In this document: positions 1-64,000 of the stretch, piece by piece
How positions within the stretch are numbered: position 1 is the first letter of the stretch
Layout of the letters: the number at the start of each line of letters is the position of its first letter
Assembly (NCBI RefSeq): GCF_013282215.1
Contig: NZ_CP048103.1
Coordinates: 2,604,001-2,668,000, forward strand
Source of the DNA: Kroppenstedtia eburnea
Lineage (GTDB): Bacteria > Bacillota > Bacilli > Thermoactinomycetales > DSM-45169
Length of the DNA: 64,000 nt
Direction of reading: 5' to 3'
Notes under the pieces: model-generated
Seen by the model: the letters and a program-made list of their open reading frames with translations, nothing else
Databases searched by the model: none
What the model was told of the DNA's origin: nothing
Position numbers and translations under genes: made by a program

Positions 1-2
1 AA

Positions 3-1337
3 GGGGAGGCGAAGCTGCTCTACGGTACTCCCCTGGAGGAACGATCCGACGGCGAGCAGGTGCCGCTGAATGGGATAACCGATTGCTGTTTCACCACAGA
101 GGATCGCGGGCTCCTCTTCCTCACCGCCCTGTTTGAGGATACATACGGACTCGGGTGGTTGGATCTGGGCGGCCCCGGGGAGATCCAGCCGGTGGAGGTG
201 ACCGGCACGGTGCACTCAGGCCAGGGGGAGATGGTTTCCCTGAAGCATCTGAAGGGTTCCCGCTATGCGGTCGAATACAATATCGACGGTGGTTCCTGGC
301 TGTATGAAGGCACTTGGGATGATTCCGCCCGCAAATTGGAGCTGGACCGGGTGATCTGCGGCCACTCCCCGCTGGAGGGCGGTGTCTTGAAAGGGTTCTC
401 CTATGACAAAGAGGGGGACCGCTACGCCCTCGCCTTCTCCTCCGCCACCTCCCCGATCCAGCTTTACACTGTGGAAGGGGAGGATCGCCAAACCATTATC
501 CGCCGGACACAGGAGAGGACCCTGGGTCTGGATCCGGAACTGCTCTCTCCCGGGGAGGATGCCTCCTTCACCTCCCATGACGGCCTCCGCATCTCCGCCC
601 GGCTCTACCGTCCCTCAGAGCGGTTGGGCTTTACGGGACCGCGGCCGCTGATCTACTACATCCACGGGGGACCGCAAAGCCAGGAGCGACCGGATTTCGC
701 CTGGTTTTCCATGCCCCTGATCCAATTCCTCACCCTGCAGGGTTTCAGCGTGTTTGTGCCCAATGTCCGGGGCAGCACCGGCTACGGGTTGAACTACACC
801 AAGCGGGTGGATCGGGACTGGGGCGGACAGGACCGGTTGGATCATGTCCACGCCATGCAGGTGCTGGCGGAAGACCCCCGCCTGGACACCACCCGGGCGG
901 CAGTGGTGGGCCGCTCCTACGGGGGCTACATGACGTTGACACTGGCCTCCCGCCATCCGGAGCTGTGGTCGGCGGCGGTGGATATGTTTGGCCCCTATGA
1001 CCTGTCCAGCTTCATGGAGCGCATCCCGGAGACCTGGAAACCCTATTTCCAGATCGCCCTCGGCCATCCGGAAAAGGACCGCGACTTCCTCATCGAACGC
1101 TCCCCCAAGACCCATATCGAAGGGATCACCTGCCCCCTCCTGGTCATCCAAGGCAAAAACGACCCCCGGGTGGTGGAGGCGGAATCCAGCGACCTGGTGG
1201 AGAAACTGCGCTCCATGGGCAAGGATGTGGAGTATCTCCTGTTTGAGGACGAGGGGCACGACATACTGAAGATGAAAAACCGGATCCGCTGCTACCATGC
1301 CATCACCCAATTTTTCAAGGAGCATTTAAGGCCGTAA
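3..1337 (+). CDS. S9 family peptidase (prolyl oligopeptidase type), 5'-truncated by window edge
   Basis: Cytoplasmic serine peptidase of the prolyl oligopeptidase/acylaminoacyl-peptidase type, which cleaves short peptides. The frame is open from base 3, so the start lies left of the window; the GTG at 60 is only an internal valine. The visible part holds the end of the beta-propeller and the whole alpha/beta-hydrolase domain: oxyanion region YYIHGGPQ, nucleophile elbow GRSYGGYM, acid residue in QGKNDPRV and the catalytic histidine in DEGHD. All three triad residues are present, so the catalytic half is intact. It is one of the few plus-strand genes here and converges on the DUF4349 gene; repeat copy 1 lies between them. 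Confidence 0.93.
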   Translation, partial: GEAKLLYGTPLEERSDGEQVPLNGITDCCFTTEDRGLLFLTALFEDTYGLGWLDLGGPGEIQPVEVTGTVHSGQGEMVSLKHLKGSRYAVEYNIDGGSWLYEGTWDDSARKLELDRVICGHSPLEGGVLKGFSYDKEGDRYALAFSSATSPIQLYTVEGEDRQTIIRRTQERTLGLDPELLSPGEDASFTSHDGLRISARLYRPSERLGFTGPRPLIYYIHGGPQSQERPDFAWFSMPLIQFLTLQGFSVFVPNVRGSTGYGLNYTKRVDRDWGGQDRLDHVHAMQVLAEDPRLDTTRAAVVGRSYGGYMTLTLASRHPELWSAAVDMFGPYDLSSFMERIPETWKPYFQIALGHPEKDRDFLIERSPKTHIEGITCPLLVIQGKNDPRVVEAESSDLVEKLRSMGKDVEYLLFEDEGHDILKMKNRIRCYHAITQFFKEHLRP

Positions 1338-1405
1338 TCGTCATCCTCATCTCTGTTACTCCTACAACGTTTCACATTCCACGAAAATTTGAAACCAGAC
1401 ACGCC

Positions 1406-1596
1406 CTAGAAGCATTGTGAAAAAGCTATTCATACCCATAGGGCACAAGTCTCGCCTAGGTCACTCCGTTCCCGGTCTCGCTATGCAGGGAGGGTTGGGT
1501 TTCACATGGAGTGACTTTGGCTCGTAAGAACTTTGGCACGAAATGTGAAACCCAATCCCGACCGCCTTCAAAGGCAGTAAATCACAACGCTTCTAG
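1406..1596. repeat. Dispersed palindromic repeat, copy 1
   Basis: About 190 bp bounded by inverted ends CTAGAAGCATTGTGA and TCACAACGCTTCTAG. Inside is the family core: GGGTTTCACATGG and, about 45 bases on, the complement ATGTGAAACCC. It also contains one inverted unit of the 53-bp sequence that is tandem in copy 5. The flank 1351-1409 carries, in reverse orientation, the other end type (CAGACACGCCCTAG), so two half elements meet at a shared CTAG. No ORF is recognisable inside. Confidence 0.85.
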
Positions 1597-1662
1597 TCCC
1601 TTTTGCCCCCTCCCGGGAACTATTCCTGGTGTTACCATCCGGAATTCCACAGCGAAAAACGT

Positions 1663-1701
1663 AAGGAACGCCGCATCCCACAGGATGCGGCGTTCCTTTT
1701 T
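1663..1701. terminator. Rho-independent terminator, probably bidirectional
   Basis: Near-perfect 16-bp stem (AAGGAACGCCGCATCC with its complement) and a 4-base loop, followed by TTTT on the plus strand and by a short T tract on the minus strand. It lies right behind the stop of the DUF4349 gene. Confidence 0.85.
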
Positions 1702-1705
1702 GCCT

Positions 1706-2662
1706 TCAGCGATCTTCCGGATTCTCTCCCTCCTCTTCCCTGTTCCCGGAAGGCTTCCAGGGATCGGGATCCTCTTTTTTGCGGCGGCGAACCCAAATAT
1801 AGATGGGAACACCGATCACTGCCGCCACCGCCGCCGGGGGAAGCAAGGCCGCACCGAAGATCAGGAGGCCCTGAAAAAAATCCCGCACCCAGCCCACCGA
1901 TTGCACAAAGGCGAGTGAAATCTGTTCCCCGAGGCCGGGTTTTCCCTCCGGCTCCTCCAGGGCGATCACCTGTCGGGCATGGATGGTGACGGTGGAGTAG
2001 ACCGTCTGGTTTTCCAGATACTTCAACCGGCCCTGCAACTGTTCGATCTCCTCCTGCACGCGGGCCAGCTGTTCGGAGACCTTGAGCAGATCCTCCGTGG
2101 TTTTGGCCCCCTTCATCATCTCCAGCAGACGTTTCTCCACCGCTTTTTTCGCCTTGAGGCGGGATTCCAGATCCACATACTCCTCCGTCACGTCCTTGCC
2201 GGTGATATTGCGGGATTCCATCTCCTGGGCCGTCTTCTCCACACGTTCCAGATAGGTATGAAAGGATTCCCGGGGAATCCGGAACACATAGTTCCCCGTT
2301 TTCTCCTTTTCCGCCCGGGACTGGGAGGACTCCACCAGGTAGCCCCCTTCCTTCCGGGCCGCCGCCTCCATCGCCTGCTGTGCCTGTTTCAGGTTCTGCA
2401 CCTTCATCCTCAGCTCCGCCCGGTAAATCACCTTCCGCTCCTCCTGTGCCACCGCGGCCCCTTTTTTGCTCAGGGCTTTTTTCACATCGGAAGCGGCAGT
2501 CCCCTTCCCGGACCCGGATTCCGTCGAGCCCTCACGGGAGAGCGGGCTGAATTCGGTTTTTTCCACTTGACCACTGCTCATCGACTGATCCGGAGCCCCC
2601 CCGGATGAACAACCCGCCAACAGCCCCAGGGACACCCCCCAGATCCACCACTTTTTCCACAC
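1706..2662 (-). CDS. DUF4349 domain-containing lipoprotein
   Basis: Predicted lipoprotein with a DUF4349 domain; the family's function is unknown. Start chosen at the internal GTG, giving MWKKWWIWG..., because AGGGG lies 11 bases upstream and the signal peptide then begins properly; an upstream GTG at 2692 is possible. The signal peptide ends in lipobox LLAGC. A Ser/Gly-rich linker follows, then the DUF4349 core with a long coiled coil (roughly residues 150-230, rich in EEIEQLQGRL-type heptads), one membrane segment near residue 265-290 and a basic/acidic tail (RRRKKEDPD). It is thus anchored at both ends. Monocistronic. Confidence 0.85.
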   Translation of the reverse strand: MWKKWWIWGVSLGLLAGCSSGGAPDQSMSSGQVEKTEFSPLSREGSTESGSGKGTAASDVKKALSKKGAAVAQEERKVIYRAELRMKVQNLKQAQQAMEAAARKEGGYLVESSQSRAEKEKTGNYVFRIPRESFHTYLERVEKTAQEMESRNITGKDVTEEYVDLESRLKAKKAVEKRLLEMMKGAKTTEDLLKVSEQLARVQEEIEQLQGRLKYLENQTVYSTVTIHARQVIALEEPEGKPGLGEQISLAFVQSVGWVRDFFQGLLIFGAALLPPAAVAAVIGVPIYIWVRRRKKEDPDPWKPSGNREEEGENPEDR

Positions 2663-2744
2663 CGTAACCACCGCCCCTTTTTGTTGTACCACTGTCTATA
2701 TGGACGAAAGGGGCGGGGAAAAGGTTGCGGGGGAGGGGAGAAAG

Positions 2745-2770
2745 AAAAAAGAGGCTTGAGTGAGCCTCTT
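2745..2770 (-). terminator. Terminator of regulator-peptide pair 1
   Basis: On the minus strand GAGGCT-CACTCA-AGCCTC followed by TTTTTTC, just after the peptide stop. Confidence 0.85.
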
Positions 2771-2775
2771 CTTAA

Positions 2776-2901
2776 TCATCCCGGTTGGTCTGAGTTGTAT
2801 TTGGATACAGGCAGATCACTTGGAGTCACGGTGCCCAGTGATAATAAGGAGAAAAGAAATGCGGCCGACAAGGAGAAAAAAACAACTTTACCGAACCTCA
2901 T
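2776..2901 (-). CDS. Small secreted signalling peptide precursor (Phr-like), overlaps regulator stop
   Basis: A 41-codon gene in another frame from the regulator. Its ATG lies inside the last codons of the XRE-TPR gene (14-base overlap) and is preceded by AGGTGA at 5 bases. The product has a classical export signal: MRFGK, an uninterrupted hydrophobic stretch at residues 6-23 (VVFFSLSAAFLFSLL...), then a polar tail TPSDLPVSKY ending NSDQPG. Size, signal and overlap with the TPR regulator are those of RRNPP pre-peptides (Phr, PapR, NprX), which are exported, trimmed and re-imported to bind the regulator. No homologue search was possible; the mature peptide is probably within the last 5-12 residues. 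A terminator follows immediately. Confidence 0.75.
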   Translation of the reverse strand: MRFGKVVFFSLSAAFLFSLLSLGTVTPSDLPVSKYNSDQPG

Positions 2902-4222
2902 TCAAGTCACCTGCTTTTCTCTGGTTGAGTGTTTCCTGTACAGTAAACATATTAACCGTACATAGTTGAAATTCCTTCTCGTCAATCCCTTCCCAACACC
3001 GGGCCAGTTCATGCCACGCTTCATACTCCTTCTCCCCTGTATGATACTTCTGTGCGAGCTCAACCACCCGCCGGTAACAAGCAATCCCTTCTTCTCTTCT
3101 GTTTTGCTGAACAAGCAGACGTCCCAGGGCCAATGAGGCATCCATCTGATCCATATAATCTTCTATTTGTTCCGCTTTTTGAATCGCTTGGGTCAGATAC
3201 TTCTCGGCCTGACTCCATTTCTCTTGATGGGTGTACAGGATTCCCAACTGAGTGCAAGCACGCAGAAAGGATTTTTCATCCACTCGATCCCGGGGGAGTC
3301 CAAGTGCGATTTTGAAACAGTTTTCTGCTTCCTCCCATTTTTTCTGAGCGGTGTGGACACTTCCGAGAACACTCCAAAGAGCGAGGGCGCTGTTGTATTG
3401 CTGATTGATGCCAGCCAACTGGATGCCCTCCAGGGCGAATTTTTTCGCGTTTTCATAATCACGGCTCCTGCGGAGCAACTCCGCCCGCAACCAATAGAAA
3501 GAGAGTCTGGTTTCCACCGGTTCAATTTGCGGGAGTTCCTCCCAAACGTCCCGAACGATTTGCAAGGACTCCACGATCCGGCCCAATCTCTCCAAGTAGA
3601 TGGCTTTGTTTCGTAACAAGAAATATTTAACCCATGGTCTCTCTCCAGCCGGACAGAAGGCATCCAGGCCGCTGTCGGCATACTGCAGGGCCTGTTGCAG
3701 ATTGTTGTTATAGTAACTGCAACGACTCAAATCTTTGAAACTGTAGGCTTCGATGTTGTCTATCTTTGCGGTTTCGTTTTTATTGGCCAAGCGGATGGCC
3801 GTGAAAAACTCCCGTTCCGCTTTGTTGAGTTTTCTCTGATGCAGGTAACAGGTGCCCTTGAGCCAATGAGCTTGGGAGGCATACAAGTGGTCGTCGGGGA
3901 TGGGCGTCTTCTCCAGTAACGACAGGGCTGATTCACTCTGATCCAATCGGTTCATCGACTCGATCAGCGTCAGTCGGAACTTCAACTCGGCCTGGTCATC
4001 TCTCTCCCTCAGCAAGAATTCCGGCAGCTGCTCCATGGGGATACCCAACTTCTCCAGGATGTAGTAGACCTTCTCCATCTTCACATGGGAGACACCTCTC
4101 TCCACATTGCTGATCGTCGCCGGAGAAATGTTGTCATCAGCCAAATCCTCCAGACGAAGGCCCCGTTCTTTTCGGACCTTGCGAATGATTCCGCCAATTT
4201 CATGTATATCCAAGACCTTCAA
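2888..4222 (-). CDS. XRE-family regulator with C-terminal TPR domain (RRNPP type)
   Basis: Peptide-responsive transcription factor of the PlcR/NprR/Rgg class by architecture. Residues 8-62 form the helix-turn-helix (IGGIIRKVRKERGLRLEDLA... SPATISNVERG). About nine TPR-like helix pairs fill the remaining 370 residues, with FYWLRAELLRR, LGILYTHQEKW and LARCWEGIDEKEF clearly TPR. It is 444 aa, normal for NprR-like proteins. The stop overlaps the start of the small exported peptide gene, the expected partner. A paralogue with the same layout is at 55726-57060. The AT-rich upstream region (CTGATATAAAATAG) resembles that of the paralogue. Target genes cannot be told from the window. Confidence 0.9.
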   Translation of the reverse strand: MKVLDIHEIGGIIRKVRKERGLRLEDLADDNISPATISNVERGVSHVKMEKVYYILEKLGIPMEQLPEFLLRERDDQAELKFRLTLIESMNRLDQSESALSLLEKTPIPDDHLYASQAHWLKGTCYLHQRKLNKAEREFFTAIRLANKNETAKIDNIEAYSFKDLSRCSYYNNNLQQALQYADSGLDAFCPAGERPWVKYFLLRNKAIYLERLGRIVESLQIVRDVWEELPQIEPVETRLSFYWLRAELLRRSRDYENAKKFALEGIQLAGINQQYNSALALWSVLGSVHTAQKKWEEAENCFKIALGLPRDRVDEKSFLRACTQLGILYTHQEKWSQAEKYLTQAIQKAEQIEDYMDQMDASLALGRLLVQQNRREEGIACYRRVVELAQKYHTGEKEYEAWHELARCWEGIDEKEFQLCTVNMFTVQETLNQRKAGDLNEVR

Positions 4223-4609
4223 CCCCTGTCACCTTCCATATCCAAGATATTTTCCACTATTTTATATCAGATCAAGTTGAATGAAAATAGATTGAAAGAC
4301 TCTTCCTGCAACTCTTACCCCTGTCGTATAACTTTTGGATCGGGGAGAAGCGGGGGCAACACGGATTGTGGGATTTGTGCTTCAGCTCCTGCCCGTCGTT
4401 CCGGCCTTCGGGTCGGTCTATTGCAAAGCCGCAGAAAACGGAAGGAGTCCGGCACCCATGGCAACGGGAATCGGACTCCTGACCGCAAACCGTGTCACAG
4501 GTTGTATAGACAACGGTGACTACGGATTTGTGCTTTTTAAAGTTCACTTGCTTTATTCTGTCATACAGGAGAAAACTTCTCTCCGGTTCAGTGTTACTCT
4601 CCTCTTCCT
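4223..4609. other. Intergenic region between hsdR end and regulator 1
   Basis: No convincing gene. It has a hairpin around 4441-4487 (GGAGTCCG...CGGACTCC) and a loose direct repeat (ACGGATTTGTGCTT near 4360 and 4522). A 91-codon minus-strand ORF is present but shows no coding character. Confidence 0.4.
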
Positions 4610-7600
4610 CTAACCTTCCTGTTGCCGACCCTGCTGTGCCCGTTGGTACACGGAATCCAGGATCCAGGTCATCACCGTGTCACGGAAGTCTTCTTCGCTC
4701 ATCAGTTTGGCAAAGATGTTTTGGTTTTGGCCCATGCGGTTGACGGCTTTGCCCATGAATTTGTCATCAAAGACATAGCGGAAGTTGCTTTTGGTGTTGT
4801 TTTGAGCCGCCTGGACCACTTCCTCATCCTGAAGCAGATCTTCCTCGATCTGGTCGAGGAAAAGTTTGTCGGATTCGGCAAAGTCTGTCCCGAATCGCTC
4901 GTTCAGCATCTCGATAATGGAAGAGAGAGGCACTTCTTCTTCCTCCCCCCGTCCCCGGGCAGTGCCGGCGGCGGTGGCTCCCTTGAGGGCGGCGGATTCC
5001 TCGGCGATTAAGTGAATGCGCCCTTCGGCGGTCTTCTCCAGACGGTAATATTCCAGCTCCACCTCATTGTCGAGGGTGAGCCCGCCGGAATCGGGGGAGC
5101 GGGGCAGTTTCCGCAGGAGGAGGGAGCCGTAGGCGTGCAGCTGATGCAACTCCACAGACTGGAAAGGGGCGATCTGGGAGATATGAGCGTAGAGACGGAC
5201 AAACGTCTCCAGGGTTTTCTTGAACTCCTCCTGCTCCTCCTCCGGCTTTGCCTGGAAACGGTCCACCGCCGGATCCAGATATTTGTGGAGTTCCCCCAGA
5301 TCCTCCCGCCGCTGGTTCTCCTTCGGTTTGAAGAAAATATGGCAGAAAGACTCCACCTCGGACTCCCAGTAAATCTGGAAGTCGTCCAGCTTGCTCTTCA
5401 GATCGTAGACGAGGTGGGGATCCGTCTCCTTATCGATCATCGTCTGCTCGTAGAAGGGCTGGAAGGATTTCTGGATCTCCTCCTGTTCGTTGACAAAATC
5501 GAGGACAAAGGTATCCGTCTTGGCCGGATGGGTCCGGTTGAGCCGGGAGAGGGTCTGGACCGCCTGGATCCCGGTCAGTTTCTTGTCCACAAACATGGTG
5601 TGCAACAGGGGCTGGTCAAAGCCCGTCTGGTATTTGTCCGCCACGATCAACAGCTGATACTCATCGGTGTCAAAGCGCTCCCGCAGCTCGCTCTCGGGGA
5701 AACCGTTCTCCTTGGCTTCGGTGAAGTCTTCATCTCCGTCCCGGACCGTTCCTGAAAAGGCGACTAGCACCTTCAGCTCCTGTTCGTAACCGTTTCGCTT
5801 GATGTAGTTTTCAAACTCCCGCTTGTAGCGGAGGGCGTGAAGGCGGGAGCCGGTCACCACCATCGCCTTGGCCCGGCCGTTGATCTTGTGCCGGGTGATC
5901 TGGCAGAAGTGCTCCACCATCACCTCTGTCTTCTGGGCCAGGTTGTGGGGGTGGAGGCTGACGAAGCGGGCGATCGCTTTGCGGGCTTTTTTCTTGTCCA
6001 CCCGGGGATCGTCTTCCGCGATTTTGCTGAGACGGTAATAGGTGCGGTAGGTGGTGTAGTGCTTCAGGACGTCGTGGATGAAGCCTTCCTCGATCGCCTG
6101 CTTCATGGAGTACAGGTGGAAGGGCTCCGGCTTGGACTCCGGATCCTTCTTCACCCCGAACAGCTCCAGGGTTTTCGCCTTGGGAGTGGCGGTGAAGGCG
6201 AAGAAGCTAAGGTTGGCTTGGGGCCCCCGCTTGGAGAGGGCCTTCAGGATCTCCTCCTCGGCGACGTTTTCCGCTTCTTCCAGCCGCTCCTCCAGCTCCG
6301 CCGCCGCTTCCAGGGTGGGGGCTGCCAACACATCCCGCACCGCCTGGGCAGACTGGCCCGACTGAGAGCTGTGGGCCTCATCGACGAGGATGGCGAAGTT
6401 TTTCCCGGTCTGCTCCTCCACCTGATCCAGGATGTAGCCGAACTTCTGCAGGGTGGAGATGATGATGCGCGCCCCGCGGTTCAAGGCCTGGGCCAGCTGG
6501 CCGGAATCCTTGTCGATCTTGCGCACCACGCCCTGCCTGTGCTCAAACTGGTAGATCGTCTCCTGGAGCTGTTGGTCCAGTACCCGCCGGTCGGTGATCA
6601 CAATGACGGAGTCAAAGACCGGCCGGTCGTCGGCCCCGTGGAGATGGGCCAACCGGTGGGCCAACCAAGCGATGGAGTTGGACTTGCCACTGCCGGCGGA
6701 GTGCTGGATAAGGTAGTTGTGGCCGGCGCCGTGTTCCCGGGCGTGCCACTCCAGCTGGCGGACGGCGTCCAGCTGGTGATAGCGGGGGAAGATCATCGTC
6801 TCCTTGCGGATCACTTCCCCCTTCCCGTCCAGCTTCTCCTCCACCTCCAGATGGAGGAAGCGATGCAGGATGTCCAGCCAGCTGTCCCGCTGCCATACTT
6901 CCCGCCACAGATAGCTGGTACGGAAGCCCCCCTCGGGATCCGGCGGGTTGCCCGCCCCCTTTTGATATCCCCGGTTGAAGGGAAGGAAAAAGGTCTTCTC
7001 CCCGGCCAGCCGGGTGGCCATATACACCTGGTCTGGATCGACGGCGAAGTGAACCAAGGCCCGCTGTTTAAACCGGAACAGACGCTCCCGGGGGTCCCGG
7101 TCCCGCCGGTACTGCCCTTTGGCATCCTCCACCGTCTGACCGGTGAAGGGGTTTTTCAGCTCCACCGTGGCCACGGGCAGACCGTTGACGCTGAGCACCA
7201 TATCCAGGGATTTTTTGTACTGTTGGCTGTAGTAGACCTGGCGGGTCACGGTCAGGATGTTCTGCCCGTACTTCTCCGCGATTGTGGGGTTGAGACCGCT
7301 GGCGGGGGCGAAGTAGACGGTCTTCAACTTCTCCCCATACACCTCAAATCCCCGGCGCAACACCTTCAACATCCCGTTCCGGTTGAGGGCCTGAGAGAGA
7401 CGCTCCAGCACCTTCTTCTCCGCCCCCGCCCCCAGCATCTTCTCCAGCCGTTGCCAGGCCTTGGGCTGGGTGGTACGGATAAAGGTGAAAAAGGTCCGGG
7501 GAAACAGGGCATGCTGGACGTCATACTCCTTCGGGTCCCCCTTCACATAGCCGCCTTCCTCGATCAGGTACCGTTCTATCGTCTCTTCCAAGGCCCGCTC

Positions 7601-7618
7601 CGACTGATCCACCGGCAC
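4610..7618 (-). CDS. hsdR: Type I restriction enzyme, R (endonuclease/translocase) subunit
   Basis: ATP-driven translocase and nuclease of the HsdRMS complex, which cuts DNA not methylated at the HsdS-specified site. N-terminal PD-(D/E)xK nuclease: D near residue 138 (SLDMVL) and ELK near 153. SF2 helicase motor: Walker A HSAGSGKS near 306, DEAH box VDEAHSSQSG near 410, motif III FTATPK. The C-terminal part carries the helical M-subunit interface. 1002 aa is full length. GTG start with GGAGTGGAGG upstream. Last gene of the hsdM-hsdS-hsdR operon, 26 bases after hsdS. All catalytic motifs are intact, so restriction should be active. Confidence 0.96.
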   Translation of the reverse strand: MPVDQSERALEETIERYLIEEGGYVKGDPKEYDVQHALFPRTFFTFIRTTQPKAWQRLEKMLGAGAEKKVLERLSQALNRNGMLKVLRRGFEVYGEKLKTVYFAPASGLNPTIAEKYGQNILTVTRQVYYSQQYKKSLDMVLSVNGLPVATVELKNPFTGQTVEDAKGQYRRDRDPRERLFRFKQRALVHFAVDPDQVYMATRLAGEKTFFLPFNRGYQKGAGNPPDPEGGFRTSYLWREVWQRDSWLDILHRFLHLEVEEKLDGKGEVIRKETMIFPRYHQLDAVRQLEWHAREHGAGHNYLIQHSAGSGKSNSIAWLAHRLAHLHGADDRPVFDSVIVITDRRVLDQQLQETIYQFEHRQGVVRKIDKDSGQLAQALNRGARIIISTLQKFGYILDQVEEQTGKNFAILVDEAHSSQSGQSAQAVRDVLAAPTLEAAAELEERLEEAENVAEEEILKALSKRGPQANLSFFAFTATPKAKTLELFGVKKDPESKPEPFHLYSMKQAIEEGFIHDVLKHYTTYRTYYRLSKIAEDDPRVDKKKARKAIARFVSLHPHNLAQKTEVMVEHFCQITRHKINGRAKAMVVTGSRLHALRYKREFENYIKRNGYEQELKVLVAFSGTVRDGDEDFTEAKENGFPESELRERFDTDEYQLLIVADKYQTGFDQPLLHTMFVDKKLTGIQAVQTLSRLNRTHPAKTDTFVLDFVNEQEEIQKSFQPFYEQTMIDKETDPHLVYDLKSKLDDFQIYWESEVESFCHIFFKPKENQRREDLGELHKYLDPAVDRFQAKPEEEQEEFKKTLETFVRLYAHISQIAPFQSVELHQLHAYGSLLLRKLPRSPDSGGLTLDNEVELEYYRLEKTAEGRIHLIAEESAALKGATAAGTARGRGEEEEVPLSSIIEMLNERFGTDFAESDKLFLDQIEEDLLQDEEVVQAAQNNTKSNFRYVFDDKFMGKAVNRMGQNQNIFAKLMSEEDFRDTVMTWILDSVYQRAQQGRQQEG

Positions 7619-7644
7619 GGCTCCTCCACTCCTTTCATATATGT

Positions 7645-8976
7645 CTACGCCCGCACTTCATCCCGCACATCGATCTTCCCCGTCACCGCCGACGAGATGA
7701 GAGCCTGGCGGTATTCCTTGATTTTGGTGATTTGGATTTGGAGTTTGGAGATGAGGGTGTCGATTTTGGAGGTTTGGTTATCGAGATACTTGACTATCTC
7801 CAACTGTTCCTTTATTTCCGGAACTCCGGTATAAATATCACCAACAATATCAGTATTTAAGTTTAACTGGGTACCCAACTTACCCAATCCTCCATAGGGA
7901 GCACCTGAGGCAAAAACGTAATAAAAAAATTTCTCGTTTTCCTGGAGATCCGGAAAATACACAAATCCGTCATGAATACAACACTTAATCCCTGAAATAC
8001 ATGGTTTTCCAACAGAACCTGCTATACTTAAGAATAATTTTCCCGGAGGTAACTTGACACTTAAACTGGCCCCAAGTTCAGACAAAGTTTGGGAGGTTTT
8101 TTTCAAATACATATTGGAAGATGTAACATCTGCAATCCTAACCCATGCGTATTCTCCATTGTTATCAAAGTAAATAGGATCTTCAATCGGACGAGGTGAC
8201 GCCCCCCTTTTAACCTTTGATAGCCATTTAATCTTAAGAACCTTCCAATGCTCCGGCACCTCTCCCAACCACTCAATCCCCGAATCTTTCATCGGGACAT
8301 TGGGGTTGAGACCTTTGGTGACGGCCTGGGTGATGAGGGCCTGGCGTTTTTCCCGGAGGAGTTCGATCAGCCGCTCCTTCTTCTCCACCAACCGATCCAA
8401 CTTCTCAGTCTCCCTGTCAAGGAAGTTAGCGATGGCTTGTTGTTCATTTAAAGAAGGAACAAGTATATAAGTACCTTTTAATCTATCAGCTTTGATCCCA
8501 AGGGCAGTTGATCCAGTCGCATTACTCCTTAATTCTGCTTTACCAAAATCGGATAAAAAATGGTATTTTAGATACTTATCAGTTAGTTGTTTATCATCAA
8601 TTTTGAAAAGGATAACCCGTTGAGCCAAGGCAATGAATGGATCAGTTATCTGGGCGGCCTCACCCAGAGGAGCTTCAGTGGTTAGTACAACATCTCCTTC
8701 CTTAGGGAAACCTCTTACCATCCAATCGTAATAAAGATGTTCACTGATAAACTCTGGTGATAATGAATGATTAATTTTTCCTTCTTTTATATTTTTGGCA
8801 GTGATTAAAGGCACGCCTTTATCCTTCTTTTCGGGTGTTTTCCCTCGATAATCTACAAACTTTTTAACAACCCTTCTTAAACTAAGTAACTTCCAATGAT
8901 CAGGAAACCCGGTCGACAAACATTTATACTTGGGGTGATTTTCCAAACCGGTATTATCTACACTGTTTTTTTTCAT
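7645..8976 (-). CDS. hsdS: Type I restriction-modification, S (specificity) subunit
   Basis: DNA-recognition subunit that fixes the bipartite target of the type I enzyme. 443 aa with two target recognition domains (about residues 30-175 and 235-375). Each is followed by a conserved coiled-coil spacer: ...LDRETEKLDRLVEKKERLIELLREKRQALIT near 185-220 and ...KIDTLISKLQIQITKIKEYRQALIS near the C-terminus. The DNA coding the two recognition domains is markedly richer in A/T than the spacers and than hsdM/hsdR, as when domains are exchanged by recombination. 15 bases downstream of hsdM. The recognised sequence cannot be predicted. Confidence 0.95.
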   Translation of the reverse strand: MKKNSVDNTGLENHPKYKCLSTGFPDHWKLLSLRRVVKKFVDYRGKTPEKKDKGVPLITAKNIKEGKINHSLSPEFISEHLYYDWMVRGFPKEGDVVLTTEAPLGEAAQITDPFIALAQRVILFKIDDKQLTDKYLKYHFLSDFGKAELRSNATGSTALGIKADRLKGTYILVPSLNEQQAIANFLDRETEKLDRLVEKKERLIELLREKRQALITQAVTKGLNPNVPMKDSGIEWLGEVPEHWKVLKIKWLSKVKRGASPRPIEDPIYFDNNGEYAWVRIADVTSSNMYLKKTSQTLSELGASLSVKLPPGKLFLSIAGSVGKPCISGIKCCIHDGFVYFPDLQENEKFFYYVFASGAPYGGLGKLGTQLNLNTDIVGDIYTGVPEIKEQLEIVKYLDNQTSKIDTLISKLQIQITKIKEYRQALISSAVTGKIDVRDEVRA

Positions 8977-8991
8977 AATAAATCCCCCCTC

Positions 8992-11019
8992 TTACTGAGC
9001 AATTTCCCCCAACATCCCCAAAATCTCCTTCTCCAACGCCTGAATCTCCGCATCAATCTCCTCCAAAGGCCTCAGCGGTTTATACTCATAGAAATGGCGG
9101 GTGAAGGGGATCTCGTAGCCCACCTTGGTCTTCTCCTCGTCGATCCAGGCGTCGGGGACGTGGGGTTTCACTTCCCGTTCCATGTAGTCGTGGATCTCCT
9201 CTTTCAGCGGCACGTTCTCATAGTCCCGCAGGTCCGGGTCCGGCTCGATGTTGCCTTTGCTGTCTTTGCAGACCTGGGCGGTTTCATCCCTCTCCCCGCA
9301 GGCGGCGAGGATCGCCTTCTGGATGGAGGCGGTCAGTTTGACGCCCTGTTCCTTGAAGACTCCCTTCAGCTCTTTTAAAAAGGCGTCCCTGTCGGTGTAG
9401 ACCTTCTCCGTCACCATCCCCCCCAGGGTCTTCAGGATGGCCTCCTGTTGCGCTTTCCCCTCGGCAATCTCCTTCTCCCCGGCCGCTCCTTTTTTGCGGG
9501 ACTTGTCCAGGTTTTGGAATGGGGTCTGTTCTGTCAGGCGTTGGATCCCCTCCTCCGTCACCTGGATGCGCAGGCGCAGGGGGCGCTCCACAGTGATGCG
9601 CCGGTAGCCAAAGTCGGCGTTGTCAAAGATTTTGCTGTATTTTCCTTCCCGGAACTCGCCGTGGATGCGGGAGATTTCGTCGATATGGTCCTGGCCCAGC
9701 TCATGCCGTTTGTTGCCCAGGCTTTTCCGCATCGTCTGAAAGAATTTCACCCCGTTGATCAGCTGGATCTTCCCTTTGCGGGCGGGCCGTTTCCGGTTGG
9801 TGACGATCCAGACGTAGGTGGAGATGCCGGTGTTATAGAAAAGTTGGTCGGGCAGGGCCACGATCGCCTCCAGCCAGTCGTTCTCGATGATCCAGCGGCG
9901 GATGTTGCTCTCGCCGGACTCGGCGCCGCCGGTGAAGAGGGGGGAGCCGTTGAAGACGATGGCGAGGCGGGAGCCGCCCTCCTCGGGGGATTTCATCTTG
10001 GAGATCATGTGCTGCAGGAAGAGGAGCGACCCGTCGGAGACCCGGGGCAGACCCGCTCCGAAGCGGCCGTTATATCCCTGCTGTTTATGCTCATCCTCGA
10101 TCGCCCGCTGCACCTTTTTCCACTCGACGCCGAAGGGGGGATTGGAGAGCATATAGTCAAACTTCTCATGGACGAGGCCGTCATGGGTGAAGCTGTTGCC
10201 GAACTTGATGCGGGAGGCATCCTGTCCCTTCAGGAGCATATCCGCTTTGCAGATGGCGTAGGATTCGGCATTCAGCTCCTGGCCGAAGACCTTGAGCTGG
10301 GCTTGGTCGTTGAGCTCCTTCAGATACTCCTCAGCCACGGAGAGCATGCCGCCGGTACCGCAGGCGGGGTCATACAGGGTCCGGATGATCCCCTTCCGGT
10401 TGAGTTCTCCCACTTCATCTTCGTTGAAGAGGAGGTTGACCATGAGCCGGATCACTTCCCGGGGGGTGAAGTGCTCCCCGGCGGTTTCATTGGATTGTTC
10501 CGAGAAGCGGCGGATCAACTCCTCAAATATGTATCCCATCTCCAGATTGCTCACCCGGTCCGGGTGCAGATCGATGGCGGCGAACCGCTCCACCACCAGA
10601 TAAAGGAGGTCTGCCTCCTCCAATCGGTCGATCTGGACGTGGAAGTTGAAATAGTCGATAATGTCCCGGGCCTCCCTGGAAAAGCCCCGGATGTAGGCTT
10701 TCAGGTTGTCGGCGAGATTGTCCGGTTCCGCCTTGAGGGTCTGGAAATCGAAGGGGCTGGTGTTGCAAAACCGCTCTCCGGTCACGCTGGTCAGGACCGG
10801 CTCCGCCTGTTCCGGATCGAGGCCCATCCCCTGGATCTCTTCCATCTTCGCCAGCACCTGGGCTTTGGTGGGGGACAGCACGCAGTCGAGGCGGCGGAGA
10901 ACGGTAAAGGGAAGCACGACTTTCCCGTACTCCGATTGCTTGTAATCCCCGCGCAGAATCTCGGCGATGGACCAGATGAAGTTGGTCTTTTCGCTGAAGT
11001 TGGTCAATTGGTCGCTCAT
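8992..11019 (-). CDS. hsdM: Type I restriction-modification, M (methyltransferase) subunit
   Basis: N6-adenine methyltransferase of the type I complex. N-terminal HsdM helical domain, then the catalytic domain with SAM motif I DPACGTGG near residue 216 and catalytic motif IV NPPF near 291. A long C-terminal extension (to 675 aa) is rich in charged helices. Start placed at ATG 11019 (MSDQLTNF) because AAGGAG lies 9 bases upstream; an in-frame start 30 bases earlier lacks a ribosome site. First gene of the operon, right behind the terminator at 11063, with TACAAT as a possible -10. Confidence 0.96.
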   Translation of the reverse strand: MSDQLTNFSEKTNFIWSIAEILRGDYKQSEYGKVVLPFTVLRRLDCVLSPTKAQVLAKMEEIQGMGLDPEQAEPVLTSVTGERFCNTSPFDFQTLKAEPDNLADNLKAYIRGFSREARDIIDYFNFHVQIDRLEEADLLYLVVERFAAIDLHPDRVSNLEMGYIFEELIRRFSEQSNETAGEHFTPREVIRLMVNLLFNEDEVGELNRKGIIRTLYDPACGTGGMLSVAEEYLKELNDQAQLKVFGQELNAESYAICKADMLLKGQDASRIKFGNSFTHDGLVHEKFDYMLSNPPFGVEWKKVQRAIEDEHKQQGYNGRFGAGLPRVSDGSLLFLQHMISKMKSPEEGGSRLAIVFNGSPLFTGGAESGESNIRRWIIENDWLEAIVALPDQLFYNTGISTYVWIVTNRKRPARKGKIQLINGVKFFQTMRKSLGNKRHELGQDHIDEISRIHGEFREGKYSKIFDNADFGYRRITVERPLRLRIQVTEEGIQRLTEQTPFQNLDKSRKKGAAGEKEIAEGKAQQEAILKTLGGMVTEKVYTDRDAFLKELKGVFKEQGVKLTASIQKAILAACGERDETAQVCKDSKGNIEPDPDLRDYENVPLKEEIHDYMEREVKPHVPDAWIDEEKTKVGYEIPFTRHFYEYKPLRPLEEIDAEIQALEKEILGMLGEIAQ

Positions 11020-11062
11020 CGCAGTCCGCTCCTTCTTTTTGCACATCAAGATTTATTGTAGC

Positions 11063-11087
11063 AAAAACCCCCGCTGAAAAGGGGGTT
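11063..11087 (-). terminator. Terminator of the gene at 11132-11713
   Basis: On the minus strand AACCCCC-TTTTCAGC-GGGGGTT followed by TTTG, between this gene and hsdM. Confidence 0.8.
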
Positions 11088-11131
11088 GTGGCGGAAATGT
11101 CATGGGGGATATTTATGATTGGCCCGGCTGA

Positions 11132-11713
11132 TCATGGCGCCTTCATCACAATGTTGCCTTTATTCGTCGTAAAGGTCACCACCACCCGTTTCCCCCCGTT
11201 ATTGAGAGCACGGTTAACGATCAGACGGAAATCATATTCCATCTGCATCTTATCTTCTTCCGTCGGATTCATGTGGTAACTTCCCGTGGAAACCGTCACA
11301 ACGCCGTCTTTGACATTACATGTGTAGACACCGGTGATGCCGTACATCTGATCCAGAAGTTCCTGCATTTTCCCTTTTAAGATATTGTCTTCATCCCGGG
11401 CGATGATGGCGTCGATCTGTTCTTTGGTGTTGTCTTTTTGGACGGAATTTTGGGGCGGTTTCGCTGCTTCTTTCTCTTTTTTGGCCTGTTTTTTTGCCTC
11501 TTTGATAAGTTGATCAGCCTCTTTTTCGGCTTTTTGACGAATCACCCCCGCTTTTTTTTCTGCATCGGCAACCAGCTGATCCGCTTGATGTCTGGCCTCG
11601 ATCACCTGCCGCTGATGGTCTGTCCGCTTGGGTTCACCTGCGATATACCCGCCCAACGCCCCTGTTCCAAGTAACACGAGCCCCGCAATTGTGTAGATTA
11701 TAGCTTTTTTCAA
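11132..11713 (-). CDS. Membrane-anchored coiled-coil protein of unknown function
   Basis: Not assigned to a family. Start set at TTG 11713 (MKKAIIYTIAG...), 5 bases after GGGGAGGA. Residues 2-25 form one membrane segment (IIYTIAGLVLLGTGALGGYIAG). Then comes a highly charged coiled coil (about 35-95, Lys/Glu/Ala heptads such as KEADQLIKEAKKQAKKEKEA) and a folded C-terminal domain of about 85 residues (ITGVYTCNVKDGVVTVSTG... RVVVTFTTNKGNIVM). The domain should face the cell exterior. It shares a distinctive upstream element with the lipoprotein gene at 12903, suggesting common control. Confidence 0.65.
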   Translation of the reverse strand: MKKAIIYTIAGLVLLGTGALGGYIAGEPKRTDHQRQVIEARHQADQLVADAEKKAGVIRQKAEKEADQLIKEAKKQAKKEKEAAKPPQNSVQKDNTKEQIDAIIARDEDNILKGKMQELLDQMYGITGVYTCNVKDGVVTVSTGSYHMNPTEEDKMQMEYDFRLIVNRALNNGGKRVVVTFTTNKGNIVMKAP

Positions 11714-11802
11714 ATCTGTTCCTCCCCTGCCACCAACCATGCCCCCAATGATCCCCTTTTAGGCGGCAGTTAATTCCAACGGACGCATTCCCGCCTATAG
11801 TC

Positions 11803-11862
11803 CTTGTGATTATTATAGAAATCAACCCTTGCCCTTTTTGGCACATCTTTTTTCTGAAACTG
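11803..11862 (-). promoter_or_regulatory. Promoter with element shared with the gene at 12903
   Basis: Minus strand: TTTCAG, then AAAG-TGTGCCAAAAAGGGCA, then AGGGTTG and TATAAT (-10 at 11812-11817). The same blocks at the same spacing occur upstream of the lipoprotein gene (13514-13574). The 335-base gap to the antitoxin operon otherwise holds nothing recognisable. Confidence 0.55.
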
Positions 11863-12048
11863 AAAACCTCTCCCGTTCGGGTCGGACCTCCGTTGCCTTT
11901 ATGGACAAATGGAACAGGGAATGAATGCGGGGAAAAAGAAGAGGCGGAATCAGCTCCCCATGTGATCCTTGGGGTCGCGGCCAATATCAAAAAAGTGTGC
12001 AGTTTGTCAGCGCTCGATAATGACAGGGATCCTTCACGCCCTTATCCC

Positions 12049-12267
12049 CTATTTTTTCCGATTGAAATACTCTTCCTTTACCTCCAGTTGCTTCCTTAAT
12101 ATTTGGCGCCAAAGGTGTTTGTTTATTTCCCCGGTACCGTGTGAAACCTTTGTACGCTTCAGTTTCCCGTTCTCCCATTTGCGGTAGTACAGGTGGTCTC
12201 CCCCCTGTTTGTACTGCTCCCACCCGTCTCGCTCACAGAAGCGCCGCAAATCTCTCCAGCTCGGCAT
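12049..12267 (-). CDS. HicA/YcfA-like toxin of a type II toxin-antitoxin module
   Basis: 72-aa basic protein. The pattern GWEQYKQGGDHLYYRKW...VSHGTGEINKHLWRQILRKQL resembles the small dsRBD-like HicA fold: a GDH-type glycine-histidine turn, then H-GEI and a C-terminal helix. If so it is an mRNA interferase. Its ATG directly abuts the TGA of the upstream antitoxin gene (TGAATG), so they are translationally coupled. Similarity judged by eye; another small RNA-binding toxin family is possible. Confidence 0.6.
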   Translation of the reverse strand: MPSWRDLRRFCERDGWEQYKQGGDHLYYRKWENGKLKRTKVSHGTGEINKHLWRQILRKQLEVKEEYFNRKK

Positions 12268-12687
12268 TCAATCGATTAACTCCTCTACTTCTTCGACATT
12301 AGAACAGAGCCATACCCGTACAACATAGGGAAAATGGGCACGACGGTTCGGGGCGTTGAAGTACAGGGGAAACTCCTCCTCATACTCTTTGGCGTAGTCT
12401 ATAAGCTGTTCGGCCAGATCATGCTTCAGGGATTTGAGGTCCGGAGCATTTGCGACTAAATCGATCTCATGAAGTGAAGCGGTAAGACTGCCGTCATCTT
12501 CCACTTGCTTGTCTACCAGCTTAAAGCGCTTATCTTTAATCATCTCTTCGACGTGAGATACCGCGAAAGCGAAGATCGTATCGCGATGGCGCTGTACTGC
12601 CTGTGGGCGCTCCCTTACCACGGAATCAAACCAGCCACTGAACTCTGCACGCACTTTCGAAGCATTTGTCACGGAATTCATAAACAT
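12268..12687 (-). CDS. Putative antitoxin paired with HicA-like toxin
   Basis: 139-aa acidic protein. N-terminal VTNASKVRAEFSGWFDSVVRERPQAVQRHRD resembles a Phd/RelB-type DNA-binding segment; the middle is a mixed alpha/beta region (SLTASLHEIDLVANAPD) like the degraded-RNase fold of HicB antitoxins. Probable antitoxin and autorepressor. Upstream is a GGAGGTGAGGGAGGA ribosome site serving either ATG (12687 or 12681). Antitoxin-first order and zero-base spacing support a TA operon. Confidence 0.55.
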   Translation of the reverse strand: MFMNSVTNASKVRAEFSGWFDSVVRERPQAVQRHRDTIFAFAVSHVEEMIKDKRFKLVDKQVEDDGSLTASLHEIDLVANAPDLKSLKHDLAEQLIDYAKEYEEEFPLYFNAPNRRAHFPYVVRVWLCSNVEEVEELID

Positions 12688-12711
12688 TCCTCCCTCACCT
12701 CCACTTTACAA

Positions 12712-12756
12712 TATGTATATGCAAATTGTACATAGCGTACACATTGTACAAAAAAT
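12712..12756 (-). promoter_or_regulatory. Palindromic operator/promoter of the TA operon
   Basis: Minus strand TTGTACA-N12-TATGTACAA with a TGTAC repeat between, about 40 bases before the antitoxin start. Inverted TTGTACA/TGTACAA half sites are typical of antitoxin autoregulation. Confidence 0.5.
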
Positions 12757-12871
12757 AACCCTGTGACCCGGTTGTGTCCCATGGATTTCATGTATTGGAT
12801 TTTTTCCGTTGCGATCAGAACATAGGGTGATATTTTATATCTAGAAACACGGTCTCAGTCCTCAGTGTCGA

Positions 12872-12899
12872 TAAAAAAAGGCAGCCGCTCGGGCCGCCC
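12872..12899 (-). terminator. Terminator of the lipoprotein gene
   Basis: Minus strand GGCGGC-loop-GCTGCC followed by TTTTTTT, a few bases after the stop at 12903. Confidence 0.8.
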
Positions 12900-12902
12900 G
12901 TC

Positions 12903-13451
12903 TCACTTCACCGGGATGGTGAATTCCACTTTGGCATCCTTCATGAAGTCCTCGCTTGACATCTCGCCGAAGCTGAACTTGATCTCTTTCACTGTTTTGG
13001 GATCGATCGTTTTCTTTCCGGAAGGGCGCAAGGTGAAAACGCCATCGGACTTGACACCGTCGGAGATGTCGCCCACGGTGAGGCCGGTGTCATCCATGAA
13101 CAGATTGGAATCGAGTTGCATATCCCCGATGACGGCCTTGGCTTCCTGATCGGGGTACCAATGGATTGCCTGGCCGCTCTTGTTCTCATAATTCAATCCC
13201 ACCTGGATCCGATCCCGCTGGATCACCACTTCCCCGATTCCCACCTGGACACCCAGGAACTCCTTGGACACCCCTGCCTTGAATCGCTTCTCATCAGCCG
13301 CTTTTTCCTTTTTGGATTCCTCTTTCGCCTGATCCGCATTTGCTTCGGTACTGTTGGCACTGCCTCCGGTGTCCACATCCTCCGGAGCGGGATTACAGCC
13401 CACCGCCAACGCAGCCACCACAGCAAAGATCCCCAGCTTCCTGATCATCAT
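12903..13451 (-). CDS. Lipoprotein of unknown function
   Basis: About 182 aa. Start set at ATG 13451, 9 bases after AGGAGG; longer in-frame starts lie upstream. Signal peptide MMIRKLGIFAVVAALA ends at lipobox LAVGC. A low-complexity Ala/Lys/Glu linker (residues about 25-55) leads to a beta-rich domain (FLGVQVGIGEVVIQRDRIQVGLNYENKSG...) that looks like an immunoglobulin-like, DUF4352-type extracellular fold. Probably a surface sensor or stress lipoprotein; function unknown. Single gene with its own terminator and the promoter element shared with 11132-11713. Confidence 0.7.
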   Translation of the reverse strand: MMIRKLGIFAVVAALAVGCNPAPEDVDTGGSANSTEANADQAKEESKKEKAADEKRFKAGVSKEFLGVQVGIGEVVIQRDRIQVGLNYENKSGQAIHWYPDQEAKAVIGDMQLDSNLFMDDTGLTVGDISDGVKSDGVFTLRPSGKKTIDPKTVKEIKFSFGEMSSEDFMKDAKVEFTIPVK

Positions 13452-13513
13452 CAGATAAGTCCTCCTCATGCACACATTTTGATTTCAACCGACGGTTCCG
13501 CCCGCCTGTTGAT

Positions 13514-13574
13514 CTTGTGTCTCAGTATACAGGGCAACCTTTGCCATTTTTGGCACACCTTTTCCCTGAAACAG
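13514..13574 (-). promoter_or_regulatory. Promoter with shared inverted-repeat element
   Basis: Minus strand: TTTCAG, AAAAGGTGTGCCAAAAATGGCA (TGCCA-AAAA-TGGCA inverted repeat), AAGGTTG and TATACT (-10 at 13524-13529). It matches block for block the element at 11803-11862. Confidence 0.55.
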
Positions 13575-13606
13575 AAAAAACCTCTCCAGTCCGGTGTGGG
13601 GAGAGG
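13574..13606 (-). terminator. Terminator of the RelE-type TA operon
   Basis: Minus strand CCTCTCC-loop-GGAGAGG followed by TTTTTT, 45 bases after the toxin stop. Confidence 0.8.
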
Positions 13607-13650
13607 TCCGTGGGATATTCAGATTTTAAATAAGTGGCTCGACTCTTTTA

Positions 13651-13914
13651 TCACCTATAGATATCTCCACGATTTCCAATAATGTCGACGATCACCCGTC
13701 TCTGGTCGTGATTTACTGAGAACAAAGCCCTGTAGGTACCAATTCGCAGCCGAAAGATTTGTTGTTCTCCTCTGAGTTTTTTAACATCTCCCTCAGGAGG
13801 AACCTTTTGAAGGCCCTCCAGAGCTTTAAGGATACGTAGCTGTGTTTTTTTGTCCTGCTTTTTGATAAACTTGGTTGCTTGTTGCCTCAAAACCAGATCA
13901 TAATTTAAGCTCAC
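13651..13914 (-). CDS. RelE/ParE-family toxin
   Basis: 87-aa type II toxin with the RelE fold: YDLVLRQQATKFIKKQDKKTQLRILKAL, then VKKLRGEQQIFRLRIGTYRALFSVNHDQRRVIVDIIGNRGDIYR. The LRG...R.R.G.YR pattern and the C-terminal R..IY are those of ribosome-dependent mRNA interferases. It overlaps the antitoxin gene by 17 bases, showing coupled expression. It lies 1 kb from the HicA-like module, so two TA modules flank the lipoprotein gene. Confidence 0.85.
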   Translation of the reverse strand: MSLNYDLVLRQQATKFIKKQDKKTQLRILKALEGLQKVPPEGDVKKLRGEQQIFRLRIGTYRALFSVNHDQRRVIVDIIGNRGDIYR

Positions 13915-14134
13915 GTTTCAAATCCTCCAAGGAGACAAACTCGTCATCTGTTTTGGCTTCGGCAAGCTCTTTTTTCTCCTCGTCGGATAATGGCTCGTCC
14001 ACCTCTTCCATTTGATCCCACGCTTTTTTGGCTGCCCGTTCCGCCAGATATTCCATGTAGTCCAGCAAACTCTTTTTTTCGGAATCAGGGATCTGATGAA
14101 AAAGACGATCAAATTGCTCTTTAGGAAGTGCCAC
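13898..14134 (-). CDS. Antitoxin of RelE/ParE-type module
   Basis: 78-aa acidic protein, mostly helical (MALPKEQFDRLFHQIPDSEKKSLLDYMEYLAERAAKKAW...DEEKKELAEAKTDDEFVSLEDL), with the C-terminal toxin-neutralising segment typical of this class. First gene of the operon. The upstream 120 bases contain GGTTATGGTAACC and repeated AAGATAAT-like stretches that may be autoregulatory sites. Confidence 0.75.
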   Translation of the reverse strand: MALPKEQFDRLFHQIPDSEKKSLLDYMEYLAERAAKKAWDQMEEVDEPLSDEEKKELAEAKTDDEFVSLEDLKRELKL

Positions 14135-14316
14135 AAGCCTCGCCTCCTATCTTCCTCTGAGTGAATTAGTGAGAGGACTGTGATTACGTTCAAAATAGGT
14201 TATGGTAACCGATATGGTTATATCCCATAAGATTATCATGTAAGATAATGTAAGTCAAAGCTCGGACCCCATAATATACGCCGACGGATTCTCCGCTGGC
14301 GTTTCTCATCACGATC

Positions 14317-15993
14317 TTACCGATCCCTCCGTTCCCAGCCTTCTCCGCACCAGTCCACCGGGAGGGTGCGGCCGGAGGTGTCGGTGATTACGGGGTTCTT
14401 CACGTACCAGCCGCGGCCGTTGGTGTTATCATCGGTATGGTAGCGGAAGCGAAGGTACCGGGTGTTGGGGGGCAGGGTGAGCTCCTTTCGGGTCCAGCCG
14501 TCGCTGAGACCGCTCATCGGCTCGCTGATGGCCGACCAGTGTTTCCCGTCAGAGGAGGCTTCCACCATGCCGTAGTCTGTCGGGGCCCCTTGATCTGCCG
14601 GTTCCATCCGGTACCAGGTGTCAAAGGTGAGCTTTCTCCCGGTGTCCTGCAATCGGCTACCGGTCAGGGAACGATCCAGGTTATCCCCGTAGCCGGAGAA
14701 CCAGGCTCCTCCCTTGCCGGGAATGGCCACCGGGATCGCATCGGCGGTGAGGCGGGCCACTTGTCGGCGGACCGGATTGGTGGAGAGGGTGTCCCGGGTG
14801 GGGTGCACCCGGTTGGTGAGGGTGATGGCGATCACCCCGTTGTTCCGGTTCATGACGATGGAGGTGCCGGTGTAGCCGGTATGCCCCATGGCACGGGGAT
14901 CCGACAGGGCATCCATATACCAGCTCTGGTTCAGCTCCCAACCGAGTCCGTGGTCATCACCGGGAAAGTCGGTGTTCAGGTTTTTCTCCATCAGAGCCAC
15001 GGTCGACCGTTTCAGAATGCGCACCTTCCCGTATTTCCCGTCGTTGAGCAGCATATGGGCGAAGATGGCCAAGTCCTTCGCCGTGGCGAAGACCCCCGCA
15101 TGTCCGGCCACCCCGTCCAGAGACCAGGCCTTCTCGTCATGGACACTTCCCCAGACCAGACCCCGCCCGGTCCAGGGTTGGTATTCCGTCGCGGCGATCC
15201 GGGGTTTCAGGGAGGCCGGCGGATTGTACATCGTCTCCTTCATCCCCAGGGGATCGGTGATGTACTTCTTTACAAAGACATCCTGCCTTTGCCCGGAAAG
15301 CCGCTCCACCAGGGCACCCAGGGTGATCATGTTGAGGTCGCTGTAGAGATAGGCCTCCCCCGGCTCGTGGATCAGCGAATGAGCAAAGACAGCCTGCATC
15401 CGGTCTTCCCGGGTCCCCTTGAGCTGGTGAATGGGAATCCCCGCTTCAAATCCGGAAGTATGGGTCATCAATTGCCGGATGGTGACTTTCTCTTTCCCGT
15501 TTTGTGCAAATTCCGGTATGTATTTGGCCACCGGGTCATCCAGTCGGAACTTCCCTTCTTCGTACAATTTCATGGCGGCAACGGAGGTGAAAATCTTGCT
15601 GATGGAAGCCAGGTCAAAAATGGTCTCCTTTTTCATCGGAAGCGGCTCGTCCATCCGGTTCCCCTGATCATCCAGCTCCCGGGCGGCAAAGCCGTAGGCG
15701 TCATGTTTGACAATGCTCCCCTTCCGGGCCACGATAACCACCGCACCTGGCATATAACCCTCCCGGATCGCTTGTTTGATATAGGGGTCGATCCCTTCCA
15801 GGGGCTCCTTCACCATACCGGCGGAGGCGGGTGTCCCCGGGTGCAGACGGGGTTGGATCGCCCCCGGTTGGTCCCAGGGAAAGGGCTTCCCATGAGCCAC
15901 CGTCCCGCTTCCCCAGACCGCTGTCGGAAGGACCAGCAGCAAAGCAAGGGTGAGGATTCCAATCTTCCGCCAAATCAAGCGTCGCGCATCCAT
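14317..15993 (-). CDS. Secreted serine hydrolase, beta-lactamase/class C PBP family, with C-terminal beta domain
   Basis: Exported penicillin-binding-protein-like esterase or D-amino-acid peptidase; the substrate cannot be told. Signal peptide residues 1-30 (IGILTLALLLVLPTAVWGSG). The beta-lactamase domain carries SxxK as SISK near residue 131, YSDLN near 217 as the Y-x-N motif and GHTGYTG as the KTG-like motif. From about residue 430 a beta-sandwich follows (KLTFDTWYRMEP...YLRFRYHTDDN), resembling the MAM/VEG-like domain of immune inhibitor A proteases and probably binding carbohydrate or surface. 558 aa, longer than plain family members because of this domain. Monocistronic. Confidence 0.88.
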   Translation of the reverse strand: MDARRLIWRKIGILTLALLLVLPTAVWGSGTVAHGKPFPWDQPGAIQPRLHPGTPASAGMVKEPLEGIDPYIKQAIREGYMPGAVVIVARKGSIVKHDAYGFAARELDDQGNRMDEPLPMKKETIFDLASISKIFTSVAAMKLYEEGKFRLDDPVAKYIPEFAQNGKEKVTIRQLMTHTSGFEAGIPIHQLKGTREDRMQAVFAHSLIHEPGEAYLYSDLNMITLGALVERLSGQRQDVFVKKYITDPLGMKETMYNPPASLKPRIAATEYQPWTGRGLVWGSVHDEKAWSLDGVAGHAGVFATAKDLAIFAHMLLNDGKYGKVRILKRSTVALMEKNLNTDFPGDDHGLGWELNQSWYMDALSDPRAMGHTGYTGTSIVMNRNNGVIAITLTNRVHPTRDTLSTNPVRRQVARLTADAIPVAIPGKGGAWFSGYGDNLDRSLTGSRLQDTGRKLTFDTWYRMEPADQGAPTDYGMVEASSDGKHWSAISEPMSGLSDGWTRKELTLPPNTRYLRFRYHTDDNTNGRGWYVKNPVITDTSGRTLPVDWCGEGWERRDR

Positions 15994-16090
15994 CCCATCT
16001 CCTCCAGTCCCTTTCTAGTATGTACCACCTTCCTTTTTATATTATCAGAAATAGGGGAAAGTTGGTGTAATAATAGAAAAGGGTGGGGAG

Positions 16091-17350
16091 TCACTCCCTT
16101 TCCCATCGATTCTCTCCCAGGAAGCGATGCGGTTCCAATTGCCCCCCGATAACGGCTCCCGCCCGGCAGAGGAGAGGGCCGGCCACAGCTCCGGCAACCA
16201 ACCCCGCCCAGCCCCACAGGATCCATCCCGTCCCCAGACTGATCAGGAAAAAGCCGGGAAGGGTCACCCAAAAAGTATAGATCCGAAAAGCTTCCCGGAC
16301 CGTTTCCTTTTCCCAGGGGAACATGCTCACCCCGGTGGAAGAGGTGAACTCCCTCCAACAGGAACGGCCCCAGGAGTATAGCAACAGCCAGGCGATCAAC
16401 CAGACTACTCTCTTCATTGGTCCCGGCACCAGGGTGACCCCGGCGAGGAGAAGGCCTGTGATCTGCATGTAGTTTCTCAGGTGTCGCCAGAGCCGAACCA
16501 AGGGTTTCAAGGCCGATTCGGCGAGGATTCCGGCGGAGGTTCTCTGCCGGAACAAAGGCTGTGATTGTCGAAGCAGCCAGGGGCGACGGAGTCGAAAAGC
16601 CTTCCGCTCCGGCAATACTCCACCCCCCTGCAGGAGAAGAGCGGCAAAACGGAGCCGGTATTCCCGTTCCCTGGCCACATCATCCAGAAAGAGTCCTTCC
16701 ACAGCCAGGCGACGCCGCAGGAGAAACCAGGCTGCCGCCGCTGCCGGAATCCACCCGATCGCCGTCACTTCCGGTGAAGACAGACCCCAACGGACCGAAA
16801 CCACCCATACCGGCAACAACCCCACCCCGAGGAGAGCCTGGCCCAACCACCGCTTCCAGGTCGGGGCAACGGAAGCCCACATACAGCGGTGAAGGGACAG
16901 ATCCCAGCGTACCAGGAGCAGAAACACCCCCCAGACCCCCACTTCCCGGAGGGAAACTCCCCAGTGGCCGATCAAGAGGGGCCCGCTGAGCAGGAGGAAC
17001 CCGCCTGTCGCCATCACATGAAACAGAAAGGAGTAGACCAGCCCGGAGCCCATCAAAGTCCGTATCCATTCCCGCTGCTGCCGGAGAAAGAGCAGATCCC
17101 CTTCCCGCAGACCCAGTCGGACCTTCCCAGTCCAAAGAAAGAGATAGGATACCAACATAAACCCCCAGGAGGGGACATGACCCATCCAGCTGTCCACCTC
17201 CCACCAGGACCGGTACTGAACCCACAAAAACACCAGGGCCGGGACAACCAGATACAGAACGACGGTCCAATCCAGCGCACTTCGCCACACCCGATACTGA
17301 AAGCGCCACTCCTCGAACAGCCGGCTCTTGAACAAAGAAAAGGGGGTCAT
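16091..17350 (-). CDS. ecsB: ABC transporter permease EcsB
   Basis: Membrane component of the Ecs ABC exporter, which in Bacillus is needed for intramembrane proteolysis by RasP and for protein secretion. Start at ATG 17350 (MTPFSLFKSRLFEEW), overlapping the ecsA stop by ATGA; the longer open frame upstream is a shadow of ecsA. 419 aa with about eight hydrophobic segments in two groups (LYLVVPALVFLWVQY, SYLFLWTGKVR, then LLLAGVTLVPGPM, LIAWLLLYSWGRS, GLVAGAVAGPLLC). The order ecsA-ecsB matches Bacillus, though ecsC is absent. Confidence 0.88.
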   Translation of the reverse strand: MTPFSLFKSRLFEEWRFQYRVWRSALDWTVVLYLVVPALVFLWVQYRSWWEVDSWMGHVPSWGFMLVSYLFLWTGKVRLGLREGDLLFLRQQREWIRTLMGSGLVYSFLFHVMATGGFLLLSGPLLIGHWGVSLREVGVWGVFLLLVRWDLSLHRCMWASVAPTWKRWLGQALLGVGLLPVWVVSVRWGLSSPEVTAIGWIPAAAAAWFLLRRRLAVEGLFLDDVAREREYRLRFAALLLQGGGVLPERKAFRLRRPWLLRQSQPLFRQRTSAGILAESALKPLVRLWRHLRNYMQITGLLLAGVTLVPGPMKRVVWLIAWLLLYSWGRSCWREFTSSTGVSMFPWEKETVREAFRIYTFWVTLPGFFLISLGTGWILWGWAGLVAGAVAGPLLCRAGAVIGGQLEPHRFLGENRWERE

Positions 17351-18063
17351 CTGCCGGATTCCTCCCCGGACAGGCGGCCAAAGCAATCCAGCAACGTCCC
17401 CTCCGCCAGACCGCTCCGCTCCCGGATCTCCTCCATGTTGCCGGCAGCGGTCAATCTTCCCCCGTCGATCAAGAGAAAGGTGTCGCAGATCCGTTCCGCC
17501 GTATCCAGCACATGGGTGGACATCAGCACGCCTGTTCCCCGTTTGCGTTGACGCTCCATCCACCTCAGAAACGTCTGGATCGCCCGCGGGTCCAAACCGA
17601 TAAAGGGCTCGTCCACGATCAACACTTCCGGTTCGATCAGAAAGGCCAGAATCAGCATCATTTTCTGCCGCATCCCTTTGGAAAAGGACTCCGGATATTG
17701 ATGGCGAACTCCCTGCAGGGAAAAGGAGTTCAGCAGTTCCTCGGTCCGTTCCCGCCGGGCCAACTGCGGGAGCTGAAAAACCGCCGCCGCCAATTCCAGG
17801 TGCTCTTCCAATGTGAGACCCTCCAGTGTGACGGGCTGTTCCGGCACATAGGCATACCGCTTCGTCTCCCCGGTGAACCGGATCTCTCCCCGGCACTCCT
17901 TCAGTAAACCCAGGATCGCTTTCACTGTGGTGCTTTTGCCGGCCCCGTTGGGACCGATCAGTCCGACCAACTTCCCTGCTCCGACGGAAAAAGTGAGGTC
18001 TTTTATGATGGGGCGGGCAGCTTCATATCCCGCCGACTCGATCTCCACTTCCAAAACTTTCAT
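17347..18063 (-). CDS. ecsA: ABC transporter ATP-binding protein EcsA
   Basis: ATPase of the Ecs transporter. Start at ATG 18063 (MKVLEVEIES), after GGGGAGGGG; the frame runs 21 codons further up without a better site. Walker A GPNGAGKST, signature in SKGMRQK (a variant of LSGGQ usual for EcsA), Walker B VLIVDEPFIGLD and switch histidine in STH are all present. 238 aa. Coupled to ecsB by ATGA. Confidence 0.92.
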   Translation of the reverse strand: MKVLEVEIESAGYEAARPIIKDLTFSVGAGKLVGLIGPNGAGKSTTVKAILGLLKECRGEIRFTGETKRYAYVPEQPVTLEGLTLEEHLELAAAVFQLPQLARRERTEELLNSFSLQGVRHQYPESFSKGMRQKMMLILAFLIEPEVLIVDEPFIGLDPRAIQTFLRWMERQRKRGTGVLMSTHVLDTAERICDTFLLIDGGRLTAAGNMEEIRERSGLAEGTLLDCFGRLSGEESGR

Positions 18064-18242
18064 CTCTTTCCCCTCCCCGTTCCTTTCATCATCCACTCCC
18101 TCACTTGAATCGGTGGGAGATTTCATGTTATAAATCCTTCATATCTCTTTCAGTATACAAAATGTAAAAAGGGGGAGGAGGATCGGGATTGAAGGCCTGT
18201 CCTTCCCGGGTGGCGCACGCCACCACCGTCGGTGAAATCTAG

Positions 18243-18338
18243 GAACAGGAGAACCGTCGGCAGCAAAAGATCCCTTGGGTCGGGTTGGGTGCCCTGGTTC
18301 TGCTGATCCTCGAAGTGATGGGGGTCCAATGGATGTAG
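18243..18338 (+). pseudogene. Short C-terminal relic of a membrane protein
   Basis: 32 codons in frame from just after a stop, giving a basic stretch then a membrane helix (WVGLGALVLLILEVMGVQWM) and TAG. This looks like the last transmembrane segment of a lost gene. No start or ribosome site. The rest of 18064-18495 holds only a terminator. Confidence 0.3.
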
Positions 18339-18407
18339 TGCGAACCGAAGATTTTTCCTGAAGGGGATCGGGGTGGGGCATACCAAGGAAGTTCATATAA
18401 AAACCAA

Positions 18408-18443
18408 ACGACCTTTCCCCTGTGATTTCCCGGGAAAGGTCGT
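18408..18443 (-). terminator. Terminator of the small gene at 18496
   Basis: ACGACCTTTCCC paired with GGGAAAGGTCGT; on the minus strand TTTGGTTTTTAT follows. Confidence 0.75.
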
Positions 18444-18495
18444 TATGTCTTCAATCTTTTCCACCGTCGGTTTGTTCCAGTCAAGTCCATATACC

Positions 18496-18678
18496 TTAAG
18501 CCCCTCTTTTCTCTTCCTGCCACTCCATCGGGGGCAATTGCTTTCTCCGCTCTTCCCTGATCAGATACCTCAGATACTCGTGGTATTCGTAAATCCCCTG
18601 ATGGTTCAAGGGTTTGACCACGTGGGAGTGAATTCGGACCTGTTTTCCCAGCAGTCTCTTGATGATGTTGCCAAACAT
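18496..18678 (-). CDS. Small basic protein of unknown function
   Basis: 60 aa, MFGNIIKRLLGKQVRIHS... ending EWQEEKRGA. ATG 18678 is preceded by GAAAGGGG at 9 bases; an in-frame TTG three codons earlier lacks spacing. Strongly charged, one predicted helix (YEYHEYLRYLIREERRKQ). No family recognised. A terminator follows 50 bases after the stop, which supports a real gene. Confidence 0.5.
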   Translation of the reverse strand: MFGNIIKRLLGKQVRIHSHVVKPLNHQGIYEYHEYLRYLIREERRKQLPPMEWQEEKRGA

Positions 18679-18854
18679 AGGACCCAACCCCTTTCGAGGA
18701 ATTTTGTGAATCTCAATGTTTCTGAGGATTCATTATCTATATTCCCGATTTCCAGGGGTTGAAACCTCATTTTGTGATATTTTGAGCAAGTGGGGTTCTC
18801 ATTGGAATGAACCAGTAGGAAATTTCTGTTTAACGTAGAAAACAAAACACTGAA

Positions 18855-19103
18855 ATGGGGCTTACGGAGGAAATCAACGTGACCATCAGGAAATCGGCCC
18901 GGGTCCTGTTGCTGGACGGACACAATCGTCTGCTGTTGTTTCAATTGGAATACCCGATTCTGAAACCCTTTTGGGTCACTCCCGGTGGGAGACTGGAGGA
19001 GATTCGGGCATCGACGGAGATCTTCGTCCCGAAGGATTTGGTCCGGCTGTTGCCTCCACTTCTGACTGGTGATTTTCCGAAAACACCGCTTCTCATCCGG
19101 TAA
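18855..19103 (+). pseudogene. Truncated NUDIX hydrolase
   Basis: The first 47 residues are a normal NUDIX N-terminus (RKSARVLLLDGHNRLLLFQLE... PFWVTPGGRLEE). The frame then leaves the family: the catalytic box GX5EX7REUXEEXGU should continue after GGRLEE but is replaced by unrelated residues, and the protein stops at 82 aa instead of about 150. Catalytic glutamates are missing, so it is inactive. GTG at about 18879 with GAGGAA upstream may be the original start. Confidence 0.7.
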
Positions 19104-19202
19104 TCCGAAACTAGCTTTCAGATAATAACGAAGAAAAGATATGTAAAATTCCATCAATCGTTCGATCTACGCAGTACTTTTCAGGAGAAAGCCGTGCTAT
19201 GA

Positions 19203-19583
19203 TCAGGGTATTTTATTATTTGGTGTACCTTCTAGCTTTCGCAGTATTTCATCAATAACCCAATACATAATTGCAAATAGCAGTCCGATATTGATCACGT
19301 TAATTTCCTGTACCCACAATGCAATCATCCCCACTGCGGCATGTAAAATAAAAGCAGCCAACAACCGTACCCAGCCCTTTAGAGATTGGGTAATCTTATC
19401 TGATAGAATCGAAACAGGAACACCATAAACCAGAGTGATACTGCAACCAATTCCGGCAATCAGAAGGGAAATCAAGAATACCCCTTTTAAGTCCCCGAGA
19501 GTTTCAAGATTTCTGAACCCCAAAACGTGCAGACAGATCATCACAAGCAGAAAGAGATATCCAACAGCTTTTAGTTTTCTCAT
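19203..19583 (-). CDS. Small membrane protein of unknown function
   Basis: 126 aa with four hydrophobic segments (AVGYLFLLVMICLHVLGF, GVFLISLLIAGIGCSITLVYG, LLAAFILHAAVGMIALWV, INIGLLFAIMYWVIDEIL) and the loop GVPVSILSDKITQSLKGW. No family known to me. The divergent neighbour at 19646 is a decayed paralogue sharing PVSILSD and the final xWxxDE helix. Composition is more A/T rich than the surroundings, suggesting acquisition. Confidence 0.6.
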   Translation of the reverse strand: MRKLKAVGYLFLLVMICLHVLGFRNLETLGDLKGVFLISLLIAGIGCSITLVYGVPVSILSDKITQSLKGWVRLLAAFILHAAVGMIALWVQEINVINIGLLFAIMYWVIDEILRKLEGTPNNKIP

Positions 19584-19645
19584 CGGAACCTCCCTAAATT
19601 ACAACCTTCTCTAATTTTACTTACTTACCGAATGGAGGTAAGAAT

Positions 19646-20030
19646 ATGAAAAGTAAATTTTCCACTTTCTTGATCACCTGGGGGCTGTTTCTATCTTTTT
19701 TTGTTGGAAACCTGATATGGGAAGGGGTTTTGGAAGATCCCCTAAGTGAAGATCCATTCACCTTGGAAACAGCCATTGTGTTAACTTTTGCTGCTGCATT
19801 TTACAGCGGAATCGTTCTTCTCCTGTTTGGTATTCCCGTTTCGATTTTATCCGATTGAATTACCAGGTCTCTTCCCATCCGACCGCTTTGGGCTTTCCTT
19901 GTTCATGCAGGTTCTGCTTTCACTGTGTTTTTTTTATTGATATCCCACAATCATAGCAACCATCTTTTGGCTGGCAGATGAGTTTGTTAAATGGCGGAAA
20001 GGTCATCATACGGAAAAAATGAGCTTATAA
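19646..20030 (+). pseudogene. Decayed paralogue of the 19203-19583 membrane protein
   Basis: The first 70 codons are intact (MKSKFSTFLITWGLFLSFF...GIPVSILSD) and then meet TGA exactly where the paralogue has SDKITQSL. The frame continues as ITRSLPIRPLWAFLVHAGSA and, after a shift, resumes as TIFWLADEFVKWRKG up to TAA at 20028-20030, matching the paralogue's last helix MYWVIDEILRK. So an in-frame stop plus at least one frameshift disable it. Confidence 0.75.
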
Positions 20031-20102
20031 TAGCCATTGCTACTCTCGCCCAAACTAGGGTTTATGATAACCATCATAAACGAGCGAGAAAGCAATGGCT
20101 AT
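20030..20102. repeat. Long imperfect hairpin
   Basis: Arms ATAGCCATTGCT and AGCAATGGCTAT enclose CTCGC/GCGAG and GTTTATGAT/ATCATAAAC. No T tract follows on either strand, so it is not a plain terminator. Bases 20117-20138 (CTAAGGCGTGACTGGTAAATCA) resemble a degenerate end of the dispersed repeat family. Confidence 0.6.
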
Positions 20103-20265
20103 ATCTCAAGGTTCCAAACTAAGGCGTGACTGGTAAATCAAACGTAGTTCTCCAACAGGGTTCGCGCTCCGTTCCGCACTCTCGCAGTTCCGGAGCCCAC
20201 AGAGGGAGTGATACATCCCTCAAACAGGACACGTCTCCCCCCGGGTGGTCAGAACCGCGAGGCCA

Positions 20266-20811
20266 TCAGGAGAGAGAGGAATCGGATGAATTTTTTGATA
20301 TCCTCTCTCTGTCTTCCGGCTGATCGCGGATCAGCTGCAACTCCAGATCCTTCAACCGGTTGACCACCACCAGTGTATAACTCCTCCCCGGTTCCAGGGA
20401 AATCCCTTTGGAAACCATCGGTTCTTCCTGTCGCCCCGTCCCATGCAGTTCCACCCGGTGATTTCCGCCAGGGATCAACAGATCATTGGATACTTGACCG
20501 AAGGTCAGTCGCCAACCGATCATCCGTCCGTCTACCTGGACATCCATCACCGGTGCATCGGGGGAGGCGTGGATCACCCGAAGACGGGATGAACTGCCCG
20601 GTGGCACGGACGGCGGGGAAGTCGCTTCATCTTTCCCCGACAACCTTCCTTCCGTGCCCCGGGCCATTACCGCCACTTTGTGCGTGTATTTGAAGTGCTT
20701 TTGGTAGTAATGCATAACCAACTCGGGATCGCGGTATTTGTAGTACTCAGCCAGCAATCCATACAGATGGGCTTTTTCCAAAGCCCGTTTCATCTCCTTC
20801 TTCCCGTCCAT
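20266..20811 (-). CDS. DUF4397 domain-containing protein
   Basis: Start at ATG 20811 (MDGKKEMKRALEKAH), 7 bases after GGAGG; the frame extends further up without a ribosome site. About 181 aa. An N-terminal helical part (YGLLAEYYKYRDPELVMHYY) precedes a DUF4397 beta domain beginning RLRVIHASPDAPVMDVQVDG, the signature of the family, with PGGNHRVELHGTG and PGRSYTLVVVNR. No signal peptide, so it is probably cytoplasmic or spore-associated. Function unknown. Single gene. Confidence 0.8.
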   Translation of the reverse strand: MDGKKEMKRALEKAHLYGLLAEYYKYRDPELVMHYYQKHFKYTHKVAVMARGTEGRLSGKDEATSPPSVPPGSSSRLRVIHASPDAPVMDVQVDGRMIGWRLTFGQVSNDLLIPGGNHRVELHGTGRQEEPMVSKGISLEPGRSYTLVVVNRLKDLELQLIRDQPEDRERISKNSSDSSLS

Positions 20812-20994
20812 CCTTTCCCCTCCGATCACATCGCTCCATACAGCATATGCGCGAAAGGTCAAGGTTCTTCCTCTCCGGGTGGGGATGTTCTCAAGCATCA
20901 GGCTGTTCTCCCACCTTTTTTCATAAAAAACAAAAGCCACCCTTCCATCGGAAGAGCGGCGATCCCATTTTAAAATAAATGGTAAAATAAATGA

Positions 20995-21198
20995 TTAATG
21001 CAAAATCGTCTCTTGCATCGGATAACAATGGTTGAGTCCACTGAAATCGATCAGTCTGGATGCGAACGGCTTCTGCCTCCCGCGGTTTAACCGCGACATT
21101 TTCCAATGGTAGTCAGCCATGGCTTGGTTGAAGAGGCGCATCTGCTCCTCTTCGCCCAGGCTTTTCCACTCCCGGTAGCTCCCCCCGATAATCCGCAT
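20995..21198 (-). CDS. Small hypothetical protein
   Basis: 67 aa (MRIIGGSYREWKSLGEEEQMRLF...). AAGGAG lies 12 bases before the ATG, a little far. Rich in aromatic and charged residues, no signal or membrane segment, no family recognised. Confidence 0.4.
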   Translation of the reverse strand: MRIIGGSYREWKSLGEEEQMRLFNQAMADYHWKMSRLNRGRQKPFASRLIDFSGLNHCYPMQETILH

Positions 21199-21377
21199 GT
21201 CGGCGATTCACTCCTTGAATAATTACATCCAGATCATCAAAAAAAGTGATTCATAAAGATAAGTTCTAATCACAGTTTATAAAATCCTGCCGATCTGAAA
21301 CAATAACCCAAAGGGTGTGAATCCTCTGTAGTATAGGATGCGGTCTCCCTTCATGAAAAAATGATCCCGATAGCCTC

Positions 21378-21650
21378 TCAACCGCGATTTTTGTACCACA
21401 GGATGAGCAAAACTGTCAATAACACCACCAGCAACGACAACGTGTTGGTCACAAAAAAGGCGATCCCCACACCGGACCCGACGAGATGGACTGCATAGGT
21501 TTCCATCAGGCTGATTCCAAGGAGGATCAACAAATAGGTTTTCAGATTCAGATCGGCGACAGACCGGGTTCGGACGATTTGTACAATCTGAGGAATCCAG
21601 CCCAGCGCCAAAATCACTCCGCCGATCAGTTGCATCAGTCCAAAGATCAT
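21378..21650 (-). CDS. SemiSWEET/PQ-loop small sugar transporter
   Basis: About 90 aa with three membrane helices and the PQ-loop motif GWIPQIVQIVRTRS in the first, the hallmark of bacterial SemiSWEETs, which dimerise to carry sugars passively. ATG 21650 chosen with AAGGTG 9 bases upstream; a TTG 18 bases earlier is in frame. Second helix YLLILLGISLMETYAVHL, third NTLSLLVVLLTVLLILW. Substrate unknown. Confidence 0.8.
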   Translation of the reverse strand: MIFGLMQLIGGVILALGWIPQIVQIVRTRSVADLNLKTYLLILLGISLMETYAVHLVGSGVGIAFFVTNTLSLLVVLLTVLLILWYKNRG

Positions 21651-21789
21651 GGGTGCACACACCTTCAAGGAGAGTTTACCCTTAATATATCGGCGGATCG
21701 ATGGATCGGTTCATCTTTTAAAGGGGGGCTTTTTATATAGGAATCCTTTATCGTGGAAATGCTTCAGTTCACCCTGTATTTCATTTGGC

Positions 21790-22050
21790 TTATTTCCCGC
21801 CGTTCTCTCCTTCCTCGTCCTCCTCAAGGACATAGGTTCTGATGACTTTATTTCCGTCAAATACATAGATTCGTTCACAATGGGGGCAACGCCAGACTTC
21901 GCGCTCTGGATCAGGTATATCCAATGGGTCATTGATCTCCATTGCATTTATTTCATCCATTTCAAAGTCTGTGTATACAAACAACTCAATTTCATTGGGC
22001 ACTTGAACAGTTGACAATGTTTCACCACATTTACACATCATTCTTGCCAA
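21790..22050 (-). CDS. CxC...CPHC zinc-ribbon protein, copy 1 of toxin locus
   Basis: 86 aa. The N-terminal CKCGET and central CPHCER pairs form a four-cysteine zinc site; the acidic middle (FEMDEINAMEINDPLDIPDPE) and acidic tail (EEDEEGENGG) are constant. Two further copies at 22578 and 23486 differ at only a few residues, and their 3' flanks are duplicated too. This copy lies 15 bases after the 3' remnant of a deleted toxin gene, as copy 3 follows the intact toxin. Role unproven: a constant immunity or adaptor protein of the cassette is the simplest reading. TTG is the likely start. Confidence 0.75.
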   Translation of the reverse strand: MARMMCKCGETLSTVQVPNEIELFVYTDFEMDEINAMEINDPLDIPDPEREVWRCPHCERIYVFDGNKVIRTYVLEEDEEGENGGK

Positions 22051-22065
22051 TTTTAACCCTCTTTC

Positions 22066-22170
22066 TTATGGATTGTTGATTTGAATACCGTCTTTTATCC
22101 AGATCTTGAGGGAAAATGGGTAATATTTCGGGAGTTCCATTTTCCGATTTATTTGTGGATTCAAGCGCTT
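22066..22170 (-). pseudogene. Internal-deletion remnant of a toxin gene (5' and 3' ends joined)
   Basis: Bases 22066-22109 match the last 44 bases of the intact toxin gene (IWIKDGIQI...NP plus stop) with few changes. The next 55 or so bases match its 5' region near 24800-24860 (AATAAAT, CGAA, ATTACC blocks in order), and then comes the same terminator. So a second toxin copy lost its whole middle and kept its two ends between immunity genes. Confidence 0.75.
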
Positions 22171-22171
22171 G

Positions 22172-22192
22172 AAAAAAGCACCCGGGCGGGTA
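22172..22192 (-). terminator. Terminator duplicated with the toxin cassette
   Basis: Minus strand TACCCGCCCGGGTGC followed by TTTTTTC, nearly identical to the terminator at 24878-24900. Confidence 0.75.
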
Positions 22193-22202
22193 CTTTAATT
22201 AT

Positions 22203-22469
22203 CTAAGCAATGTCCTCCACTCGTACATCTTTCCATATTTCAATTAGCCTTCTGCCGTCTATTCTCGCTTTTTCTAGCAATTCCTTATAACATCTAAAAT
22301 CTTGTATTTCATAGGTATTATATTTGCACAAAGAAAATCCCTCGGAGACATGGGTGATCGAGTATTTTGTTTCTTTAAAGACAAATTCAATTTCACGACC
22401 ACAACTTAAAATCTCGACCAGATCATCATAAACTTTCTCATGATCATAATCATAGTCCTTTTCAGCCAA
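22203..22469 (-). CDS. Candidate immunity protein
   Basis: 88-aa acidic protein (pattern DDLVEILSCGREIEFVFKE, KYSITHVSEG, and a C-terminal GRRLIEIWKDV). The 'GREIEF...YSI' pattern is, from memory, common in short Firmicutes proteins beside CdiA-type nuclease toxins, so immunity is inferred from shape and place, not proven. TTG start with GGTGATC upstream. It lies between zinc-ribbon copy 2 and the toxin remnant and may be the orphan antidote of the deleted toxin or of toxins from neighbouring strains. Confidence 0.6.
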   Translation of the reverse strand: MAEKDYDYDHEKVYDDLVEILSCGREIEFVFKETKYSITHVSEGFSLCKYNTYEIQDFRCYKELLEKARIDGRRLIEIWKDVRVEDIA

Positions 22470-22577
22470 ATCAGATCACCCCACAATATATCGACGGATC
22501 AATGAATCGGTTCTGCTTTTCCTTAGTTTCCCCTTAGCGTAAAGACACTTCGGATTCATCACCCTGCATTTCATTCT

Positions 22578-22838
22578 CTATTTTTCACCGTTCTCTTCTT
22601 CCTCGTCCTCTTCTAGGACATAGGTTTTGATGACCTTATCCCCGTCAAACACATGGATTCGTTCACAGTGGGGGCAGCGCCACACGTCACGCTCTGGATC
22701 AGGTATATCCAATGGGTCATTGATCTCCATTGCATTTATTTCATCCATTTCAAAGTCTGTGTATACATACAACTCAATTTCATTGGGCACCTGCACCGTC
22801 GACAATGTTTCACCGCATTTACACAGCATCCATGCCAT
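22578..22838 (-). CDS. CxC...CPHC zinc-ribbon protein, copy 2
   Basis: 86 aa, same layout as the other copies, with MAWMLCKCGET at the start and small changes (RIHVFDGDK). It lies 15 bases after the Imm8 gene, the same distance that separates copies 1 and 3 from toxin 3' ends, so the zinc-ribbon gene is the fixed part and what precedes it varies. The 3' flank repeats AATATATCG-CGGATC seen after copy 1. Confidence 0.75.
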   Translation of the reverse strand: MAWMLCKCGETLSTVQVPNEIELYVYTDFEMDEINAMEINDPLDIPDPERDVWRCPHCERIHVFDGDKVIKTYVLEEDEEEENGEK

Positions 22839-22853
22839 TTCCCATCCCGTCCT

Positions 22854-23258
22854 TTACCCCTCCGTATAATCTTCGAATTCCCAGTAGCCATAACGGGCCA
22901 CTTTTTCTGCCACCTCGTTCCAGGAAGATCCTTCACACCGTTCTATTATGCTTTTAATCTTATTCACAATTCGATCGTAATCATATTCAAAAACAATTAG
23001 GTGATGCCGAGCTATAACGACACCGGAAAACTCATATTGCTGTCTGAACCACTCCGGTGTACAGACCGTAATATCGAAAGATTCTTCAGCATCTATTCCT
23101 TCGGGTCCAACCATCACCCGAAACAAAATCCCAAAATCACGTTCCTTCGGGACAAAATGTTTTAAATTACCAACATCAGTGGAAAAAACCCCTTTTACCT
23201 CGGCTCTCAAAATCGACACCTCATACTGTATCAGGTAAGTCTGGTAGTAGTAGACCAA
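22854..23258 (-). CDS. Imm8 family immunity protein
   Basis: 134 aa at most. The pattern LRAEVKGVFS...FGILFRVMVGPEG...ESFDITVCTPEWF...RHHLIVFEYDYDRI...ERCEG-SWNEVAEKVARYGYWEFEDY is that of the Imm8 immunity family. The true start may be downstream (TTG or GTG near codon 14-17), since family members begin about LRAEV. It should protect against a cognate nuclease toxin that is not in the window. It sits just after a strong terminator and so needs its own promoter. Confidence 0.85.
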   Translation of the reverse strand: MVYYYQTYLIQYEVSILRAEVKGVFSTDVGNLKHFVPKERDFGILFRVMVGPEGIDAEESFDITVCTPEWFRQQYEFSGVVIARHHLIVFEYDYDRIVNKIKSIIERCEGSSWNEVAEKVARYGYWEFEDYTEG

Positions 23259-23271
23259 TTTTCACGTCTGT

Positions 23272-23336
23272 AAAAACCCCCTTTGAGCAAAGAGCGGCGC
23301 ACTCTTCTCCAGCGTGGTTTGCTCAAAGGGGAGGTT
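23272..23336 (-). terminator. Long-stem terminator within the toxin locus
   Basis: Minus strand CCCCTTTGAGCAAA and TTTGCTCAAAGGGG enclose a further hairpin; GGTTTTTAC follows. It separates the toxin transcript from the Imm8 unit. Confidence 0.85.
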
Positions 23337-23351
23337 TATGCGTGAAGTGGT

Positions 23352-23471
23352 TCAGTCCCGGTCTTCATGCTCCCATTCCAAGGAATAGTTGGGTTTGAAA
23401 AAGAACACCACTTTCTCCTCACCCTTCCGGGTGATGATCAGCCTATCTTCCTTTCCTTTGATGCCTTGCAC
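23352..23471 (-). CDS. Possible 39-aa protein downstream of zinc-ribbon copy 3
   Basis: GTG start with GGGAGAG 8 bases upstream, 14 bases after the zinc-ribbon stop. Sequence rich in Lys/Glu with a beta-like core (RLIITRKGEEKVVFFFKP). Ends before the terminator at 23336. Too short to classify. Confidence 0.4.
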   Translation of the reverse strand: MQGIKGKEDRLIITRKGEEKVVFFFKPNYSLEWEHEDRD

Positions 23472-23485
23472 CTCGTTTTCTCTCC

Positions 23486-23746
23486 CTAATTTCCGCCGTT
23501 CTCTTCTTCCTCGTCCTCCTCAAGGACATAGGTTTTGATGACCTTATTCCCGTCAAATACATAGATTCGTTCACAATGGGGACAACGCCACACGTCACGC
23601 TCTGGATCGGGTATATCCATCGGATCGTTGATATCCATTGCATTTATTTCATCCATTTCAAAGTCTGTGTATACATACAACTCAATTTCATTGGGCACTT
23701 GAACAGTTGACAATGTTTCACCACATTTACACAACATTCTTGCCAA
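23486..23746 (-). CDS. CxC...CPHC zinc-ribbon protein, copy 3, directly after the toxin
   Basis: 86 aa, as the other copies (CKCGET; CPHCER; acidic tail). It is 15 bases behind the toxin stop, in one transcript with it. In toxin systems the gene right after the toxin is usually its antidote, so this protein could be the cognate immunity protein; its conservation over three cassettes with different neighbours argues instead for a shared helper. Both remain open. Confidence 0.75.
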   Translation of the reverse strand: MARMLCKCGETLSTVQVPNEIELYVYTDFEMDEINAMDINDPMDIPDPERDVWRCPHCERIYVFDGNKVIKTYVLEEDEEEENGGN

Positions 23747-23761
23747 TTTTAACCCTCTTTC

Positions 23762-24748
23762 TTATGGATTGTAGATTTGAATACCGTCCTTTATCCAGAT
23801 CTGCACTTTTCCAGGCATTTTCTCGCCTTTGGCTTTATAAGATCCTTGTACCCTCTTTATTATTTCATCTGCCTCACTCTTCGTTAAGCCTGCTTTTCGG
23901 CCATCAATAATAACTTCATCAGCGTTTTGCTTAAAACCTTTCCTAACCCTTTTAGACCCAGTATTAGTGTTTCTGTTTTGCAAAGTTTTTAACTCCGTCG
24001 GAACCCCATCTACTTTGAAGTCTGGAGTTCTTTCACCCTTCTTTGTTGACTCTGGAATCCTTACCACCTTTTTACCCATAGCTTCTAAATCATCTACCAT
24101 CTTCTTTTCATCTGGAGTAAGCTTGGATTTATGCTCCTTGGGTTTCTTGTTTCCTCCCTTTCCACTATTCGGCGGCTTCCCACCGCTTGCATTACTGCCC
24201 CCGCCCCCCTTAAACCTTTTTGTAAGGCTGTTCCACTTATTATCGAACCATCCTGTAAAGCGTTCAAAAAATGATGGGCTCTCTTTCGCTCCACCTTTGG
24301 CTGATCCGTTCCCCCCGTCGCCCTTGTAACCGTAACCGCCGCCGTTGTCAACGTGGCCGCCTGCACCTCGCGGACCTCCTCTTGGCCCGCCAAAACCGCC
24401 GTTGCCGAGGACATCCATATTCATTGTCCGTTGAATCTTGGGATGATCCGTTGAATTCGGTGAGGATCCCGTTAAACGATTCCAACCGTTCTTTACATAG
24501 TCTACACCACTGGCGATCCACCCAGGGCTGTCTTCAGTACGATCCTTTCCCTTGGGGGCAGTACTCCCGTCGAGGGAGATGGCCTGTTCGATTTTCTGCA
24601 ATAGGGCACCTTTGATCTCCTTGCTGTCCACAGCGGATTGAAGAATCATCGCCAAAGCAGCACCAGCCGCTAAAACAACAACATACTCGATGGTTTGTGA
24701 ACCGCGCCGATCATACAATAATCGTTTGCATCGGGTGAAAAACCCCAA
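23762..24748 (-). CDS. Polymorphic toxin: pilin-like N-terminus, Gly-rich linker, CdiA-like nuclease C-terminus
   Basis: 328 aa from TTG 24748 (preceded by GGGTGA at 5 bases); the frame is open further up but that part has no ribosome site. Residues 1-40 look like a Flp/TadE class III signal: basic MGFFTRCKRLLYDRRGSQ, then glutamate 5 (IEY) and hydrophobic VVVLAAGAALAMILQ. Residues about 105-210 are a Gly/Ser/Lys-rich linker. The C-terminal about 105 residues resemble CdiA-CT nucleases: VVRIPES..., TPDFKVDGVPTELKT gives the D...ExK of a PD-(D/E)xK site, and it ends GIQIYNP. No LXG or RHS part. Probably kills rival cells; the secretion route is not evident in the window. Confidence 0.7.
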   Translation of the reverse strand: MGFFTRCKRLLYDRRGSQTIEYVVVLAAGAALAMILQSAVDSKEIKGALLQKIEQAISLDGSTAPKGKDRTEDSPGWIASGVDYVKNGWNRLTGSSPNSTDHPKIQRTMNMDVLGNGGFGGPRGGPRGAGGHVDNGGGYGYKGDGGNGSAKGGAKESPSFFERFTGWFDNKWNSLTKRFKGGGGSNASGGKPPNSGKGGNKKPKEHKSKLTPDEKKMVDDLEAMGKKVVRIPESTKKGERTPDFKVDGVPTELKTLQNRNTNTGSKRVRKGFKQNADEVIIDGRKAGLTKSEADEIIKRVQGSYKAKGEKMPGKVQIWIKDGIQIYNP

Positions 24749-24877
24749 AAAAATCACCCTTTCCCTTATAAGACTATTTATCAAGCCAATTGTACCCAAC
24801 TCAGGTAGGATAGGTAATAGTTCGAAAGTAGGATTTCCCAATTTATCCATGTATTCAAAACACACTCACCCCCCATG

Positions 24878-24900
24878 AAAAAAGCACCCGGGCGGGTGCA
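24878..24900 (-). terminator. Terminator of the formate dehydrogenase operon
   Basis: Minus strand GCACCCGCCCGGGTGC followed by TTTTTTC. Confidence 0.85.
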
Positions 24901-24920
24901 GGGGTTACTCTGTCTGTTGT

Positions 24921-25130
24921 TCATCCTTCCACTTCCCATCCGCTCTCCCGGATCGCTTGGTGAAAATCCTGGAGGGAAGCGGCTTTTTCATCAAAGGTGA
25001 GGATCACTTCGCCGACCGGTTCATTGATGTCCACGGCCCGGACGCCCCATACCCGGCCCAGGGCATGGTGAAGTTTGTCGGTATCTTTCGGTCCGGTCCC
25101 TTTCCGGATCCGGATAGTCTCACGGGTCAA
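24921..25130 (-). CDS. Small HMA-like protein of the formate dehydrogenase operon
   Basis: 69 aa from TTG 25130 (GGGGG 7 bases upstream), overlapping the DUF1641 stop by TTGA. The beta-alpha-beta pattern (LHHALGRVWGVRAVDINEPVGEVILTFDEKAASLQDFHQAIRESGWEV) is that of heavy-metal-associated domains, but the metal-binding CxxC is absent. It is probably an assembly or regulatory helper of the dehydrogenase. The frame extends upstream, but only as a shadow of the DUF1641 gene. Confidence 0.65.
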   Translation of the reverse strand: MTRETIRIRKGTGPKDTDKLHHALGRVWGVRAVDINEPVGEVILTFDEKAASLQDFHQAIRESGWEVEG

Positions 25131-25636
25131 TGGGATTCCCCCTGTTCGCTTTGGGGCTGTTGTTCCATGGAGCTGCCCATTTCCCGGAGAAAACGGACGA
25201 GCAGGGTCAGGGAGGAGCGAACTTCCCGGCTGCGCATCCATTTGCCCAATTCCCACAGGCTCTCAGGCTCTTCCCGGTCCATGAGCTCCGTCGATCGTTC
25301 CAATCCCGTGCTGAGGCTGTTGAGCCACCGGTTCAGTTGATCGGGATGGAGCCGGCCCAGAAACTGAATGCCTCCGATGATATTTCGAATCAGATGAAGG
25401 TTCGGGGGCTGATTCAGCTGGTGAAGAGCGATCACACCGACTTCATGCCGGTTTTTCACCATTCCTTGCAGGAGATCCAGCACGCCCGCCCGCTGGATTT
25501 CCCCCAGCAGGTCCAGGGTGGTGAGAACCGCTTCCTTGTTCTCCGTTAACGCCCCCAGGATCTCTCCGAGGGCGTCCTGCCGCTCCTGTTGCGGATCCGA
25601 CGGAATCCGGTCAATGCGCTGAATCGGTCTGGCCAT
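25127..25636 (-). CDS. DUF1641 domain-containing protein (YrhD-like)
   Basis: 169 aa from ATG 25636 (MARPIQRIDRI), GGAGG 8 bases upstream. Mostly helical; GALTENKEAVLTTLDLLGEIQRAGVLDLLQGM is the DUF1641 signature. The family lies next to formate dehydrogenase alpha subunits (yrhD after yrhE in Bacillus) and is thought to be a small partner subunit. Overlaps fdhA by 26 bases and the HMA-like gene by 4. Confidence 0.85.
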   Translation of the reverse strand: MARPIQRIDRIPSDPQQERQDALGEILGALTENKEAVLTTLDLLGEIQRAGVLDLLQGMVKNRHEVGVIALHQLNQPPNLHLIRNIIGGIQFLGRLHPDQLNRWLNSLSTGLERSTELMDREEPESLWELGKWMRSREVRSSLTLLVRFLREMGSSMEQQPQSEQGESH

Positions 25637-28586
25637 GTTCTTTCCCTCCGATCGCTTCCTCCACGGGCACAAAATCGGGCCGCGCCCATTTGGCTTCCAC
25701 CTCGACACCTTCCCGGGGAACCCGGTTTCCGAAGCGGTGGTTCACTTTGGGGAGCGGGGGCTCCCCCTCTTTCTTCAGGATCTCCATCCGGACATCCATC
25801 TCCTTGTAATTGGGGGTGTGGGTCTCCTTGTCATGATAGCTGCTGGTCAGCCGGTTGACCGCTTCCCACTCCTGACTGCCGTTCATCGGCATATACAGTT
25901 CCTTCCCCCGTACCCGGTCGGTGATCAGCACCCGGACTCTGGCAGCCCCGTAGGGGGAAGACAGGCGCACCAGCGTCCCGTCGGAAAGCCCCCGCTCGGC
26001 GGCCAATTCCGGGGAAACCTCCACCCAGGGACCGGGAACCTTGTGCACCAGTCCTTCGGTGCGGTAGGTCATATTCCCCTCGTGAAAGTGTTCCAGCAGC
26101 CGCCCGTTGTTCAGGTGAAGGTCGTATCCCTCTCCCGGCTTAAAGGGCGGTGTCCAGTCCACGGGATAGAGACGGGCCTTGCCGTCGCCAAAGCCAAAGC
26201 CTTCGCTGTACAGAAGCGGGGTGTCGGTGCCGTCCTTTCGGACCGGCCAATGCAGGCTCTTCCACCCCTCCAGCCGGTCATAGCTCACCCCGGCGAAAAG
26301 CGGGGCCAAATCCGCCGCCTCGGCCATGATCTCTCCGGGATGGGTGTAGTTCCAGTCGGCTCCCAGCCGGTTGGCCACCAATTGGATGATCTCCCAGTCA
26401 GGCTTGGACTCTCCCAGGGGTTCCAACACCTTGTAAAATCGCTGAATCCGGCGCTCCGTGTTGGTGAACGTCCCGTCTTTCTCCAAACTGGGAGCGGCGG
26501 GGAGCACCACATCGGCGAAGCGGGCGGTCCGGGTCAGGAAGAGATCCTGGACCACAAAAAAGTCCAATTTCTCAAAGGCGGCCTGGACATGGTTGATATT
26601 GGAATCCACCAGCCCCATCTCTTCCCCGAACAGATACATCCCCCGAATCTTGCCGTCATGGATCGCCTCCACGATCTGGTGGTTGTTCAGTCCCGGCTTT
26701 CGGGGAAGGGAGTCCACGCCCCAGGCTTTCTCGTAGCGGGCCCGGACTTCATCATCCTCCACCGGTTCATAACCGGGAAACCAGGCGGGCATGGTGCCGA
26801 AGTCGCTGGCTCCCTGGACGTTGTTGTGCCCCCGGAGAGGATAGGCCCCTGTGTGGGGACGGCCGTAGTTGCCGGTGACGAGCAGCAGATTGGACAGCGC
26901 CGTGCTGGTGTCGGTCCCTCCCATATGCTGGGTCACCCCCATCGCCCACAGGAGGCAGACGCTGTCCGCCTCCCGGATCATCCGGGCCACCCGGATCAGT
27001 TCCTCCCGGGGGATCCCGGAGACTTCCTCGGCAAACTCCAGGGTGAATCGGTCCAGAGAGCGGATGTACTCCTCCACCCCGTTGACCCGTTGGGCCAGGA
27101 ATTCCCGGTCGTGCCAGCCCTGGTCGATGAGGTACTTGGTGATCGCCGACACCCAGACCAGATCCGTGCCCGGCTTTGGTTTCAGATGGAGATCCGCCCG
27201 TTCCGCCAGTTCATGCTTGCGGAGATCGGCGACGATCAGTTTTTGACCGTGGAGTTTGTGGGCCCGTTTGATCCGGGTGGCCAGCACCGGGTGGGATTCC
27301 GCCGGGTTGGCTCCCACCACCAGCACCAGTCCGGCGCCGGCGATATCCCGGATCGTGCCCGCATCCCCTCCGATGCCCACGGTCCGCATCAATCCCGCCG
27401 TGGCCGGGGATTGACAATAACGGGAACAGTTATCCACATTGTTGGTTCCCATCACACCCCGGGCCAGTTTTTGAAACAGATAATTTTCCTCATTGCTGCA
27501 TTTGGAGGAAGCGATCCACCCGAGGGAGTCGGGACCGTACCGCTCTTTCAGTTCGGTCAGCCGGGCGGCCACCAGATCCAAAGCCTCCTCCCAGGAAGCT
27601 TCCACGAACCGGTCCCCTTTCCGGATCAGGGGACGGATCAAGCGTTCCTCACTGTTGACATAGTCCCACCCCCACTTGCCCTTGACGCAGGTGGAGACGC
27701 CGTTGACCGGTGCCTCTGCCACCGGTTGCACCTTCAGGATGTGCCTGCCCTTGGTCCACACCTCAAAGCTGCACCCCACTCCGCAATAGGTGCAGACGGT
27801 CTTGGTCTTGCGGATCCGGCTTTTGCGCATCGCCTCCTCCGCCTCGGAGACGGCGAAAATCCCCTGGTAGCCCGGCTCGATCGCTTTGGTCAGATCGATC
27901 ATCGGTTCCAGGGTGTCAAAGGGGATCCCCGTGAGATACCCCGCCTCGCCCAGCATCGATTTCTCCATCAATGCATTGCAGGGACAGACCGTGACGCAAT
28001 GGCCGCAGGAGACGCAGGAGGAGCGGTCGATGGGGACATCGTGATCCCAGACGACCCGGGGCCGGTCCCGGTTCCAATCGATGGTGAGCGTCTCATTCAC
28101 CTGCAGGTTTTGGCAGGCTTCCACACAGCGGCCGCACAAAATGCACTGGTCCGGCTCATACCGGTAGAAAGGATGGGAATTGTCCGGTGGATCCGGCTTC
28201 GGCTCAAAGTCGTACTCCTGGTGGTTCAACCGAAGCTGTTGCGCTGTATTGTGGACCTCACAGTTCCCGTTGTTGTTATCGCATACGGTGCAGTAGAGCT
28301 CATGATTGTGAAGCACCCTCGACATCGCCTCATAGCGGGCCGCCTCCACCCGCTCCCCCCGACTCACCACTTTCATCCCGGGGCGGGCGGGGGTGGCACA
28401 GGCACGGACCCACTCCCCATCCGCTTCCACCAGGCAGACATCACAGGTTTGAAGCCCGCCCAATTGCGGGTGGTAACAGATGCCCGGGAGGGATACCTCC
28501 GCTTCCCGGGCCGCCTCCAGGATCGTCTGACCCTCCCGGGCCGGGATCACTTGTTCATCCAAGTAAAACACGTGTTCTTTGTCCAT
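25611..28586 (-). CDS. Formate dehydrogenase, molybdopterin-binding alpha subunit (YrhE/YjgC type)
   Basis: 991-aa cytoplasmic Mo/W-bis-MGD formate dehydrogenase, oxidising formate to CO2. Domains in order: 2Fe-2S ferredoxin (residues 1-100, C..CDVC..), a His/Cys-rich NADH dehydrogenase G-like segment (ELYCTVCDNNNGNCEVH), two 4Fe-4S motifs (CILCGRCVEACQ; CVSCGHCVTVCPC), the Fe4S4 motif CTYCGVGC and the molybdopterin domain to the end. The active residue is cysteine (NCSRYCQSP), not selenocysteine. ATG with GGAGGT 7 bases upstream. First gene of a three-gene operon. No FdhD or beta subunit is in the window, so the electron acceptor is unclear. Confidence 0.95.
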   Translation of the reverse strand: MDKEHVFYLDEQVIPAREGQTILEAAREAEVSLPGICYHPQLGGLQTCDVCLVEADGEWVRACATPARPGMKVVSRGERVEAARYEAMSRVLHNHELYCTVCDNNNGNCEVHNTAQQLRLNHQEYDFEPKPDPPDNSHPFYRYEPDQCILCGRCVEACQNLQVNETLTIDWNRDRPRVVWDHDVPIDRSSCVSCGHCVTVCPCNALMEKSMLGEAGYLTGIPFDTLEPMIDLTKAIEPGYQGIFAVSEAEEAMRKSRIRKTKTVCTYCGVGCSFEVWTKGRHILKVQPVAEAPVNGVSTCVKGKWGWDYVNSEERLIRPLIRKGDRFVEASWEEALDLVAARLTELKERYGPDSLGWIASSKCSNEENYLFQKLARGVMGTNNVDNCSRYCQSPATAGLMRTVGIGGDAGTIRDIAGAGLVLVVGANPAESHPVLATRIKRAHKLHGQKLIVADLRKHELAERADLHLKPKPGTDLVWVSAITKYLIDQGWHDREFLAQRVNGVEEYIRSLDRFTLEFAEEVSGIPREELIRVARMIREADSVCLLWAMGVTQHMGGTDTSTALSNLLLVTGNYGRPHTGAYPLRGHNNVQGASDFGTMPAWFPGYEPVEDDEVRARYEKAWGVDSLPRKPGLNNHQIVEAIHDGKIRGMYLFGEEMGLVDSNINHVQAAFEKLDFFVVQDLFLTRTARFADVVLPAAPSLEKDGTFTNTERRIQRFYKVLEPLGESKPDWEIIQLVANRLGADWNYTHPGEIMAEAADLAPLFAGVSYDRLEGWKSLHWPVRKDGTDTPLLYSEGFGFGDGKARLYPVDWTPPFKPGEGYDLHLNNGRLLEHFHEGNMTYRTEGLVHKVPGPWVEVSPELAAERGLSDGTLVRLSSPYGAARVRVLITDRVRGKELYMPMNGSQEWEAVNRLTSSYHDKETHTPNYKEMDVRMEILKKEGEPPLPKVNHRFGNRVPREGVEVEAKWARPDFVPVEEAIGGKEHGQTDSAH

Positions 28587-28633
28587 TTACCGCACCTCCG
28601 AACCTGCCATGATCTGATTGTTCACTAGGAAAT

Positions 28634-28803
28634 CTAGGGCGTGTCTGGTAATTCAATTTTCCGTGGAATGTGAGACGTTGTGAGAGTAGCAAAGGGAGGG
28701 TTGGGTTTCACATGGAGTGATTTTGGATCGTCAGAACAACGAAAACGACATGTGAAACCCAATCCCGACCGGCTCCGCCCAGAGATTTTCAGACACACCC
28801 TAA
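28634..28803. repeat. Dispersed palindromic repeat, copy 2
   Basis: 170 bp bounded by CTAGGGCGTGTCTGG and CAGACACACCCTAA, with the core GGGTTTCACATGGAGTG...CATGTGAAACCC. It fills the gap between fdhA and the YIEGIA operon. Confidence 0.85.
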
Positions 28804-28810
28804 CCCTCTT

Positions 28811-29005
28811 TTAAGTTTGACTGGTATGATCGACGAGAATGATAGTCCCGTTCTTCAAATCATGGGCCGCCGCATCCATGATCTTTTCCAGGGTGAAAGC
28901 GAGTTGCTGCTGCTCTTCCGGTCCGTTGGCAACCAAGACGGGAGCCCCGCCGGCGGCAGCCTGTTTTGCATCTGTCACCACAACTGCCACGATCCTGGAC
29001 ATCAT
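28811..29005 (-). CDS. Capping complex subunit for YIEGIA
   Basis: 64 aa, MSRIVAVVVTDAKQAAAGGAPVLVAN... ending NGTIILVDHTS; hydrophobic beta strand at the start, otherwise a soluble alpha/beta protein. It pairs with the YIEGIA membrane protein, as known in other spore formers. Either of two adjacent ATGs may serve; AGGAGG lies 4 and 7 bases before them. Overlaps the upstream stop by ATGA. Exact role unknown. Confidence 0.75.
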   Translation of the reverse strand: MMSRIVAVVVTDAKQAAAGGAPVLVANGPEEQQQLAFTLEKIMDAAAHDLKNGTIILVDHTSQT

Positions 29006-29901
29006 CGCACCTCCTGGGCAGAGGATTCCGAAGGCATGCGGACGGCGTTCTCCAGGACGGGCACCAGTTTCAACGCCTTGATCGCTTTCTCCATATCCTT
29101 GTCCTTCGGCAAGATAAAGACTCCCAGATCCCCGCTGTCCAAATCCAACTTCGCCATCGGGATCATCGCCGGTTCCCCGGAATCCCGGTAGACGCCCAGG
29201 ATCATGGAGAGATTGTGGAGAATGGCTTGACGTTGACCCAGATTGGAGATGGTCACCTTCGCATCCATCGTCTTGGCCCGCACGATGAGACCCATGCCAT
29301 GCTGTCGGATCTTTTGTTGATTATCCTTCAGGCCCACATTCATGATATATACGGAATCGACATACACATCGGGCCCGTCCACCCGCACCTCCCCAGGCAG
29401 GACATCTGCGATTTCCCCCAATTTCTTGCCTGATTTCAGCTTGATCCCGATGATGAGGGCGATGACCCCGAACAGAACTCCCCAATACCAGGCAAAAACA
29501 ATACTGGTGAGGGAGACGATCACCGCGGCAAACATGATCAAATAATTACGACCTTCAAAAGCCATGGCGATGCCCTCGATATAGGATGAGCCCCGGGGAA
29601 CCAGCTCCAACACATCCACTTCCGCCAAGCTTTGACGCTCCATGTTGCGCACTTCCCGGAATTGCTGTGCGGCCAGGGAAAGGAAAGTCACCGCCGTATA
29701 ATCCTTGTTCAACAAGGCGGGCACCGCAACCGCTCCCATGGCAGCAGCGATGACACCGAGGGAGATATGAATCACCCTCCCGTGAGGATAGGTCGGATAT
29801 TGTCGCATGTCCGTACGCAACAACAGGATTCGCAAAATCACGCCGAAGCCGACGCTGATCAGTACACCGATGGTTTCATGGGATTTCAGCATGGGAATCA
29901 T
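29002..29901 (-). CDS. YIEGIA family membrane protein
   Basis: 299 aa carrying the defining motif SSYIEGIAMAFEGRNY near residue 105. Four or five membrane segments in the N-terminal 155 residues (IGVLISVGFGVILRILLL, ISLGVIAAAMGAVAVPALL, YLIMFAAVIVSLTSIVFAWYWGVLFGVIALIIGIKL), then a soluble C-terminal domain with KVTISNLGQRQAILHNLSMILG. Bacillus YphB-like; found in endospore formers, function unknown. Its start overlaps the end of the mocA-like gene by 26 bases. Confidence 0.85.
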   Translation of the reverse strand: MIPMLKSHETIGVLISVGFGVILRILLLRTDMRQYPTYPHGRVIHISLGVIAAAMGAVAVPALLNKDYTAVTFLSLAAQQFREVRNMERQSLAEVDVLELVPRGSSYIEGIAMAFEGRNYLIMFAAVIVSLTSIVFAWYWGVLFGVIALIIGIKLKSGKKLGEIADVLPGEVRVDGPDVYVDSVYIMNVGLKDNQQKIRQHGMGLIVRAKTMDAKVTISNLGQRQAILHNLSMILGVYRDSGEPAMIPMAKLDLDSGDLGVFILPKDKDMEKAIKALKLVPVLENAVRMPSESSAQEVR

Positions 29902-30561
29902 CGCTCTGCCTCCTTTCAGATAGTTTCATCCAAACAGGCTTGGGGATCGGGACTCCGTTTTTGCCCAAGTACCCGATGTATTGTTCCGGAGTGTCCACAT
30001 CGACAAAGGCGGAAGAATCCTCCCAGGTGCAGGCCACACTTGTCCGTGTCCCCGGATCCCGCAGCAGACGGCGGGCACCTTCATCCCCTTTCAGTTGCAA
30101 TAGATCGGAAAACCACACCCTGGAAAAAAGGACCGGCGGTTGCAAAATCCCGCGATGGCTACACAGGAAACCGATTCCCTCTCATAACACCGCAACAATC
30201 CGTCGATCATGTCCACAGTCACTCCCGGTTGATCCCCCAACAGAACCATGACCGCTTCCGGATGGCCGGCCTGCGCCGCCTTCAAACCGCAAATGAGAGA
30301 CAGGGCCTGCCCTTCCCGGGCACCTGGGCAAGAGACAGAGCGCCATTTTTCCCGAAACGGTTCCCTGAACAGGGACGGGGCGATCCAGGCGGGTGCATGG
30401 GGCTCCCCGGTCACCACGATCACTTGCTCCAGCCGGGATTGGACTGCAGCCGTCAACGCCCAACTGCCCAATGCCATCTCTCCGAGGGGAAGTCGCAGTT
30501 TGTCACATCCCATGCGTGAGCTTCTGCCTGCAGCCAGATAGATCCCGATCACCCCACTCAT
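29876..30561 (-). pseudogene. Molybdenum cofactor cytidylyltransferase (MocA/PucB-like), frameshifted
   Basis: Would load CTP onto molybdopterin for the hydroxylase encoded upstream. The first frame runs from ATG 30561: nucleotidyltransferase start YLAAGRSSRMGCDKLRLPLG, GDQPGVTVDMI and so on to VAIAGFCN, then off-family residues and a stop at 30091. The proper continuation (LQPPVLFSRVWFSDLLQLKGDEGARRLL...DVDTPEQY) is in the next frame down to 29876. The break is at GGGATTTTGC near 30150: one base is missing or extra. ATGA overlap with the xdhC end shows it was translationally coupled. Confidence 0.8.
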
Positions 30562-31563
30562 GGGAGAAGCACTTCCGGTTCCGGGGCCTGCCTGCGGATC
30601 CGGATCAGATCGGCCAGGATGCTGACGGCGATCTCCTCCGGTCCCTCGGCACCGATCGGCAAACCCACCGGTGACCGAATCCCCTCAGGGAGACTGCGGC
30701 CGGCAAGCAGACGGGAGGTGCGGCGTCGCGGCCCCAAAATGCCCAGGTAGCTCAGTTTTTTGTCCCGAAGCAAATGCAACAGTTCCCGGTCCCGCTCAAA
30801 CTGATGCGTCATGATGACCACAAACTCATCCCCTCTCCAGGCCAGTCGATTCACCAACTCCTCCGGAAATCCGACCAAAAATCGATCGGCATCGGGGAAA
30901 AAACCTTTGTTGCAACGGGCCGGTCTCCAATCCGCCACCACCACGGAAAAACCGGTGCGGGCGGCAAACCGAGCCAAAGGCTCCGCATCTTCCCCCGCCC
31001 CGATGAGGATCAGACGGGGCTTGGGTTGAAGGTGATGAACAAAAACTTCTTCCGATTCTCCAGCCTCTCGGCTGATCCCGCTTTTCCTCCCATCGAACAT
31101 CCACTCCTCAGAGATCTGCCCCTGCCATTCTCCGAAGGACTCCTGCCCTCCGCGAGGGATGGTCAGGGGTCAGTTTTTTGACAGCGGTCACCGCCACGCC
31201 CTGCTCCATGTAATCCCCCACCTTGCACAAATGTCGGTGCAGCCGGGGATGAACCGGTTCCAGCAGGACATGGATCGCCCCGTCACATCCCGCCCCCTGT
31301 CCCCACGACAGATCGTCTGTCGATCTCAGGTTGTAAAGAACGGTTCGGCTGCTTCCTTCCTTGAGGGCTTCCTCCGCCCGCAGGGCCACCTCCCCTTCCA
31401 AGCAACCGCCGCTCAGCAACCCGATCCGGTTGCCGTCTTCTTTCCACAGCATGACTGCGCCTTCCTTGCGATAGGCAGACCCCTCCACACCGATCACCGT
31501 GGCCAATACACAGGGATCATCGGAACGCCGGATCTCCTCGAAAATGCGGTGAATCCCGGACAT
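30558..31563 (-). pseudogene. XdhC/CoxI family maturation protein (PucA-like), frameshifted
   Basis: XdhC proteins insert sulfurated Mo cofactor into the hydroxylase. N-terminal half (from ATG 31563) is normal: DDPCVLATVIGVEGSAYRKEGAVM...SGGCLEGEV, GAGCDGAIHVLLEP. It then runs into a stop near 31108 just after DHPSR. The C-terminal Rossmann half continues in another frame (FVHHLQPKPRLILIGAGEDAEPL...GILGPRRRT...SPVGLPIGAEGPEEIAVSILADL). Adding one base in TCGCGGAGGG would restore one protein of about 335 residues, the family's normal size. Two separate genes are less likely because the join lacks a start of family type. Confidence 0.8.
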
Positions 31564-32034
31564 TCAGGATGTTCCCCTCAGTACGGACTTGACTGCTTTT
31601 TCGATTTCTTCGTATCCTGTGCAGCGACAAAGGTGGGAGCTGAGCCAGTCCCGAATCCGATGATCATCCGCATCCGGATGTTTCTCGATCAGACCCTGGC
31701 AGGTTAAGATCAGTCCCGGTGTGCAATATCCGCATTGAATCGCCCATTGGTTCACAAAAGCATGTTGGATCGGCGTGTTTTGCAACCCTTCGATGGTGGT
31801 GATCTGCGCCTCTTCCGCTTCCACAGCCAACATCTGGCAGGAGTGGAGCGGCTGGCCCTCCACCAATACCGTGCAGGTGCCGCAATCCCCGTTTCTGCAT
31901 CCCGGCTTGGCACCGGTCAGGCCCAACCGTTCACGCAAAGCGTCGAGGAGTGTGTCCGCATTTCTCACCATCACCCTCTTTGTCTGTCCATTGACCTTCA
32001 GTTTCAGGAAGCGCATGCTTGGTTCCGCCGTCAT
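31564..32034 (-). CDS. (2Fe-2S)-binding subunit of xanthine dehydrogenase-type hydroxylase (PucE/CoxS-like)
   Basis: 156 aa small subunit carrying both 2Fe-2S clusters: plant-type GCRNGDCGTCTVLVEG...C and the helical QCGYCTPG...CRCTGYE. It passes electrons from the Mo site to FAD. Intact. ATG overlaps the coxM-like stop (ATGA), and its TGA abuts the xdhC ATG. Confidence 0.93.
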   Translation of the reverse strand: MTAEPSMRFLKLKVNGQTKRVMVRNADTLLDALRERLGLTGAKPGCRNGDCGTCTVLVEGQPLHSCQMLAVEAEEAQITTIEGLQNTPIQHAFVNQWAIQCGYCTPGLILTCQGLIEKHPDADDHRIRDWLSSHLCRCTGYEEIEKAVKSVLRGTS

Positions 32035-32873
32035 GAGTCCACCTCTCCTTCCAACTGACGGATGGTGTCTGCCAATGCCTGTTCCAACAGAAATATCCTG
32101 TATTCATCTGATCCGTTGATGTCACTCACCACCGGTCCCGGCAGTTGGGAGATGGCCCGTGCGATCCGTTGTTCGGGAGAGAGTGAAGAATCACGGAGGG
32201 TCTCTTCCATCGGCTTGGAACGGAAAGGGTGGTCACAGACTCCGCTGATGGCCACTCGCATCCGGCCCTGTTTCATTACGGCGGCCACCGAAACGAGGGG
32301 ATAATCGATTTTTGAAAACCGGGTTTTCTTCAAACTGACATAGGGAAGTCCCGCATCCTTCTCATCTGTCAGCATCTGGACGAGGAACTCCCCCGGGTTC
32401 AACCTCAACTCTTTATCAAACACATCATGGATGGAGACGGTTTCCAGCCCGTTTTGGCGGGCGATCACCAGGGAAGTGTCGCAAATCAGCAAGGGCAGGA
32501 CCGCTTCCCGGTAAACCGTCTTCCCCGCGATGTTCCCCCCCACCGTGATCCGACTCCGCGAATTGTGGTCGGCAATTCCCCGGGAATGCTGACTGAGGAG
32601 GGGAAAGGGATTGGCCTCGGCCAGCCGGGTCAGGCTGACGGCCGCACCGATGACGACCCGGCCTGCCTGGATGCCCAGTTCCCCGCATTCGGGAATTCCC
32701 TTCAGATCGATCACAGCATCCATGTGGATCTGACTCCGTCTCGCCATGCTGATCAACTCAGTTCCCCCGGCGTAATACACCGGGTATTTCCCCCGGGAGT
32801 ACAGACGGTGATAGGTATCCAGTGCCTCGGCGACAGAGGTGGGCTTGTAATATTCAATATCAAAGGGAATCAT
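32031..32873 (-). CDS. FAD-binding subunit of xanthine dehydrogenase-type hydroxylase (PucC/CoxM-like)
   Basis: 280 aa from ATG 32873 (MIPFDIEYYKPTSV), GGGAGGG 6 bases upstream. FAD-binding motifs YYAGGTEL near the start and TVGGNIAGKTVYREAV (normally T-GGN-A) near residue 110; C-terminal CO_deh_flav domain. Intact. Its start overlaps the frame-restored end of the large subunit gene by ATGA, confirming that the large subunit once ran to that point. Confidence 0.9.
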   Translation of the reverse strand: MIPFDIEYYKPTSVAEALDTYHRLYSRGKYPVYYAGGTELISMARRSQIHMDAVIDLKGIPECGELGIQAGRVVIGAAVSLTRLAEANPFPLLSQHSRGIADHNSRSRITVGGNIAGKTVYREAVLPLLICDTSLVIARQNGLETVSIHDVFDKELRLNPGEFLVQMLTDEKDAGLPYVSLKKTRFSKIDYPLVSVAAVMKQGRMRVAISGVCDHPFRSKPMEETLRDSSLSPEQRIARAISQLPGPVVSDINGSDEYRIFLLEQALADTIRQLEGEVDS

Positions 32874-35202
32874 GTACGGCCCTCCCTTCGGGATTGCCAA
32901 ATCCTTTCCGGAGTGAGCGGCAGCCGGTTCAATTCAGTTTCGGCGGCGGTGGACAGGCTGTTGGCGAGAGCCGCCGGCATTCCGATCACCCCGTATTCCC
33001 CGATCCCCCGCGCCCTTAGGGACCGTCCACCAGGGGAGTCTCCACAAAGTCCACCAGATACTCCGGATGTTCTCCGAAGCGCAACATTTTGTAGGAGCGC
33101 AATTGCGGGTTTTGGACGGTTCCATCATCACTGAAGGCAAAGGATTCACTGCCCGCAAAACTGAGCCCCAGGTACATGCCGCCGCTCATCTGACCGATGG
33201 CCATCTGCGGATTGATCACCTTGCCCGCGTCCAGCACCGTGGCCGCTTTCAAGATTTTGTAACTGCAATCCCTGGGATCAAACTCCACCTCCACCCCCTG
33301 GGCACCGACCGTCCATTGGGGGCCGGGTTTGCCAAAGCCGGTTTCGGGATCCAAGGTGGTCAGATGGCGGACAATATAGGATCCCCGCCCGATCACCTCC
33401 CCTTCGATGGAGTTTCCCCCTGGATATTTGTAGCCAAGGGCGATCTTCTTGATCTCGATCCCGAATTCGGGACTGTCTTTCAGAAAGACTCTGCCGTCAG
33501 CCACCTCCAAATCCTCCTCCGCACACCGGAGGACGATCGCCGCCCGTTTGGCCAATTGCCGAATGGCATCTTCCGCGGCGGCCAAAGCCGCTCTGCCTGC
33601 CAGATAGGTGGTGCTTGAGGCCACGGTTTTCCACTGATTGGGATTGTACTGGGTATTCACATCCATCGTGACAAAGATTTTGTTCATCTCCATCTTCATC
33701 TTCTCTGCCACGATTTGCGCCAACACCGTTTTGGCCCCTTGTCCCAACTCCACCGCTGCACAGTTCAAGTTGATACTGCCATCCTCCGTGAAAGTCAGGA
33801 TCGCCCCTGCCCCGGCGTTGGGCGGAGTACTCGAGGTTTTCCAAATACAGCTGATCCCCTGGGTTCTCACTTTCCCGTCGGCGGTTTTCACCCTTCTTCC
33901 GTCCCATCCCATCAGCTTTTTCAATTTCTGCAAACAGGTGGGCAAATCACCCACATTACTGCTGTTCAACGCCACCTGCGTCGGAGTGGTGTCCCCGGGC
34001 AGAATCGCATTTTTCATCCTCAACTCCCAGGGATCCATGTTCAGTTTCGCGGCGAGGCGATCCAACGCCCCTTCCATGGCAAAGGTGAGCTCCGGATGGC
34101 CGAAGCCCCTGAAGGAGGTGGAATAGGGATGATTGGTGTAGACGCAGTAAGAATCGCACCAGACATGCTCGATCCGGTAGGGACCGGTGCAATCCGATGC
34201 CGCCGCCTTACTGATCCCGGCACCCTGGTCGGAATAGGCCCCCCCGTCGAATAAAAAGCGATATTCCGCCGCCTTCAGCTCCCCCTGTCGGGTCGCTCCC
34301 AGCTTGACCCGGGCCTCCAGCCCGATGTGTACCGGAGAAGTGATCAGATCCTCTTCCCGTTCATTCACCAGATTGACCAGCTGCCCACCGACGGCTTGGG
34401 ATGCCAGATAGGCGGGAAATTCCAGGTTGACGGTTCCCTTTCCGCCGAAAGCCCCACCCAGCACCGGTGTATGTACGGTAATCTTGCCAATGTCAACATT
34501 TAAAAACTGATGGAATAATTTTTTTATATAAAAGGGTGCCTGGGTGGACGAATAAATGTTCACCTTTCCATCGGGGAAAATCTCCGCCCGCGCACACCTG
34601 GGCTCCATGGCTGCATGATCGGAAGGGCTGAAAGAAACACTGGATTCGACAGTGACTTCACTCTCCGCCCATCCGGTATTCATATCCCCTTTTCGTATTT
34701 TGGTATGATTGGCGATATTGGTGCCGGGCTTCGGGTAGACACCCACAATTTGCGGCTTGTATTCCCCCAGACGTTCATGGATGAGAACCGCCTCGTCAGC
34801 CAGCGCCTCCCCGGGAGAGTTGATGACGGGCAACGGCTCGTATTCCACCTGGATCAAGCCGGCCGCCTGCTTCGCCTCATGTTCCGTATCGGCCACCACC
34901 AACGCCACCGGTTCCCCGTAATACCGGACTTTTTCCACAGCGAGGGGGGGCCGGTCCGCCAACAAGGGTCCCACCGGATGGGGAAACACCTTTCCTGTCA
35001 AAACCGCCCGGACTCCGGGAGCGTCCCAGGCCATGGATGTGTCGATCGACCGGATCCTGGCATGGGCATGGGGGCTGGTATGCAATTTGGCATGCAACAT
35101 TCCGGAGATCCTGATATCGTTGGTATATTTCACCCGCCCCGTTACCTTGTCCCATACATCCACCCTGTGGACGCTCCGGCCCACTGTCGTCAACTTTTCC
35201 AT
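32870..35202 (-). pseudogene. Molybdopterin-binding subunit of xanthine dehydrogenase-type hydroxylase (PucD-like), 3'-frameshifted
   Basis: Start ATG 35202 (MEKLTTVGRSVHRVD) behind GGGGTGAGG. The frame is normal over some 728 codons: VLGGAFGGKG, FRGFGHPE, AVELGQGAKT, QMSGGMYLGL. It stops at TAA 33016 in VDGP. The family should continue GPYGARGIGE; that part (ARGIGEYGVIGMPAALANSL...) is in another frame ending at 32870. Restoring one base at CCCTAAGGGCGCGG would rejoin them. The lost tail includes the glutamate of GxGE that acts as catalytic base in these enzymes, so the truncated protein should be inactive. A sequencing error cannot be excluded. Confidence 0.85.
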
Positions 35203-35295
35203 ACGCCTCACCCCTTTTTTTACTCTTTTCCATGACAGGGACATTTATGCGCTGACGGGATCCGATGATCATTCTCGTGATTGCCGGGTCCCCCC

Positions 35296-35357
35296 TTGAA
35301 AGTCAAAAAAGGTCAGGGTATAATAAAGTCAAAAGATCAAATATAGTCAAAGTCAAA
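35296..35357 (+). promoter_or_regulatory. clpE promoter with CtsR operators
   Basis: TTGAAA at 35296-35301, 17-base spacer, TATAAT at 35319-35324. The spacer holds AGTCAAA-AAA-GGTCAGG, a CtsR tandem heptad; further heptads AGTCAAA-AGATCAAA and TAGTCAAAGTCAAA follow at 35327-35357. CtsR represses Clp genes until heat shock. Confidence 0.85.
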
Positions 35358-35405
35358 AATTGAATTCATCATATCTGATATAAATCCAAAGGAGGGAATC
35401 CGTCT

Positions 35406-37574
35406 ATGCGCTGTGATCAATGTCAACAGCACCCGGCCGCCGTGGAGATGAACCTTTCGGTGAACGGCCAAGTCCGTCACCTGCATCTCTGCCGGGAATG
35501 CTACATCCAAGTCAGACAGGGGATGAAAAATCCCGCCGGTTTTTTCGGGGGATGGGGAGATCCATCCATGGAGGATTGGTTCCGTCAGATGATGGAGCCC
35601 CCGTTGAAAGAGGGACAGGATCCGGCAGCAGTCCCGTTTTCACACACCCCGCCGGCACAGGAGGGACAGCACGGCGGCGGTCTGCTGGACCGTTTGGGGA
35701 AAAATCTGTCCCACGCAGCCTCGGCCGGTCGGATCGACCCGGTTATCGGGCGGGAACGGGAAGTGGAGCGGGTCATAGAAACCTTAAACCGGCGCAATAA
35801 AAACAATCCCGTCCTGATCGGGGAACCGGGGGTCGGAAAAACCGCCATCGCCGAGGGACTGGCTCTGCGGATCACAGAGGGTAAAGTCCCCCACAAGTTG
35901 AAGAACCGAACAGTCTATCTGCTGGACGTCTCTTCCCTGGTGGCCAACACCGGCATCCGCGGTCAGTTTGAGGAACGGATGAAACAGTTGATCGCTGAAG
36001 TGCAGGGGCGAACTGATGTCATCCTCTTTATCGACGAGATCCATCAGCTGGTGGGAGCCGGTTCCGCCGAAGGCTCCTCCGATGCCGGCAACATCCTTAA
36101 ACCGGCTCTGGCCCGGGGGGAACTTCAGGTGATCGGCGCCACCACATTGAAAGAGTATCGCCGGATTGAAAAAGATGCCGCTCTGGAACGCCGGTTCCAG
36201 CCCATCCTGGTGGACGAACCTTCTCTTGAGGATGCGATCCGGATTCTGCAAGGCCTGCAGGAGAAATACGAGAATCACCATCAAGTCCGGTATAGCGATG
36301 AAGCGATTCGCGCCTGTGTCACTCTCTCCAACCGATACATCCAGGACCGGTACCTGCCGGACAAGGCCATCGACCTGATGGACGAAGCCGGTTCCAAAGT
36401 GAATCTGCTTCATGAAAGCAAAGATGCGGACGGGATCCGCACTCGCCTGGATCAGATCGCCGCAGAGAAGGAGGCGGCCACCCATCGGGAAGATTATGAG
36501 GCGGCGGCCCGTCTCCGGGATGAGGAGCGCAAGCTGGAAAGCCGCTTGAAGGAAACGGCCGCAGCGGCATCACCCGCGACCGTCGATGTGGAGATCATCC
36601 AGCAAATTCTGGAGAGCCGGACCGGCATTCCTGTCCGCAAACTGCAAAAGGACGAACAGGAGAAAATGAAAGACCTGCCCGATCGGCTTAATCGGCAAGT
36701 GATCGGTCAGGGGGAAGCCGTCAGCAAAGTCGCCAAAGCCATCCGCCGCAACCGGGCCGGACTGCGCAAAGGAACGCGCCCGATCGGCTCCTTTCTCTTC
36801 GTCGGTCCCACCGGTGTCGGAAAAACCGAGCTGGCCAAAACCCTGGCCCGGGAAATGTTCGGCAAAGAGGATGCCATGATCCGGCTCGACATGAGTGAAT
36901 ACATGGAAAAACACTCTGTTTCCAAGCTGATCGGCTCCCCGCCGGGATACGTCGGTCATGAGGAAGCCGGTCAACTGACAGAACAAGTGCGCCGCAAACC
37001 CTACAGCATCCTGCTGTTGGATGAGATTGAAAAGGCGCACCCCGATGTGCAGCACCTCTTCCTGCAAATCATGGAAGACGGGCGACTCACTGACAGCCAG
37101 GGACGTACCGTCAGCTTCAGGGACACCATCCTGATCATGACCAGCAATGCCGGTGTCGGGGTGAAAAAGGGATCGATCGGTTTTGGGAAAACCGGGGAAG
37201 AACCCGCTCAAACCAATGTCCTGGAAGGCTTGAAGGACTATTTCCGTCCCGAATTTTTGAACCGGTTTGACGCAATCATCCCCTTCCGCCCTCTCAACCG
37301 GGAAAACCTGGTCAAAATCGTCGACCTGATGTTGCAGGAACTGCACCGCACCGCCCGGGAGCAAGGATTACATGTCACCGTCACCGATGCCGCCAAGAAG
37401 CGGCTGGCGGAACTGGGTTACAACCCTGCCTTTGGCGCCCGCCCTCTCCGCCGGGTGATCGAGGAACAGGTGGAAGACGGGATCGCCGACCTGCTCCTGG
37501 AAGGTGAAGAGATCCAGGAGATCCTGGTGGATGCCGAAGCAGACCGGATTACAGTCACTGAGCATCGGAACTGA
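35406..37574 (+). CDS. clpE: ATP-dependent Clp protease ATP-binding subunit ClpE
   Basis: 722-aa HSP100 unfoldase that feeds ClpP. N-terminal zinc finger MRCDQCQQ...LHLCRECY (two CxxC pairs) marks ClpE and excludes ClpC. First AAA+ domain with GEPGVGKTA and [10 protein letters not shown], then a UVR motif (about residues 350-385, [17 protein letters not shown]), second AAA+ with GPTGVGKTE and LLDEIEKAH, and the C-terminal ClpB D2-small domain. ATG with GGAGGG upstream. Monocistronic, controlled by a sigma-A promoter with CtsR boxes. Confidence 0.97.
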
Positions 37575-37587
37575 GAAATAAATCACA

Positions 37588-37634
37588 CAAAAAATCCCGA
37601 AGGTGACGTTTCCAAGTCACCTTCGGGATTTTTC
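37588..37634. terminator. Bidirectional terminator between clpE and ydjI-like gene
   Basis: AATCCCGAAGGTGAC stem with exact complement, A-run before and T-run after, so it serves both convergent genes. Confidence 0.9.
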
Positions 37635-37652
37635 CATATCGGCCTTCTCTCA

Positions 37653-38630
37653 TCAGGCCAATTTCTGACCACAATTGGGGCAGAAGTTGGCCCCACTGTT
37701 TTTTTCTCCGCAGTTGGGACAAAAGTTGGGCCTCTGCCCGTCACCGGAAGCCGTCCGGTCGCTGGGTTGCGATGGGCTCTGATTTTGGTTGACGTTTTTC
37801 ACCATTTCATTGGCCATGTTCATCCCGATCATCATCCCGGCCAGGTCGGAAGCGGTACCGCCGCCTTGCACCTTGCCGGAAGCAATCCCATCGGTCATGG
37901 ACACTTGTTGATATCTGTTGAGATCACCGATCATTCCATGGGAAGCGGTCTTGGTGATCATTTTTTCAATTTCCTCCGGATAGTTGAAGCTCATGATCTG
38001 AAAGGCGGTGATGGTGATTCCCGTATCCATGATCTCCATATCCAGATCTTCTTGGATGCCTTTTGCGATATCATAGGCATTGGCCCGCAGATTGAACATG
38101 TCTTTTCCTTCTCTGCTGATCCATTTCATCAGGAGTTGATCCAGAACCGAGGTGATCCTCAGCTTGATGTCCTGCACCAGGTAGCTCTCTTTGACCCCGG
38201 CGATTTTATCGATCAATGCCACATAATCGTTGACTTTAAAGTTGAAGGTCCCGTTGGCGCGGATGGGCATGCCGCCGGGAAGTTGCGGAGCCGGGATATG
38301 GATCGCATTTTTCGTACCCCATTTGACTGTGAATTCCTTGGTATTCACAAACAGTACTTCCGCCCGCATGCCGCTGTTGAAGCCGAACTTGAACCCTTTT
38401 AAAGTGGATAAAAAAGGAACGATATCCGATTCGATATTGTAGTCGCCTTCATCCTCAAAGATTCCTTCTATTTTGCCGTTATACAGAAAGATGGCATCCT
38501 GCCCCGGCCGGATGATCAACCGACTTCCTTTTTTAATCTCCCGGTTGCTCCATTTCCAAAAAATCATATCATCTCTGAACTCTTCCCATTCCACCACATT
38601 GGCTAATTGATTCCTGCTGAAAAAAGACAT
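37653..38630 (-). CDS. SPFH domain protein with C-terminal zinc ribbons (YdjI-like)
   Basis: 325 aa. SPFH/band-7-like 'virion core protein' domain over residues 25-250 (RLIIRPGQDAIFLYNGKIEGIFEDEG...), no membrane helix; Gly/Met-rich linker; two zinc-ribbon motifs FCPNCGEKN and FCPNCGQKL at the end. In Bacillus the homologue YdjI works with PspA and YdjG/H in cell-envelope stress. Last gene of the pspA-ydjGHI cluster here, but repeat copy 3 separates it from ydjH. Confidence 0.88.
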   Translation of the reverse strand: MSFFSRNQLANVVEWEEFRDDMIFWKWSNREIKKGSRLIIRPGQDAIFLYNGKIEGIFEDEGDYNIESDIVPFLSTLKGFKFGFNSGMRAEVLFVNTKEFTVKWGTKNAIHIPAPQLPGGMPIRANGTFNFKVNDYVALIDKIAGVKESYLVQDIKLRITSVLDQLLMKWISREGKDMFNLRANAYDIAKGIQEDLDMEIMDTGITITAFQIMSFNYPEEIEKMITKTASHGMIGDLNRYQQVSMTDGIASGKVQGGGTASDLAGMMIGMNMANEMVKNVNQNQSPSQPSDRTASGDGQRPNFCPNCGEKNSGANFCPNCGQKLA

Positions 38631-38654
38631 GGATGATCAAATCCTTTCGTGTGG

Positions 38655-38795
38655 ATTAGGGTGTGTCTGATCAATCTCTGGGCCGAGCCGGTCGGGATGC
38701 GGTTTCACATGTCGTTTTCGTTGGTCTGACGATCCAAAATCACTCCATGTGAAACCCAACCCTCCCTATGAATGGCTTTTTCACAACGCTTCTAG
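38655..38795. repeat. Dispersed palindromic repeat, copy 3
   Basis: 141 bp, left end TAGGGTGTGTCTGA, right end TTTTTCACAACGCTTCTAG: one end of each type. Core TTTCACATGTCG...CATGTGAAACCC. Lies between ydjH- and ydjI-like genes. Confidence 0.85.
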
Positions 38796-38809
38796 CCCCA
38801 ATTATTCTT

Positions 38810-39604
38810 TTAAAAGCTCCCCCGGCTGCCGCTGTGGGAGTGGCCGCCGCCGGTGACACCGCCGCCACCGCCTCCACGACTTCGGTTGTTATTGGATGGT
38901 TTTCTGCGTTTGCTGACAGATGTTCGGATGTAATGATCGGTTTTCCGGAGCACTCTCGATCTCTCTGTGTCCTGGTATGTGCGTTCATTCACCGTCACTC
39001 TGCCGCCGGAGTTGTAAGCCATCACACCGACAACAATCCCACCGACGGCACAGGAGGCGAGGAGTTGAAACCAAACATTGAACAAGATATTGTCCGGATC
39101 CACCCCGGGACGGATTCCCATGTACCGGTGGGAAGTTTCAATATAGGAGCGGAAGGCATCATAGTAGTTGCCCCGTTTCAGATCCGGTGTTATTTTTTCA
39201 CGGATGCGATCCAGTCTGCCCTCATCCAGGTATTTTTTCGCCTCATAGAATCCGGCCAGATAGACTTCCCTGTTTTTCATATCCACCGTCAGGATCGCAC
39301 AATTGCCATGGGGCCGATCATATCCCAAAGCTTTTTCATCGTAAAAATCCTGCATATACTTCACAATGTCTTTTCCTTGAGTATCATCCGTGGTCAAGAT
39401 GATCAAGTCCGTTTTCCGCTCGGCTCCGTATTTGCCGGCCAGCGCTTCCAACTCTTTTTTTTCTTTGTCAGTGAGCAGACCGGCAAAATCATACACCTTT
39501 TGTTTAGTGTCGGCAAAGGCGGAACCACTGATCCCCAGGGGAAAAACCGGAAATAAAAACAGCAATGAGAGCAACAAAGTGAACCATGCTTTTCCTCTCA
39601 CCAC
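38810..39604 (-). CDS. TPM domain protein (YdjH-like)
   Basis: 264 aa membrane protein. Signal or first helix AWFTLLLSLLFLFPVFPLG, TPM domain (KVYDFAGLLTDKEKKELEALAGKYG...DLIILTTDD), second membrane helix near residue 185 (LFNVWFQLLASCAVGGIVVGVMAY), then a Gly/Ser/Arg-rich tail (GGGGGGVTGGGHSHSGS). The Bacillus homologue YdjH cooperates with YdjG to recruit PspA to the membrane. GTG start overlapping the ydjG-like stop. Confidence 0.85.
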   Translation of the reverse strand: MVRGKAWFTLLLSLLFLFPVFPLGISGSAFADTKQKVYDFAGLLTDKEKKELEALAGKYGAERKTDLIILTTDDTQGKDIVKYMQDFYDEKALGYDRPHGNCAILTVDMKNREVYLAGFYEAKKYLDEGRLDRIREKITPDLKRGNYYDAFRSYIETSHRYMGIRPGVDPDNILFNVWFQLLASCAVGGIVVGVMAYNSGGRVTVNERTYQDTERSRVLRKTDHYIRTSVSKRRKPSNNNRSRGGGGGGVTGGGHSHSGSRGSF

Positions 39605-40626
39605 AGCTCACCCACAATCATCCAGGAGATCAGTTTCAGTGTGATGAACACCCCACCCGCGATCCCGCCAAACCAGGTGGCCACCTTCCCAACACTGATC
39701 GGGGGTCGGCCCACCACTTTACCTGTCTGTCCGTTCATGGCAAATGTATGTTCGGTTTTCTCATAATCATAGTAAACCATCCATACGGGAAGCAGGACAT
39801 ATTCCGCATGTTTTTTTTGGGTGGCGATCTGTTTGCTTTCATATCTGACGGAGGAATAGCCGGAAATGGTGGAGCGGATATAGGTGTCTGTATATTCTTT
39901 GATCTTCTGTTTCACCCGGGGCAGAAGGTCCTGATCATCATAATTGTATTTTTCTGCAATGTATCCCGCAAGATAAGGCATTTTAAATTTTTTCAAAAGG
40001 CCGTAATCATAGGGCTCCAGTTTATCCATCAGTTCATCATTCATTTTCTCTGAGGCATCCACCGGCACTTTCACATAATGCAGGTCGATGTCCCGATAGA
40101 CATCATAATACTTCGTCTCGGTCACTATGTAATCGCCGCTGGTATACTCCCTCACGGTGGTGCCCACCGCCTTCACTTTGGCTCTGCTGTTTAAGTCATA
40201 CAGCCAAAAGGGGACGTAGATTCCCGTGATGCCTTTGATTCGGTCCGCCGTCATAAATCCCTTGGGGGTCAGACGGCCGTTTTTGCACCATTTGCGAAAA
40301 GCTTGGATCGCCTCTTCTTTACTGATGGTGAAGGGGATCACTTTTGCCGGGGCCAACTTTCCGGACAACCGGTCCCCGAGAACCACCCCGGCTCCGCAAA
40401 AACCGCAAGTGGTTGCAGTGGTTTCCGCCTCTGTCAGGATGACCGCTCCGCAGTTGTTACAATGATATTCTTTGGCTTCATCTTCGGAAAAAAAGGTTTG
40501 CACATTCTCTTCAGGAAAGCTTTCGATCGGATCCTGCCTCGCGCAACTCGGGCAGGACAGCATGCCTGATTCGCTGTCAAACACCATGTCATCGCCGCAA
40601 TTTGGACATTTATAATGAATAACCAC
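39598..40626 (-). CDS. Zinc-ribbon membrane protein (YdjG-like)
   Basis: 342 aa. Three zinc-ribbon motifs in the first 80 residues (YKCPNCGDD, LSCPSC, YHCNNCG and TTCGFCG), a beta-rich body (YVPFWLYDLNSRAKVKAVG), and one membrane segment at the C-terminus (FGGIAGGVFITLKLISWMIVG). YdjG is the membrane partner of PspA in Bacillus. GTG start with AGGTGA at 7 bases. Separated from pspA by about 380 bases holding repeat copy 4. Confidence 0.85.
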   Translation of the reverse strand: MVIHYKCPNCGDDMVFDSESGMLSCPSCARQDPIESFPEENVQTFFSEDEAKEYHCNNCGAVILTEAETTATTCGFCGAGVVLGDRLSGKLAPAKVIPFTISKEEAIQAFRKWCKNGRLTPKGFMTADRIKGITGIYVPFWLYDLNSRAKVKAVGTTVREYTSGDYIVTETKYYDVYRDIDLHYVKVPVDASEKMNDELMDKLEPYDYGLLKKFKMPYLAGYIAEKYNYDDQDLLPRVKQKIKEYTDTYIRSTISGYSSVRYESKQIATQKKHAEYVLLPVWMVYYDYEKTEHTFAMNGQTGKVVGRPPISVGKVATWFGGIAGGVFITLKLISWMIVGELW

Positions 40627-40651
40627 AATCTGTTCACCTTTCGTTTATCAT

Positions 40652-40963
40652 TGAAGAGGTTGTGATTTAGTGATCGGGTTTCACATTCCCACTTCCGTTC
40701 GGTAGAGCGGCGGGCCATCTCCCCCCGACAAAGCCCGACGGTACCACCTCCGCCGGTTTCACATATTGACATCAACGACGATAAATTCGGGGATGAACCT
40801 GCGCCCGACCGGCAACTGAGCACTAGAAGCGTTGTGAAAAACCCGTTCACAGGGAGGGTTGGGTTTCACATGGAATGACTTTGGCTCGGAAGAACAACGG
40901 AATGGAATGTGAAACCCAATCCCGACCGGCTCGGCCCAGAAATTTGATCAGACACACCCTAAG
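40652..40963. repeat. Dispersed palindromic repeat, copy 4 (composite)
   Basis: Right part 40823-40963: CTAGAAGCGTTGTGA, core GGGTTTCACATGG...AATGTGAAACCC, end CAGACACACCCTAAG. Left part 40652-40822 starts GAAGAGGTTGTGATTTA and holds another TTTCACATTCC, apparently a degenerate second unit. It lies between pspA and the ydjG-like gene. Confidence 0.8.
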
Positions 40964-41003
40964 CGGGACCGGGTCATCCCTTGTTTTCACCGCACTTGGC
41001 AGA

Positions 41004-41687
41004 TCATTGCTCTTTGTTTTTCAGTTGTGCCTTCAGCGCCTCCAGCTCTTGATCGACACCGGCACCAGTGCTGTCGTATTTGGCGGTTAAGTCCTTGATT
41101 TCGTCCTTGGGACCCGCGTTCAGTTCTGCCATCGCATTGGCTTCATCCAGTGACCGGTTCACCTTTTCTTCCATTCTTTCAAAAGCGGAGATGGACTGAT
41201 TGGCGCCTTGGATGGAGGAACCGATCTGGTTCAGCCTTTGTTGAGTTTTGGCCACCGCCGCCTTGCTCTTGATCATGGCTCTCCGCGATTCCAACTCCTT
41301 GATATCTGAGACGAGCTTATCATGCATTTGTCTCATTTGAAGGGCATTGGAAGAAGCCAGATCATATGCCTGTTGGTATTCGGTTTCTTTGGCGGCCAAT
41401 TCTCCCTTGCGCGCCAGGAACTTTCTTGCGTCGTCTTCATTGCCGGCTTCCAAGGCCTTGATTGCGTAATTCTGCATTTTCTCTATATCTGATTTGCATT
41501 CCTCCAACGCCCTTTTAGCCCTTTGTTCTTCCGCCATCACCGTGGCCGTTTCGGACTTCACTTTCCCCAGGTCACTGTTCAGATTCCGGATGTATTGATC
41601 CACCATCTTCTCCGGATCCTCCGCCTTGTCCAAGAGTGCATGGATATTGCTCGACATGATATCTTTAAACCTGCTTAAAATACCCAT
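41004..41687 (-). CDS. pspA: PspA/IM30 family envelope-stress protein
   Basis: 227 aa, almost wholly coiled coil, beginning MGILSRFKDIMSSNIHALLDKAEDPEKMVDQYI, the amphipathic membrane-binding helix and PspA signature. ESCRT-III-like protein that coats damaged membrane. Start set at the second ATG (41687), 6 bases after GGAGG. Head of the pspA-ydjGHI cluster; a candidate ECF promoter lies upstream. No key part missing. Confidence 0.93.
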   Translation of the reverse strand: MGILSRFKDIMSSNIHALLDKAEDPEKMVDQYIRNLNSDLGKVKSETATVMAEEQRAKRALEECKSDIEKMQNYAIKALEAGNEDDARKFLARKGELAAKETEYQQAYDLASSNALQMRQMHDKLVSDIKELESRRAMIKSKAAVAKTQQRLNQIGSSIQGANQSISAFERMEEKVNRSLDEANAMAELNAGPKDEIKDLTAKYDSTGAGVDQELEALKAQLKNKEQ

Positions 41688-41736
41688 CATTTTCCTCCCT
41701 GTGATTGTGTTGGTTCAAAATTTAAAATAATGGATG

Positions 41737-41763
41737 TTCACGACGATCATTTTCCATGCTTCA
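41737..41763 (-). promoter_or_regulatory. Candidate ECF (sigma-W-like) promoter of pspA
   Basis: Minus strand TGAAGC, 15 bases, CGTGAA, about 50 bases before the start. Compare the sigma-W consensus TGAAAC-N16-CGTA; the Bacillus pspA operon is sigma-W dependent. The match is imperfect. Confidence 0.4.
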
Positions 41764-41843
41764 ACATGATATTACCATACACTCCTGTCTGTGATGAACA
41801 GACAATAAATAAATGAAGGGTTTCCCCCTTGCAGGGATTGCAT

Positions 41844-41874
41844 AAAAACAGCCGGCCCCCCATGGGACCGGCTT
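41844..41874 (-). terminator. Terminator of the odhAB operon
   Basis: Minus strand AGCCGGTCCC-ATGG-GGGGCCGGCT followed by GTTTTTATG, 16 bases after the odhB stop. Confidence 0.85.
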
Positions 41875-41889
41875 GATCTGTGTATCCGA

Positions 41890-43155
41890 TCATCCTTCCA
41901 ACATCAGCAGTTCCGGATCTTCCAGCAGTTTCTTGATGGTGACCAGGAAGCCGACGGCTTCTTTTCCGTCGACGAGACGGTGATCGTAGGAAAGGGCAAT
42001 GTACATCATGGGACGATGTTCCAAGCGGTCCCCATCCACAGTGACCGGCCGCTTCTGGATGGTGTGCATCCCCAAAATCCCCACCTGGGGTGCGTTCAGG
42101 ATCGGGGTGGACAGCAATGATCCAAAGACACCGCCGTTGGTGATGGTGAAGGTGCCACCCTGCAGATCCGAGAGAGCCAGCTTGTTGTTGCGGGCTTTCT
42201 TGGCCAGGTTGGCAATTTCCCGCTCAATGTCGGCGAAGGAGCGGCGGTCGGCATCCCGGACCACGGGTACGACCAGCCCGTTGTCCGTGGCGACGGCGAT
42301 CCCGATATCGTAGAACTTCTTGTACAACACATCGGTGCCGTCGATTTCGGCATTCAGAGCGGGATAAACCTTCAGAGCGCCGACCACGGCCTTGGTGAAG
42401 AAAGACATGAAACCGAGGCTGACGTCATGCTGCTCCTTAAAGGCTTCTTTGCGCCGCTTGCGGATCTCCATCACTGCGCTCATATCCACTTCATTGAAGG
42501 TGGTCAGCATGGCGGCGGTCTGTTGCGCCTCCACCAGGCGTTTGGCGATGGTCTGGCGGCGGCGGGTCATGGGGACCCGTTCCACCGGTTTGGCGGGATC
42601 TGTCTCGACAGCCGGAGTCGGAGCTGCCGCTTGTTTTTTCTCCGCCGGTGCCGGTTTGGCGGGAGGTTGTTCTGTATGAGCCTTCACATCGTCCACGGTG
42701 ACCCGGCCCATGGGATCCGACGGACGCACCCGACGCAGGTCAATCCCTTTTTCGCGGGCCAGCTTGCGGGCGGCGGGAGAGGCGGTGATGTCCCCATCCC
42801 CGTCGGCGGCCTCCTCCACACTTTCAGCGGCAGGAGCCTCTTCCTTGACCGGGGCCGCTTCTTTTTGCTCCGGTTGGGGGGCCGGGGCTTGCGGAGCTGC
42901 GGGGGCCGTTGCCGCCCCTTCCCCGATCTGGGCGATCACTTCGCCCACCTCCACGGTGTCCCCGGCCTTTTTCCGGATATTTTGCAGTGTGCCGCTGTGC
43001 TCCGCGTGAATCTCCACATTCACCTTATCTGTTTCCAGCTCGAGGAGAACATCCCCCTCGTTGACCTGATCCCCCTCGCTCACCAGCCAGTCGGAGATGG
43101 TTCCTTCCGTGATCGATTCGGCCAGCTCGGGAACTTTGACTTCATGCATCTTCAA
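41890..43155 (-). CDS. odhB: 2-oxoglutarate dehydrogenase E2, dihydrolipoyllysine succinyltransferase
   Basis: 421 aa TCA-cycle enzyme core that transfers succinyl from lipoamide to CoA. Lipoyl domain residues 1-75 with the lipoylated lysine in [10 protein letters not shown] (about 42), Ala/Pro/Glu-rich linker, E3-binding domain ([19 protein letters not shown]...) near 130-165, second linker, and the catalytic domain with [12 protein letters not shown] near 385-395 (HxxxDG). The odhA stop overlaps its ATG (ATGA). Confidence 0.96.
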
Positions 43156-46025
43156 TTACCTCCCGACTTCGTTTCGGTATCCAGGGTTTCCGGATTCAGT
43201 GCTTCGGTCAATATGCGTTCCTGTTCCGCATCATGGACATCAGGTTGACCGACTGCCGTGCTGGATCGCTCCGGACGCCCGATATAGCGGATCCCCACCT
43301 GATGGGATACGGTATCCCGAATCCGGGGTTCCATATAGCTCCAGGAACCCATGTTTTTCGGTTCCTCTTGCACCCAGACCACTTCTTGCAGGTTTTCCAT
43401 CCGGCCGAGGACCGAATGGATCTCATCTTTGGGGAAGGGATAGAGTTGTTCCACCCGCAGGATATGAACCCATTCCGGTTTTTTCTCCATCTCCTCCAGC
43501 TTCGTTTCCAAATCAACAGCCACTTTTCCGCTGGCCAGAATCAGACGCTTCACGGTCTGCGACCGCTTGCCGGTGAGCCGCTCTTCCAACACCGGGCGGA
43601 AGCGACCCTTTTCAAACACGGTTCCGGGGGAGATGGTTCGTTTGTTGCGAAGCAGACTCTTCGGCGTCATCAGGATCAACGGCCGTGCCTCGTCGGTGCC
43701 GGTGATGGCCGCTTGGCGGCGCAGGAGGTGGAAATACTGGGCCGCGCTGGTTACGTTGGCCACCACCCAGTTGTTTTCCGCTGCCATCTGAAGGAATCGT
43801 TCCAGACGGGCGCTGGAGTGTTCCGGTCCTTGGCCTTCATAGGCGTGAGGCAACAACATCACCAGACTGGAACGCTGGCCCCATTTGGCCCGGCCGGCGG
43901 ACAGAAACTGGTCAAAAATCACCTGGGCCGTATTTGCAAAGTCTCCGAACTGGGCTTCCCAGATTACCAGTGCATCGGGATTGAAGACATTGTATCCGTA
44001 TTCAAAACCCAACACCGATGCTTCCGAGAGCGGGCTGTTGTAGATCCCGAAGGCGGCCCGGGCTTGCGGAATGGTATGCAGGGGACAATGGGTCTCCCCC
44101 GTTTCGGCGTCATGCAGGACCAGGTGACGGTGGGCGAAAGTTCCCCGTTCCGTATCCTGGCCGGTGAACCGAATCCCCGTTCCATCTTTCAGAATCGTGG
44201 CGAAAGCGAGGGTCTCCGCCAAGGACCAGTCCACTTTGTTGTCCTCTTCCAGGATGGCGGCCCGCCGTTGCAACACCTTTTCCAGTTTGGGATAGACCGT
44301 AAAGCCTTCCGGCCACTTCAGAAGATCGCGGTTGATCTCGCGCAGGGTTTCCGCCGGAACTCCGGTGTCCACATCGGGCAAGGGGCCGGGAATTTTCTCA
44401 TATGGGGAATCAGTTTCGTCCTGTTCTTTTTCCCGAACGTCTTTCACCTTTTGGTAGGCTTGGGAGAGCTGTTCCTGGATCTCTTTTTCCTTGCTCTTGA
44501 TCTCTTCATCCGAGATCACGCCTTCCGCTTTCAGCTGGTCGGCATAGCGGACGCGGAGGGTGGGATGACGATGGATCTTATCGTACATCCGGGGTTGGGT
44601 GGCCACCGGATCGTCCATCTCATTGTGCCCGAAACGGCGGTATCCGATGAGATCGATCAGGAAGTCCTTCCCGAACTTGCTCCGATATTCAAACGCCAGA
44701 CGGACTGCTGCCAGGCAAGCTTCCGGATCGTCGGCATTCACATGGACCACCGGGATTTCGAAACCTTTGGCCAAGTCGCTGGCATAGGTGGTGGAGCGGG
44801 AATCCATCGACTTGGTGGTGAAGCCCAACTGGTTGTTGGCGATGATATGGATCGTCCCCCCGGTGTTATACCCGCGCAGACGGCTCAGATTGAGGGTTTC
44901 GGCCACAATCCCTTCCCCCGGGAAGGCGGCATCCCCGTGGATCAGGATCGCCAGGGCTTTGCTGACGTCCTGCACCGGATAACCGGCTTGACTGCGGTCA
45001 TCCTGGGCGGCACGGGCGTATCCTTCGATGACGGGATTGACGAATTCCAGATGGCTCGGGTTGTTGGCCAAGGTCAGACGGGTGGGTTTGGGATCCTCCG
45101 GGTCCACTTCCCGGTTGCCACCCAGATGATATTTCACATCCCCGGTCCATCCATAGTTCAGGCCCGTGGAGCCTTCTGAAGGAACCAGCTCTTTATTGGG
45201 AGCATGATGGAACTCGGAGAAAATGGTCTCATAGGGTTTGCCCAGCACATGAGCCAGCACGTTGAGCCGGCCCCGGTGCGCCATTCCGATCATCACGTCT
45301 TCCACACCGCCGTGAACGCTGTAATGGATGATTTGATCCAGCATCGGCACCATCATGTCCACACCCTCGATGGAGAAGCGTTTCTGACCGACAAACGTGC
45401 GATGAAGGAATTTTTCAAAGGCGTCCACTTGAATCAGGCGGCCGAGAACTTCCTGTTTCTTCTCACGGGACAGTTTTGGCAAGAACTCTTTGGATTCCAC
45501 CATATGAAACAGCCACCGTCGCTCTTCGGGACTGTGGACATGGGTGAATTCAAAGGCGAGGGACTGGGTGTAAATCTGACGCAACCGGTTGAAGACATCC
45601 AGCCCCGTGCGAACTTCCTCTGACTCCTCCGCCCACATCAGATGAGCGGGAATCGATCTTAAATCCTCCTCGGTCAACCCGAACTCCGCCGGGTTCAGAT
45701 GCGAGGGTTCATTCTCGCGCATCCCGAGGGGATCCAATTTGGCATCCAGGTGACCGGAGATGCGGATATGCTGTGCAAATCTCTCCGCAGCCACCACTTT
45801 TTTCGGATCCAGCCCGGAGACCGGAGCGGTATCAGTGGCGTGCAGCGCCCCATCGGCCCCCGTCGACCCCGGCGGAGCCCCCCATTGTTCAAACAGCTCT
45901 CGGATGGAGGGGTCCACGGACTCCGGATCTTCGCTGTAAAGGTCGTACTGATCCAGAAAATAGGCCAGGTTGAGGCTGTGGACTCCCTGCCATGGCGTTT
46001 CCCTTCCGGATTTCCCTGTTGACAT
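43152..46025 (-). CDS. odhA: 2-oxoglutarate dehydrogenase E1 component
   Basis: 957 aa thiamin-diphosphate enzyme decarboxylating 2-oxoglutarate. N-terminal segment [20 protein letters not shown] for E2 docking, [29 protein letters not shown] for TPP/Mg binding, and the transketolase-like part with [21 protein letters not shown] and [23 protein letters not shown] with GGAGGTATAGTGG upstream. First gene of odhAB; odhAB plus a separate lipoamide dehydrogenase is the usual Bacillota layout. Confidence 0.97.
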
Positions 46026-46531
46026 CCACTATACCTCCAACTGCTTTTATGATTAGTTTCCACCGGCAGCGTCCCAATTAACATATGATTGCCCAAGATG
46101 TTGCTTCAACGCTCCGAAATCACGCTCAAGAGGCAAGAACCCACCCATTCCGTCGCAGTGGATCCTCGCCTTTATTATATCTCGGTGTATCCACACGGTA
46201 AAACCTGCACGGGAGCGCTTTTTGGCCCCCATCATCCCTGCTGTTGCCCGAAACCGGAGGAATCCGGCTCCTTTGCGATTTTACGCCGGGTTCCGACATT
46301 GCCTGTCCCAACAAAGTATTCACTGATTTTAGGTCCTCTCCCTGTCCCTCCCTTTAAAGACACACTTTGGCTTTTCCGATTTCACACGGAACAGCCAAAA
46401 AGCATCTATCACCTGTTCAAGCATACTCCTTTGACCCGACCGGGACAAGCCCGTTTATAAAGAAAAGTGATTTCGTATCAAGGTGGGAGTTTAAATCTTG
46501 TCAGGGCCGTTGATTAACCAGGAAATAAGTC
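46026..46531. other. Upstream region of odhAB
   Basis: No gene seen. A small GGAGGAATCCGGCTCC hairpin lies near 46255-46273; the odhA promoter should be in the first 200 bases but no clear -35/-10 pair stands out. Confidence 0.4.
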
Positions 46532-46749
46532 ATGGAAACAAAACTGACCTCTCGTTCTGAGGATCCACTTGATTTGCGGCCGGTCCCCCCCGGTTTTGAA
46601 ATGCGGCGATGCCACTGTCGACGAATTGCAAGGCTTGCTTCAAATCATTCTGATAGAAACTGCACAGGCTCAACTCATTGAAAGCGGCCGCTTCCAAATC
46701 GGTGGGGGTTTGGCTACTTTCAGAAGATGTGCGCTCCGCGCTTTTCCAT
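46532..46749 (-). pseudogene. Fragment of an XRE-TPR (RRNPP-type) regulator
   Basis: About 70 codons matching the middle of the two intact regulators: AER..., then LEAAAFNELSLCSFYQNDLK and QALQFVDSGIAAFQNRG, compare EAASFCELGICAYMQNDLE and AIQFTNSAWGAFKDNG. After QNE the frame breaks; VSMTYFLVNQ in another frame may continue the match (VKYFLLRNK). No helix-turn-helix and no peptide gene. It lies directly behind the LD-carboxypeptidase stop, in the same direction. Confidence 0.75.
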
Positions 46750-46756
46750 TCTCCTT

Positions 46757-47680
46757 TTACCCACTCACTGTCGGCTCCAGCACGGTCAAGGTGTTGTTGT
46801 AGGTGTTCAGGTTCACCCTGGCTCCGATGGGGAGGGCGGCTTTGTATGTTCCGTGTGCGGTGGTGAGATGGGTCAGGAGGGGCTTTCCGAGGGGGACGAG
46901 GAATTCGTTGATCAGATCCTCGTATGATTTCCCGTAGGCCACCTGACAACCTGTACACTCTCCCATGATGACACCGATACAATCATCGAACTTGCCGGCC
47001 AGCTTCAGGTGATTCAGATGCCGGTACACCTTATTGATCGGTTCATGGGTCTCTTCCAGAACCAGGATCTTATCCCGCGTATCGATTTCAAACGGGGTTC
47101 CCAAAGTATCGATAAAAGAGAGCAGGTTTCCCCCGACCAGGGGTCCGGTCACATTTCCAGGAACCCGGCTCATCAGCGGGACCCCCGGTGGATTTTGGAT
47201 CGATCTGGGGGAGATGAAGGTGGACACCGCCGCAAAAAACTGGTCGAAGTTGTACGCCGGTGTCGCCAGCTGGAAATCGATGAGCAGAAGGCTTTGAAAG
47301 GTGATCAGATCGGCATATTGATAGAGGACATTCAACAGTCCCGTGATATCGCTGTAACCGGTGACAATCTTGGGATGGCGCCGGATCGTATCGAAATCCA
47401 GATACGGGAAAACTCCGGCAACCCCCACACCGCCCCTGGAAGGTAAAATCATTTTCACCTGTTCATTTCTGAACATGTTCATCAAATCGGAGGCCCGTTC
47501 CTGATCCGTACCTGCCAGAAACCCGTTTTGAGCATAGACGTGTTCACCCAACACGACTTGAAACCCCATGCCTTGCAAAGTTTGGACCCGCGCATCGATG
47601 ACACTCGCATCCAGCGGACTTCCCAGGGTCACGATCCCAATGGTGTCCCCCGGTTGCAGAATCGGCGGTCTTGTGGCCAC
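46757..47680 (-). CDS. S66 family LD-carboxypeptidase
   Basis: 307 aa cytoplasmic peptidase that trims the terminal D-residue of muropeptide tetrapeptides during wall recycling; some relatives confer microcin C7 resistance. Start PPILQPGDTIGIVTLGSP; nucleophile serine in TGYSDITG near residue 109, glutamate in LVLEETHEP and histidine in LTTAHGTY complete the Ser-Glu-His triad. GTG start with GGGGGAGGA. Single gene. Confidence 0.92.
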   Translation of the reverse strand: MATRPPILQPGDTIGIVTLGSPLDASVIDARVQTLQGMGFQVVLGEHVYAQNGFLAGTDQERASDLMNMFRNEQVKMILPSRGGVGVAGVFPYLDFDTIRRHPKIVTGYSDITGLLNVLYQYADLITFQSLLLIDFQLATPAYNFDQFFAAVSTFISPRSIQNPPGVPLMSRVPGNVTGPLVGGNLLSFIDTLGTPFEIDTRDKILVLEETHEPINKVYRHLNHLKLAGKFDDCIGVIMGECTGCQVAYGKSYEDLINEFLVPLGKPLLTHLTTAHGTYKAALPIGARVNLNTYNNTLTVLEPTVSG

Positions 47681-47808
47681 AAGTTCCTCCCCCTTCCTCC
47701 CAAAGGATGACTTCTATGCAAATATATTGGGGAAGGGTGGCCACCATGACTCAAGAGAAGGATCCACAAGCCCACCGGCGACGCCATCCGATTTGCATCA
47801 TCGCAATT

Positions 47809-47843
47809 TAAAAAAGCCCGACTCCCGGTGGGGGAATCGGACT
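47809..47843 (-). terminator. Terminator of the TPR gene
   Basis: Minus strand AGTCCGATTCCC-CCACC-GGGAGTCGGGCT followed by TTTTTTA. Confidence 0.85.
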
Positions 47844-47858
47844 TTCCAGTACCAGGAC

Positions 47859-49307
47859 TCAACCCTTAAGGGAGAGTCCTTCTTTTTGGATCACCGATTG
47901 ACTCAACCGGTGAATAAAGGGAACCAGCAGCCAGTGAGGATTCCGGGTGAGCCAGAGGATCGGCAAACTGTACAGCAAGGGAAGAAAACTCATGTAAATA
48001 TAGAAAAGAGCCGCACCTATGATCAGCCACAAGAGGACCCACGGAACCTTCCATTTCTTGTCTGTCTTCAGTTTGCCGCTGATGCGAAATAAGGTGGCGT
48101 AAAGGGGATGTTTGTGCTGCAGCACATGTTTGAGGTTCCTTTGGGCCTGGAGGTTCTCCGGGTTGTGTTCATACGCTTTTTGATAGTATTCCACCCCCTT
48201 TTTCCCGTCCTTCTTCACATCCAACAGATAATAACCGTAGTTCTGCCACAGGATATCCTTTTTGCCCGGAAGGCTGAAAGCCTTCTCAAACATCGCTTCC
48301 GTTTCCTCATGGTAGCCCGCTTTCCCCAGGGAAACGGCGGTCACAGTGAGATAGGCCATATTTTTGGGATCCAGTTCGACCGCTCTGCGAAGATGTTCCA
48401 GCCCTTTTCTCACTCTGAACCGGAAGATGGAATCGACCAGTATCAAACCGTACTGGAAATGGGCACTGTGATTGTCTGGACCGTGTTGCAGTGCCAGTTC
48501 AAAGGAGTCTTCCGCCTCTCTCGTTTTCCGTTTTACTTCCTTATAGATAAATCCGCGCAGGTAGTACCAGACACTTTTCCATTCCGGTGAGCAGGTTTTC
48601 AATTCTTCCTCGATCATCGCCAGCGCCTGATCTGACTCCTGAAGGGAATAGTTGCTGAAGTACAGCCCCCGGATCGATTCGTTGTCCGGCTCCAACCGGA
48701 GTGCCTCCCGCAGCAGAGGGCGAGCCTCATCATAGCGGTGATTGCGATGGAGATACTCGGCATAGACCCGGAATACCCGGGCCTCCGTCGGAGCGATCTC
48801 AAGGGCGCGGCGAAAAAGAGTTTCCGCTTCGGTGAAATTCCCCTGGGCCTCTTCAAACTCCGCCAATGTGGTCATATAATACTCATTTTCAGGCTCCAAC
48901 TCCAAGGCTTTTCTCAGATGCACTTCAGCCCGGTCCCAGTCTTCTTTGACTGATTGGCAGTAATATCCATACCATAGATGAGCAATGCTCAGGTTTGGAT
49001 CCAATTCAAGGGCGCGACGAAAAGCGGCGTGGGCCTCTTCCACCTGATCCAGCATAACAAATACGCGCCCTTCAAAAGCCACGCTCCAGGCATGGTCGGG
49101 ATTTACCCGCAAAAATTCCCGGATCAGCTCCAGGGCTTTCGCATACTGTTTCCGGTGAAATTCAACCCAGGCAAACACCCGGTAAGCTTCCCACTCTTCA
49201 GGATCCTGAGCCAAAGCATCTTCACAAAGCTTGGCCGCCAAATCAACATGCTCCAGTTCGACTGCTTTTTCCGCCTTCGCCAGCAGCGGGTTCACGGTTG
49301 TTTCCAT
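47859..49307 (-). CDS. TPR-repeat membrane protein
   Basis: 482 aa. Around ten tetratricopeptide repeats fill residues 5-400 (AHAAFRRALELDPNLSIAH, AEVHLRKALELEPENEYY, AETLFRRALEIAPTEARVF, LEHLRRAVELDPKNMAYL). The C-terminus has a hairpin of two membrane helices (VPWVLLWLIIGAALFYIYMSFLPLLYSLPILWL). It is likely a cytoplasmic scaffold tethered to the membrane. Partner unknown; the OmpA-like gene upstream has its own start 50 bases away and may share the transcript. Confidence 0.8.
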   Translation of the reverse strand: METTVNPLLAKAEKAVELEHVDLAAKLCEDALAQDPEEWEAYRVFAWVEFHRKQYAKALELIREFLRVNPDHAWSVAFEGRVFVMLDQVEEAHAAFRRALELDPNLSIAHLWYGYYCQSVKEDWDRAEVHLRKALELEPENEYYMTTLAEFEEAQGNFTEAETLFRRALEIAPTEARVFRVYAEYLHRNHRYDEARPLLREALRLEPDNESIRGLYFSNYSLQESDQALAMIEEELKTCSPEWKSVWYYLRGFIYKEVKRKTREAEDSFELALQHGPDNHSAHFQYGLILVDSIFRFRVRKGLEHLRRAVELDPKNMAYLTVTAVSLGKAGYHEETEAMFEKAFSLPGKKDILWQNYGYYLLDVKKDGKKGVEYYQKAYEHNPENLQAQRNLKHVLQHKHPLYATLFRISGKLKTDKKWKVPWVLLWLIIGAALFYIYMSFLPLLYSLPILWLTRNPHWLLVPFIHRLSQSVIQKEGLSLKG

Positions 49308-49358
49308 CTCTGTATCTCCTTCGCAACACGAGGCCGGGTCAAACGCTTGAACTGATCG

Positions 49359-50090
49359 CTACTTACTGTCCACAATGATTTCCACCCGCCGGTTTTTCTG
49401 ACGGTTGCTGTCACTGTTGTTGGGGGCCACCGGGTGTTTCTTGCCAAAGCCCTTGGTCTTCAGATGGTCGCCGGCAATTCCGCACTCTTTCACCAAGTAG
49501 GCTTTCACCGCTTCAGCCCGTTCCTGAGACAGCTTTTGGTTGTATGCAGCGCTTCCCCGGTCATCGGTATAGCCGTAGATTCGAACGGTTCCCTTATATT
49601 CTTTCAAACTTTTTCCCAATTTGTCCAGCTCGGGACGGGCTTTGGCGCGAATCGTGCTCTGATCCGTGTCAAACAAGATATGGCCGGGAACATGGATAAC
49701 CACTTTTTTCGCCCCCTTCTCCCCCTTCGACTTGAATACGGATACATCCGGGGATGAAAAGTCCGGCGGAACATAGGGTTCCGGCGGAATGTAAGGATCC
49801 GGGGGAATGTAAGGATCCGGGGGGATATAGGGATCTGGAGGAATATAGGGTTCAGGGACATAAGGCTCCGGTGGAATATAAGGTTCGGAAGGAACATAGG
49901 GTTCCGGGGGAACGTAGCCGGAGGAGCTTTTCTCCTCCTTCTCTTTCTCCTTCCCTTTCTTGTCCGCAGATGGGCTTTTCGCTGTTGGATCCCCGGTTGA
50001 ATCCGCAGCTTGATCCCCCGCGGAAGTACATGCAGTGGACAGGAGAAGGATGGCAAGAATCCAGACGGGAATCGACCATTTTTTGACCAT
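49359..50090 (-). CDS. OmpA/MotB-type peptidoglycan-binding lipoprotein with Pro-rich repeats
   Basis: 243 aa. Signal peptide with lipobox LLSTAC; charged linker; then about ten copies of a P-Y-[IV]-P-P-[DE] repeat (residues about 58-110); then an OmpA C-terminal domain (HILFDTDQSTIRAKARPELDKLG...YGYTDDRG...LSQERAEAVKAYLV...NNSDSNRQKNRRVEI) with the usual D and R that grip diaminopimelate. Such a repeat can span the wall as a stiff extended rod, so the protein probably ties membrane to peptidoglycan. OmpA-like lipoproteins are unusual in Bacillota but known. Confidence 0.87.
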   Translation of the reverse strand: MVKKWSIPVWILAILLLSTACTSAGDQAADSTGDPTAKSPSADKKGKEKEKEEKSSSGYVPPEPYVPSEPYIPPEPYVPEPYIPPDPYIPPDPYIPPDPYIPPEPYVPPDFSSPDVSVFKSKGEKGAKKVVIHVPGHILFDTDQSTIRAKARPELDKLGKSLKEYKGTVRIYGYTDDRGSAAYNQKLSQERAEAVKAYLVKECGIAGDHLKTKGFGKKHPVAPNNSDSNRQKNRRVEIIVDSK

Positions 50091-50186
50091 TTCAACACCC
50101 CCGCTTTAAGATATAAGATTCTCAAAAGTTCCTCTTGCTGACTGGAAATAATTATAAGGTTTGTGAATGGAAATAGATATACGAAA

Positions 50187-50429
50187 CTAGAAGTATTGTG
50201 ATTTACTGCGTTGGAAGACGGTCGGGATTGGGTTTCACATTCCATTCCGTTGTTATTCCGAGCCAAAGTCATTCCATGTGAAACCCAACCCTCCGTGCAT
50301 AGCGAGACCGGGAACGGAGTGACCCTGGCGAGACTTGTGCCCTATGGGTGCATAGCGAGACCGGGAACGGAGTGACCTTGGCAAGACTTGTGCCCTGTGG
50401 GTATGACGTCTTTTTCATAATTCTTCCAG
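50187..50429. repeat. Dispersed palindromic repeat, copy 5, with internal 53-bp tandem duplication
   Basis: Ends CTAGAAGTATTGTGA and TTTTTCATAATTCTTCCAG. Core GGGTTTCACATTCC...CATGTGAAACCC. Units 50295-50347 and 50348-50400 are direct 53-bp repeats beginning GTGCATAGCGAGACC; copy 1 holds one such unit. The remainder of the 50091-50552 gap shows nothing else. Confidence 0.85.
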
Positions 50430-50552
50430 TTTTAATCCGTCTCTTCCCAAAATAAAAGATAAATGGATCCTCTCCGGAAAAATAGACTAAAGGTCCTATC
50501 CCATTCCACCCAAAAAACATTATGCTGAATATGAAAGTGATAGGAATGGGAG

Positions 50553-50846
50553 GTGAAGGAGGATTTGATCAGCATTTACCAATTGAAGCCCCGATTTCAA
50601 AAGTTGTTGCGGCCCGGGGTGCAGCGTCTGGCCGGAGCCGGGGTCACGGCCAATCAGGTAACCATGGCGGCCGTCCTGTTGTCGGTGGCCACGGGAGCGG
50701 TGATTGCACTGAATCCGACTGTCTCTGCTTTTTTGTTTTTACTTCCCCCCGTTTTGTTCCTTCGCATGGCAATTCTGGATCGCGTGGACAGCCTCACCTA
50801 CACCGCGCCTTTGTTTTTCCATTTCATCCACTATTATTACTATTGA
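50553..50846 (+). pseudogene. Truncated CDP-alcohol phosphatidyltransferase
   Basis: 97 aa. The start (YQLKPRFQKLLRPGVQRLAGAGVTANQVT) and first membrane helix are those of the family, up to FLRMA. The catalytic motif DGx2ARx8Gx3Dx3D that should follow is missing; instead RVDSLTYTAPLFFHFIHYYYY leads to the stop. Full proteins have about 200 residues. So most of the enzyme is deleted, and it cannot transfer phospho-head-groups. It is in an apparent operon with the acyltransferase. Confidence 0.65.
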
Positions 50847-50861
50847 GCAGGGGGGAGAAGG

Positions 50862-51500
50862 ATGGTACTCCTGCGCTGGTTGTTTTCCCTGTTGATTGTC
50901 CGTCCCCTGACCCTGATCGTACTGGGTATCCATATCCGACACCGGGAGCGATTGCCGGAAAAAGGACCGGCGATCTTGGTGGCAAACCACAATTCCCACT
51001 TGGACACCCTGGTGATGATGACCCTGTTTCCGCTTCGGATGCTGAACCGGATCCGCCCGGTGGCGGCTGCGGATTACTTTCTCAAAAACCGGTGGCTGGC
51101 CTGGTTTTCCCTGAATATCATGCACATTATTCCCCTCCGTAGAAAAGGGGGTCAAAAGAACCGGGATCTGTTTCAGGGGATAACCACTGCGTTGGCTCAA
51201 GGGGATTTGGTGATTCTGTACCCGGAGGGTTCCCGGGGAGAGCCGGAACGATTGCAAAAGTACAAATCGGGAATCTATCATTTGGCCCGGGAGTGTCCCG
51301 ATGTCCCGATCTATCCGATTTTCATGCACGGTCTGGGAAAAGCTTTGCCCAAGGGGGACCCGATCCTGGTTCCATTCTTCTGCGATGTCTTCGTCGGGGA
51401 ACCCTTCCGGTGGCAGGAGGACCGACAAGCCTTTATGGAGGAGTTGAACCTCCGCATGGCAGAGCTGGCCGGGGAGGGGGATTTCGCTCCGTGGGAATGA
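50862..51500 (+). CDS. 1-acyl-glycerol-3-phosphate acyltransferase (PlsC family)
   Basis: 212 aa membrane-associated acyltransferase making phosphatidic acid. Catalytic NHxxxxD as NHNSHLD near residue 42, glycerol-phosphate site YPEGSRGEP near 120 and an N-terminal hydrophobic helix. ATG start after GGGGGGAGAAGG. Lies between the truncated CDP-alcohol transferase gene and a membrane protein gene, and overlaps the latter by ATGA. The neighbours suggest a lipid-synthesis operon; substrate may be a modified lysophospholipid. Confidence 0.88.
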   Translation: MVLLRWLFSLLIVRPLTLIVLGIHIRHRERLPEKGPAILVANHNSHLDTLVMMTLFPLRMLNRIRPVAAADYFLKNRWLAWFSLNIMHIIPLRRKGGQKNRDLFQGITTALAQGDLVILYPEGSRGEPERLQKYKSGIYHLARECPDVPIYPIFMHGLGKALPKGDPILVPFFCDVFVGEPFRWQEDRQAFMEELNLRMAELAGEGDFAPWE

Positions 51501-52030
51501 TGCTGTTTGCCATGTTCTGGGGATTTGCAGAGGCGACGTTGTTCTTTATCGTCCCGGACGTGCTGTTGACCGCCATCGCAGTGAAGAGCTTGCACCGGGC
51601 GATGCGCGCCTCTCTGTGGGCACTGGCCGGCGCCCTCCTCGGAGGAAGTTTGATGTTCTTGTGGGGGGCTGTTGACGGACCCCAAGCCGCCGCGACGGTC
51701 ACACAGGTGCCGGCCATCAACACAGCCCTGGTGGAACAAGTGAGAGAAAACTTGGCTCAAAATGGCTTGATTTCCATCCTGTTAGGTCCCACCCGAGGCA
51801 TTCCTTACAAAATATTTGCCATCCAGTCGCAAGAGCTGGGAATCGGCTTTCTCCCCTTCCTGTTGATCAGCATCCCCGCCCGGATCATCCGCTTTGTCGG
51901 GGCATCGCTGTTGGCAGGCTGGATCAGTCATTCTCTGTTGAAAACCTGGTCACTGAAGGCCAAATATGTCCTCTGGATGGGGGCCTGGCTCCTCTTTTAC
52001 GGGTTTTATTTCTCGGTATATCCATGGTAG
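51497..52030 (+). CDS. Small multi-spanning membrane protein (VTT/DedA-like)
   Basis: 177 aa from ATG 51497, overlapping the plsC-like stop. N-terminal WGFAEATLFFIVPDVLLTAIA, then ASLWALAGALLGGSLMFLWGA, the amphipathic segment LLGPTRGIPYKIFAIQSQELG, and two further helices. The G-x-T-R-G-IPYK segment resembles the re-entrant part of VTT/DedA-like lipid-scrambling proteins (YqaA group). Probably moves or senses lipids; assignment is by pattern only. Confidence 0.6.
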   Translation: MMLFAMFWGFAEATLFFIVPDVLLTAIAVKSLHRAMRASLWALAGALLGGSLMFLWGAVDGPQAAATVTQVPAINTALVEQVRENLAQNGLISILLGPTRGIPYKIFAIQSQELGIGFLPFLLISIPARIIRFVGASLLAGWISHSLLKTWSLKAKYVLWMGAWLLFYGFYFSVYPW

Positions 52031-52064
52031 AGAGACCCGGTTCAGGTCTCCGGCTCCCTACTTT

Positions 52065-52213
52065 TATTTCCGTGGAATGTGAGACGCTGTGAGAGTAACA
52101 GAGGGAGGGTTGGGTTTCACATGGAGTGATTTTGGATCGTCAGAACAACGAAAACGACATGTGAAACCCCATCCCGACCGGCTCGGCCCAGAGATTTATC
52201 AGACACACCCTAG
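52065..52213. repeat. Dispersed palindromic repeat, copy 6
   Basis: Nearly the same as copy 2: CCGTGGAATGTGAGACGCTG..., core GGGTTTCACATGG...CATGTGAAACCC, right end CAGACACACCCTAG. The left end is shorter than in copy 2. Confidence 0.85.
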
Positions 52214-52575
52214 TTAAAAAAATCCCCACTCCGCAAAGGGTGATGAATTCCGGGAGAAATGTTAAAGTGAAAGCATGAAACCCAAAAAGCGGGAACAGGA
52301 GCAAGGGAGAGATTCTCTGATGTACATAAGTTTTGCACAGGAATGTTCCCCAGAGTAGAAAGGAGGCTGTCTCAGCCTGCCATGCAACCCCCTGTTTGAA
52401 GCGACCCCCGGCTGGCGAAACCCCTTGCCCCGGCGGCAATCCTCACCATGCATGGCAATCGGGCATTTCCGGGAATTTTGTCATCCCTGTGTGACACTTC
52501 CGTAACACGGCTTGTGTAGAATAATGTAGACTGAGGTCCTGAATAATAAAGAAAAAATGGAGGTGTCCCCCGATC
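52214..52575. other. Leader region of the squalene/phytoene synthase gene
   Basis: No supported gene. Several short G/C stems (GGCTGTCTCAGCC near 52368, CCATGCATGG near 52448). TTGTGTAGAATAATGTAG near 52512 contains a possible -10. The long untranslated stretch may be regulatory, but it fits no riboswitch class that I can name. Confidence 0.35.
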
Positions 52576-53382
52576 GTGGACTTACATAAAGATGCAATCG
52601 AAGTGCTGCGCCAAACGAGTCGGACCTTCTTCATCCCCATCAGTCGCCTGCCCGCGGAACTGAAAGAGGCTGTTGCGGCTTCTTACCTCTGTATGAGAGC
52701 CATCGACGAAATCGAGGACCACCCCCGACTCCCTTCCGAACCCAAGGTGAGCCTGCTCAGATCCATCGGCAAAATCCTGCGAAAACCCTTCAACGATCAA
52801 GAGCTGGCCACAGTTCTTCAACCCTATAAAAATTTTCTTCCGGAAGTCACTCTACGAATGGCGGATTGGGTGAAAATGATTCCCTCGGCCATTCAGCAAA
52901 ACATCCTTCGCTCCACTGCAACGATGGCTGAAGGAATGGCTGAATGGGTCTCTAAAAAATGGAACGTGCATACAAAAGAAGAATTGGATCAATACACCTA
53001 CTATGTTGCAGGTCTGGTCGGTGTATTGCTCAACGATCTCTGGAAGTGGTACGACGGCACCGATGCCGATCAAGATCTGGCTGTCGCCTATGGCCGGGGG
53101 TTGCAAGCCGTCAACATTCTCCGCAATCGGGAGGAGGATCTTTCCCGCGGTGTCGATTTCTTTCCCGACGGCTGGGGAGTCGATGAGATGTTTGCCTACG
53201 CCCGTCATCACCTGGCCCAGGCGGATATCTACACGGACAGCATTCAATCCCCGCCGGTTCTCGACTTTTGCAAGATCCCGCTGGTCCTCGCCCACGGGAC
53301 CCTTCAAGCCATGGAAGAGGGTGCAGAAAAACTGAGCAGAGCCGAAGTGACTCAATTGGTGGAGAAGGCAACCGGGGAGTAA
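52576..53382 (+). CDS. Squalene/phytoene synthase family protein
   Basis: 268 aa trans-isoprenyl synthase that joins two prenyl diphosphates head to head. The family's two Asp-rich sites are present: first RAIDEIEDH near residue 42 (DxxxD as DEIED) and second LQAVNILRNREED near 180 (NREED). FDGWG-like FFPDGWG follows. The first motif is DEIED rather than DELVD, so the exact product (squalene, dehydrosqualene or other) is open. GTG start with GGAGGTG. Alone, without desaturase or cyclase genes nearby. Confidence 0.85.
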   Translation: MDLHKDAIEVLRQTSRTFFIPISRLPAELKEAVAASYLCMRAIDEIEDHPRLPSEPKVSLLRSIGKILRKPFNDQELATVLQPYKNFLPEVTLRMADWVKMIPSAIQQNILRSTATMAEGMAEWVSKKWNVHTKEELDQYTYYVAGLVGVLLNDLWKWYDGTDADQDLAVAYGRGLQAVNILRNREEDLSRGVDFFPDGWGVDEMFAYARHHLAQADIYTDSIQSPPVLDFCKIPLVLAHGTLQAMEEGAEKLSRAEVTQLVEKATGE

Positions 53383-53403
53383 GCCGGAAGCCCACTGTTT
53401 GCA

Positions 53404-53440
53404 AAAAGAAACCGCCCACAGGACGGTTTCTTTCTTTTTG
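53404..53440. terminator. Terminator between squalene synthase-like gene and nhaC-type gene
   Basis: GAAACCG-CCCACAGGA-CGGTTTC followed by TTTCTTTTT on the plus strand; an A-rich start gives a weaker minus-strand T tract. Confidence 0.8.
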
Positions 53441-53441
53441 G

Positions 53442-54935
53442 TTAAGCCGTTGCGGTTCTTTTTTTCAGGAACAGGAGAATGACCACCAGAAGAACTGTGG
53501 ACATCGCCAGGCCCAGCCACACCTGGTGCGAAAAACCGTAGACCAAATACCCGACCCCGGCAGTTCCCGCCGCCAGCAAAGCATAGGGCAGCTGTGTGCG
53601 GACGTGATCGATGTGTTCGCATTGCGCACCGGCGGAAGAGAGGATCGTCGTATCGGAAATCGGCGAGCAATGGTCGCCAAACACAGCCCCGGCCAAGACA
53701 GCACCGATAAAGGGAAGCACCCAATCCGGTGAGAATTGCCCGGCGACAGCGGCACCGATGGGAATCATAATCGCAAAGGTACCCCAGGAGGTTCCCGTGG
53801 CAAAGGCCATGGTCCCGGCGATCACGAACAGCGCCACCGGCATCACTTCCACCGGCAGATTGGCCGCTTTCACCAACCCGGCCAAATACTCACCGGTACC
53901 CAGTTTATTCACGATCTCACCGATCGACCAAGCTAAAATCAGGATCACCACCGCACCGAGCATACTTTCCATCCCCTTGGAAAAAGTGGGGAGAAAATCT
54001 TTTGCCCGTACCCGTTTACGGGGAATATAAAGAATGGCGGCAAAAATAACGGAGATGACACCGGCATAAAGGAGGGAGATCATCACATTGGCATCGCCCA
54101 AAGCTTGAACGACATCTTTATTCTTTGTGAAATAGCCCCCCGTCTGCAAGATGAAAAAGAGGGACGCTCCGATCAGGACCGCCAGGGGAAGCACCAGGTC
54201 CACGGCACGATTGCCCGGGTCCTCCGTTTCCACCCGGTCTTGGCGGACCTGCTGCATCGCTTTTTGCTCGTGCTTTTTCATCGGTCCGATATCCATCCGG
54301 AGCCAAATCGTCAGCAACAGCAACAGAAGCGCCATGATGGCATAGTAGTTGGCAGGAATCAATGAAATAAAAGCAGTCATCGGAGTCAATCCCACATCGT
54401 ATTGTTCGATGGGTTTGGCGATCTGTGACATCAAATAGGCACCCCAACTGGAGAGGGGGACCAAAATGCAGATCGGGGCCGCCGTCGAATCCAGGATATA
54501 AGCCAGTTTGGCCCGGGACACCCCTTGCCGGTCCGTGATGGGGCGTGCAATTTGCCCCACAGCCAAGCAATTGAAATAATCATCAATAAAGACGGCACAT
54601 CCGGAGATGAAGGGCACCATTTGGGCGCCCGAGCGCGATTTCACCTTGGATATGGCCCAGCGACCAAACCCTTCCGCACCCCCCGATGCGCCCACGAGGG
54701 CCGTCAATCCTCCCAAAACCAGCAGAAACATAATATTGGGGACAGCCCAATCCGGATCGGCAACTTGTGCAAAAACGACTTGAAAGGAATCGGTCAACCC
54801 TTTGCTCACCGAAAAGTCGGCCAAGATCAAACTGCCACTGACTATGCCGAGAGACAGGGACAGAATCACTTCACGGGTCAACAGCGCCGCTCCGATGGCA
54901 ATCAACGGCGGGAGTAAGGACAGCCAAGTCTCCAC
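53442..54935 (-). CDS. Na+/H+ antiporter NhaC family protein
   Basis: 497 aa integral membrane antiporter, about 12 helices. Start set at GTG 54935 (MVETWLSLLPPLIAIGAALL-like), 9 bases after AAAGGGGAG; an upstream in-frame GTG has no ribosome site. Conserved family segments: VFIDDYFNCLAVGQIARPITDR, DSTAAPICILVPLSSWG, GTSWGTFAIMIPIG, GDHCSPISDTTILSSAGAQCEHIDHVRTQLPYAL. Used for sodium export or amino-acid/malate-type exchange in relatives. Monocistronic, convergent with the squalene synthase-like gene. Confidence 0.9.
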   Translation of the reverse strand: METWLSLLPPLIAIGAALLTREVILSLSLGIVSGSLILADFSVSKGLTDSFQVVFAQVADPDWAVPNIMFLLVLGGLTALVGASGGAEGFGRWAISKVKSRSGAQMVPFISGCAVFIDDYFNCLAVGQIARPITDRQGVSRAKLAYILDSTAAPICILVPLSSWGAYLMSQIAKPIEQYDVGLTPMTAFISLIPANYYAIMALLLLLLTIWLRMDIGPMKKHEQKAMQQVRQDRVETEDPGNRAVDLVLPLAVLIGASLFFILQTGGYFTKNKDVVQALGDANVMISLLYAGVISVIFAAILYIPRKRVRAKDFLPTFSKGMESMLGAVVILILAWSIGEIVNKLGTGEYLAGLVKAANLPVEVMPVALFVIAGTMAFATGTSWGTFAIMIPIGAAVAGQFSPDWVLPFIGAVLAGAVFGDHCSPISDTTILSSAGAQCEHIDHVRTQLPYALLAAGTAGVGYLVYGFSHQVWLGLAMSTVLLVVILLFLKKRTATA

Positions 54936-55200
54936 AAACAGGTTCTCCCCTTTCCATTTCACAGGATGATGTATTTTTAATCATACCATTGTCGGATACA
55001 CCATCAAATCAATTGAATCAAATGTAATAAACCACCATAAACCGAAATTCCTTAAGCCAGGTTTCCGCCAAAGGAATACGTCATCCACGTTCTGATCCAA
55101 GCGGGGAAAGTCCCTTTTTTTATCCCCGGAATATTCAGCAACAGGCAGTCATCTGTAGTATGATAAGTAAGATCCTATGACAAAGAGAGAGGGATAACCG

Positions 55201-55410
55201 ATGAATGAAAAGCATGCAGACCAGGAGTTCAGTCAAGACCATCGCTTGCACATCTTGCAGGAAGCTCAGCTGGAATGCACGATCATCACTGTGAATGGAA
55301 TTCATATCAAGGGAACTGTCCAATCATTCGATAAATATGTCGTCTTGATCCGCACACACTCCGGAAATCAGAGTATGGTCTATAAACATGCAATCTCCAC
55401 GATCAAATAG
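55201..55410 (+). CDS. hfq: RNA chaperone Hfq
   Basis: 69 aa, short Gram-positive type. Sm1 motif in LECTIITVNGIHIKGTVQSFDKYVVLI and Sm2 motif in MVYKHAISTIK (the YKH that binds U-rich RNA). ATG after GAGAGGG. Hexameric RNA-binding protein. In Bacillus it follows miaA; here it stands alone, with its own terminator. Confidence 0.95.
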   Translation: MNEKHADQEFSQDHRLHILQEAQLECTIITVNGIHIKGTVQSFDKYVVLIRTHSGNQSMVYKHAISTIK

Positions 55411-55512
55411 AAGAACTTCCTATATGCCATTTCCGACATGGGCGAAGTCCCTGATTTCAGAGAATTGAAATACAACGCTCCCACAACCCCGGAGCCGACG
55501 GATGTATATGAC

Positions 55513-55572
55513 AAAAAATCCGGCGACTTTTCCCAATGCTTTGGAAAAAAGTCGCCGGATTAACGTTTTTTT
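55513..55572. terminator. Strong terminator between hfq and regulator-peptide pair 2
   Basis: AATCCGGCGACTTTT stem with its complement, A-run before and TTTTTTTT after; works for both directions. Confidence 0.85.
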
Positions 55573-55613
55573 TCATTTCTTAACTTAGATCATGAGTAGA
55601 AGCAAAGGTACTG

Positions 55614-55742
55614 TTAAGTATGACCGGGAACATTGGTCAGGGCTTCTTCTGATGATTGGGATAACACATCGGGGGTCTCAGTAAAAGCAAAAAAACTGAA
55701 CATAATTACCAAGGCCAGAGAACACCTAATCCATCTCGTCAA
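55614..55742 (-). CDS. Small secreted signalling peptide precursor 2 (Phr-like), overlaps regulator stop
   Basis: 42-codon ORF in another frame, from TTG 55742 lying 17 bases inside the regulator gene, with GGTGA 5 bases upstream. Product: basic MTRWIRCS, hydrophobic LALVIMFSFFAFT (residues 9-21), then polar TPDVLSQSSEEAL ending TNVPGHT. Same geometry as the gene at 2776-2901: overlap with an XRE-TPR gene, export signal, short polar tail. Probably the pre-signal read by the adjacent regulator. An internal ATG (residue 14) would lose the export signal. Confidence 0.65.
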   Translation of the reverse strand: MTRWIRCSLALVIMFSFFAFTETPDVLSQSSEEALTNVPGHT

Positions 55743-57060
55743 AAAAATCACCATCCTTGTCCTTTAGTAGCCTTTTCACTTGATACATATTCAGCATACA
55801 TTTCTGAAATTCCTTCTCGTCTAACGAATGCCAGCATTCGGCCAGTTTAAACAGAAGCTTGTATTCTCTTCGCTGTAGTGTATGCTTTTGTGCAAAATCG
55901 AGAGCACGTTGATAGTATTCGATGGCCTCTCTGATTTCATTATTTTTCTTCAAGAGATCACCCATCACCATTAGAGCATAGGTGAGCTGGGAAAGGTCAT
56001 TTTGGTTCTCTGCACATGTAATGGCTTGTCTGATGGCTTCTTTTGCTTCGGAATCTTTATTCTGATGAACATATAGAACGCCCAGTTTCGCAAATGTAGT
56101 CGATAATGTCCTCTGATCGGATAGTATATCCTTGGCACTGAGGGCCGTGTCAAAACAAGATTCTGCAATGTCCAACTCATTCTGGGACGTGTATATGCAC
56201 CCCAGCATTGTCCAAAAATCAAAGATGTATTTGGAGTGATTGTTTTTTACAGCAAGATCCAAACCTTGTTTTGCGTATTTTAAGGCTTCATTGTCTCCCC
56301 CGGTTTTTCGGTGAAATTCAGCCCGTAGCCAGTAGAAAGTCAGCTGAGTCTCTACTTCCTCCACCTCATGCAGTGAATCCCACACCTCTTCTATGACACG
56401 GATTCCTGCATGTATATCCCCAAGCTTATCGAGATATACAGCCTTGTTGCGGTATATCACAAATCGAACATACTGCCGATCCCCATTATCCTTAAATGCT
56501 CCCCAGGCGCTGTTAGTGAACTGTATCGCGCCCTCCAGATCATTTTGCATGTATGCACAAATGCCCAACTCACAAAAGCTGGCGGCTTCAATGTTTTTAT
56601 CATTGTTGGAAGAATGCTGATTTGCAAGTTTGATCGCATTGTAATAAGCCCGCTCTGCCCGTTTGAGGTTCCCCTTTTTAACGAAGCATTTACCTTTCAA
56701 ATAAGCGGCAGTCGCAGCTAATGGATGGTTGTCCTCCAAATTCAAATGTTCAATCTTGTCCATCGCTTTGTCATACTGTTTCAGTTTCCACAGGGACTCC
56801 ACCATTTCAAGTTCCAATTCAACATTGCGGAGCTCGTTCTCTTCTTCCATTAACAAAAATGGAATTTGGCTGGTTTCGATTTTTAACTTGTCCAATAGGT
56901 ACAGGGCCTTATCCATGCTGACATGGGGTACGCCACGTTCGATGTTGCTGATCGTTGCGGGAGAAATATTGTTATCAGCTAAATCTTCCAAGCGGAGTCC
57001 TCTTTGCTTGCGTATCTTCCGAATAATTTCGCCTATTTCCTGAAGTTCGACCGTTTTCAT
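55726..57060 (-). CDS. XRE-family regulator with C-terminal TPR domain (RRNPP type), second copy
   Basis: 444 aa from ATG 57060 (MKTVELQEIGEIIRKIRKQRG), 6 bases after GGAAGGTGG. Helix-turn-helix nearly identical to the first regulator (RLEDLADNNISPATISNIERGVPHV), so both may bind similar operators. TPR repeats follow (CELGICAYMQNDLEGAIQF, FYWLRAEFHRKTGG, FAKLGVLYVHQNKDSEA). Its end overlaps the peptide gene. The TPR part is more diverged than the DNA-binding part, as expected if each copy reads its own peptide. Confidence 0.9.
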   Translation of the reverse strand: MKTVELQEIGEIIRKIRKQRGLRLEDLADNNISPATISNIERGVPHVSMDKALYLLDKLKIETSQIPFLLMEEENELRNVELELEMVESLWKLKQYDKAMDKIEHLNLEDNHPLAATAAYLKGKCFVKKGNLKRAERAYYNAIKLANQHSSNNDKNIEAASFCELGICAYMQNDLEGAIQFTNSAWGAFKDNGDRQYVRFVIYRNKAVYLDKLGDIHAGIRVIEEVWDSLHEVEEVETQLTFYWLRAEFHRKTGGDNEALKYAKQGLDLAVKNNHSKYIFDFWTMLGCIYTSQNELDIAESCFDTALSAKDILSDQRTLSTTFAKLGVLYVHQNKDSEAKEAIRQAITCAENQNDLSQLTYALMVMGDLLKKNNEIREAIEYYQRALDFAQKHTLQRREYKLLFKLAECWHSLDEKEFQKCMLNMYQVKRLLKDKDGDFFDEMD

Positions 57061-57299
57061 AACATACCACCTTCCCCTTGAGTTAAGTTCCACTCTCATT
57101 CTACTTCCATCTGACGATAATTGGAATATCCTATATCAGAATAATAGGGAAAAATTTATACTCTTGACCACCTCTTAGGGAGGTACCACCAATAGGGAAG
57201 CACCCACGTTATCAAAAGAGCAAGACCATCTAACCTAAGAGGACCTTTCAGTAAGTAACAAATAGAATATCTGTTATCAACGGCCATTCGATATATATA

Positions 57300-57333
57300 A
57301 AAGACCTTGGCCTGTTTGGGACCAAGGTCTGCC
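57300..57333 (-). terminator. Terminator of pglZ
   Basis: Minus strand AGACCTTGG-TCCCAAACAGG-CCAAGGTCT then TTTATATAT. Confidence 0.8.
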
Positions 57334-57342
57334 CTCTTCATT

Positions 57343-59886
57343 TTAAACATCATACACCCGCAGCTCAAAGGGTTCCTCCACGTACAGCTCGATCTTCGCA
57401 CCGGTGACGTCTTCCAACCGCAGGATGCAGGGTTTCCCTGCGAAGTCCCTTCCTTCAATCAAGGTGAAGGTGGTCTCGGTGTGGCGATCGGGTGCTTCCC
57501 GGTCGCTGTCGAAGACGAGGGTGACTTCATTGGAGATCCGTTCGTCCCCTTTGTAAAAGGCGGCCCGGAGATGGCGGGGGCGGAAGTCCCGGGAGACCTT
57601 CTGTTCCTGGAAAAAGAGGGCATTAAACTGGTAGTGGGTGATCACCTTAGAGCGCATGGCCACCCGGACATCGACATACGCTTCCTCCCTCTTCCGTCCC
57701 CGGCCGTGAATTTCCCGGTATTGGATCACCGGTACCACCACCTCCTGAGGCATGGCCCCGCCGTGGACAAACTTCATCCCGCCCCCAGCTTTGAAGCGGT
57801 TCAGTCCCCCCGCCACCACTGCCTCCAGATCGAGGTTCAAATAATCGAGGGAGACACGTTGGGCCCCGGGGGTCACCGTCAAATCCCGACCGATGGCAAA
57901 ACGGCGGTGTTGCTCCATGACCTTGCCCTCCACCCGGTCGGCCAACCGGTCCGCCTCCAACGGAGAGTGCTGGTACAAAAACCCGTGGTCAGCGGTGATG
58001 AAGATCCGCTTGGCACTGAAGGTACCGGTCAGTTTGCCCACGACGCGTTCCAGTTCCTCAATCGCTTGCTGAACATCGTCAAAGGTGTAGGTCTCCGTCA
58101 CCTGCTGATCTCCGGTGGCATCGATCCGGTTGTGATACAGATAGACCACCCGCCGCCCCCGGATTGCCTCCAGCCCTTTCTCCTTCCCCAGCTGGATCCA
58201 ATCATCCAGGCGGAAAGCCACCCCGTCGGGAACCGCCTGTTGCAGAATTTTCTCCCGGGTGCTCACACCTGTGGCCGGAAGCTCTTCCACATAGACCGTG
58301 CCCTGTTCATCGATCCGGGTCACCTTTCCCGGGAGCAACGCTCCCATACCCAGCCGGGTGTAAGACGGCAGGGTGGCTTGCATCGGTTCCAGAGACACCT
58401 CCGCGTTCAGACGCTGGCCCAGTTTTTCAAACAGCTCCGCCCCCGCTTCATAACGGAGAGCGTCAGAGATGATGACAAAAATCCGCTCTGTGGTCTTCTC
58501 CACCAGAGGGGCGATCCGCTCCCGGAAAAAAGCCGACTGCTGCAACACCCCGTTGATGGGCCAACGTGCGGCCAATTCCCGGGTCATCATCCGATCGGTG
58601 TAGTCGGCCAGATCCGGCAAAAACTCCTCCTCCACCCACCGGGTCAAATGATCCCGAAGGGGGGTCAGTTCATCAGGCATCCCCGCCTGATTGTAGATCC
58701 ACATCAGTTTACGGTAGATCTGATCAATTTTGTAGTCGTGTTCCGTATAGGCCCGGATCCAATCCCGGCCCTTCAATCGGTAGTGGGCCTTATGGGCCTT
58801 TTCTTTGTACAGAGTGAGGGAGAGGGCATGGGAGAAGAAACTGTAAGCGTTACGAATCCGTTTTTCCTCTGCCCAATATCCGGACAAACGTTGATCGATC
58901 ATCTGATCCAGGCCGAGTCCGCTCACACGGTGGTAAAGTAACAGGTCCTGGAGGTTCTCCAGCACCACCTCGTCCGTCAGCGGAAAGGTGAGGCAGTCCA
59001 CCAAGCGGTCCAGGGGAAGCTCCCTCAACTTCCCGTACAGACCCCAATCCGATTCCAGTTGCTGCACCAGGGGTTTGAGAACCTTGCGGCCCCGCTCTTC
59101 CCGCAACCAATCTTCCAGAAACACATAACAAGTGTTGGGCAGCCGCGTCTCATACCGGGGCAGAATCACTTCCGTCTCCGGTGCGCAGGTGACGGCATGA
59201 CACCAGACCATGGTGGCGAAAACCTCTTTCAAGGAGGGAGACTCGGTCTCCCTCAACCCGAAGTGGGTGTAGATCCATAAATAAAAATCCTCGAGAGGGG
59301 CAAATTTCCCGATGCGGATCAAGGCCTGATTGCTCTCTTCCTTCAGCCCCTCCCCGATAACAGCACGAAACACATCCATCGGCTGGGCACTGTTGGCCTG
59401 GGCCAACACAGCAAAGACCGCCGCCTTCCAATCCCCTTCCTTGCCCTGCAAGGGCAGCAGCCGTCGGAACTTTTCTTTCCGCCGTTTTTCCCGGAAAAAC
59501 AGCTTGTACCGCTGTAGGAACGAACGGGCCCGGTTGAGGTCCAGGCCCAGCTCCTCCGCCAGCAGGGCGGTCTCATCGGTTTTAAATTCCGCGGAATACA
59601 GAAGGATGTCCAACAACATGTTCCGCTCCGGTTCCGGTCTGGCAAAGGGAGCGTAAAGGAGAAAGGAAGTCTCCCGTTGCTCCACTTCCAGAAGGTATTT
59701 GATCTGAAAAGCGTTGTCTTCCCTCAATTCCCGAACCTGGATTCCCTCTCCCTTCAGAGTGTCCCGGATCTCCCCCAGTTCCCGCCCATCGGCATCTTCG
59801 TCATACCAGAATACGATCCCCCGCTTCAGGGGGGAGCGTTGTTTTTCCCGTTCAAACAACTCCAGCAATTTGTTGACCAGCTCCAC
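57343..59886 (-). CDS. pglZ: BREX-type phosphatase PglZ (orphan)
   Basis: 847 aa. N-terminal PglZ segment (VNKLLELFEREKQ...GIVFWYDEDADGRELGEI), long helical middle, alkaline-phosphatase-like core with VIISDALRYEAG near residue 469 and FITADHGFLYQHS near 630, C-terminal beta domain. GTG 59886 chosen because the protein then starts as family members do; the open frame begins 33 codons earlier. PglZ is the constant protein of BREX phage-defence islands, which also need BrxC/PglY, PglX, BrxA and BrxB. None of those is present on either side within the window, so this is a remnant or acts with unlinked parts. Confidence 0.88.
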   Translation of the reverse strand: MELVNKLLELFEREKQRSPLKRGIVFWYDEDADGRELGEIRDTLKGEGIQVRELREDNAFQIKYLLEVEQRETSFLLYAPFARPEPERNMLLDILLYSAEFKTDETALLAEELGLDLNRARSFLQRYKLFFREKRRKEKFRRLLPLQGKEGDWKAAVFAVLAQANSAQPMDVFRAVIGEGLKEESNQALIRIGKFAPLEDFYLWIYTHFGLRETESPSLKEVFATMVWCHAVTCAPETEVILPRYETRLPNTCYVFLEDWLREERGRKVLKPLVQQLESDWGLYGKLRELPLDRLVDCLTFPLTDEVVLENLQDLLLYHRVSGLGLDQMIDQRLSGYWAEEKRIRNAYSFFSHALSLTLYKEKAHKAHYRLKGRDWIRAYTEHDYKIDQIYRKLMWIYNQAGMPDELTPLRDHLTRWVEEEFLPDLADYTDRMMTRELAARWPINGVLQQSAFFRERIAPLVEKTTERIFVIISDALRYEAGAELFEKLGQRLNAEVSLEPMQATLPSYTRLGMGALLPGKVTRIDEQGTVYVEELPATGVSTREKILQQAVPDGVAFRLDDWIQLGKEKGLEAIRGRRVVYLYHNRIDATGDQQVTETYTFDDVQQAIEELERVVGKLTGTFSAKRIFITADHGFLYQHSPLEADRLADRVEGKVMEQHRRFAIGRDLTVTPGAQRVSLDYLNLDLEAVVAGGLNRFKAGGGMKFVHGGAMPQEVVVPVIQYREIHGRGRKREEAYVDVRVAMRSKVITHYQFNALFFQEQKVSRDFRPRHLRAAFYKGDERISNEVTLVFDSDREAPDRHTETTFTLIEGRDFAGKPCILRLEDVTGAKIELYVEEPFELRVYDV

Positions 59887-59954
59887 ACTTCCACCCGCTT
59901 TCCCCGTCACTGAACCTTCATCCGATCGAGGCTTCCTCCGAATGTAAAGTATAA

Positions 59955-59986
59955 CAAAAAAGGATGAGCAGCGGCGGCTGCTCATC
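59955..59986 (-). terminator. Terminator after the PIN toxin gene (duplicated hairpin A)
   Basis: Minus strand GATGAGCAGC-CGCC-GCTGCTCATC followed by CTTTTTTG. The same stem recurs at 60826-60856. Confidence 0.8.
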
Positions 59987-60021
59987 GGTCAGTCAGAATT
60001 TTATACAGATCCCTATCTCTA

Positions 60022-60447
60022 CTACTCTTCGGATTCAAAAAACCGAAGGAACTCACCTGGTGTATAGATTGCAAAATATTCCTGTATCTCAGGGCTTTTA
60101 AAGTCCTTATCACCGGTAACAATCAGATCCGGCTGACTGATAACCGCTGACGCCAATATCGGTAGATCATTTTCATCCCGGATCTGAGGGAGATCCAATT
60201 GAGAAAAATCCTCGGGAGTATAGACCAGTTCAAAAGACATCTGGGATAACTGACGATCCCAGAAACCCAGTTGATCGGGGAATTTCTTCGCCACGACGCG
60301 GGATGTTTCCGAAATGATGAAGGTCGAAAGGACCAATCGATGCTTCTCCAGAATCGTTTCAAGAAATTTTCGGGATTCGCCGCGAAATAACATCGCGGAG
60401 ATCAGCGCGCTGGTGTCAACGAGGACGCGAAATTGATTTTCGCTCAT
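60022..60447 (-). CDS. PIN domain ribonuclease toxin (VapC-like)
   Basis: 141 aa. PIN fold with the acidic residues of the Mg site: FRVLVDTSALISAM (D near 10), STFIISETSRVV (E near 48), DENDLPILASAVISQPDLIVTGDKDF (three Asp). Toxin cutting tRNA or rRNA in the family. Overlaps the upstream AbrB-type antitoxin gene by 32 bases. Confidence 0.85.
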   Translation of the reverse strand: MSENQFRVLVDTSALISAMLFRGESRKFLETILEKHRLVLSTFIISETSRVVAKKFPDQLGFWDRQLSQMSFELVYTPEDFSQLDLPQIRDENDLPILASAVISQPDLIVTGDKDFKSPEIQEYFAIYTPGEFLRFFESEE

Positions 60448-60694
60448 CGAGCAACTCCTTGCGCACCTCTTTGATACTTTGCATGATCTCTTCCTCCGTG
60501 CAGCCTTTTTCCTCCGTTACCCGGCTCAGTTCATCCGCCAATTCGCGGAAAGCCTTCAGGCTGGCTTTGGTGAAGAGGATTTTTCCATCTTCTTCGATGA
60601 ATGCAACCTTGTCTCCCTCACGGATCTGCAACTTTTCCCGAATGGACTTTGGTATCACCACTTGCCCCTTTGTCGAAACGCGAGAAACTTCCAT
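60416..60694 (-). CDS. AbrB/SpoVT-type antitoxin of PIN toxin module
   Basis: 92 aa. N-terminal swapped-hairpin DNA-binding domain (VSRVSTKGQVVIPKSIREKLQIREGDKVAFIEEDG) and a helical toxin-binding tail (AFRELADELSRVTEEKGCTEEEIMQSIKEVRKEL). ATG 60694 after GGAGGT. Autoregulated antitoxin; first gene of the module. Confidence 0.88.
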   Translation of the reverse strand: MEVSRVSTKGQVVIPKSIREKLQIREGDKVAFIEEDGKILFTKASLKAFRELADELSRVTEEKGCTEEEIMQSIKEVRKELLDERKSISRPR

Positions 60695-60825
60695 CAAATC
60701 TTACCTCCTTTGTTTCTCTTACACCTATTATATCCATCTCATCCAAAAAAACAAAAGATGAATTCTAATGAACTCTTCAAATGCCCGACATCACTATTAA
60801 ACGACTAGACGGGGTTTCCCGAGCG

Positions 60826-60856
60826 TAAAAAAGATGAGCAGCCGTCGCTGCTCATC
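60826..60856 (-). terminator. Hairpin upstream of the toxin-antitoxin module (duplicated hairpin B)
   Basis: Minus strand GATGAGCAGC-GACG-GCTGCTCATC followed by TTTTTTAC; same stem as 59955-59986. No supported gene ends just upstream of it on that strand. Confidence 0.75.
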
Positions 60857-60870
60857 AGAGGGTTAGGATC

Positions 60871-61449
60871 GTTCGGTGTCCCCCTCACGTGGATACTTGC
60901 ATGTAAAGCCGCAGGATCTTGGCCTACCACTGACTGTATAACGGATAACCCTGGCCAAAAATGGACAGGAACATACGATCGCTGGGTGCACCGGCATAAT
61001 CAGATGAACCCAGGGATGTTGATTAACCAGGAAAAGTGTTCTGGGTTTCCCGGTCGGTTTACATTTGTCAATAAATTGGGTATCATGAACATAGATTGAC
61101 ACTCCACACGCCTTAAGGCGTTGGATTTACCACAGGCACTTCCTCCGGTCGCTTGGGTAATCTCCGGCAACCCGAAGAAATGGACCAAGCGATCCCCGTG
61201 TGCCCCACGGTTAAAAAACGGAGTTTAGTTGCCATGTCTCAGGCTGGAATGATCGCTTGGTTTTCGCATTTCATCCCAGCCATGAAGGTACGCATCGCAT
61301 TTTACATGCAAGACGATTGGCTTGCACAACCCCATATGCTATCCACTTTTCAAAGAGCAACTAAGCTTAGTGTAACAATAGAACGCATGTTTGTAAATGA
61401 CTTTTCAGAATTTGTCGTTCTAAGTATCCCCACAAGAGGGACACCGAAC
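60871..61449. mobile_element. Inverted-repeat-bounded relic, no intact transposase
   Basis: Bases 60871-60898 (GTTCGGTGTCCCCCTC...GTGGATACTT) and the complement of 61422-61449 (GTTCGGTGTCCCTCTT...GGGGATACTT) form a 27-28 bp inverted repeat around 579 bp. Between them are only short broken frames; one, minus strand near 61000-61188, ends like a worn transposase tail but cannot be assigned. Size and ends suit a non-autonomous or decayed insertion element. Confidence 0.45.
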
Positions 61450-61459
61450 GACGCTCGCT

Positions 61460-61637
61460 TTCATCCCAACCCTAAGGGCTAGGTTTTCTCGCTCGCCTTT
61501 TATAACAAAGACCGCCGGGGGTGCAACCCCGACGGTCGATGTACCGCGACGCTCGGCGAAGGCCGGTCGCTCAGAGGACGTGCAACGCCCCCACTAAGCG
61601 CTTGGGCCGTTAACCTTTACGCTTAGGCCGGGGGCGT
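61460..61637. ncRNA. Candidate structured RNA (multi-stem), possibly HEARO/omega-RNA-like
   Basis: Four stems follow one another without a reading frame: AACC...GGTT near 61469-61485; GACCG-CGGGG/CCCCG-CGGTC at 61510-61537; GCGAC...CGGC-GAAG-GCCG...GTCGC at 61546-61570; and a long ACGCCCCC-CTAAGCG/CGCTTAG-GGGGGCGT at 61585-61637. Stems of this length with conserved-looking single strands (AGGACGTGCAACG) suggest a functional RNA. Plus strand is the likely sense. HEARO (RNA of IscB elements) comes to mind because of the mobile relic next to it, but no iscB follows, and the class is a guess. Confidence 0.45.
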
Positions 61638-61706
61638 TTGCTTTTCTTTCCGGAAACCCGCTTTTTGACGAATCGTCGGATTCAAGCAACGCTTTCATAA
61701 CGTGCA

Positions 61707-61743
61707 AACAAGAAGTCGCCCATCGGACGGGCGACTTCTTGTT
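61707..61743. terminator. Terminator behind the NAD(P)H-binding gene
   Basis: AACAAGAAGTCGCCC and its exact complement with a 7-base loop; T-rich ends on both strands. Confidence 0.8.
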
Positions 61744-61781
61744 TATTGCATCTGGTTTCCTTCACTGGGAGCTGTTTTCGA

Positions 61782-62420
61782 TCAGAAGGAGTTCAACGCT
61801 TGGGCGATCGGGGTGTTTCCGGTCAGGAGGTCGAAGGAGCGACGGTAGGTATGTTCCCTCTGCAGGGATTCCACAATCACGGCGGCGACGTCGGCGCGGG
61901 GAATATCCCCGAAGGTTTCCCGATTGTCCGGGATCCGAATGGTTCCCTTCCCCGGCTCGTCGGTCAATCTGCCCGGGCGGATGATGGTGTAATTGAGCCC
62001 GCTTTCCCGCAACCGTTCGTCGGCACGGCCTTTGGCCACAAAATAGTGTCTCATTTTATCTGAACCTTGCTCCGGCCGGTCAGCCATCATCGAGCTGACC
62101 ATGATAAAGCGGTCCACACCGTGGGCGACGCCGGCATCGATCGTTTTGAAGGCGCCGTCCAGATCGATCAGGAGAGTTTTATCCCCCCCGGTATGGCCGC
62201 CGGAACCCGCCGTGAAGACGACGGCCTCACATCCTGCCACGGCGTGATCCACGGTTTGCTCCAGATCGGCCACCACCACCTCATCGGCACCCAACTTTTC
62301 CATGTCCGGCTGTTGCTGTTCATTGCGGATCACCGCACGCACCTGATGATCGCTTCTGCCCAGCATACGAACGAGATGTCTTCCGATTTTTCCATTGGCA
62401 CCGATCACGGTCACTTTCAT
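61782..62420 (-). CDS. NAD(P)H-binding SDR-type protein (YhfK-like)
   Basis: 212 aa from ATG 62420 (MKVTVIGANGKIGRHLV), 8 bases after AGGAG. Rossmann motif GANGKIG at the N-terminus, acidic DLEQTVDHAVAGCEAVVFTAGSGG, MVSSMMAD, Y...K as HYFVAKGRADERLRESGLNYTIIRPGRL: an atypical SDR/NmrA-like protein like Bacillus YhfK. Substrate unknown. 32 bases downstream of the LLM oxidoreductase gene, so probably cotranscribed as a redox pair. Confidence 0.9.
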   Translation of the reverse strand: MKVTVIGANGKIGRHLVRMLGRSDHQVRAVIRNEQQQPDMEKLGADEVVVADLEQTVDHAVAGCEAVVFTAGSGGHTGGDKTLLIDLDGAFKTIDAGVAHGVDRFIMVSSMMADRPEQGSDKMRHYFVAKGRADERLRESGLNYTIIRPGRLTDEPGKGTIRIPDNRETFGDIPRADVAAVIVESLQREHTYRRSFDLLTGNTPIAQALNSF

Positions 62421-62452
62421 ATGAATCACTCCTGTTCAATCGATGGATGGGA

Positions 62453-63535
62453 TCAACGGTCTCCCTTGAAGATTTCAGACACCAGTTCGAAGGAGTGCAG
62501 GCGGGCTTGGTGATCGAAGATCGCGGCATTGATCATCATTTCATCCGCCTGGGTTTCGTCTAACAATTGCTGCAAACCTTCTTTGACCGTTTTGGGAGCT
62601 CCGATCACGGAGGTGGCCAGCTGTCTCATGACGGCCGCCTTCTCGTACTCGTTCCAGAGTTCATCCATATCCTCCACCGGCGGTTGCAATGGAGCCGGCC
62701 GATTCCGGACAAGACTGATAAACTGCTGTTGCATCGAAGTGCTCAACCGGCGAGCCTCCTCTTCCTCATCCGCCGCGATGACGTTGACCCCGATCATCGC
62801 GTAGGGCTGATCCAGCACCTCCGACGGCTGGAAGTATTCTCGGTAGAGGTTGAGGGCCGGCACGGTGTATTCGGGAGAAAAGTGGCTGGCAAAGGCGAAG
62901 GGCAATCCCAGCTCCGCGGCCAACCGGGCACTGAAATCGCTGGAACCCAACAGCCAGATCGGGATGTTCAACCCCTCGCCGGGAATGGCCCGCACATGGT
63001 TTTCCCCGGCGAAGTAACCCCGCAATTCCGCCAACAGCTCGGGGAAAAATTGACCACTGCTTTTGCCGTCCCGGCGCAAGGCCCGTGCCGTCAGTTGATC
63101 CGTTCCCGGCGCCCGGCCGAGACCGAGATCGATCCGACCGGGAAACAGCGATTCCAAGGTTCCAAACTGTTCGGCAATCATCAAGGGGGCATGATTGGGC
63201 AGCATGATCCCGCCGGAACCGACCCGGATTTTTTCCGTTTCCGCCGCCACCCGCCCGATCACGACGGATGTCGCCGCACTGGCGACCCCTGGCATGTTGT
63301 GATGTTCAGCCAGCCAGTAACGGGTATATCCCCAGGTTTCCGTATGGCGGGCCAGCTCCAGGGTGTTTTTCAGAGATTGAGCAGGAGTGCTTCCCTGGGT
63401 GATCGGAGAAAGGTCGAGTACCGAATAAGGGATCTCCCTGATCGTCTTTCTACCTTGGCTCAATCGTTTCAACTTCTTTCTTCTGATGATGGAATCAGGC
63501 TCATCCGGTGGATGAAGCCTGAAAAGGTCCCACAA
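62453..63535 (-). CDS. LLM class flavin-dependent oxidoreductase
   Basis: Bacterial-luciferase-like FMN monooxygenase of the MsnO8/YhbL group. Core begins [27 protein letters not shown]; typical [53 protein letters not shown] and [31 protein letters not shown] are intact. The first some 35 residues ([15 protein letters not shown]...) are outside the family, so the real start may be a TTG near codon 22-25. Up to 360 aa. Confidence 0.9.
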
Positions 63536-63737
63536 GTCTTATTATGAAACAACGGATTCCGAAATAAAAGGTGAGACATGATCCGGTTCCGGATCGGAGC
63601 CGCCTGATCCAAATCCGGTACAGCTGAATGTATCAAAAGCTGCACCAATGCATAGTGAAAGAATTCGTTCTTTAAATAATGAAAACGCTGTCATATACTT
63701 TCGTATAAACCATCGGCACCTCGATAGGAGGTAAATC

Positions 63738-64000
63738 ATGCATTTAACTTCACGGTCTTATAAATTGATTTGCATGATTTTGGATTCGCGGGGGCCTGTC
63801 CGAATTAAAGATATTGCCCGGGAATTGCAGGTAAGTGAGCGAACGGTGAAATATGATCTGGAATCTGCTCGCTCTTGGTTGCAGCAGCATCAGATCCAAT
63901 TGCACTCCCAGCCGAATAAAGGGATCTGGATGGACGAGGATACCCACAGCCTGAACCGTTTGCAAAGTCTCTTAATGAATGCCGAGGGAGTTGACATATT
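63738..64000 (+). CDS. BglG/MtlR-type PRD transcriptional regulator, 3' end beyond window
   Basis: 87 codons visible from ATG 63738, with AGGAGG 7 bases upstream. N-terminal winged helix-turn-helix: YKLICMILDSRGPVRIKDIARELQVSERTVKYDLESARSWLQ, then PNKGIWMDE, as in HTH_11 domains of BglG/MtlR/DeoR-like activators with PTS regulation domains. A TTAAAT-N16-TATACT pair about 45 bases upstream may be the promoter. Sugar system and domains after residue 87 are outside the window. Confidence 0.8.
   Translation, partial: MHLTSRSYKLICMILDSRGPVRIKDIARELQVSERTVKYDLESARSWLQQHQIQLHSQPNKGIWMDEDTHSLNRLQSLLMNAEGVDI

What the first reader, a model, noticed from the sequence alone, without database searches (positions are those of the whole stretch)
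2776..4222. Unannotated exported peptide gene overlapping an RRNPP-type regulator
Seen: a 41-codon gene with good ribosome site starts inside the last codons of an XRE-TPR gene, codes a clean signal peptide plus polar tail, and is followed by a terminator. Known: Phr/PapR/NprX precursors sit just behind, often overlapping, their regulators. Inference: a new quorum-sensing pair with mature signal near the end NSDQPG.
Basis: partly seen in the sequence, partly recalled or inferred. Interest (0 to 1): 0.82.

Follow-up and report, generated by a model that had tools for sequence, protein, structure and literature searches.

The report
Peptide signal gene overlapping its receptor
A tiny gene overlapping the end of a DNA-binding receptor gene almost certainly encodes a secreted peptide signal read by that receptor, and it is one of a large family of such pairs found in every searched genome of this order of thread-forming, often heat-loving bacteria.

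Summary
A 41-codon ORF (2776-2901, minus strand) starts 14 nt before the stop of an HTH-TPR regulator (2888-4222), has a good ribosome site, encodes a signal-peptide-like leader plus polar tail, and ends at an intrinsic terminator.

The Kroppenstedtia guangzhouensis orthologue keeps regulator and small frame, with the last 14 shared residues unchanged. In ten genomes of the family, about 50 of 81 related regulators carry such an ORF, mostly at offset -14 or -17; only 2 of 80 unrelated window ORFs do.

All 50 peptides have a proline near the C-terminus, usually fourth from the end (xxPxxx). Some precursors repeat the motif (QSEPGGL x4, SEDPGMS x3), which marks the signal. Receptor and peptide divergence correlate; pooled dN/dS is about 0.3.

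The model is HTH plus about nine TPRs; NprR is the best solved match. The receptor family is in 42 of 42 genomes of the order, 1-27 copies each, with no full-length match in a sample of other Bacilli.

Most likely an RRNPPA-type quorum-sensing pair: a new member of a known kind, in an order-specific receptor subfamily. Its signal is one residue shorter than in the sister species. Binding, secretion and targets are untested.

The parts
2888..4222 (-). Receptor/regulator gene, 444 aa, TTG start: N-terminal XRE-type HTH (about residues 7-66) and about nine canonical TPRs
   Evidence: Pfam HTH_3 and TPR_2/TPR_12 above cut-off; AlphaFold2 model pLDDT 87.7; best VIA-align match NprR 5dbk_A, Z 28.3 over 347 residues
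2776..2901 (-). Propeptide gene, 41 aa, ATG, overlapping the receptor gene by 14 nt
   Evidence: conserved in the sister species and in about 50 of 81 homologous loci
2779..2796 (-). Codons for NSDQPG, the region of the presumed mature signal (most likely DQPG or SDQPG)
   Evidence: Last 14 shared codons of query and orthologue differ only by one silent change; C-terminal proline motif in 50 of 50 peptides
2907..2912 (-). Shine-Dalgarno AGGTGA of the propeptide gene, inside the receptor's last codons
   Evidence: Sequence; match length 6 at this start
2746..2773 (-). Intrinsic terminator, 11-pair stem, directly after the propeptide stop
4259..4287 (-). Candidate promoter region of the receptor-propeptide operon, largely conserved in K. 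guangzhouensis
   Evidence: Consensus match 9 of 12, no more than chance on its own; conserved in the alignment of upstream regions
55614..57060 (-). Second pair of the same family in the window: receptor 55726-57060 and propeptide 55614-55742 (TTG at -17, or ATG at -29 from 55754) ending TNVPGHT

Best explanation
A receptor-propeptide pair of the RRNPPA quorum-sensing kind. Shown here: the two genes overlap and share a terminator; the receptor has a DNA-binding HTH and a TPR superhelix like that of NprR; the small gene encodes a leader plus a conserved proline-containing C-terminus; the arrangement recurs across the order. Inferred: the propeptide is exported by Sec, cleaved outside to a C-terminal peptide of 4-6 residues (about SDQPG), re-imported by an oligopeptide permease, and bound in the TPR groove, which switches the receptor's DNA binding. 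Target genes are unknown.
For: About 50 of 81 homologous receptors in ten genomes have a signal-peptide-like ORF at their end, mostly starting at -17 or -14, against 2 of 80 unrelated ORFs. Ribosome-site match of 6 nt or more in 37 of 48, against 1.3% of internal start codons. 50 of 50 peptides have a proline in the last 8 residues, 38 with the last proline exactly fourth from the end. Tandem copies of the motif within precursors. Orthologue keeps the frame and the tail; pooled dN/dS 0.30. Receptor TPR distance and peptide distance correlate, Mantel r 0.36, p 1e-4. HTH plus about nine TPRs, NprR first among solved structures. Six oligopeptide-binding-protein matches (SBP_bac_5) in the genome.
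Against: No binding, secretion or expression data. The window's own peptide is the shortest at its C-terminus, with only one residue after the proline, so this copy may be altered or decaying. TPR superhelix scores are not specific: LGN reaches Z 26.7. The Mantel correlation also fits plain shared ancestry. Several homologues have no peptide gene.
Confidence: 0.86

Rival explanations
1. The pair descends from a quorum-sensing pair, but this copy's signal is decaying or changed; the receptor now acts as an orphan or listens to a related signal in the same cell, such as the SDQPGPW-ending peptide next to the split paralogue (locus L011).
For: The query peptide ends one codon earlier than in K. 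guangzhouensis (SDQPG against SDQPGG) and is the only one with a single residue after the proline. A paralogous peptide ends VNSDQPGPW. Some receptors in these genomes are split or lack a peptide gene.
Against: The receptor is intact with dN/dS about 0.14 against its orthologue, the last 14 shared codons of the peptide have no amino-acid change, and start, ribosome site and terminator are all intact.
Confidence: 0.08
2. The small ORF encodes a hydrophobic membrane toxin or a bacteriocin-like peptide, with the HTH protein as its repressor or antitoxin.
For: Small hydrophobic product next to an XRE-type regulator.
Against: The conserved part is the polar tail, not the hydrophobic part. Tail motifs occur in tandem copies. 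The regulator is a nine-TPR protein, unlike known small antitoxins. No Pfam, NCBIfam or PHROGs match for the peptide.
Confidence: 0.03
3. The receptor works as a protein-binding or phosphatase-type regulator (as Rap, and NprR without its peptide, do), and its HTH is secondary; the peptide still is its signal.
For: Rap and NprR are the closest bacterial solved folds.
Against: The HTH is among the most conserved parts of the family, which argues for DNA binding.
Confidence: 0.1
4. The small ORF is a chance reading frame that is not translated.
For: For this pair alone the substitutions are too few to show coding bias.
Against: Recurrence behind 50 of 81 receptors against 2 of 80 controls, ribosome sites, the C-terminal proline in 50 of 50, pooled dN/dS 0.30.
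Confidence: 0.01

Closest known systems
NprR-NprX (Bacillus cereus group; RRNPPA clan B)
   Same: HTH followed by a nine-TPR superhelix with canonical TPRs; peptide gene directly downstream; best solved-structure match, Z 28.3 over 347 residues
   Different: 14% identity in the structural alignment, and no NprR chain found by sequence at E 0.01; family restricted to another order; xxPxxx signal code
AloR-AloP (Paenibacillaceae; PMC7425212)
   Same: Large paralogous set per genome, HTH-TPR receptor, short ORF of 32-50 aa downstream or overlapping, mature peptide of about six C-terminal residues (AloP13: SHGRGG)
   Different: AloR hits lay in Paenibacillaceae only; TPRs described as more degenerate; here proline-anchored signals; no full-length match outside the order in our samples
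AimR-AimP arbitrium and Paenibacillaceae subfamily 08 (PMC12700828, PMC10075063)
   Same: DPG motif reported as widespread in their mature peptides, like the [DE]PG core here
   Different: AimR is phage-encoded with degenerate TPRs; no phage record matches this receptor
Candidate clusters of RRNPP_detector (PMC10075063)
   Same: That survey reports 21 novel receptor subfamilies and lists Thermoactinomycetaceae among families with QS-linked biosynthetic clusters, 4 cases; these pairs may fall in one of its clusters
   Different: The family is named once in the main text; the supplementary tables could not be read here, so overlap is unconfirmed
Rap-Phr with duplicated pheromones (phages phi3T and phi105; PMC11343458)
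   Same: Precursors with several copies of the signal, as in several relatives here; Rap folds rank just behind NprR
   Different: Rap lacks the HTH; the query precursor itself has a single copy

Membership tests
RRNPPA quorum-sensing systems | Receptor of about 250-500 aa with a peptide-binding TPR or TPR-like domain | tested here: met
   444 aa; TPR_2, TPR_12 and others above cut-off; about nine TPRs in the model. Peptide binding itself not tested
RRNPPA quorum-sensing systems | N-terminal HTH (transcription-factor members) | tested here: met
   HTH_3 at residues 13-65, 33.2 bits against a cut-off of 23
RRNPPA quorum-sensing systems | Adjacent small gene for a Sec-exported propeptide: basic N-terminus, hydrophobic core, C-terminal signal | tested here: met
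   judged by hydropathy and charge, SignalP not available
RRNPPA quorum-sensing systems | Mature peptide binds the receptor and changes its activity | not testable with these tools
   Needs binding or reporter assays; a receptor-peptide complex could not be modelled here
RRNPPA quorum-sensing systems | Import through an oligopeptide permease | tested here: inconclusive
   Six SBP_bac_5 matches in the genome; use for this peptide unknown
NprR subfamily | HTH plus nine-TPR fold | tested here: met
   5dbk_A ranks first, Z 28.3, rmsd 4.7, 347 aligned, but unrelated TPR proteins reach 26.7
NprR subfamily | Sequence identity of at least 30% over at least 80% to reference NprR (criterion of PMC10075063) | tested here: not met
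   14% in the structural alignment; no NprR chain at E 0.01 by phmmer. PDB constructs were the only references at hand
AloR subfamily | Sequence membership with Paenibacillaceae AloR | tested here: inconclusive
   No AloR sequence at hand; the profile found no full-length match outside the order in 200- and 300-genome samples of the class, where only the best 5-8 candidates per genome were scored
AimR arbitrium | Encoded by temperate phages | tested here: not met
   No tblastn match in 50,697 phage records; neighbour DUF4349 gene shared with the sister species

The most novel reading that the evidence does not exclude
The order has its own signalling code: one receptor subfamily, up to 27 copies per genome, reads short peptides built around one fixed proline. 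Some signals (for example SEPGGL) are shared between genera while others are private, so cells could keep separate channels and also eavesdrop. In this genome SDQPG and SDQPGPW would be two near-identical signals with possible crosstalk.
Probability: 0.35. Interest if true: 0.62.

Novelty: new member of a known kind. Interest (0 to 1): 0.47.

Why it matters
RRNPPA pairs are known from Bacillus, Paenibacillus, streptococci and clostridia. Here a whole order of spore-forming, mycelium-making, often thermophilic bacteria carries a distinct receptor subfamily in every genome searched, together with precise candidate signals. The peptides are short and apparently unmodified, so they can be synthesised, and cell-cell signalling in sporulation, mycelium formation or antibiotic production in these bacteria becomes directly testable. 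Large paralogous sets with one fixed anchor residue are also a good natural data set for how receptor-signal specificity evolves.

Tried and rejected
Pfam, NCBIfam and PHROGs gave no family for the small peptide. dN/dS on the query-orthologue pair alone is uninformative (0.56 overall, other frames similar), so pairs were pooled. The DUF4349 lipoprotein gene downstream was considered as a target: it is adjacent in K. guangzhouensis too, but not found in the 1.5-kb flanks of other relatives, so only a weak candidate. The type I restriction-modification genes upstream are absent at the orthologous site and were rejected as partners. The plasmid search gave one 26% match and the phage search none. 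The viral fold library listed only generic TPR proteins and other unrelated proteins. Downstream neighbours of about 30 pairs showed no common gene by eye. The genome-contig scan found only K. guangzhouensis, so the genome search was used instead.

Full report
What is there. On the minus strand, ORF 2888-4222 (444 aa, TTG start) is followed by ORF 2776-2901 (41 aa, ATG), which begins 14 nt before the end of the first. Its product is MRFGKVVFFSLSAAFLFSLLSLGTVTPSDLPVSKYNSDQPG. The ribosome site AGGTGA lies inside the receptor's last codons. An 11-pair hairpin with a T-run at 2773-2746 follows the stop.

More than chance. I scanned for ORFs of 28-75 aa that start within 60 nt of a host ORF's stop and have a hydrophobic core after net-positive residues. 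In the window 4 of 82 ORFs of 150 aa or more qualify, and two of these four are receptors of this family. Among 81 regulator loci of ten genomes of the family, the scan found 50. Two of these (L083, L086) I set aside because they lack the motif; two more (L035, L042), where the peptide start lies behind the stop, I added by eye, so the set of peptides again counts 50. Starts lie mostly at -17 or -14, and a ribosome-site match of 6 nt or more precedes 37 of 48, against 1.3% of 4,158 internal start codons.

Own genome and sister species. The 3.56-Mb genome holds about a dozen paralogues. Eight peptide genes were found, two of them behind a receptor gene that is split. The orthologue in Kroppenstedtia guangzhouensis (named) has a 91% identical receptor and the peptide MKFGKVVFFSLSTVFLLSFLSLGPATPSDLPVSKYNSDQPGG. 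All seven amino-acid changes fall in codons 1-27; the last 14 shared codons have one silent change. The window's own peptide stops one codon earlier. Pooled over three orthologue pairs, leaving out the first five codons because they overlap the receptor, dN/dS is 0.30.

The signal. Every one of 50 peptides has a proline in the last eight residues, and in 38 the last proline is exactly the fourth residue from the end. The commonest form is [SD]-[EDN]-P-G-x-x. Some precursors carry tandem copies: SEDPGMS three times, GNPGEY three times, GDPIHT twice, [DN]SKPGGH twice; QSEPGGL four times and NSEPGGL three times in another family of the order; SQEPGW twice, not at the extreme end. Precursors with several pheromones are known for Rap-Phr systems (PMC11343458). 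The repeats point to a mature peptide of about 5-7 residues. The query's nearest receptor relatives end in DEPGH, SEPAH, GEPGH, SEPEH, SDPGH or SEPGR, so its own mature form is probably DQPG or SDQPG. It is the shortest of the set after the proline, which is either a changed signal or the start of decay.

Receptor and peptide diverge together. Across 47 pairs receptor TPR distance and peptide distance correlate (Mantel r 0.36, p 1e-4), more than for the HTH (r 0.24); r is 0.27 among pairs below 55% identity. This does not separate co-adaptation from shared ancestry.

The receptor. The model (pLDDT 87.7) shows an HTH followed by about nine TPRs. VIA-align puts NprR first (Z 28.3, 347 residues) with Rap proteins close by, but eukaryotic TPR proteins score up to 26.7, so the fold alone is not diagnostic. 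By sequence no NprR is found. The TPRs are canonical, as in clan B of the published structural phylogeny (QssR, NprR, Rap), while the [DE]PG signal resembles the DPG motif noted there for AimR and Paenibacillaceae subfamily 08 (PMC12700828).

Distribution. A 50-sequence profile finds homologues in 42 of 42 genomes of the order at E 1e-60, 1-27 each. In samples of 200 and 300 Bacilli genomes no other order has a full-length match; the best outsider scores 2.7e-21 over part of the TPRs. Only the best 5-8 candidates per genome were scored there.

Mechanism. Most likely export, cleavage outside, re-import through an oligopeptide permease (six candidate binding proteins) and switching of an HTH-TPR receptor. 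Overlap and a shared terminator tie synthesis of signal and receptor together. Shown: anatomy, conservation, predicted fold. Inferred: export, processing, import, binding, direction of regulation, targets. One relative (L057, precursor with SEDPGMS three times) is followed by a gene with a non-ribosomal peptide synthetase condensation domain, which fits control of a biosynthetic cluster there; for the query no such neighbour exists.

Known or new. It works like an RRNPPA pair and meets the defining features that could be tested. It is not an NprR by sequence. It may lie in one of the candidate clusters of PMC10075063, whose main text names Thermoactinomycetaceae once; supplementary tables were not readable. 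My searches of the open literature found no paper that describes these pairs.

Noticed in passing
window 55614-57060 (-): A second receptor-propeptide pair of the same family, with a peptide ending TNVPGHT; its start may be TTG at 55742 or ATG at 55754.
   Followed up: partly
window about 46587-46742 (-): A short TPR fragment (FNELSLCSFYQNDLKQALQFVDSGIAAFQ...) that matches residues 141-193 of the receptor family and has no HTH or start of its own: probably the relic of another receptor gene.
   Followed up: partly
window 4610-11049 (-): Three ORFs that read like type I restriction-modification genes (hsdR, hsdS, hsdM) lie upstream of the pair; at the orthologous site in K. guangzhouensis (L089) other genes stand there, so this looks like a variable insertion. 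Named by eye, not by family search.
   Followed up: partly
L013/L011 and L015/L016/L012 (own genome, outside the window): Two paralogous receptor genes are split by frame breaks while the small propeptide frame behind each is kept (VNSDQPGPW; QARDPIES); a relative with the SDQPGPW ending and an intact receptor exists in K. guangzhouensis (L027).
   Followed up: partly
L105, L106, L108, L109: The same SEPGGL ending occurs in propeptides of four different genera of another family of the order, up to four times in one precursor: a possible signal shared across genera.
   Followed up: partly
L057:3295-4302: A non-ribosomal peptide synthetase condensation domain (Pfam PF00668, E 1.8e-82) follows a pair whose precursor carries SEDPGMS three times; a candidate quorum-controlled biosynthetic cluster.
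   Followed up: partly
C-terminal codons of the receptor genes: The conserved acidic/glycine C-terminus of many receptors (EEG, GD) is encoded by the embedded ribosome site of the peptide gene (GAGGAGG, AGGTGA), so its conservation may reflect the DNA signal rather than the protein.
   Followed up: no

What the first reader, a model, noticed from the sequence alone, without database searches (positions are those of the whole stretch)
55614..57060. Second regulator-peptide pair with the same overlap geometry
Seen: TTG-started 42-codon frame begins 17 bases inside the second XRE-TPR gene, again with basic start, hydrophobic core and polar tail ending NVPGHT. The helix-turn-helix is almost the same in both regulators while the TPR parts and peptides differ. 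Inference: two signalling circuits with different peptides possibly converging on similar operators.
Basis: partly seen in the sequence, partly recalled or inferred. Interest (0 to 1): 0.78.

Follow-up and report, generated by a model that had tools for sequence, protein, structure and literature searches.

The report
Overlapping regulator-pheromone gene pair, RRNPP type
A regulator gene and a tiny secreted-peptide gene overlap at their ends and together look like a bacterial cell-to-cell signalling pair of a known type (RRNPP), one of many such pairs in this order of spore-forming bacteria, whose signals share a recognisable ending.

Summary
Regulator 55726-57060(-) is an XRE helix-turn-helix plus about nine TPRs. 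The small frame 55614-55742(-) begins 17 bases before the end of its stop codon and ends NVPGHT. It is far above chance: 50 of 85 related receptor genes carry such a frame at the same place, against 2 of 246 other genes. In the window locus the frame shows 4 synonymous and 1 non-synonymous differences from Kroppenstedtia guangzhouensis. In 62 of 79 propeptides the last proline is fourth from the C-terminus. Ten of 79 repeat the C-terminal 5-7 residues, up to seven times, which points to a mature signal of about 6-7 residues (here TNVPGHT or NVPGHT). The family is in 42 of 42 genomes of the order and in none of 360 sampled genomes of the class outside it. Best explanation: an RRNPP-type pheromone/receptor operon, with NprR and Rap among the best structural matches. 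Pair 1 is a paralogue: heads 66% identical, TPR parts 36%; both promoters carry a family element. Convergence on shared operators is plausible but unproven. New member of a known kind.

The parts
55726..57060 (-). XRE-HTH + TPR regulator (444 aa from ATG 57060), the putative pheromone receptor
   Evidence: Pfam HTH_3 5.7e-7 and several TPR families; AF2 model mean pLDDT 86.4, HTH plus about 9 TPRs; NprR Z 27.4, Rap Z about 25; PlcR, Rgg2/Rgg3 entries among sequence hits
55614..55742 (-). Overlapping propeptide ORF, TTG start, 42 codons; alternative starts GTG 55751 and ATG 55754 in the same frame
   Evidence: K. guangzhouensis orthologue 98% identical, 4 synonymous vs 1 non-synonymous differences outside the overlap
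55617..55637 (-). Predicted mature pheromone, C-terminal TNVPGHT (hexapeptide NVPGHT also possible)
   Evidence: Proline fourth from the C-terminus in 62/79 propeptides and tandem repeats of the C-terminal 5-7 residues in 10/79; inference for this copy
55726..55742 (-). 17-base overlap of regulator 3' end and propeptide 5' end (29 bases if the ATG is used); Shine-Dalgarno-like AAGGA lies just upstream inside the regulator
   Evidence: conserved in L035, L043, L036, L097
55512..55561 (-). Strong intrinsic terminator after the propeptide (20 bp stem and U tract) closing a two-gene transcript
   Evidence: RNA fold -29 kcal/mol for 68 nt, z -6.1; the simple scan lists none
57096..57129 (-). Promoter-like element shared by the receptor family: ATATTCCAATTATCGT...TAGAATGA at -69 from the start codon
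   Evidence: PWM trained on other genomes scores 18.5 here, p=0.005 against shuffles; pattern found 4 times in the genome, 3 of them before receptors
2888..4222 (-). First XRE-TPR regulator of the window (paralogue, 40% identical over 444 aa)
2776..2901 (-). First propeptide (41 codons, ATG at -14), tail KYNSDQPG
   Evidence: orthologue L026 ends YNSDQPGG
4257..4290 (-). Same promoter-like element before the first regulator (-68)
   Evidence: Score 22.1, p=0.005

Best explanation
This is an RRNPP-type quorum-sensing operon. One promoter drives the receptor gene and the overlapping propeptide gene, and a terminator closes the transcript. Ribosomes start the propeptide inside the receptor's 3' end. 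The propeptide is exported through Sec, trimmed outside the cell to its last six or seven residues (TNVPGHT or NVPGHT), and re-imported by an oligopeptide permease. It then binds the concave face of the TPR superhelix and changes DNA binding by the HTH head, probably at the operon's own promoter among other sites. Pair 1 is a paralogous circuit with another signal. Shown here: gene anatomy, conservation, C-terminal code, repeats, terminator, fold similarity, presence of Opp-type binding proteins. Inferred: translation, export, processing, import, binding, whether the peptide activates or inhibits, and the target genes.
For: 50/85 receptors against 2/246 control genes have the overlapping signal-like ORF; 28/80 in other families of the order by nearly the same criteria, lengths up to 100 aa. 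Last Pro fourth from the C-terminus in 62/79 propeptides; 10/79 repeat the C-terminal unit, e.g. QSEPGGL x4, SAFPGPT-type x6-7. Mostly synonymous differences from the orthologous propeptide: 4 syn, 1 nonsyn, S=24.7, N=77.3, one-sided Fisher p=0.012. Receptor and peptide-core distances correlate (Mantel r=0.27, p=0.0002, n=45), more for TPR (0.28) than HTH (0.12). Model aligns over residues 72-433 with NprR (5dbk Z 27.4, 347 residues) and with Rap-peptide complexes. PlcR and Rgg2/Rgg3 entries among sequence hits. Terminator z -6.1. Six SBP_bac_5 (Opp-type) proteins over the cut-off in the genome.
Against: No expression, mass-spectrometry or binding data. In K. guangzhouensis the orthologous receptor is internally deleted while the peptide persists, so the pair is not kept together everywhere. 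35 of 85 receptors in the family and 52 of 80 elsewhere in the order have no peptide by the criteria used. LGN and other eukaryotic TPR proteins score as high as NprR in the fold comparison, so the fold alone is not specific. pN/pS pooled over six own/K. guangzhouensis propeptide pairs is only about 0.5 (0.194/0.377). The Mantel test does not remove shared ancestry.
Confidence: 0.88

Rival explanations
1. The small frame is a chance open frame at the end of the regulator and is not translated.
For: Start codon is non-ATG in the four relatives compared and ambiguous here; 35/85 receptors lack a detectable peptide.
Against: Control rate 2/246 against 50/85; fixed offset (22/85 at -17, 24/85 at -14); mostly synonymous differences; conserved C-terminal proline and tandem repeats.
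Confidence: 0.04
2. The small protein is a translated membrane or secreted microprotein (such as a toxin, or a regulator acting on its neighbour's product) whose C-terminus is not a signal.
For: N-terminal basic/hydrophobic segment alone would fit a small membrane protein.
Against: C-terminal units repeated up to 7 times and proline mostly fixed fourth from the end argue that the tail is the product; the neighbour is a receptor-type TPR protein similar to NprR/Rap/PlcR.
Confidence: 0.06
3. The pair is a decaying copy: the receptor functions as an orphan regulator or the locus is on its way out, as in K. guangzhouensis.
For: Receptor internally deleted in K. guangzhouensis with peptide 98% identical; own genome holds several broken receptor copies (L009, L011/L012, L014-L016).
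Against: Window receptor is full length and open, 62-75% identical to full-length relatives with peptides, and promoter element and terminator are in place.
Confidence: 0.1

Closest known systems
AloR/AloP of Paenibacillus polymyxa (PMC7425212; passages seen)
   Same: HTH-TPR receptor followed by a 30-50 aa secreted propeptide that can partly overlap the receptor's 3' end; strong paralogue expansion (16 aloR in ATCC 842, up to 40 in one genome); 6-aa C-terminal signal SHGRGG; one circuit changes expression of other alo genes
   Different: Described there as essentially confined to Paenibacillaceae; signal differs from the (S/N)(E/D)PGxx type here. Direct sequence comparison with AloR was not done
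NprR/NprX of the Bacillus cereus group
   Same: HTH plus TPR receptor; best RRNPP structural match (5dbk Z 27.4 over 347 residues; 4gpk Z 25.0); C-terminal short signal with a proline (SKPDIVG, recalled)
   Different: 14-15% identity in the aligned TPR part; many paralogues here, single system in B. cereus (recalled)
PlcR/PapR
   Same: Sequence hit over residues 6-152 (E 1.4e-4); PapR7 ADLPFEF (abstract start listing) also has proline fourth from the C-terminus
   Different: PlcR is a 293-aa chain, against 444 aa here
Rap/Phr of Bacillus and its phages
   Same: TPR fold match Z about 25 including peptide-bound forms; downstream propeptide genes and many paralogues (recalled)
   Different: Rap proteins act on protein partners (PMC11343458 introduction), the family here has a well-kept HTH
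RRNPP_detector candidate clusters (PMC10075063; abstract, section 7 and passages seen)
   Same: 21 candidate subfamilies predicted; four candidate QSS-linked biosynthetic clusters in Thermoactinomycetaceae
   Different: No named system for this order in the passages read; supplementary tables could not be opened, so this family may be one of theirs

Membership tests
RRNPP(A) pheromone receptor systems | Receptor with N-terminal HTH and 5-9 TPRs forming a superhelix | tested here: met
RRNPP(A) pheromone receptor systems | Adjacent small propeptide gene with Sec-type N-terminus (basic, then hydrophobic) | tested here: met
   hydrophobicity rule only, no signal-peptide predictor was run
RRNPP(A) pheromone receptor systems | Mature signal of 5-10 residues at the C-terminus | tested here: inconclusive
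   Inferred from fixed proline and tandem repeats; processing not observed
RRNPP(A) pheromone receptor systems | Re-import through an oligopeptide permease | tested here: inconclusive
   Six Opp-type substrate-binding proteins in the genome; import not shown
RRNPP(A) pheromone receptor systems | Peptide binds receptor and alters its activity | not testable with these tools
   Needs biochemistry
Alo (AloR/AloP) | Sequence homology to AloR receptors of Paenibacillaceae | not tested
   AloR sequences were not at hand; no match at E<=1e-30 in 360 sampled genomes of the class outside the order, at most four candidates scored per genome
NprR | NprR fold over HTH and TPR | tested here: inconclusive
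   TPR part aligns at Z 27.4, HTH part not covered by that alignment, 14% identity

The most novel reading that the evidence does not exclude
The whole order uses one pheromone grammar, (S/N/T)(S/D)(E/D/N)-Pro-(Gly)-x-x-COOH, read by an order-wide receptor family. The many paralogous receptors in one cell keep one DNA-reading head and one promoter element, so that a dozen private peptide channels are wired to the same set of operators (above all to each other's promoters), forming a many-signals-to-one-output, cross-regulating network.
Probability: 0.3. Interest if true: 0.65.

Novelty: new member of a known kind. Interest (0 to 1): 0.47.

Why it matters
It adds a whole bacterial order to RRNPP-type signalling, with up to 26 receptor matches in one genome and a signal ending regular enough to predict peptides for synthesis. 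If the conserved heads really share operators, it would be a natural test of how cells keep a dozen parallel peptide channels apart when all read the same DNA.

Tried and rejected
Phage and plasmid origin: tblastn of the receptor found no match in 50,697 phage or 72,556 plasmid records.

A named scan of genome contigs gave one locus only, L019 from K. guangzhouensis, with a partial receptor. A sequence-profile search of the PDB was swamped by generic TPR proteins: NprR is not among the 60 rows shown of 154. PlcR and Rgg2/Rgg3 entries appeared only with the single protein or the HTH alone.

The simple terminator scan found none; folding did. The sigma-70 scan lists two weak sites, neither at the family element. 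The strict promoter pattern is found 4 times in the genome, 3 of them before receptors (L001, L003, L005); the fourth, at C1:2722438, was not followed. The motif model used a wrong start for the window regulator and was redone with aligned starts and held-out genomes. The -35-side half alone separates receptors from control genes only moderately (AUC 0.71), and 6 of 21 receptor promoters tested did not exceed their own shuffles with the full element (three loci, L013, L018 and L034, were left out there). Other-gene controls are not matched for base composition; one search is.

Receptors without a peptide were read in two frames downstream and gave nothing convincing. The 35-aa frame of L008 passes the hydrophobicity rule but lacks the C-terminal proline and I do not count it as a pair. 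Rows dropped: 3 of 96 receptor stretches end too close to the contig end; the remaining 93 include partial copies and two spurious hits (L017, L018).

Papers: PMC10075063 abstract, section 7 and passages; PMC9765709 section 7 and passages; PMC7425212 passages; PMC11343458 introduction and passages; PMC12700828 passages; others only as search listings. Searches for SEPGGL, NVPGHT, SAFPGPT and SDQPGPW found no paper; searches pairing Kroppenstedtia, Thermoactinomycetaceae or Thermoactinomyces with quorum-sensing terms listed no paper on this system.

Full report
Observation. The regulator 55726-57060(-) and the TTG frame 55614-55742(-) are as described. The frame starts 17 bases before the end of the regulator's stop codon and reads MTRWIRCSLALVIMFSFFAFTETPDVLSQSSEEALTNVPGHT. 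The start codon is not certain: this genome and K. guangzhouensis also have an ATG at -29 behind AAAGGA, while the relatives L035, L043, L036 and L097 keep TTG at -17 and lack the ATG, three of them with AAGGAGG nine bases before the TTG. The first pair of the window is 2888-4222 with a 41-codon ATG frame at 2776-2901, start at -14, same relative frame.

Chance. A search of the window's own genome (3.56 Mb) lists 18 matches to the regulator, which I group into 13 receptor loci. Eight of the 13 have a signal-like frame overlapping the stop; two of these eight (L011, L014) go with a receptor gene broken into pieces. Over ten genomes of the family, 50 of 85 receptor genes have such a frame starting at -45..+5, against 2 of 246 other genes from the same stretches and the window. 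At exactly -17 it is 22/85 against 0/246, at -14 24/85 against 1/246.

Coding selection. The orthologous propeptide in K. guangzhouensis (G001; its contig C2 has the length of NZ_BMEX01000002.1) is 98% identical. Outside the overlap there are 4 synonymous and 1 non-synonymous differences (S=24.7, N=77.3; one-sided Fisher p=0.012). Six own/K. guangzhouensis propeptide pairs pooled give pS 0.377, pN 0.194. In that species only receptor residues 133-209 and 387-444 are found, so the signal gene has outlived its receptor there.

The signal. In 79 propeptides (51 from the family, 28 from other families of the order) the last proline is fourth from the C-terminus in 62; the rest are at positions 1-3 (14) or 6-7 (3). 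The common form is (S/N/T)(S/D)(E/D/N)PGx(G/S/T), with G after the proline in 25 of 50. Ten of 79 propeptides repeat their C-terminal unit: QSEPGGL four times, NSEPGGL three times, SEDPGMS three times, SAFPGPT-type six and seven times. The repeats define the unit as about 6-7 residues, so the window's signal is probably TNVPGHT or NVPGHT and that of pair 1 a shortened SDQPG form. Published RRNPPA propeptides carry up to six copies (PMC9765709), so repeats are a known trait.

The receptor. Pfam finds HTH_3 and TPRs. The AlphaFold model from the two window proteins has mean pLDDT 86.4 with an N-terminal HTH and about nine TPR hairpins. Among 954 PDB chains aligned, apo NprR ranks second (Z 27.4, 347 residues, rmsd 5.2), and several Rap structures with bound peptide score 23-25; LGN-type eukaryotic TPR proteins score equally, so the fold alone is not proof. 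By sequence, the HTH hits in the PDB are led by entries 4yv6/4yv9 and 7ji0, whose 4YV6/4YV9 and 7JI0 codes PMC9765709 lists as Rgg2 and Rgg3, and PlcR is hit over residues 6-152. This puts it in the RRNPP kind.

Range. 42 of 42 genomes of the order (27 genera) have matches at E<=1e-30, 1 to 26 each. Of 398 genomes drawn from the class, the 38 with a match all belong to this order (at most four candidates were scored per genome there). No phage or plasmid record matches. In 80 receptors of other families of the order, 28 have a peptide by nearly the same rule, with lengths up to 100 aa allowed.

Two circuits, one operator? HTH identity of the two window regulators is 66%, TPR 36%; over 11 own receptors the means are 64% and 37%. 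The region R23-V47 is strongly conserved across 83 receptors. Receptor distance correlates with distance of the peptide core (Mantel r=0.27, p=0.0002, n=45), more for TPR (0.28) than HTH (0.12). A 34-base element learned on 59 promoters of eight other genomes lies at -69 and -68 before the two window regulators (scores 18.5 and 22.1, each p=0.005 against dinucleotide shuffles; 15 of 21 receptor promoters p<0.05). With the -10 half left out the signal is weaker but present (10 of 21 p<0.05; AUC 0.71 against other genes). The strict form is found 4 times in the genome, 3 times before receptors. This fits autoregulation and cross-regulation through one family operator; it would also fit a common ancestral promoter. 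In P. polymyxa one AloP signal changes the expression of other alo genes (PMC7425212).

Mechanism proposed. A two-gene transcript from the element at 57096-57129 ends at the hairpin 55512-55561 (z -6.1). The propeptide is started inside the receptor gene, exported, cut to its last 6-7 residues and re-imported (six Opp-type binding proteins exist). It then sits in the TPR superhelix and switches the HTH head. Whether the peptide activates or inhibits cannot be told; both occur among RRNPPA systems (PMC11343458). No conserved neighbouring target gene was found: the stretches held around the relatives L035, L043, L036 and L097 (1.5-2 kb on each side) show none of the window's neighbours PglZ, Hfq, antiporter or PIN.

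Verdict. A real, ordinary-in-kind but previously unnamed (in the papers I could read) RRNPP pair, part of an order-wide expansion with a regular signal ending. The supplementary tables of PMC10075063 could not be opened and may list it.

Noticed in passing
46536-46757 (-): Relic of a further receptor of this family (residues 129-203, 37% identical, E 1.5e-10), without HTH or peptide.
   Followed up: partly
L065 2300-2850 and L064 about 1501-1590: K. guangzhouensis keeps the pheromone gene although its receptor is deleted, and holds a second degenerate copy of the peptide's C-terminal half, also ending INVPGHT, next to an antiporter gene.
   Followed up: partly
L119, L120: Propeptides with six and seven back-to-back heptapeptides of the SAFPGPT type.
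   Followed up: no
L002, L021: Receptor conserved in both Kroppenstedtia genomes with no peptide in either: a possible orphan or listening receptor.
   Followed up: no
57343-59985 (-): PglZ-domain protein (880 aa) directly upstream of the regulator; in K. guangzhouensis the receptor relic is fused to a truncated copy of it. No BREX partner genes were looked for.
   Followed up: partly
55201-55410 (+): 69-aa Hfq protein convergent with the pheromone operon.
   Followed up: no
60022-60697 (-): PIN-domain protein behind a 93-aa AbrB-like frame (my reading): likely toxin-antitoxin pair.
   Followed up: no
L101 5998-8954: Two receptors in tandem (L003, L005), each with its own peptide and near-identical promoter elements.
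   Followed up: no
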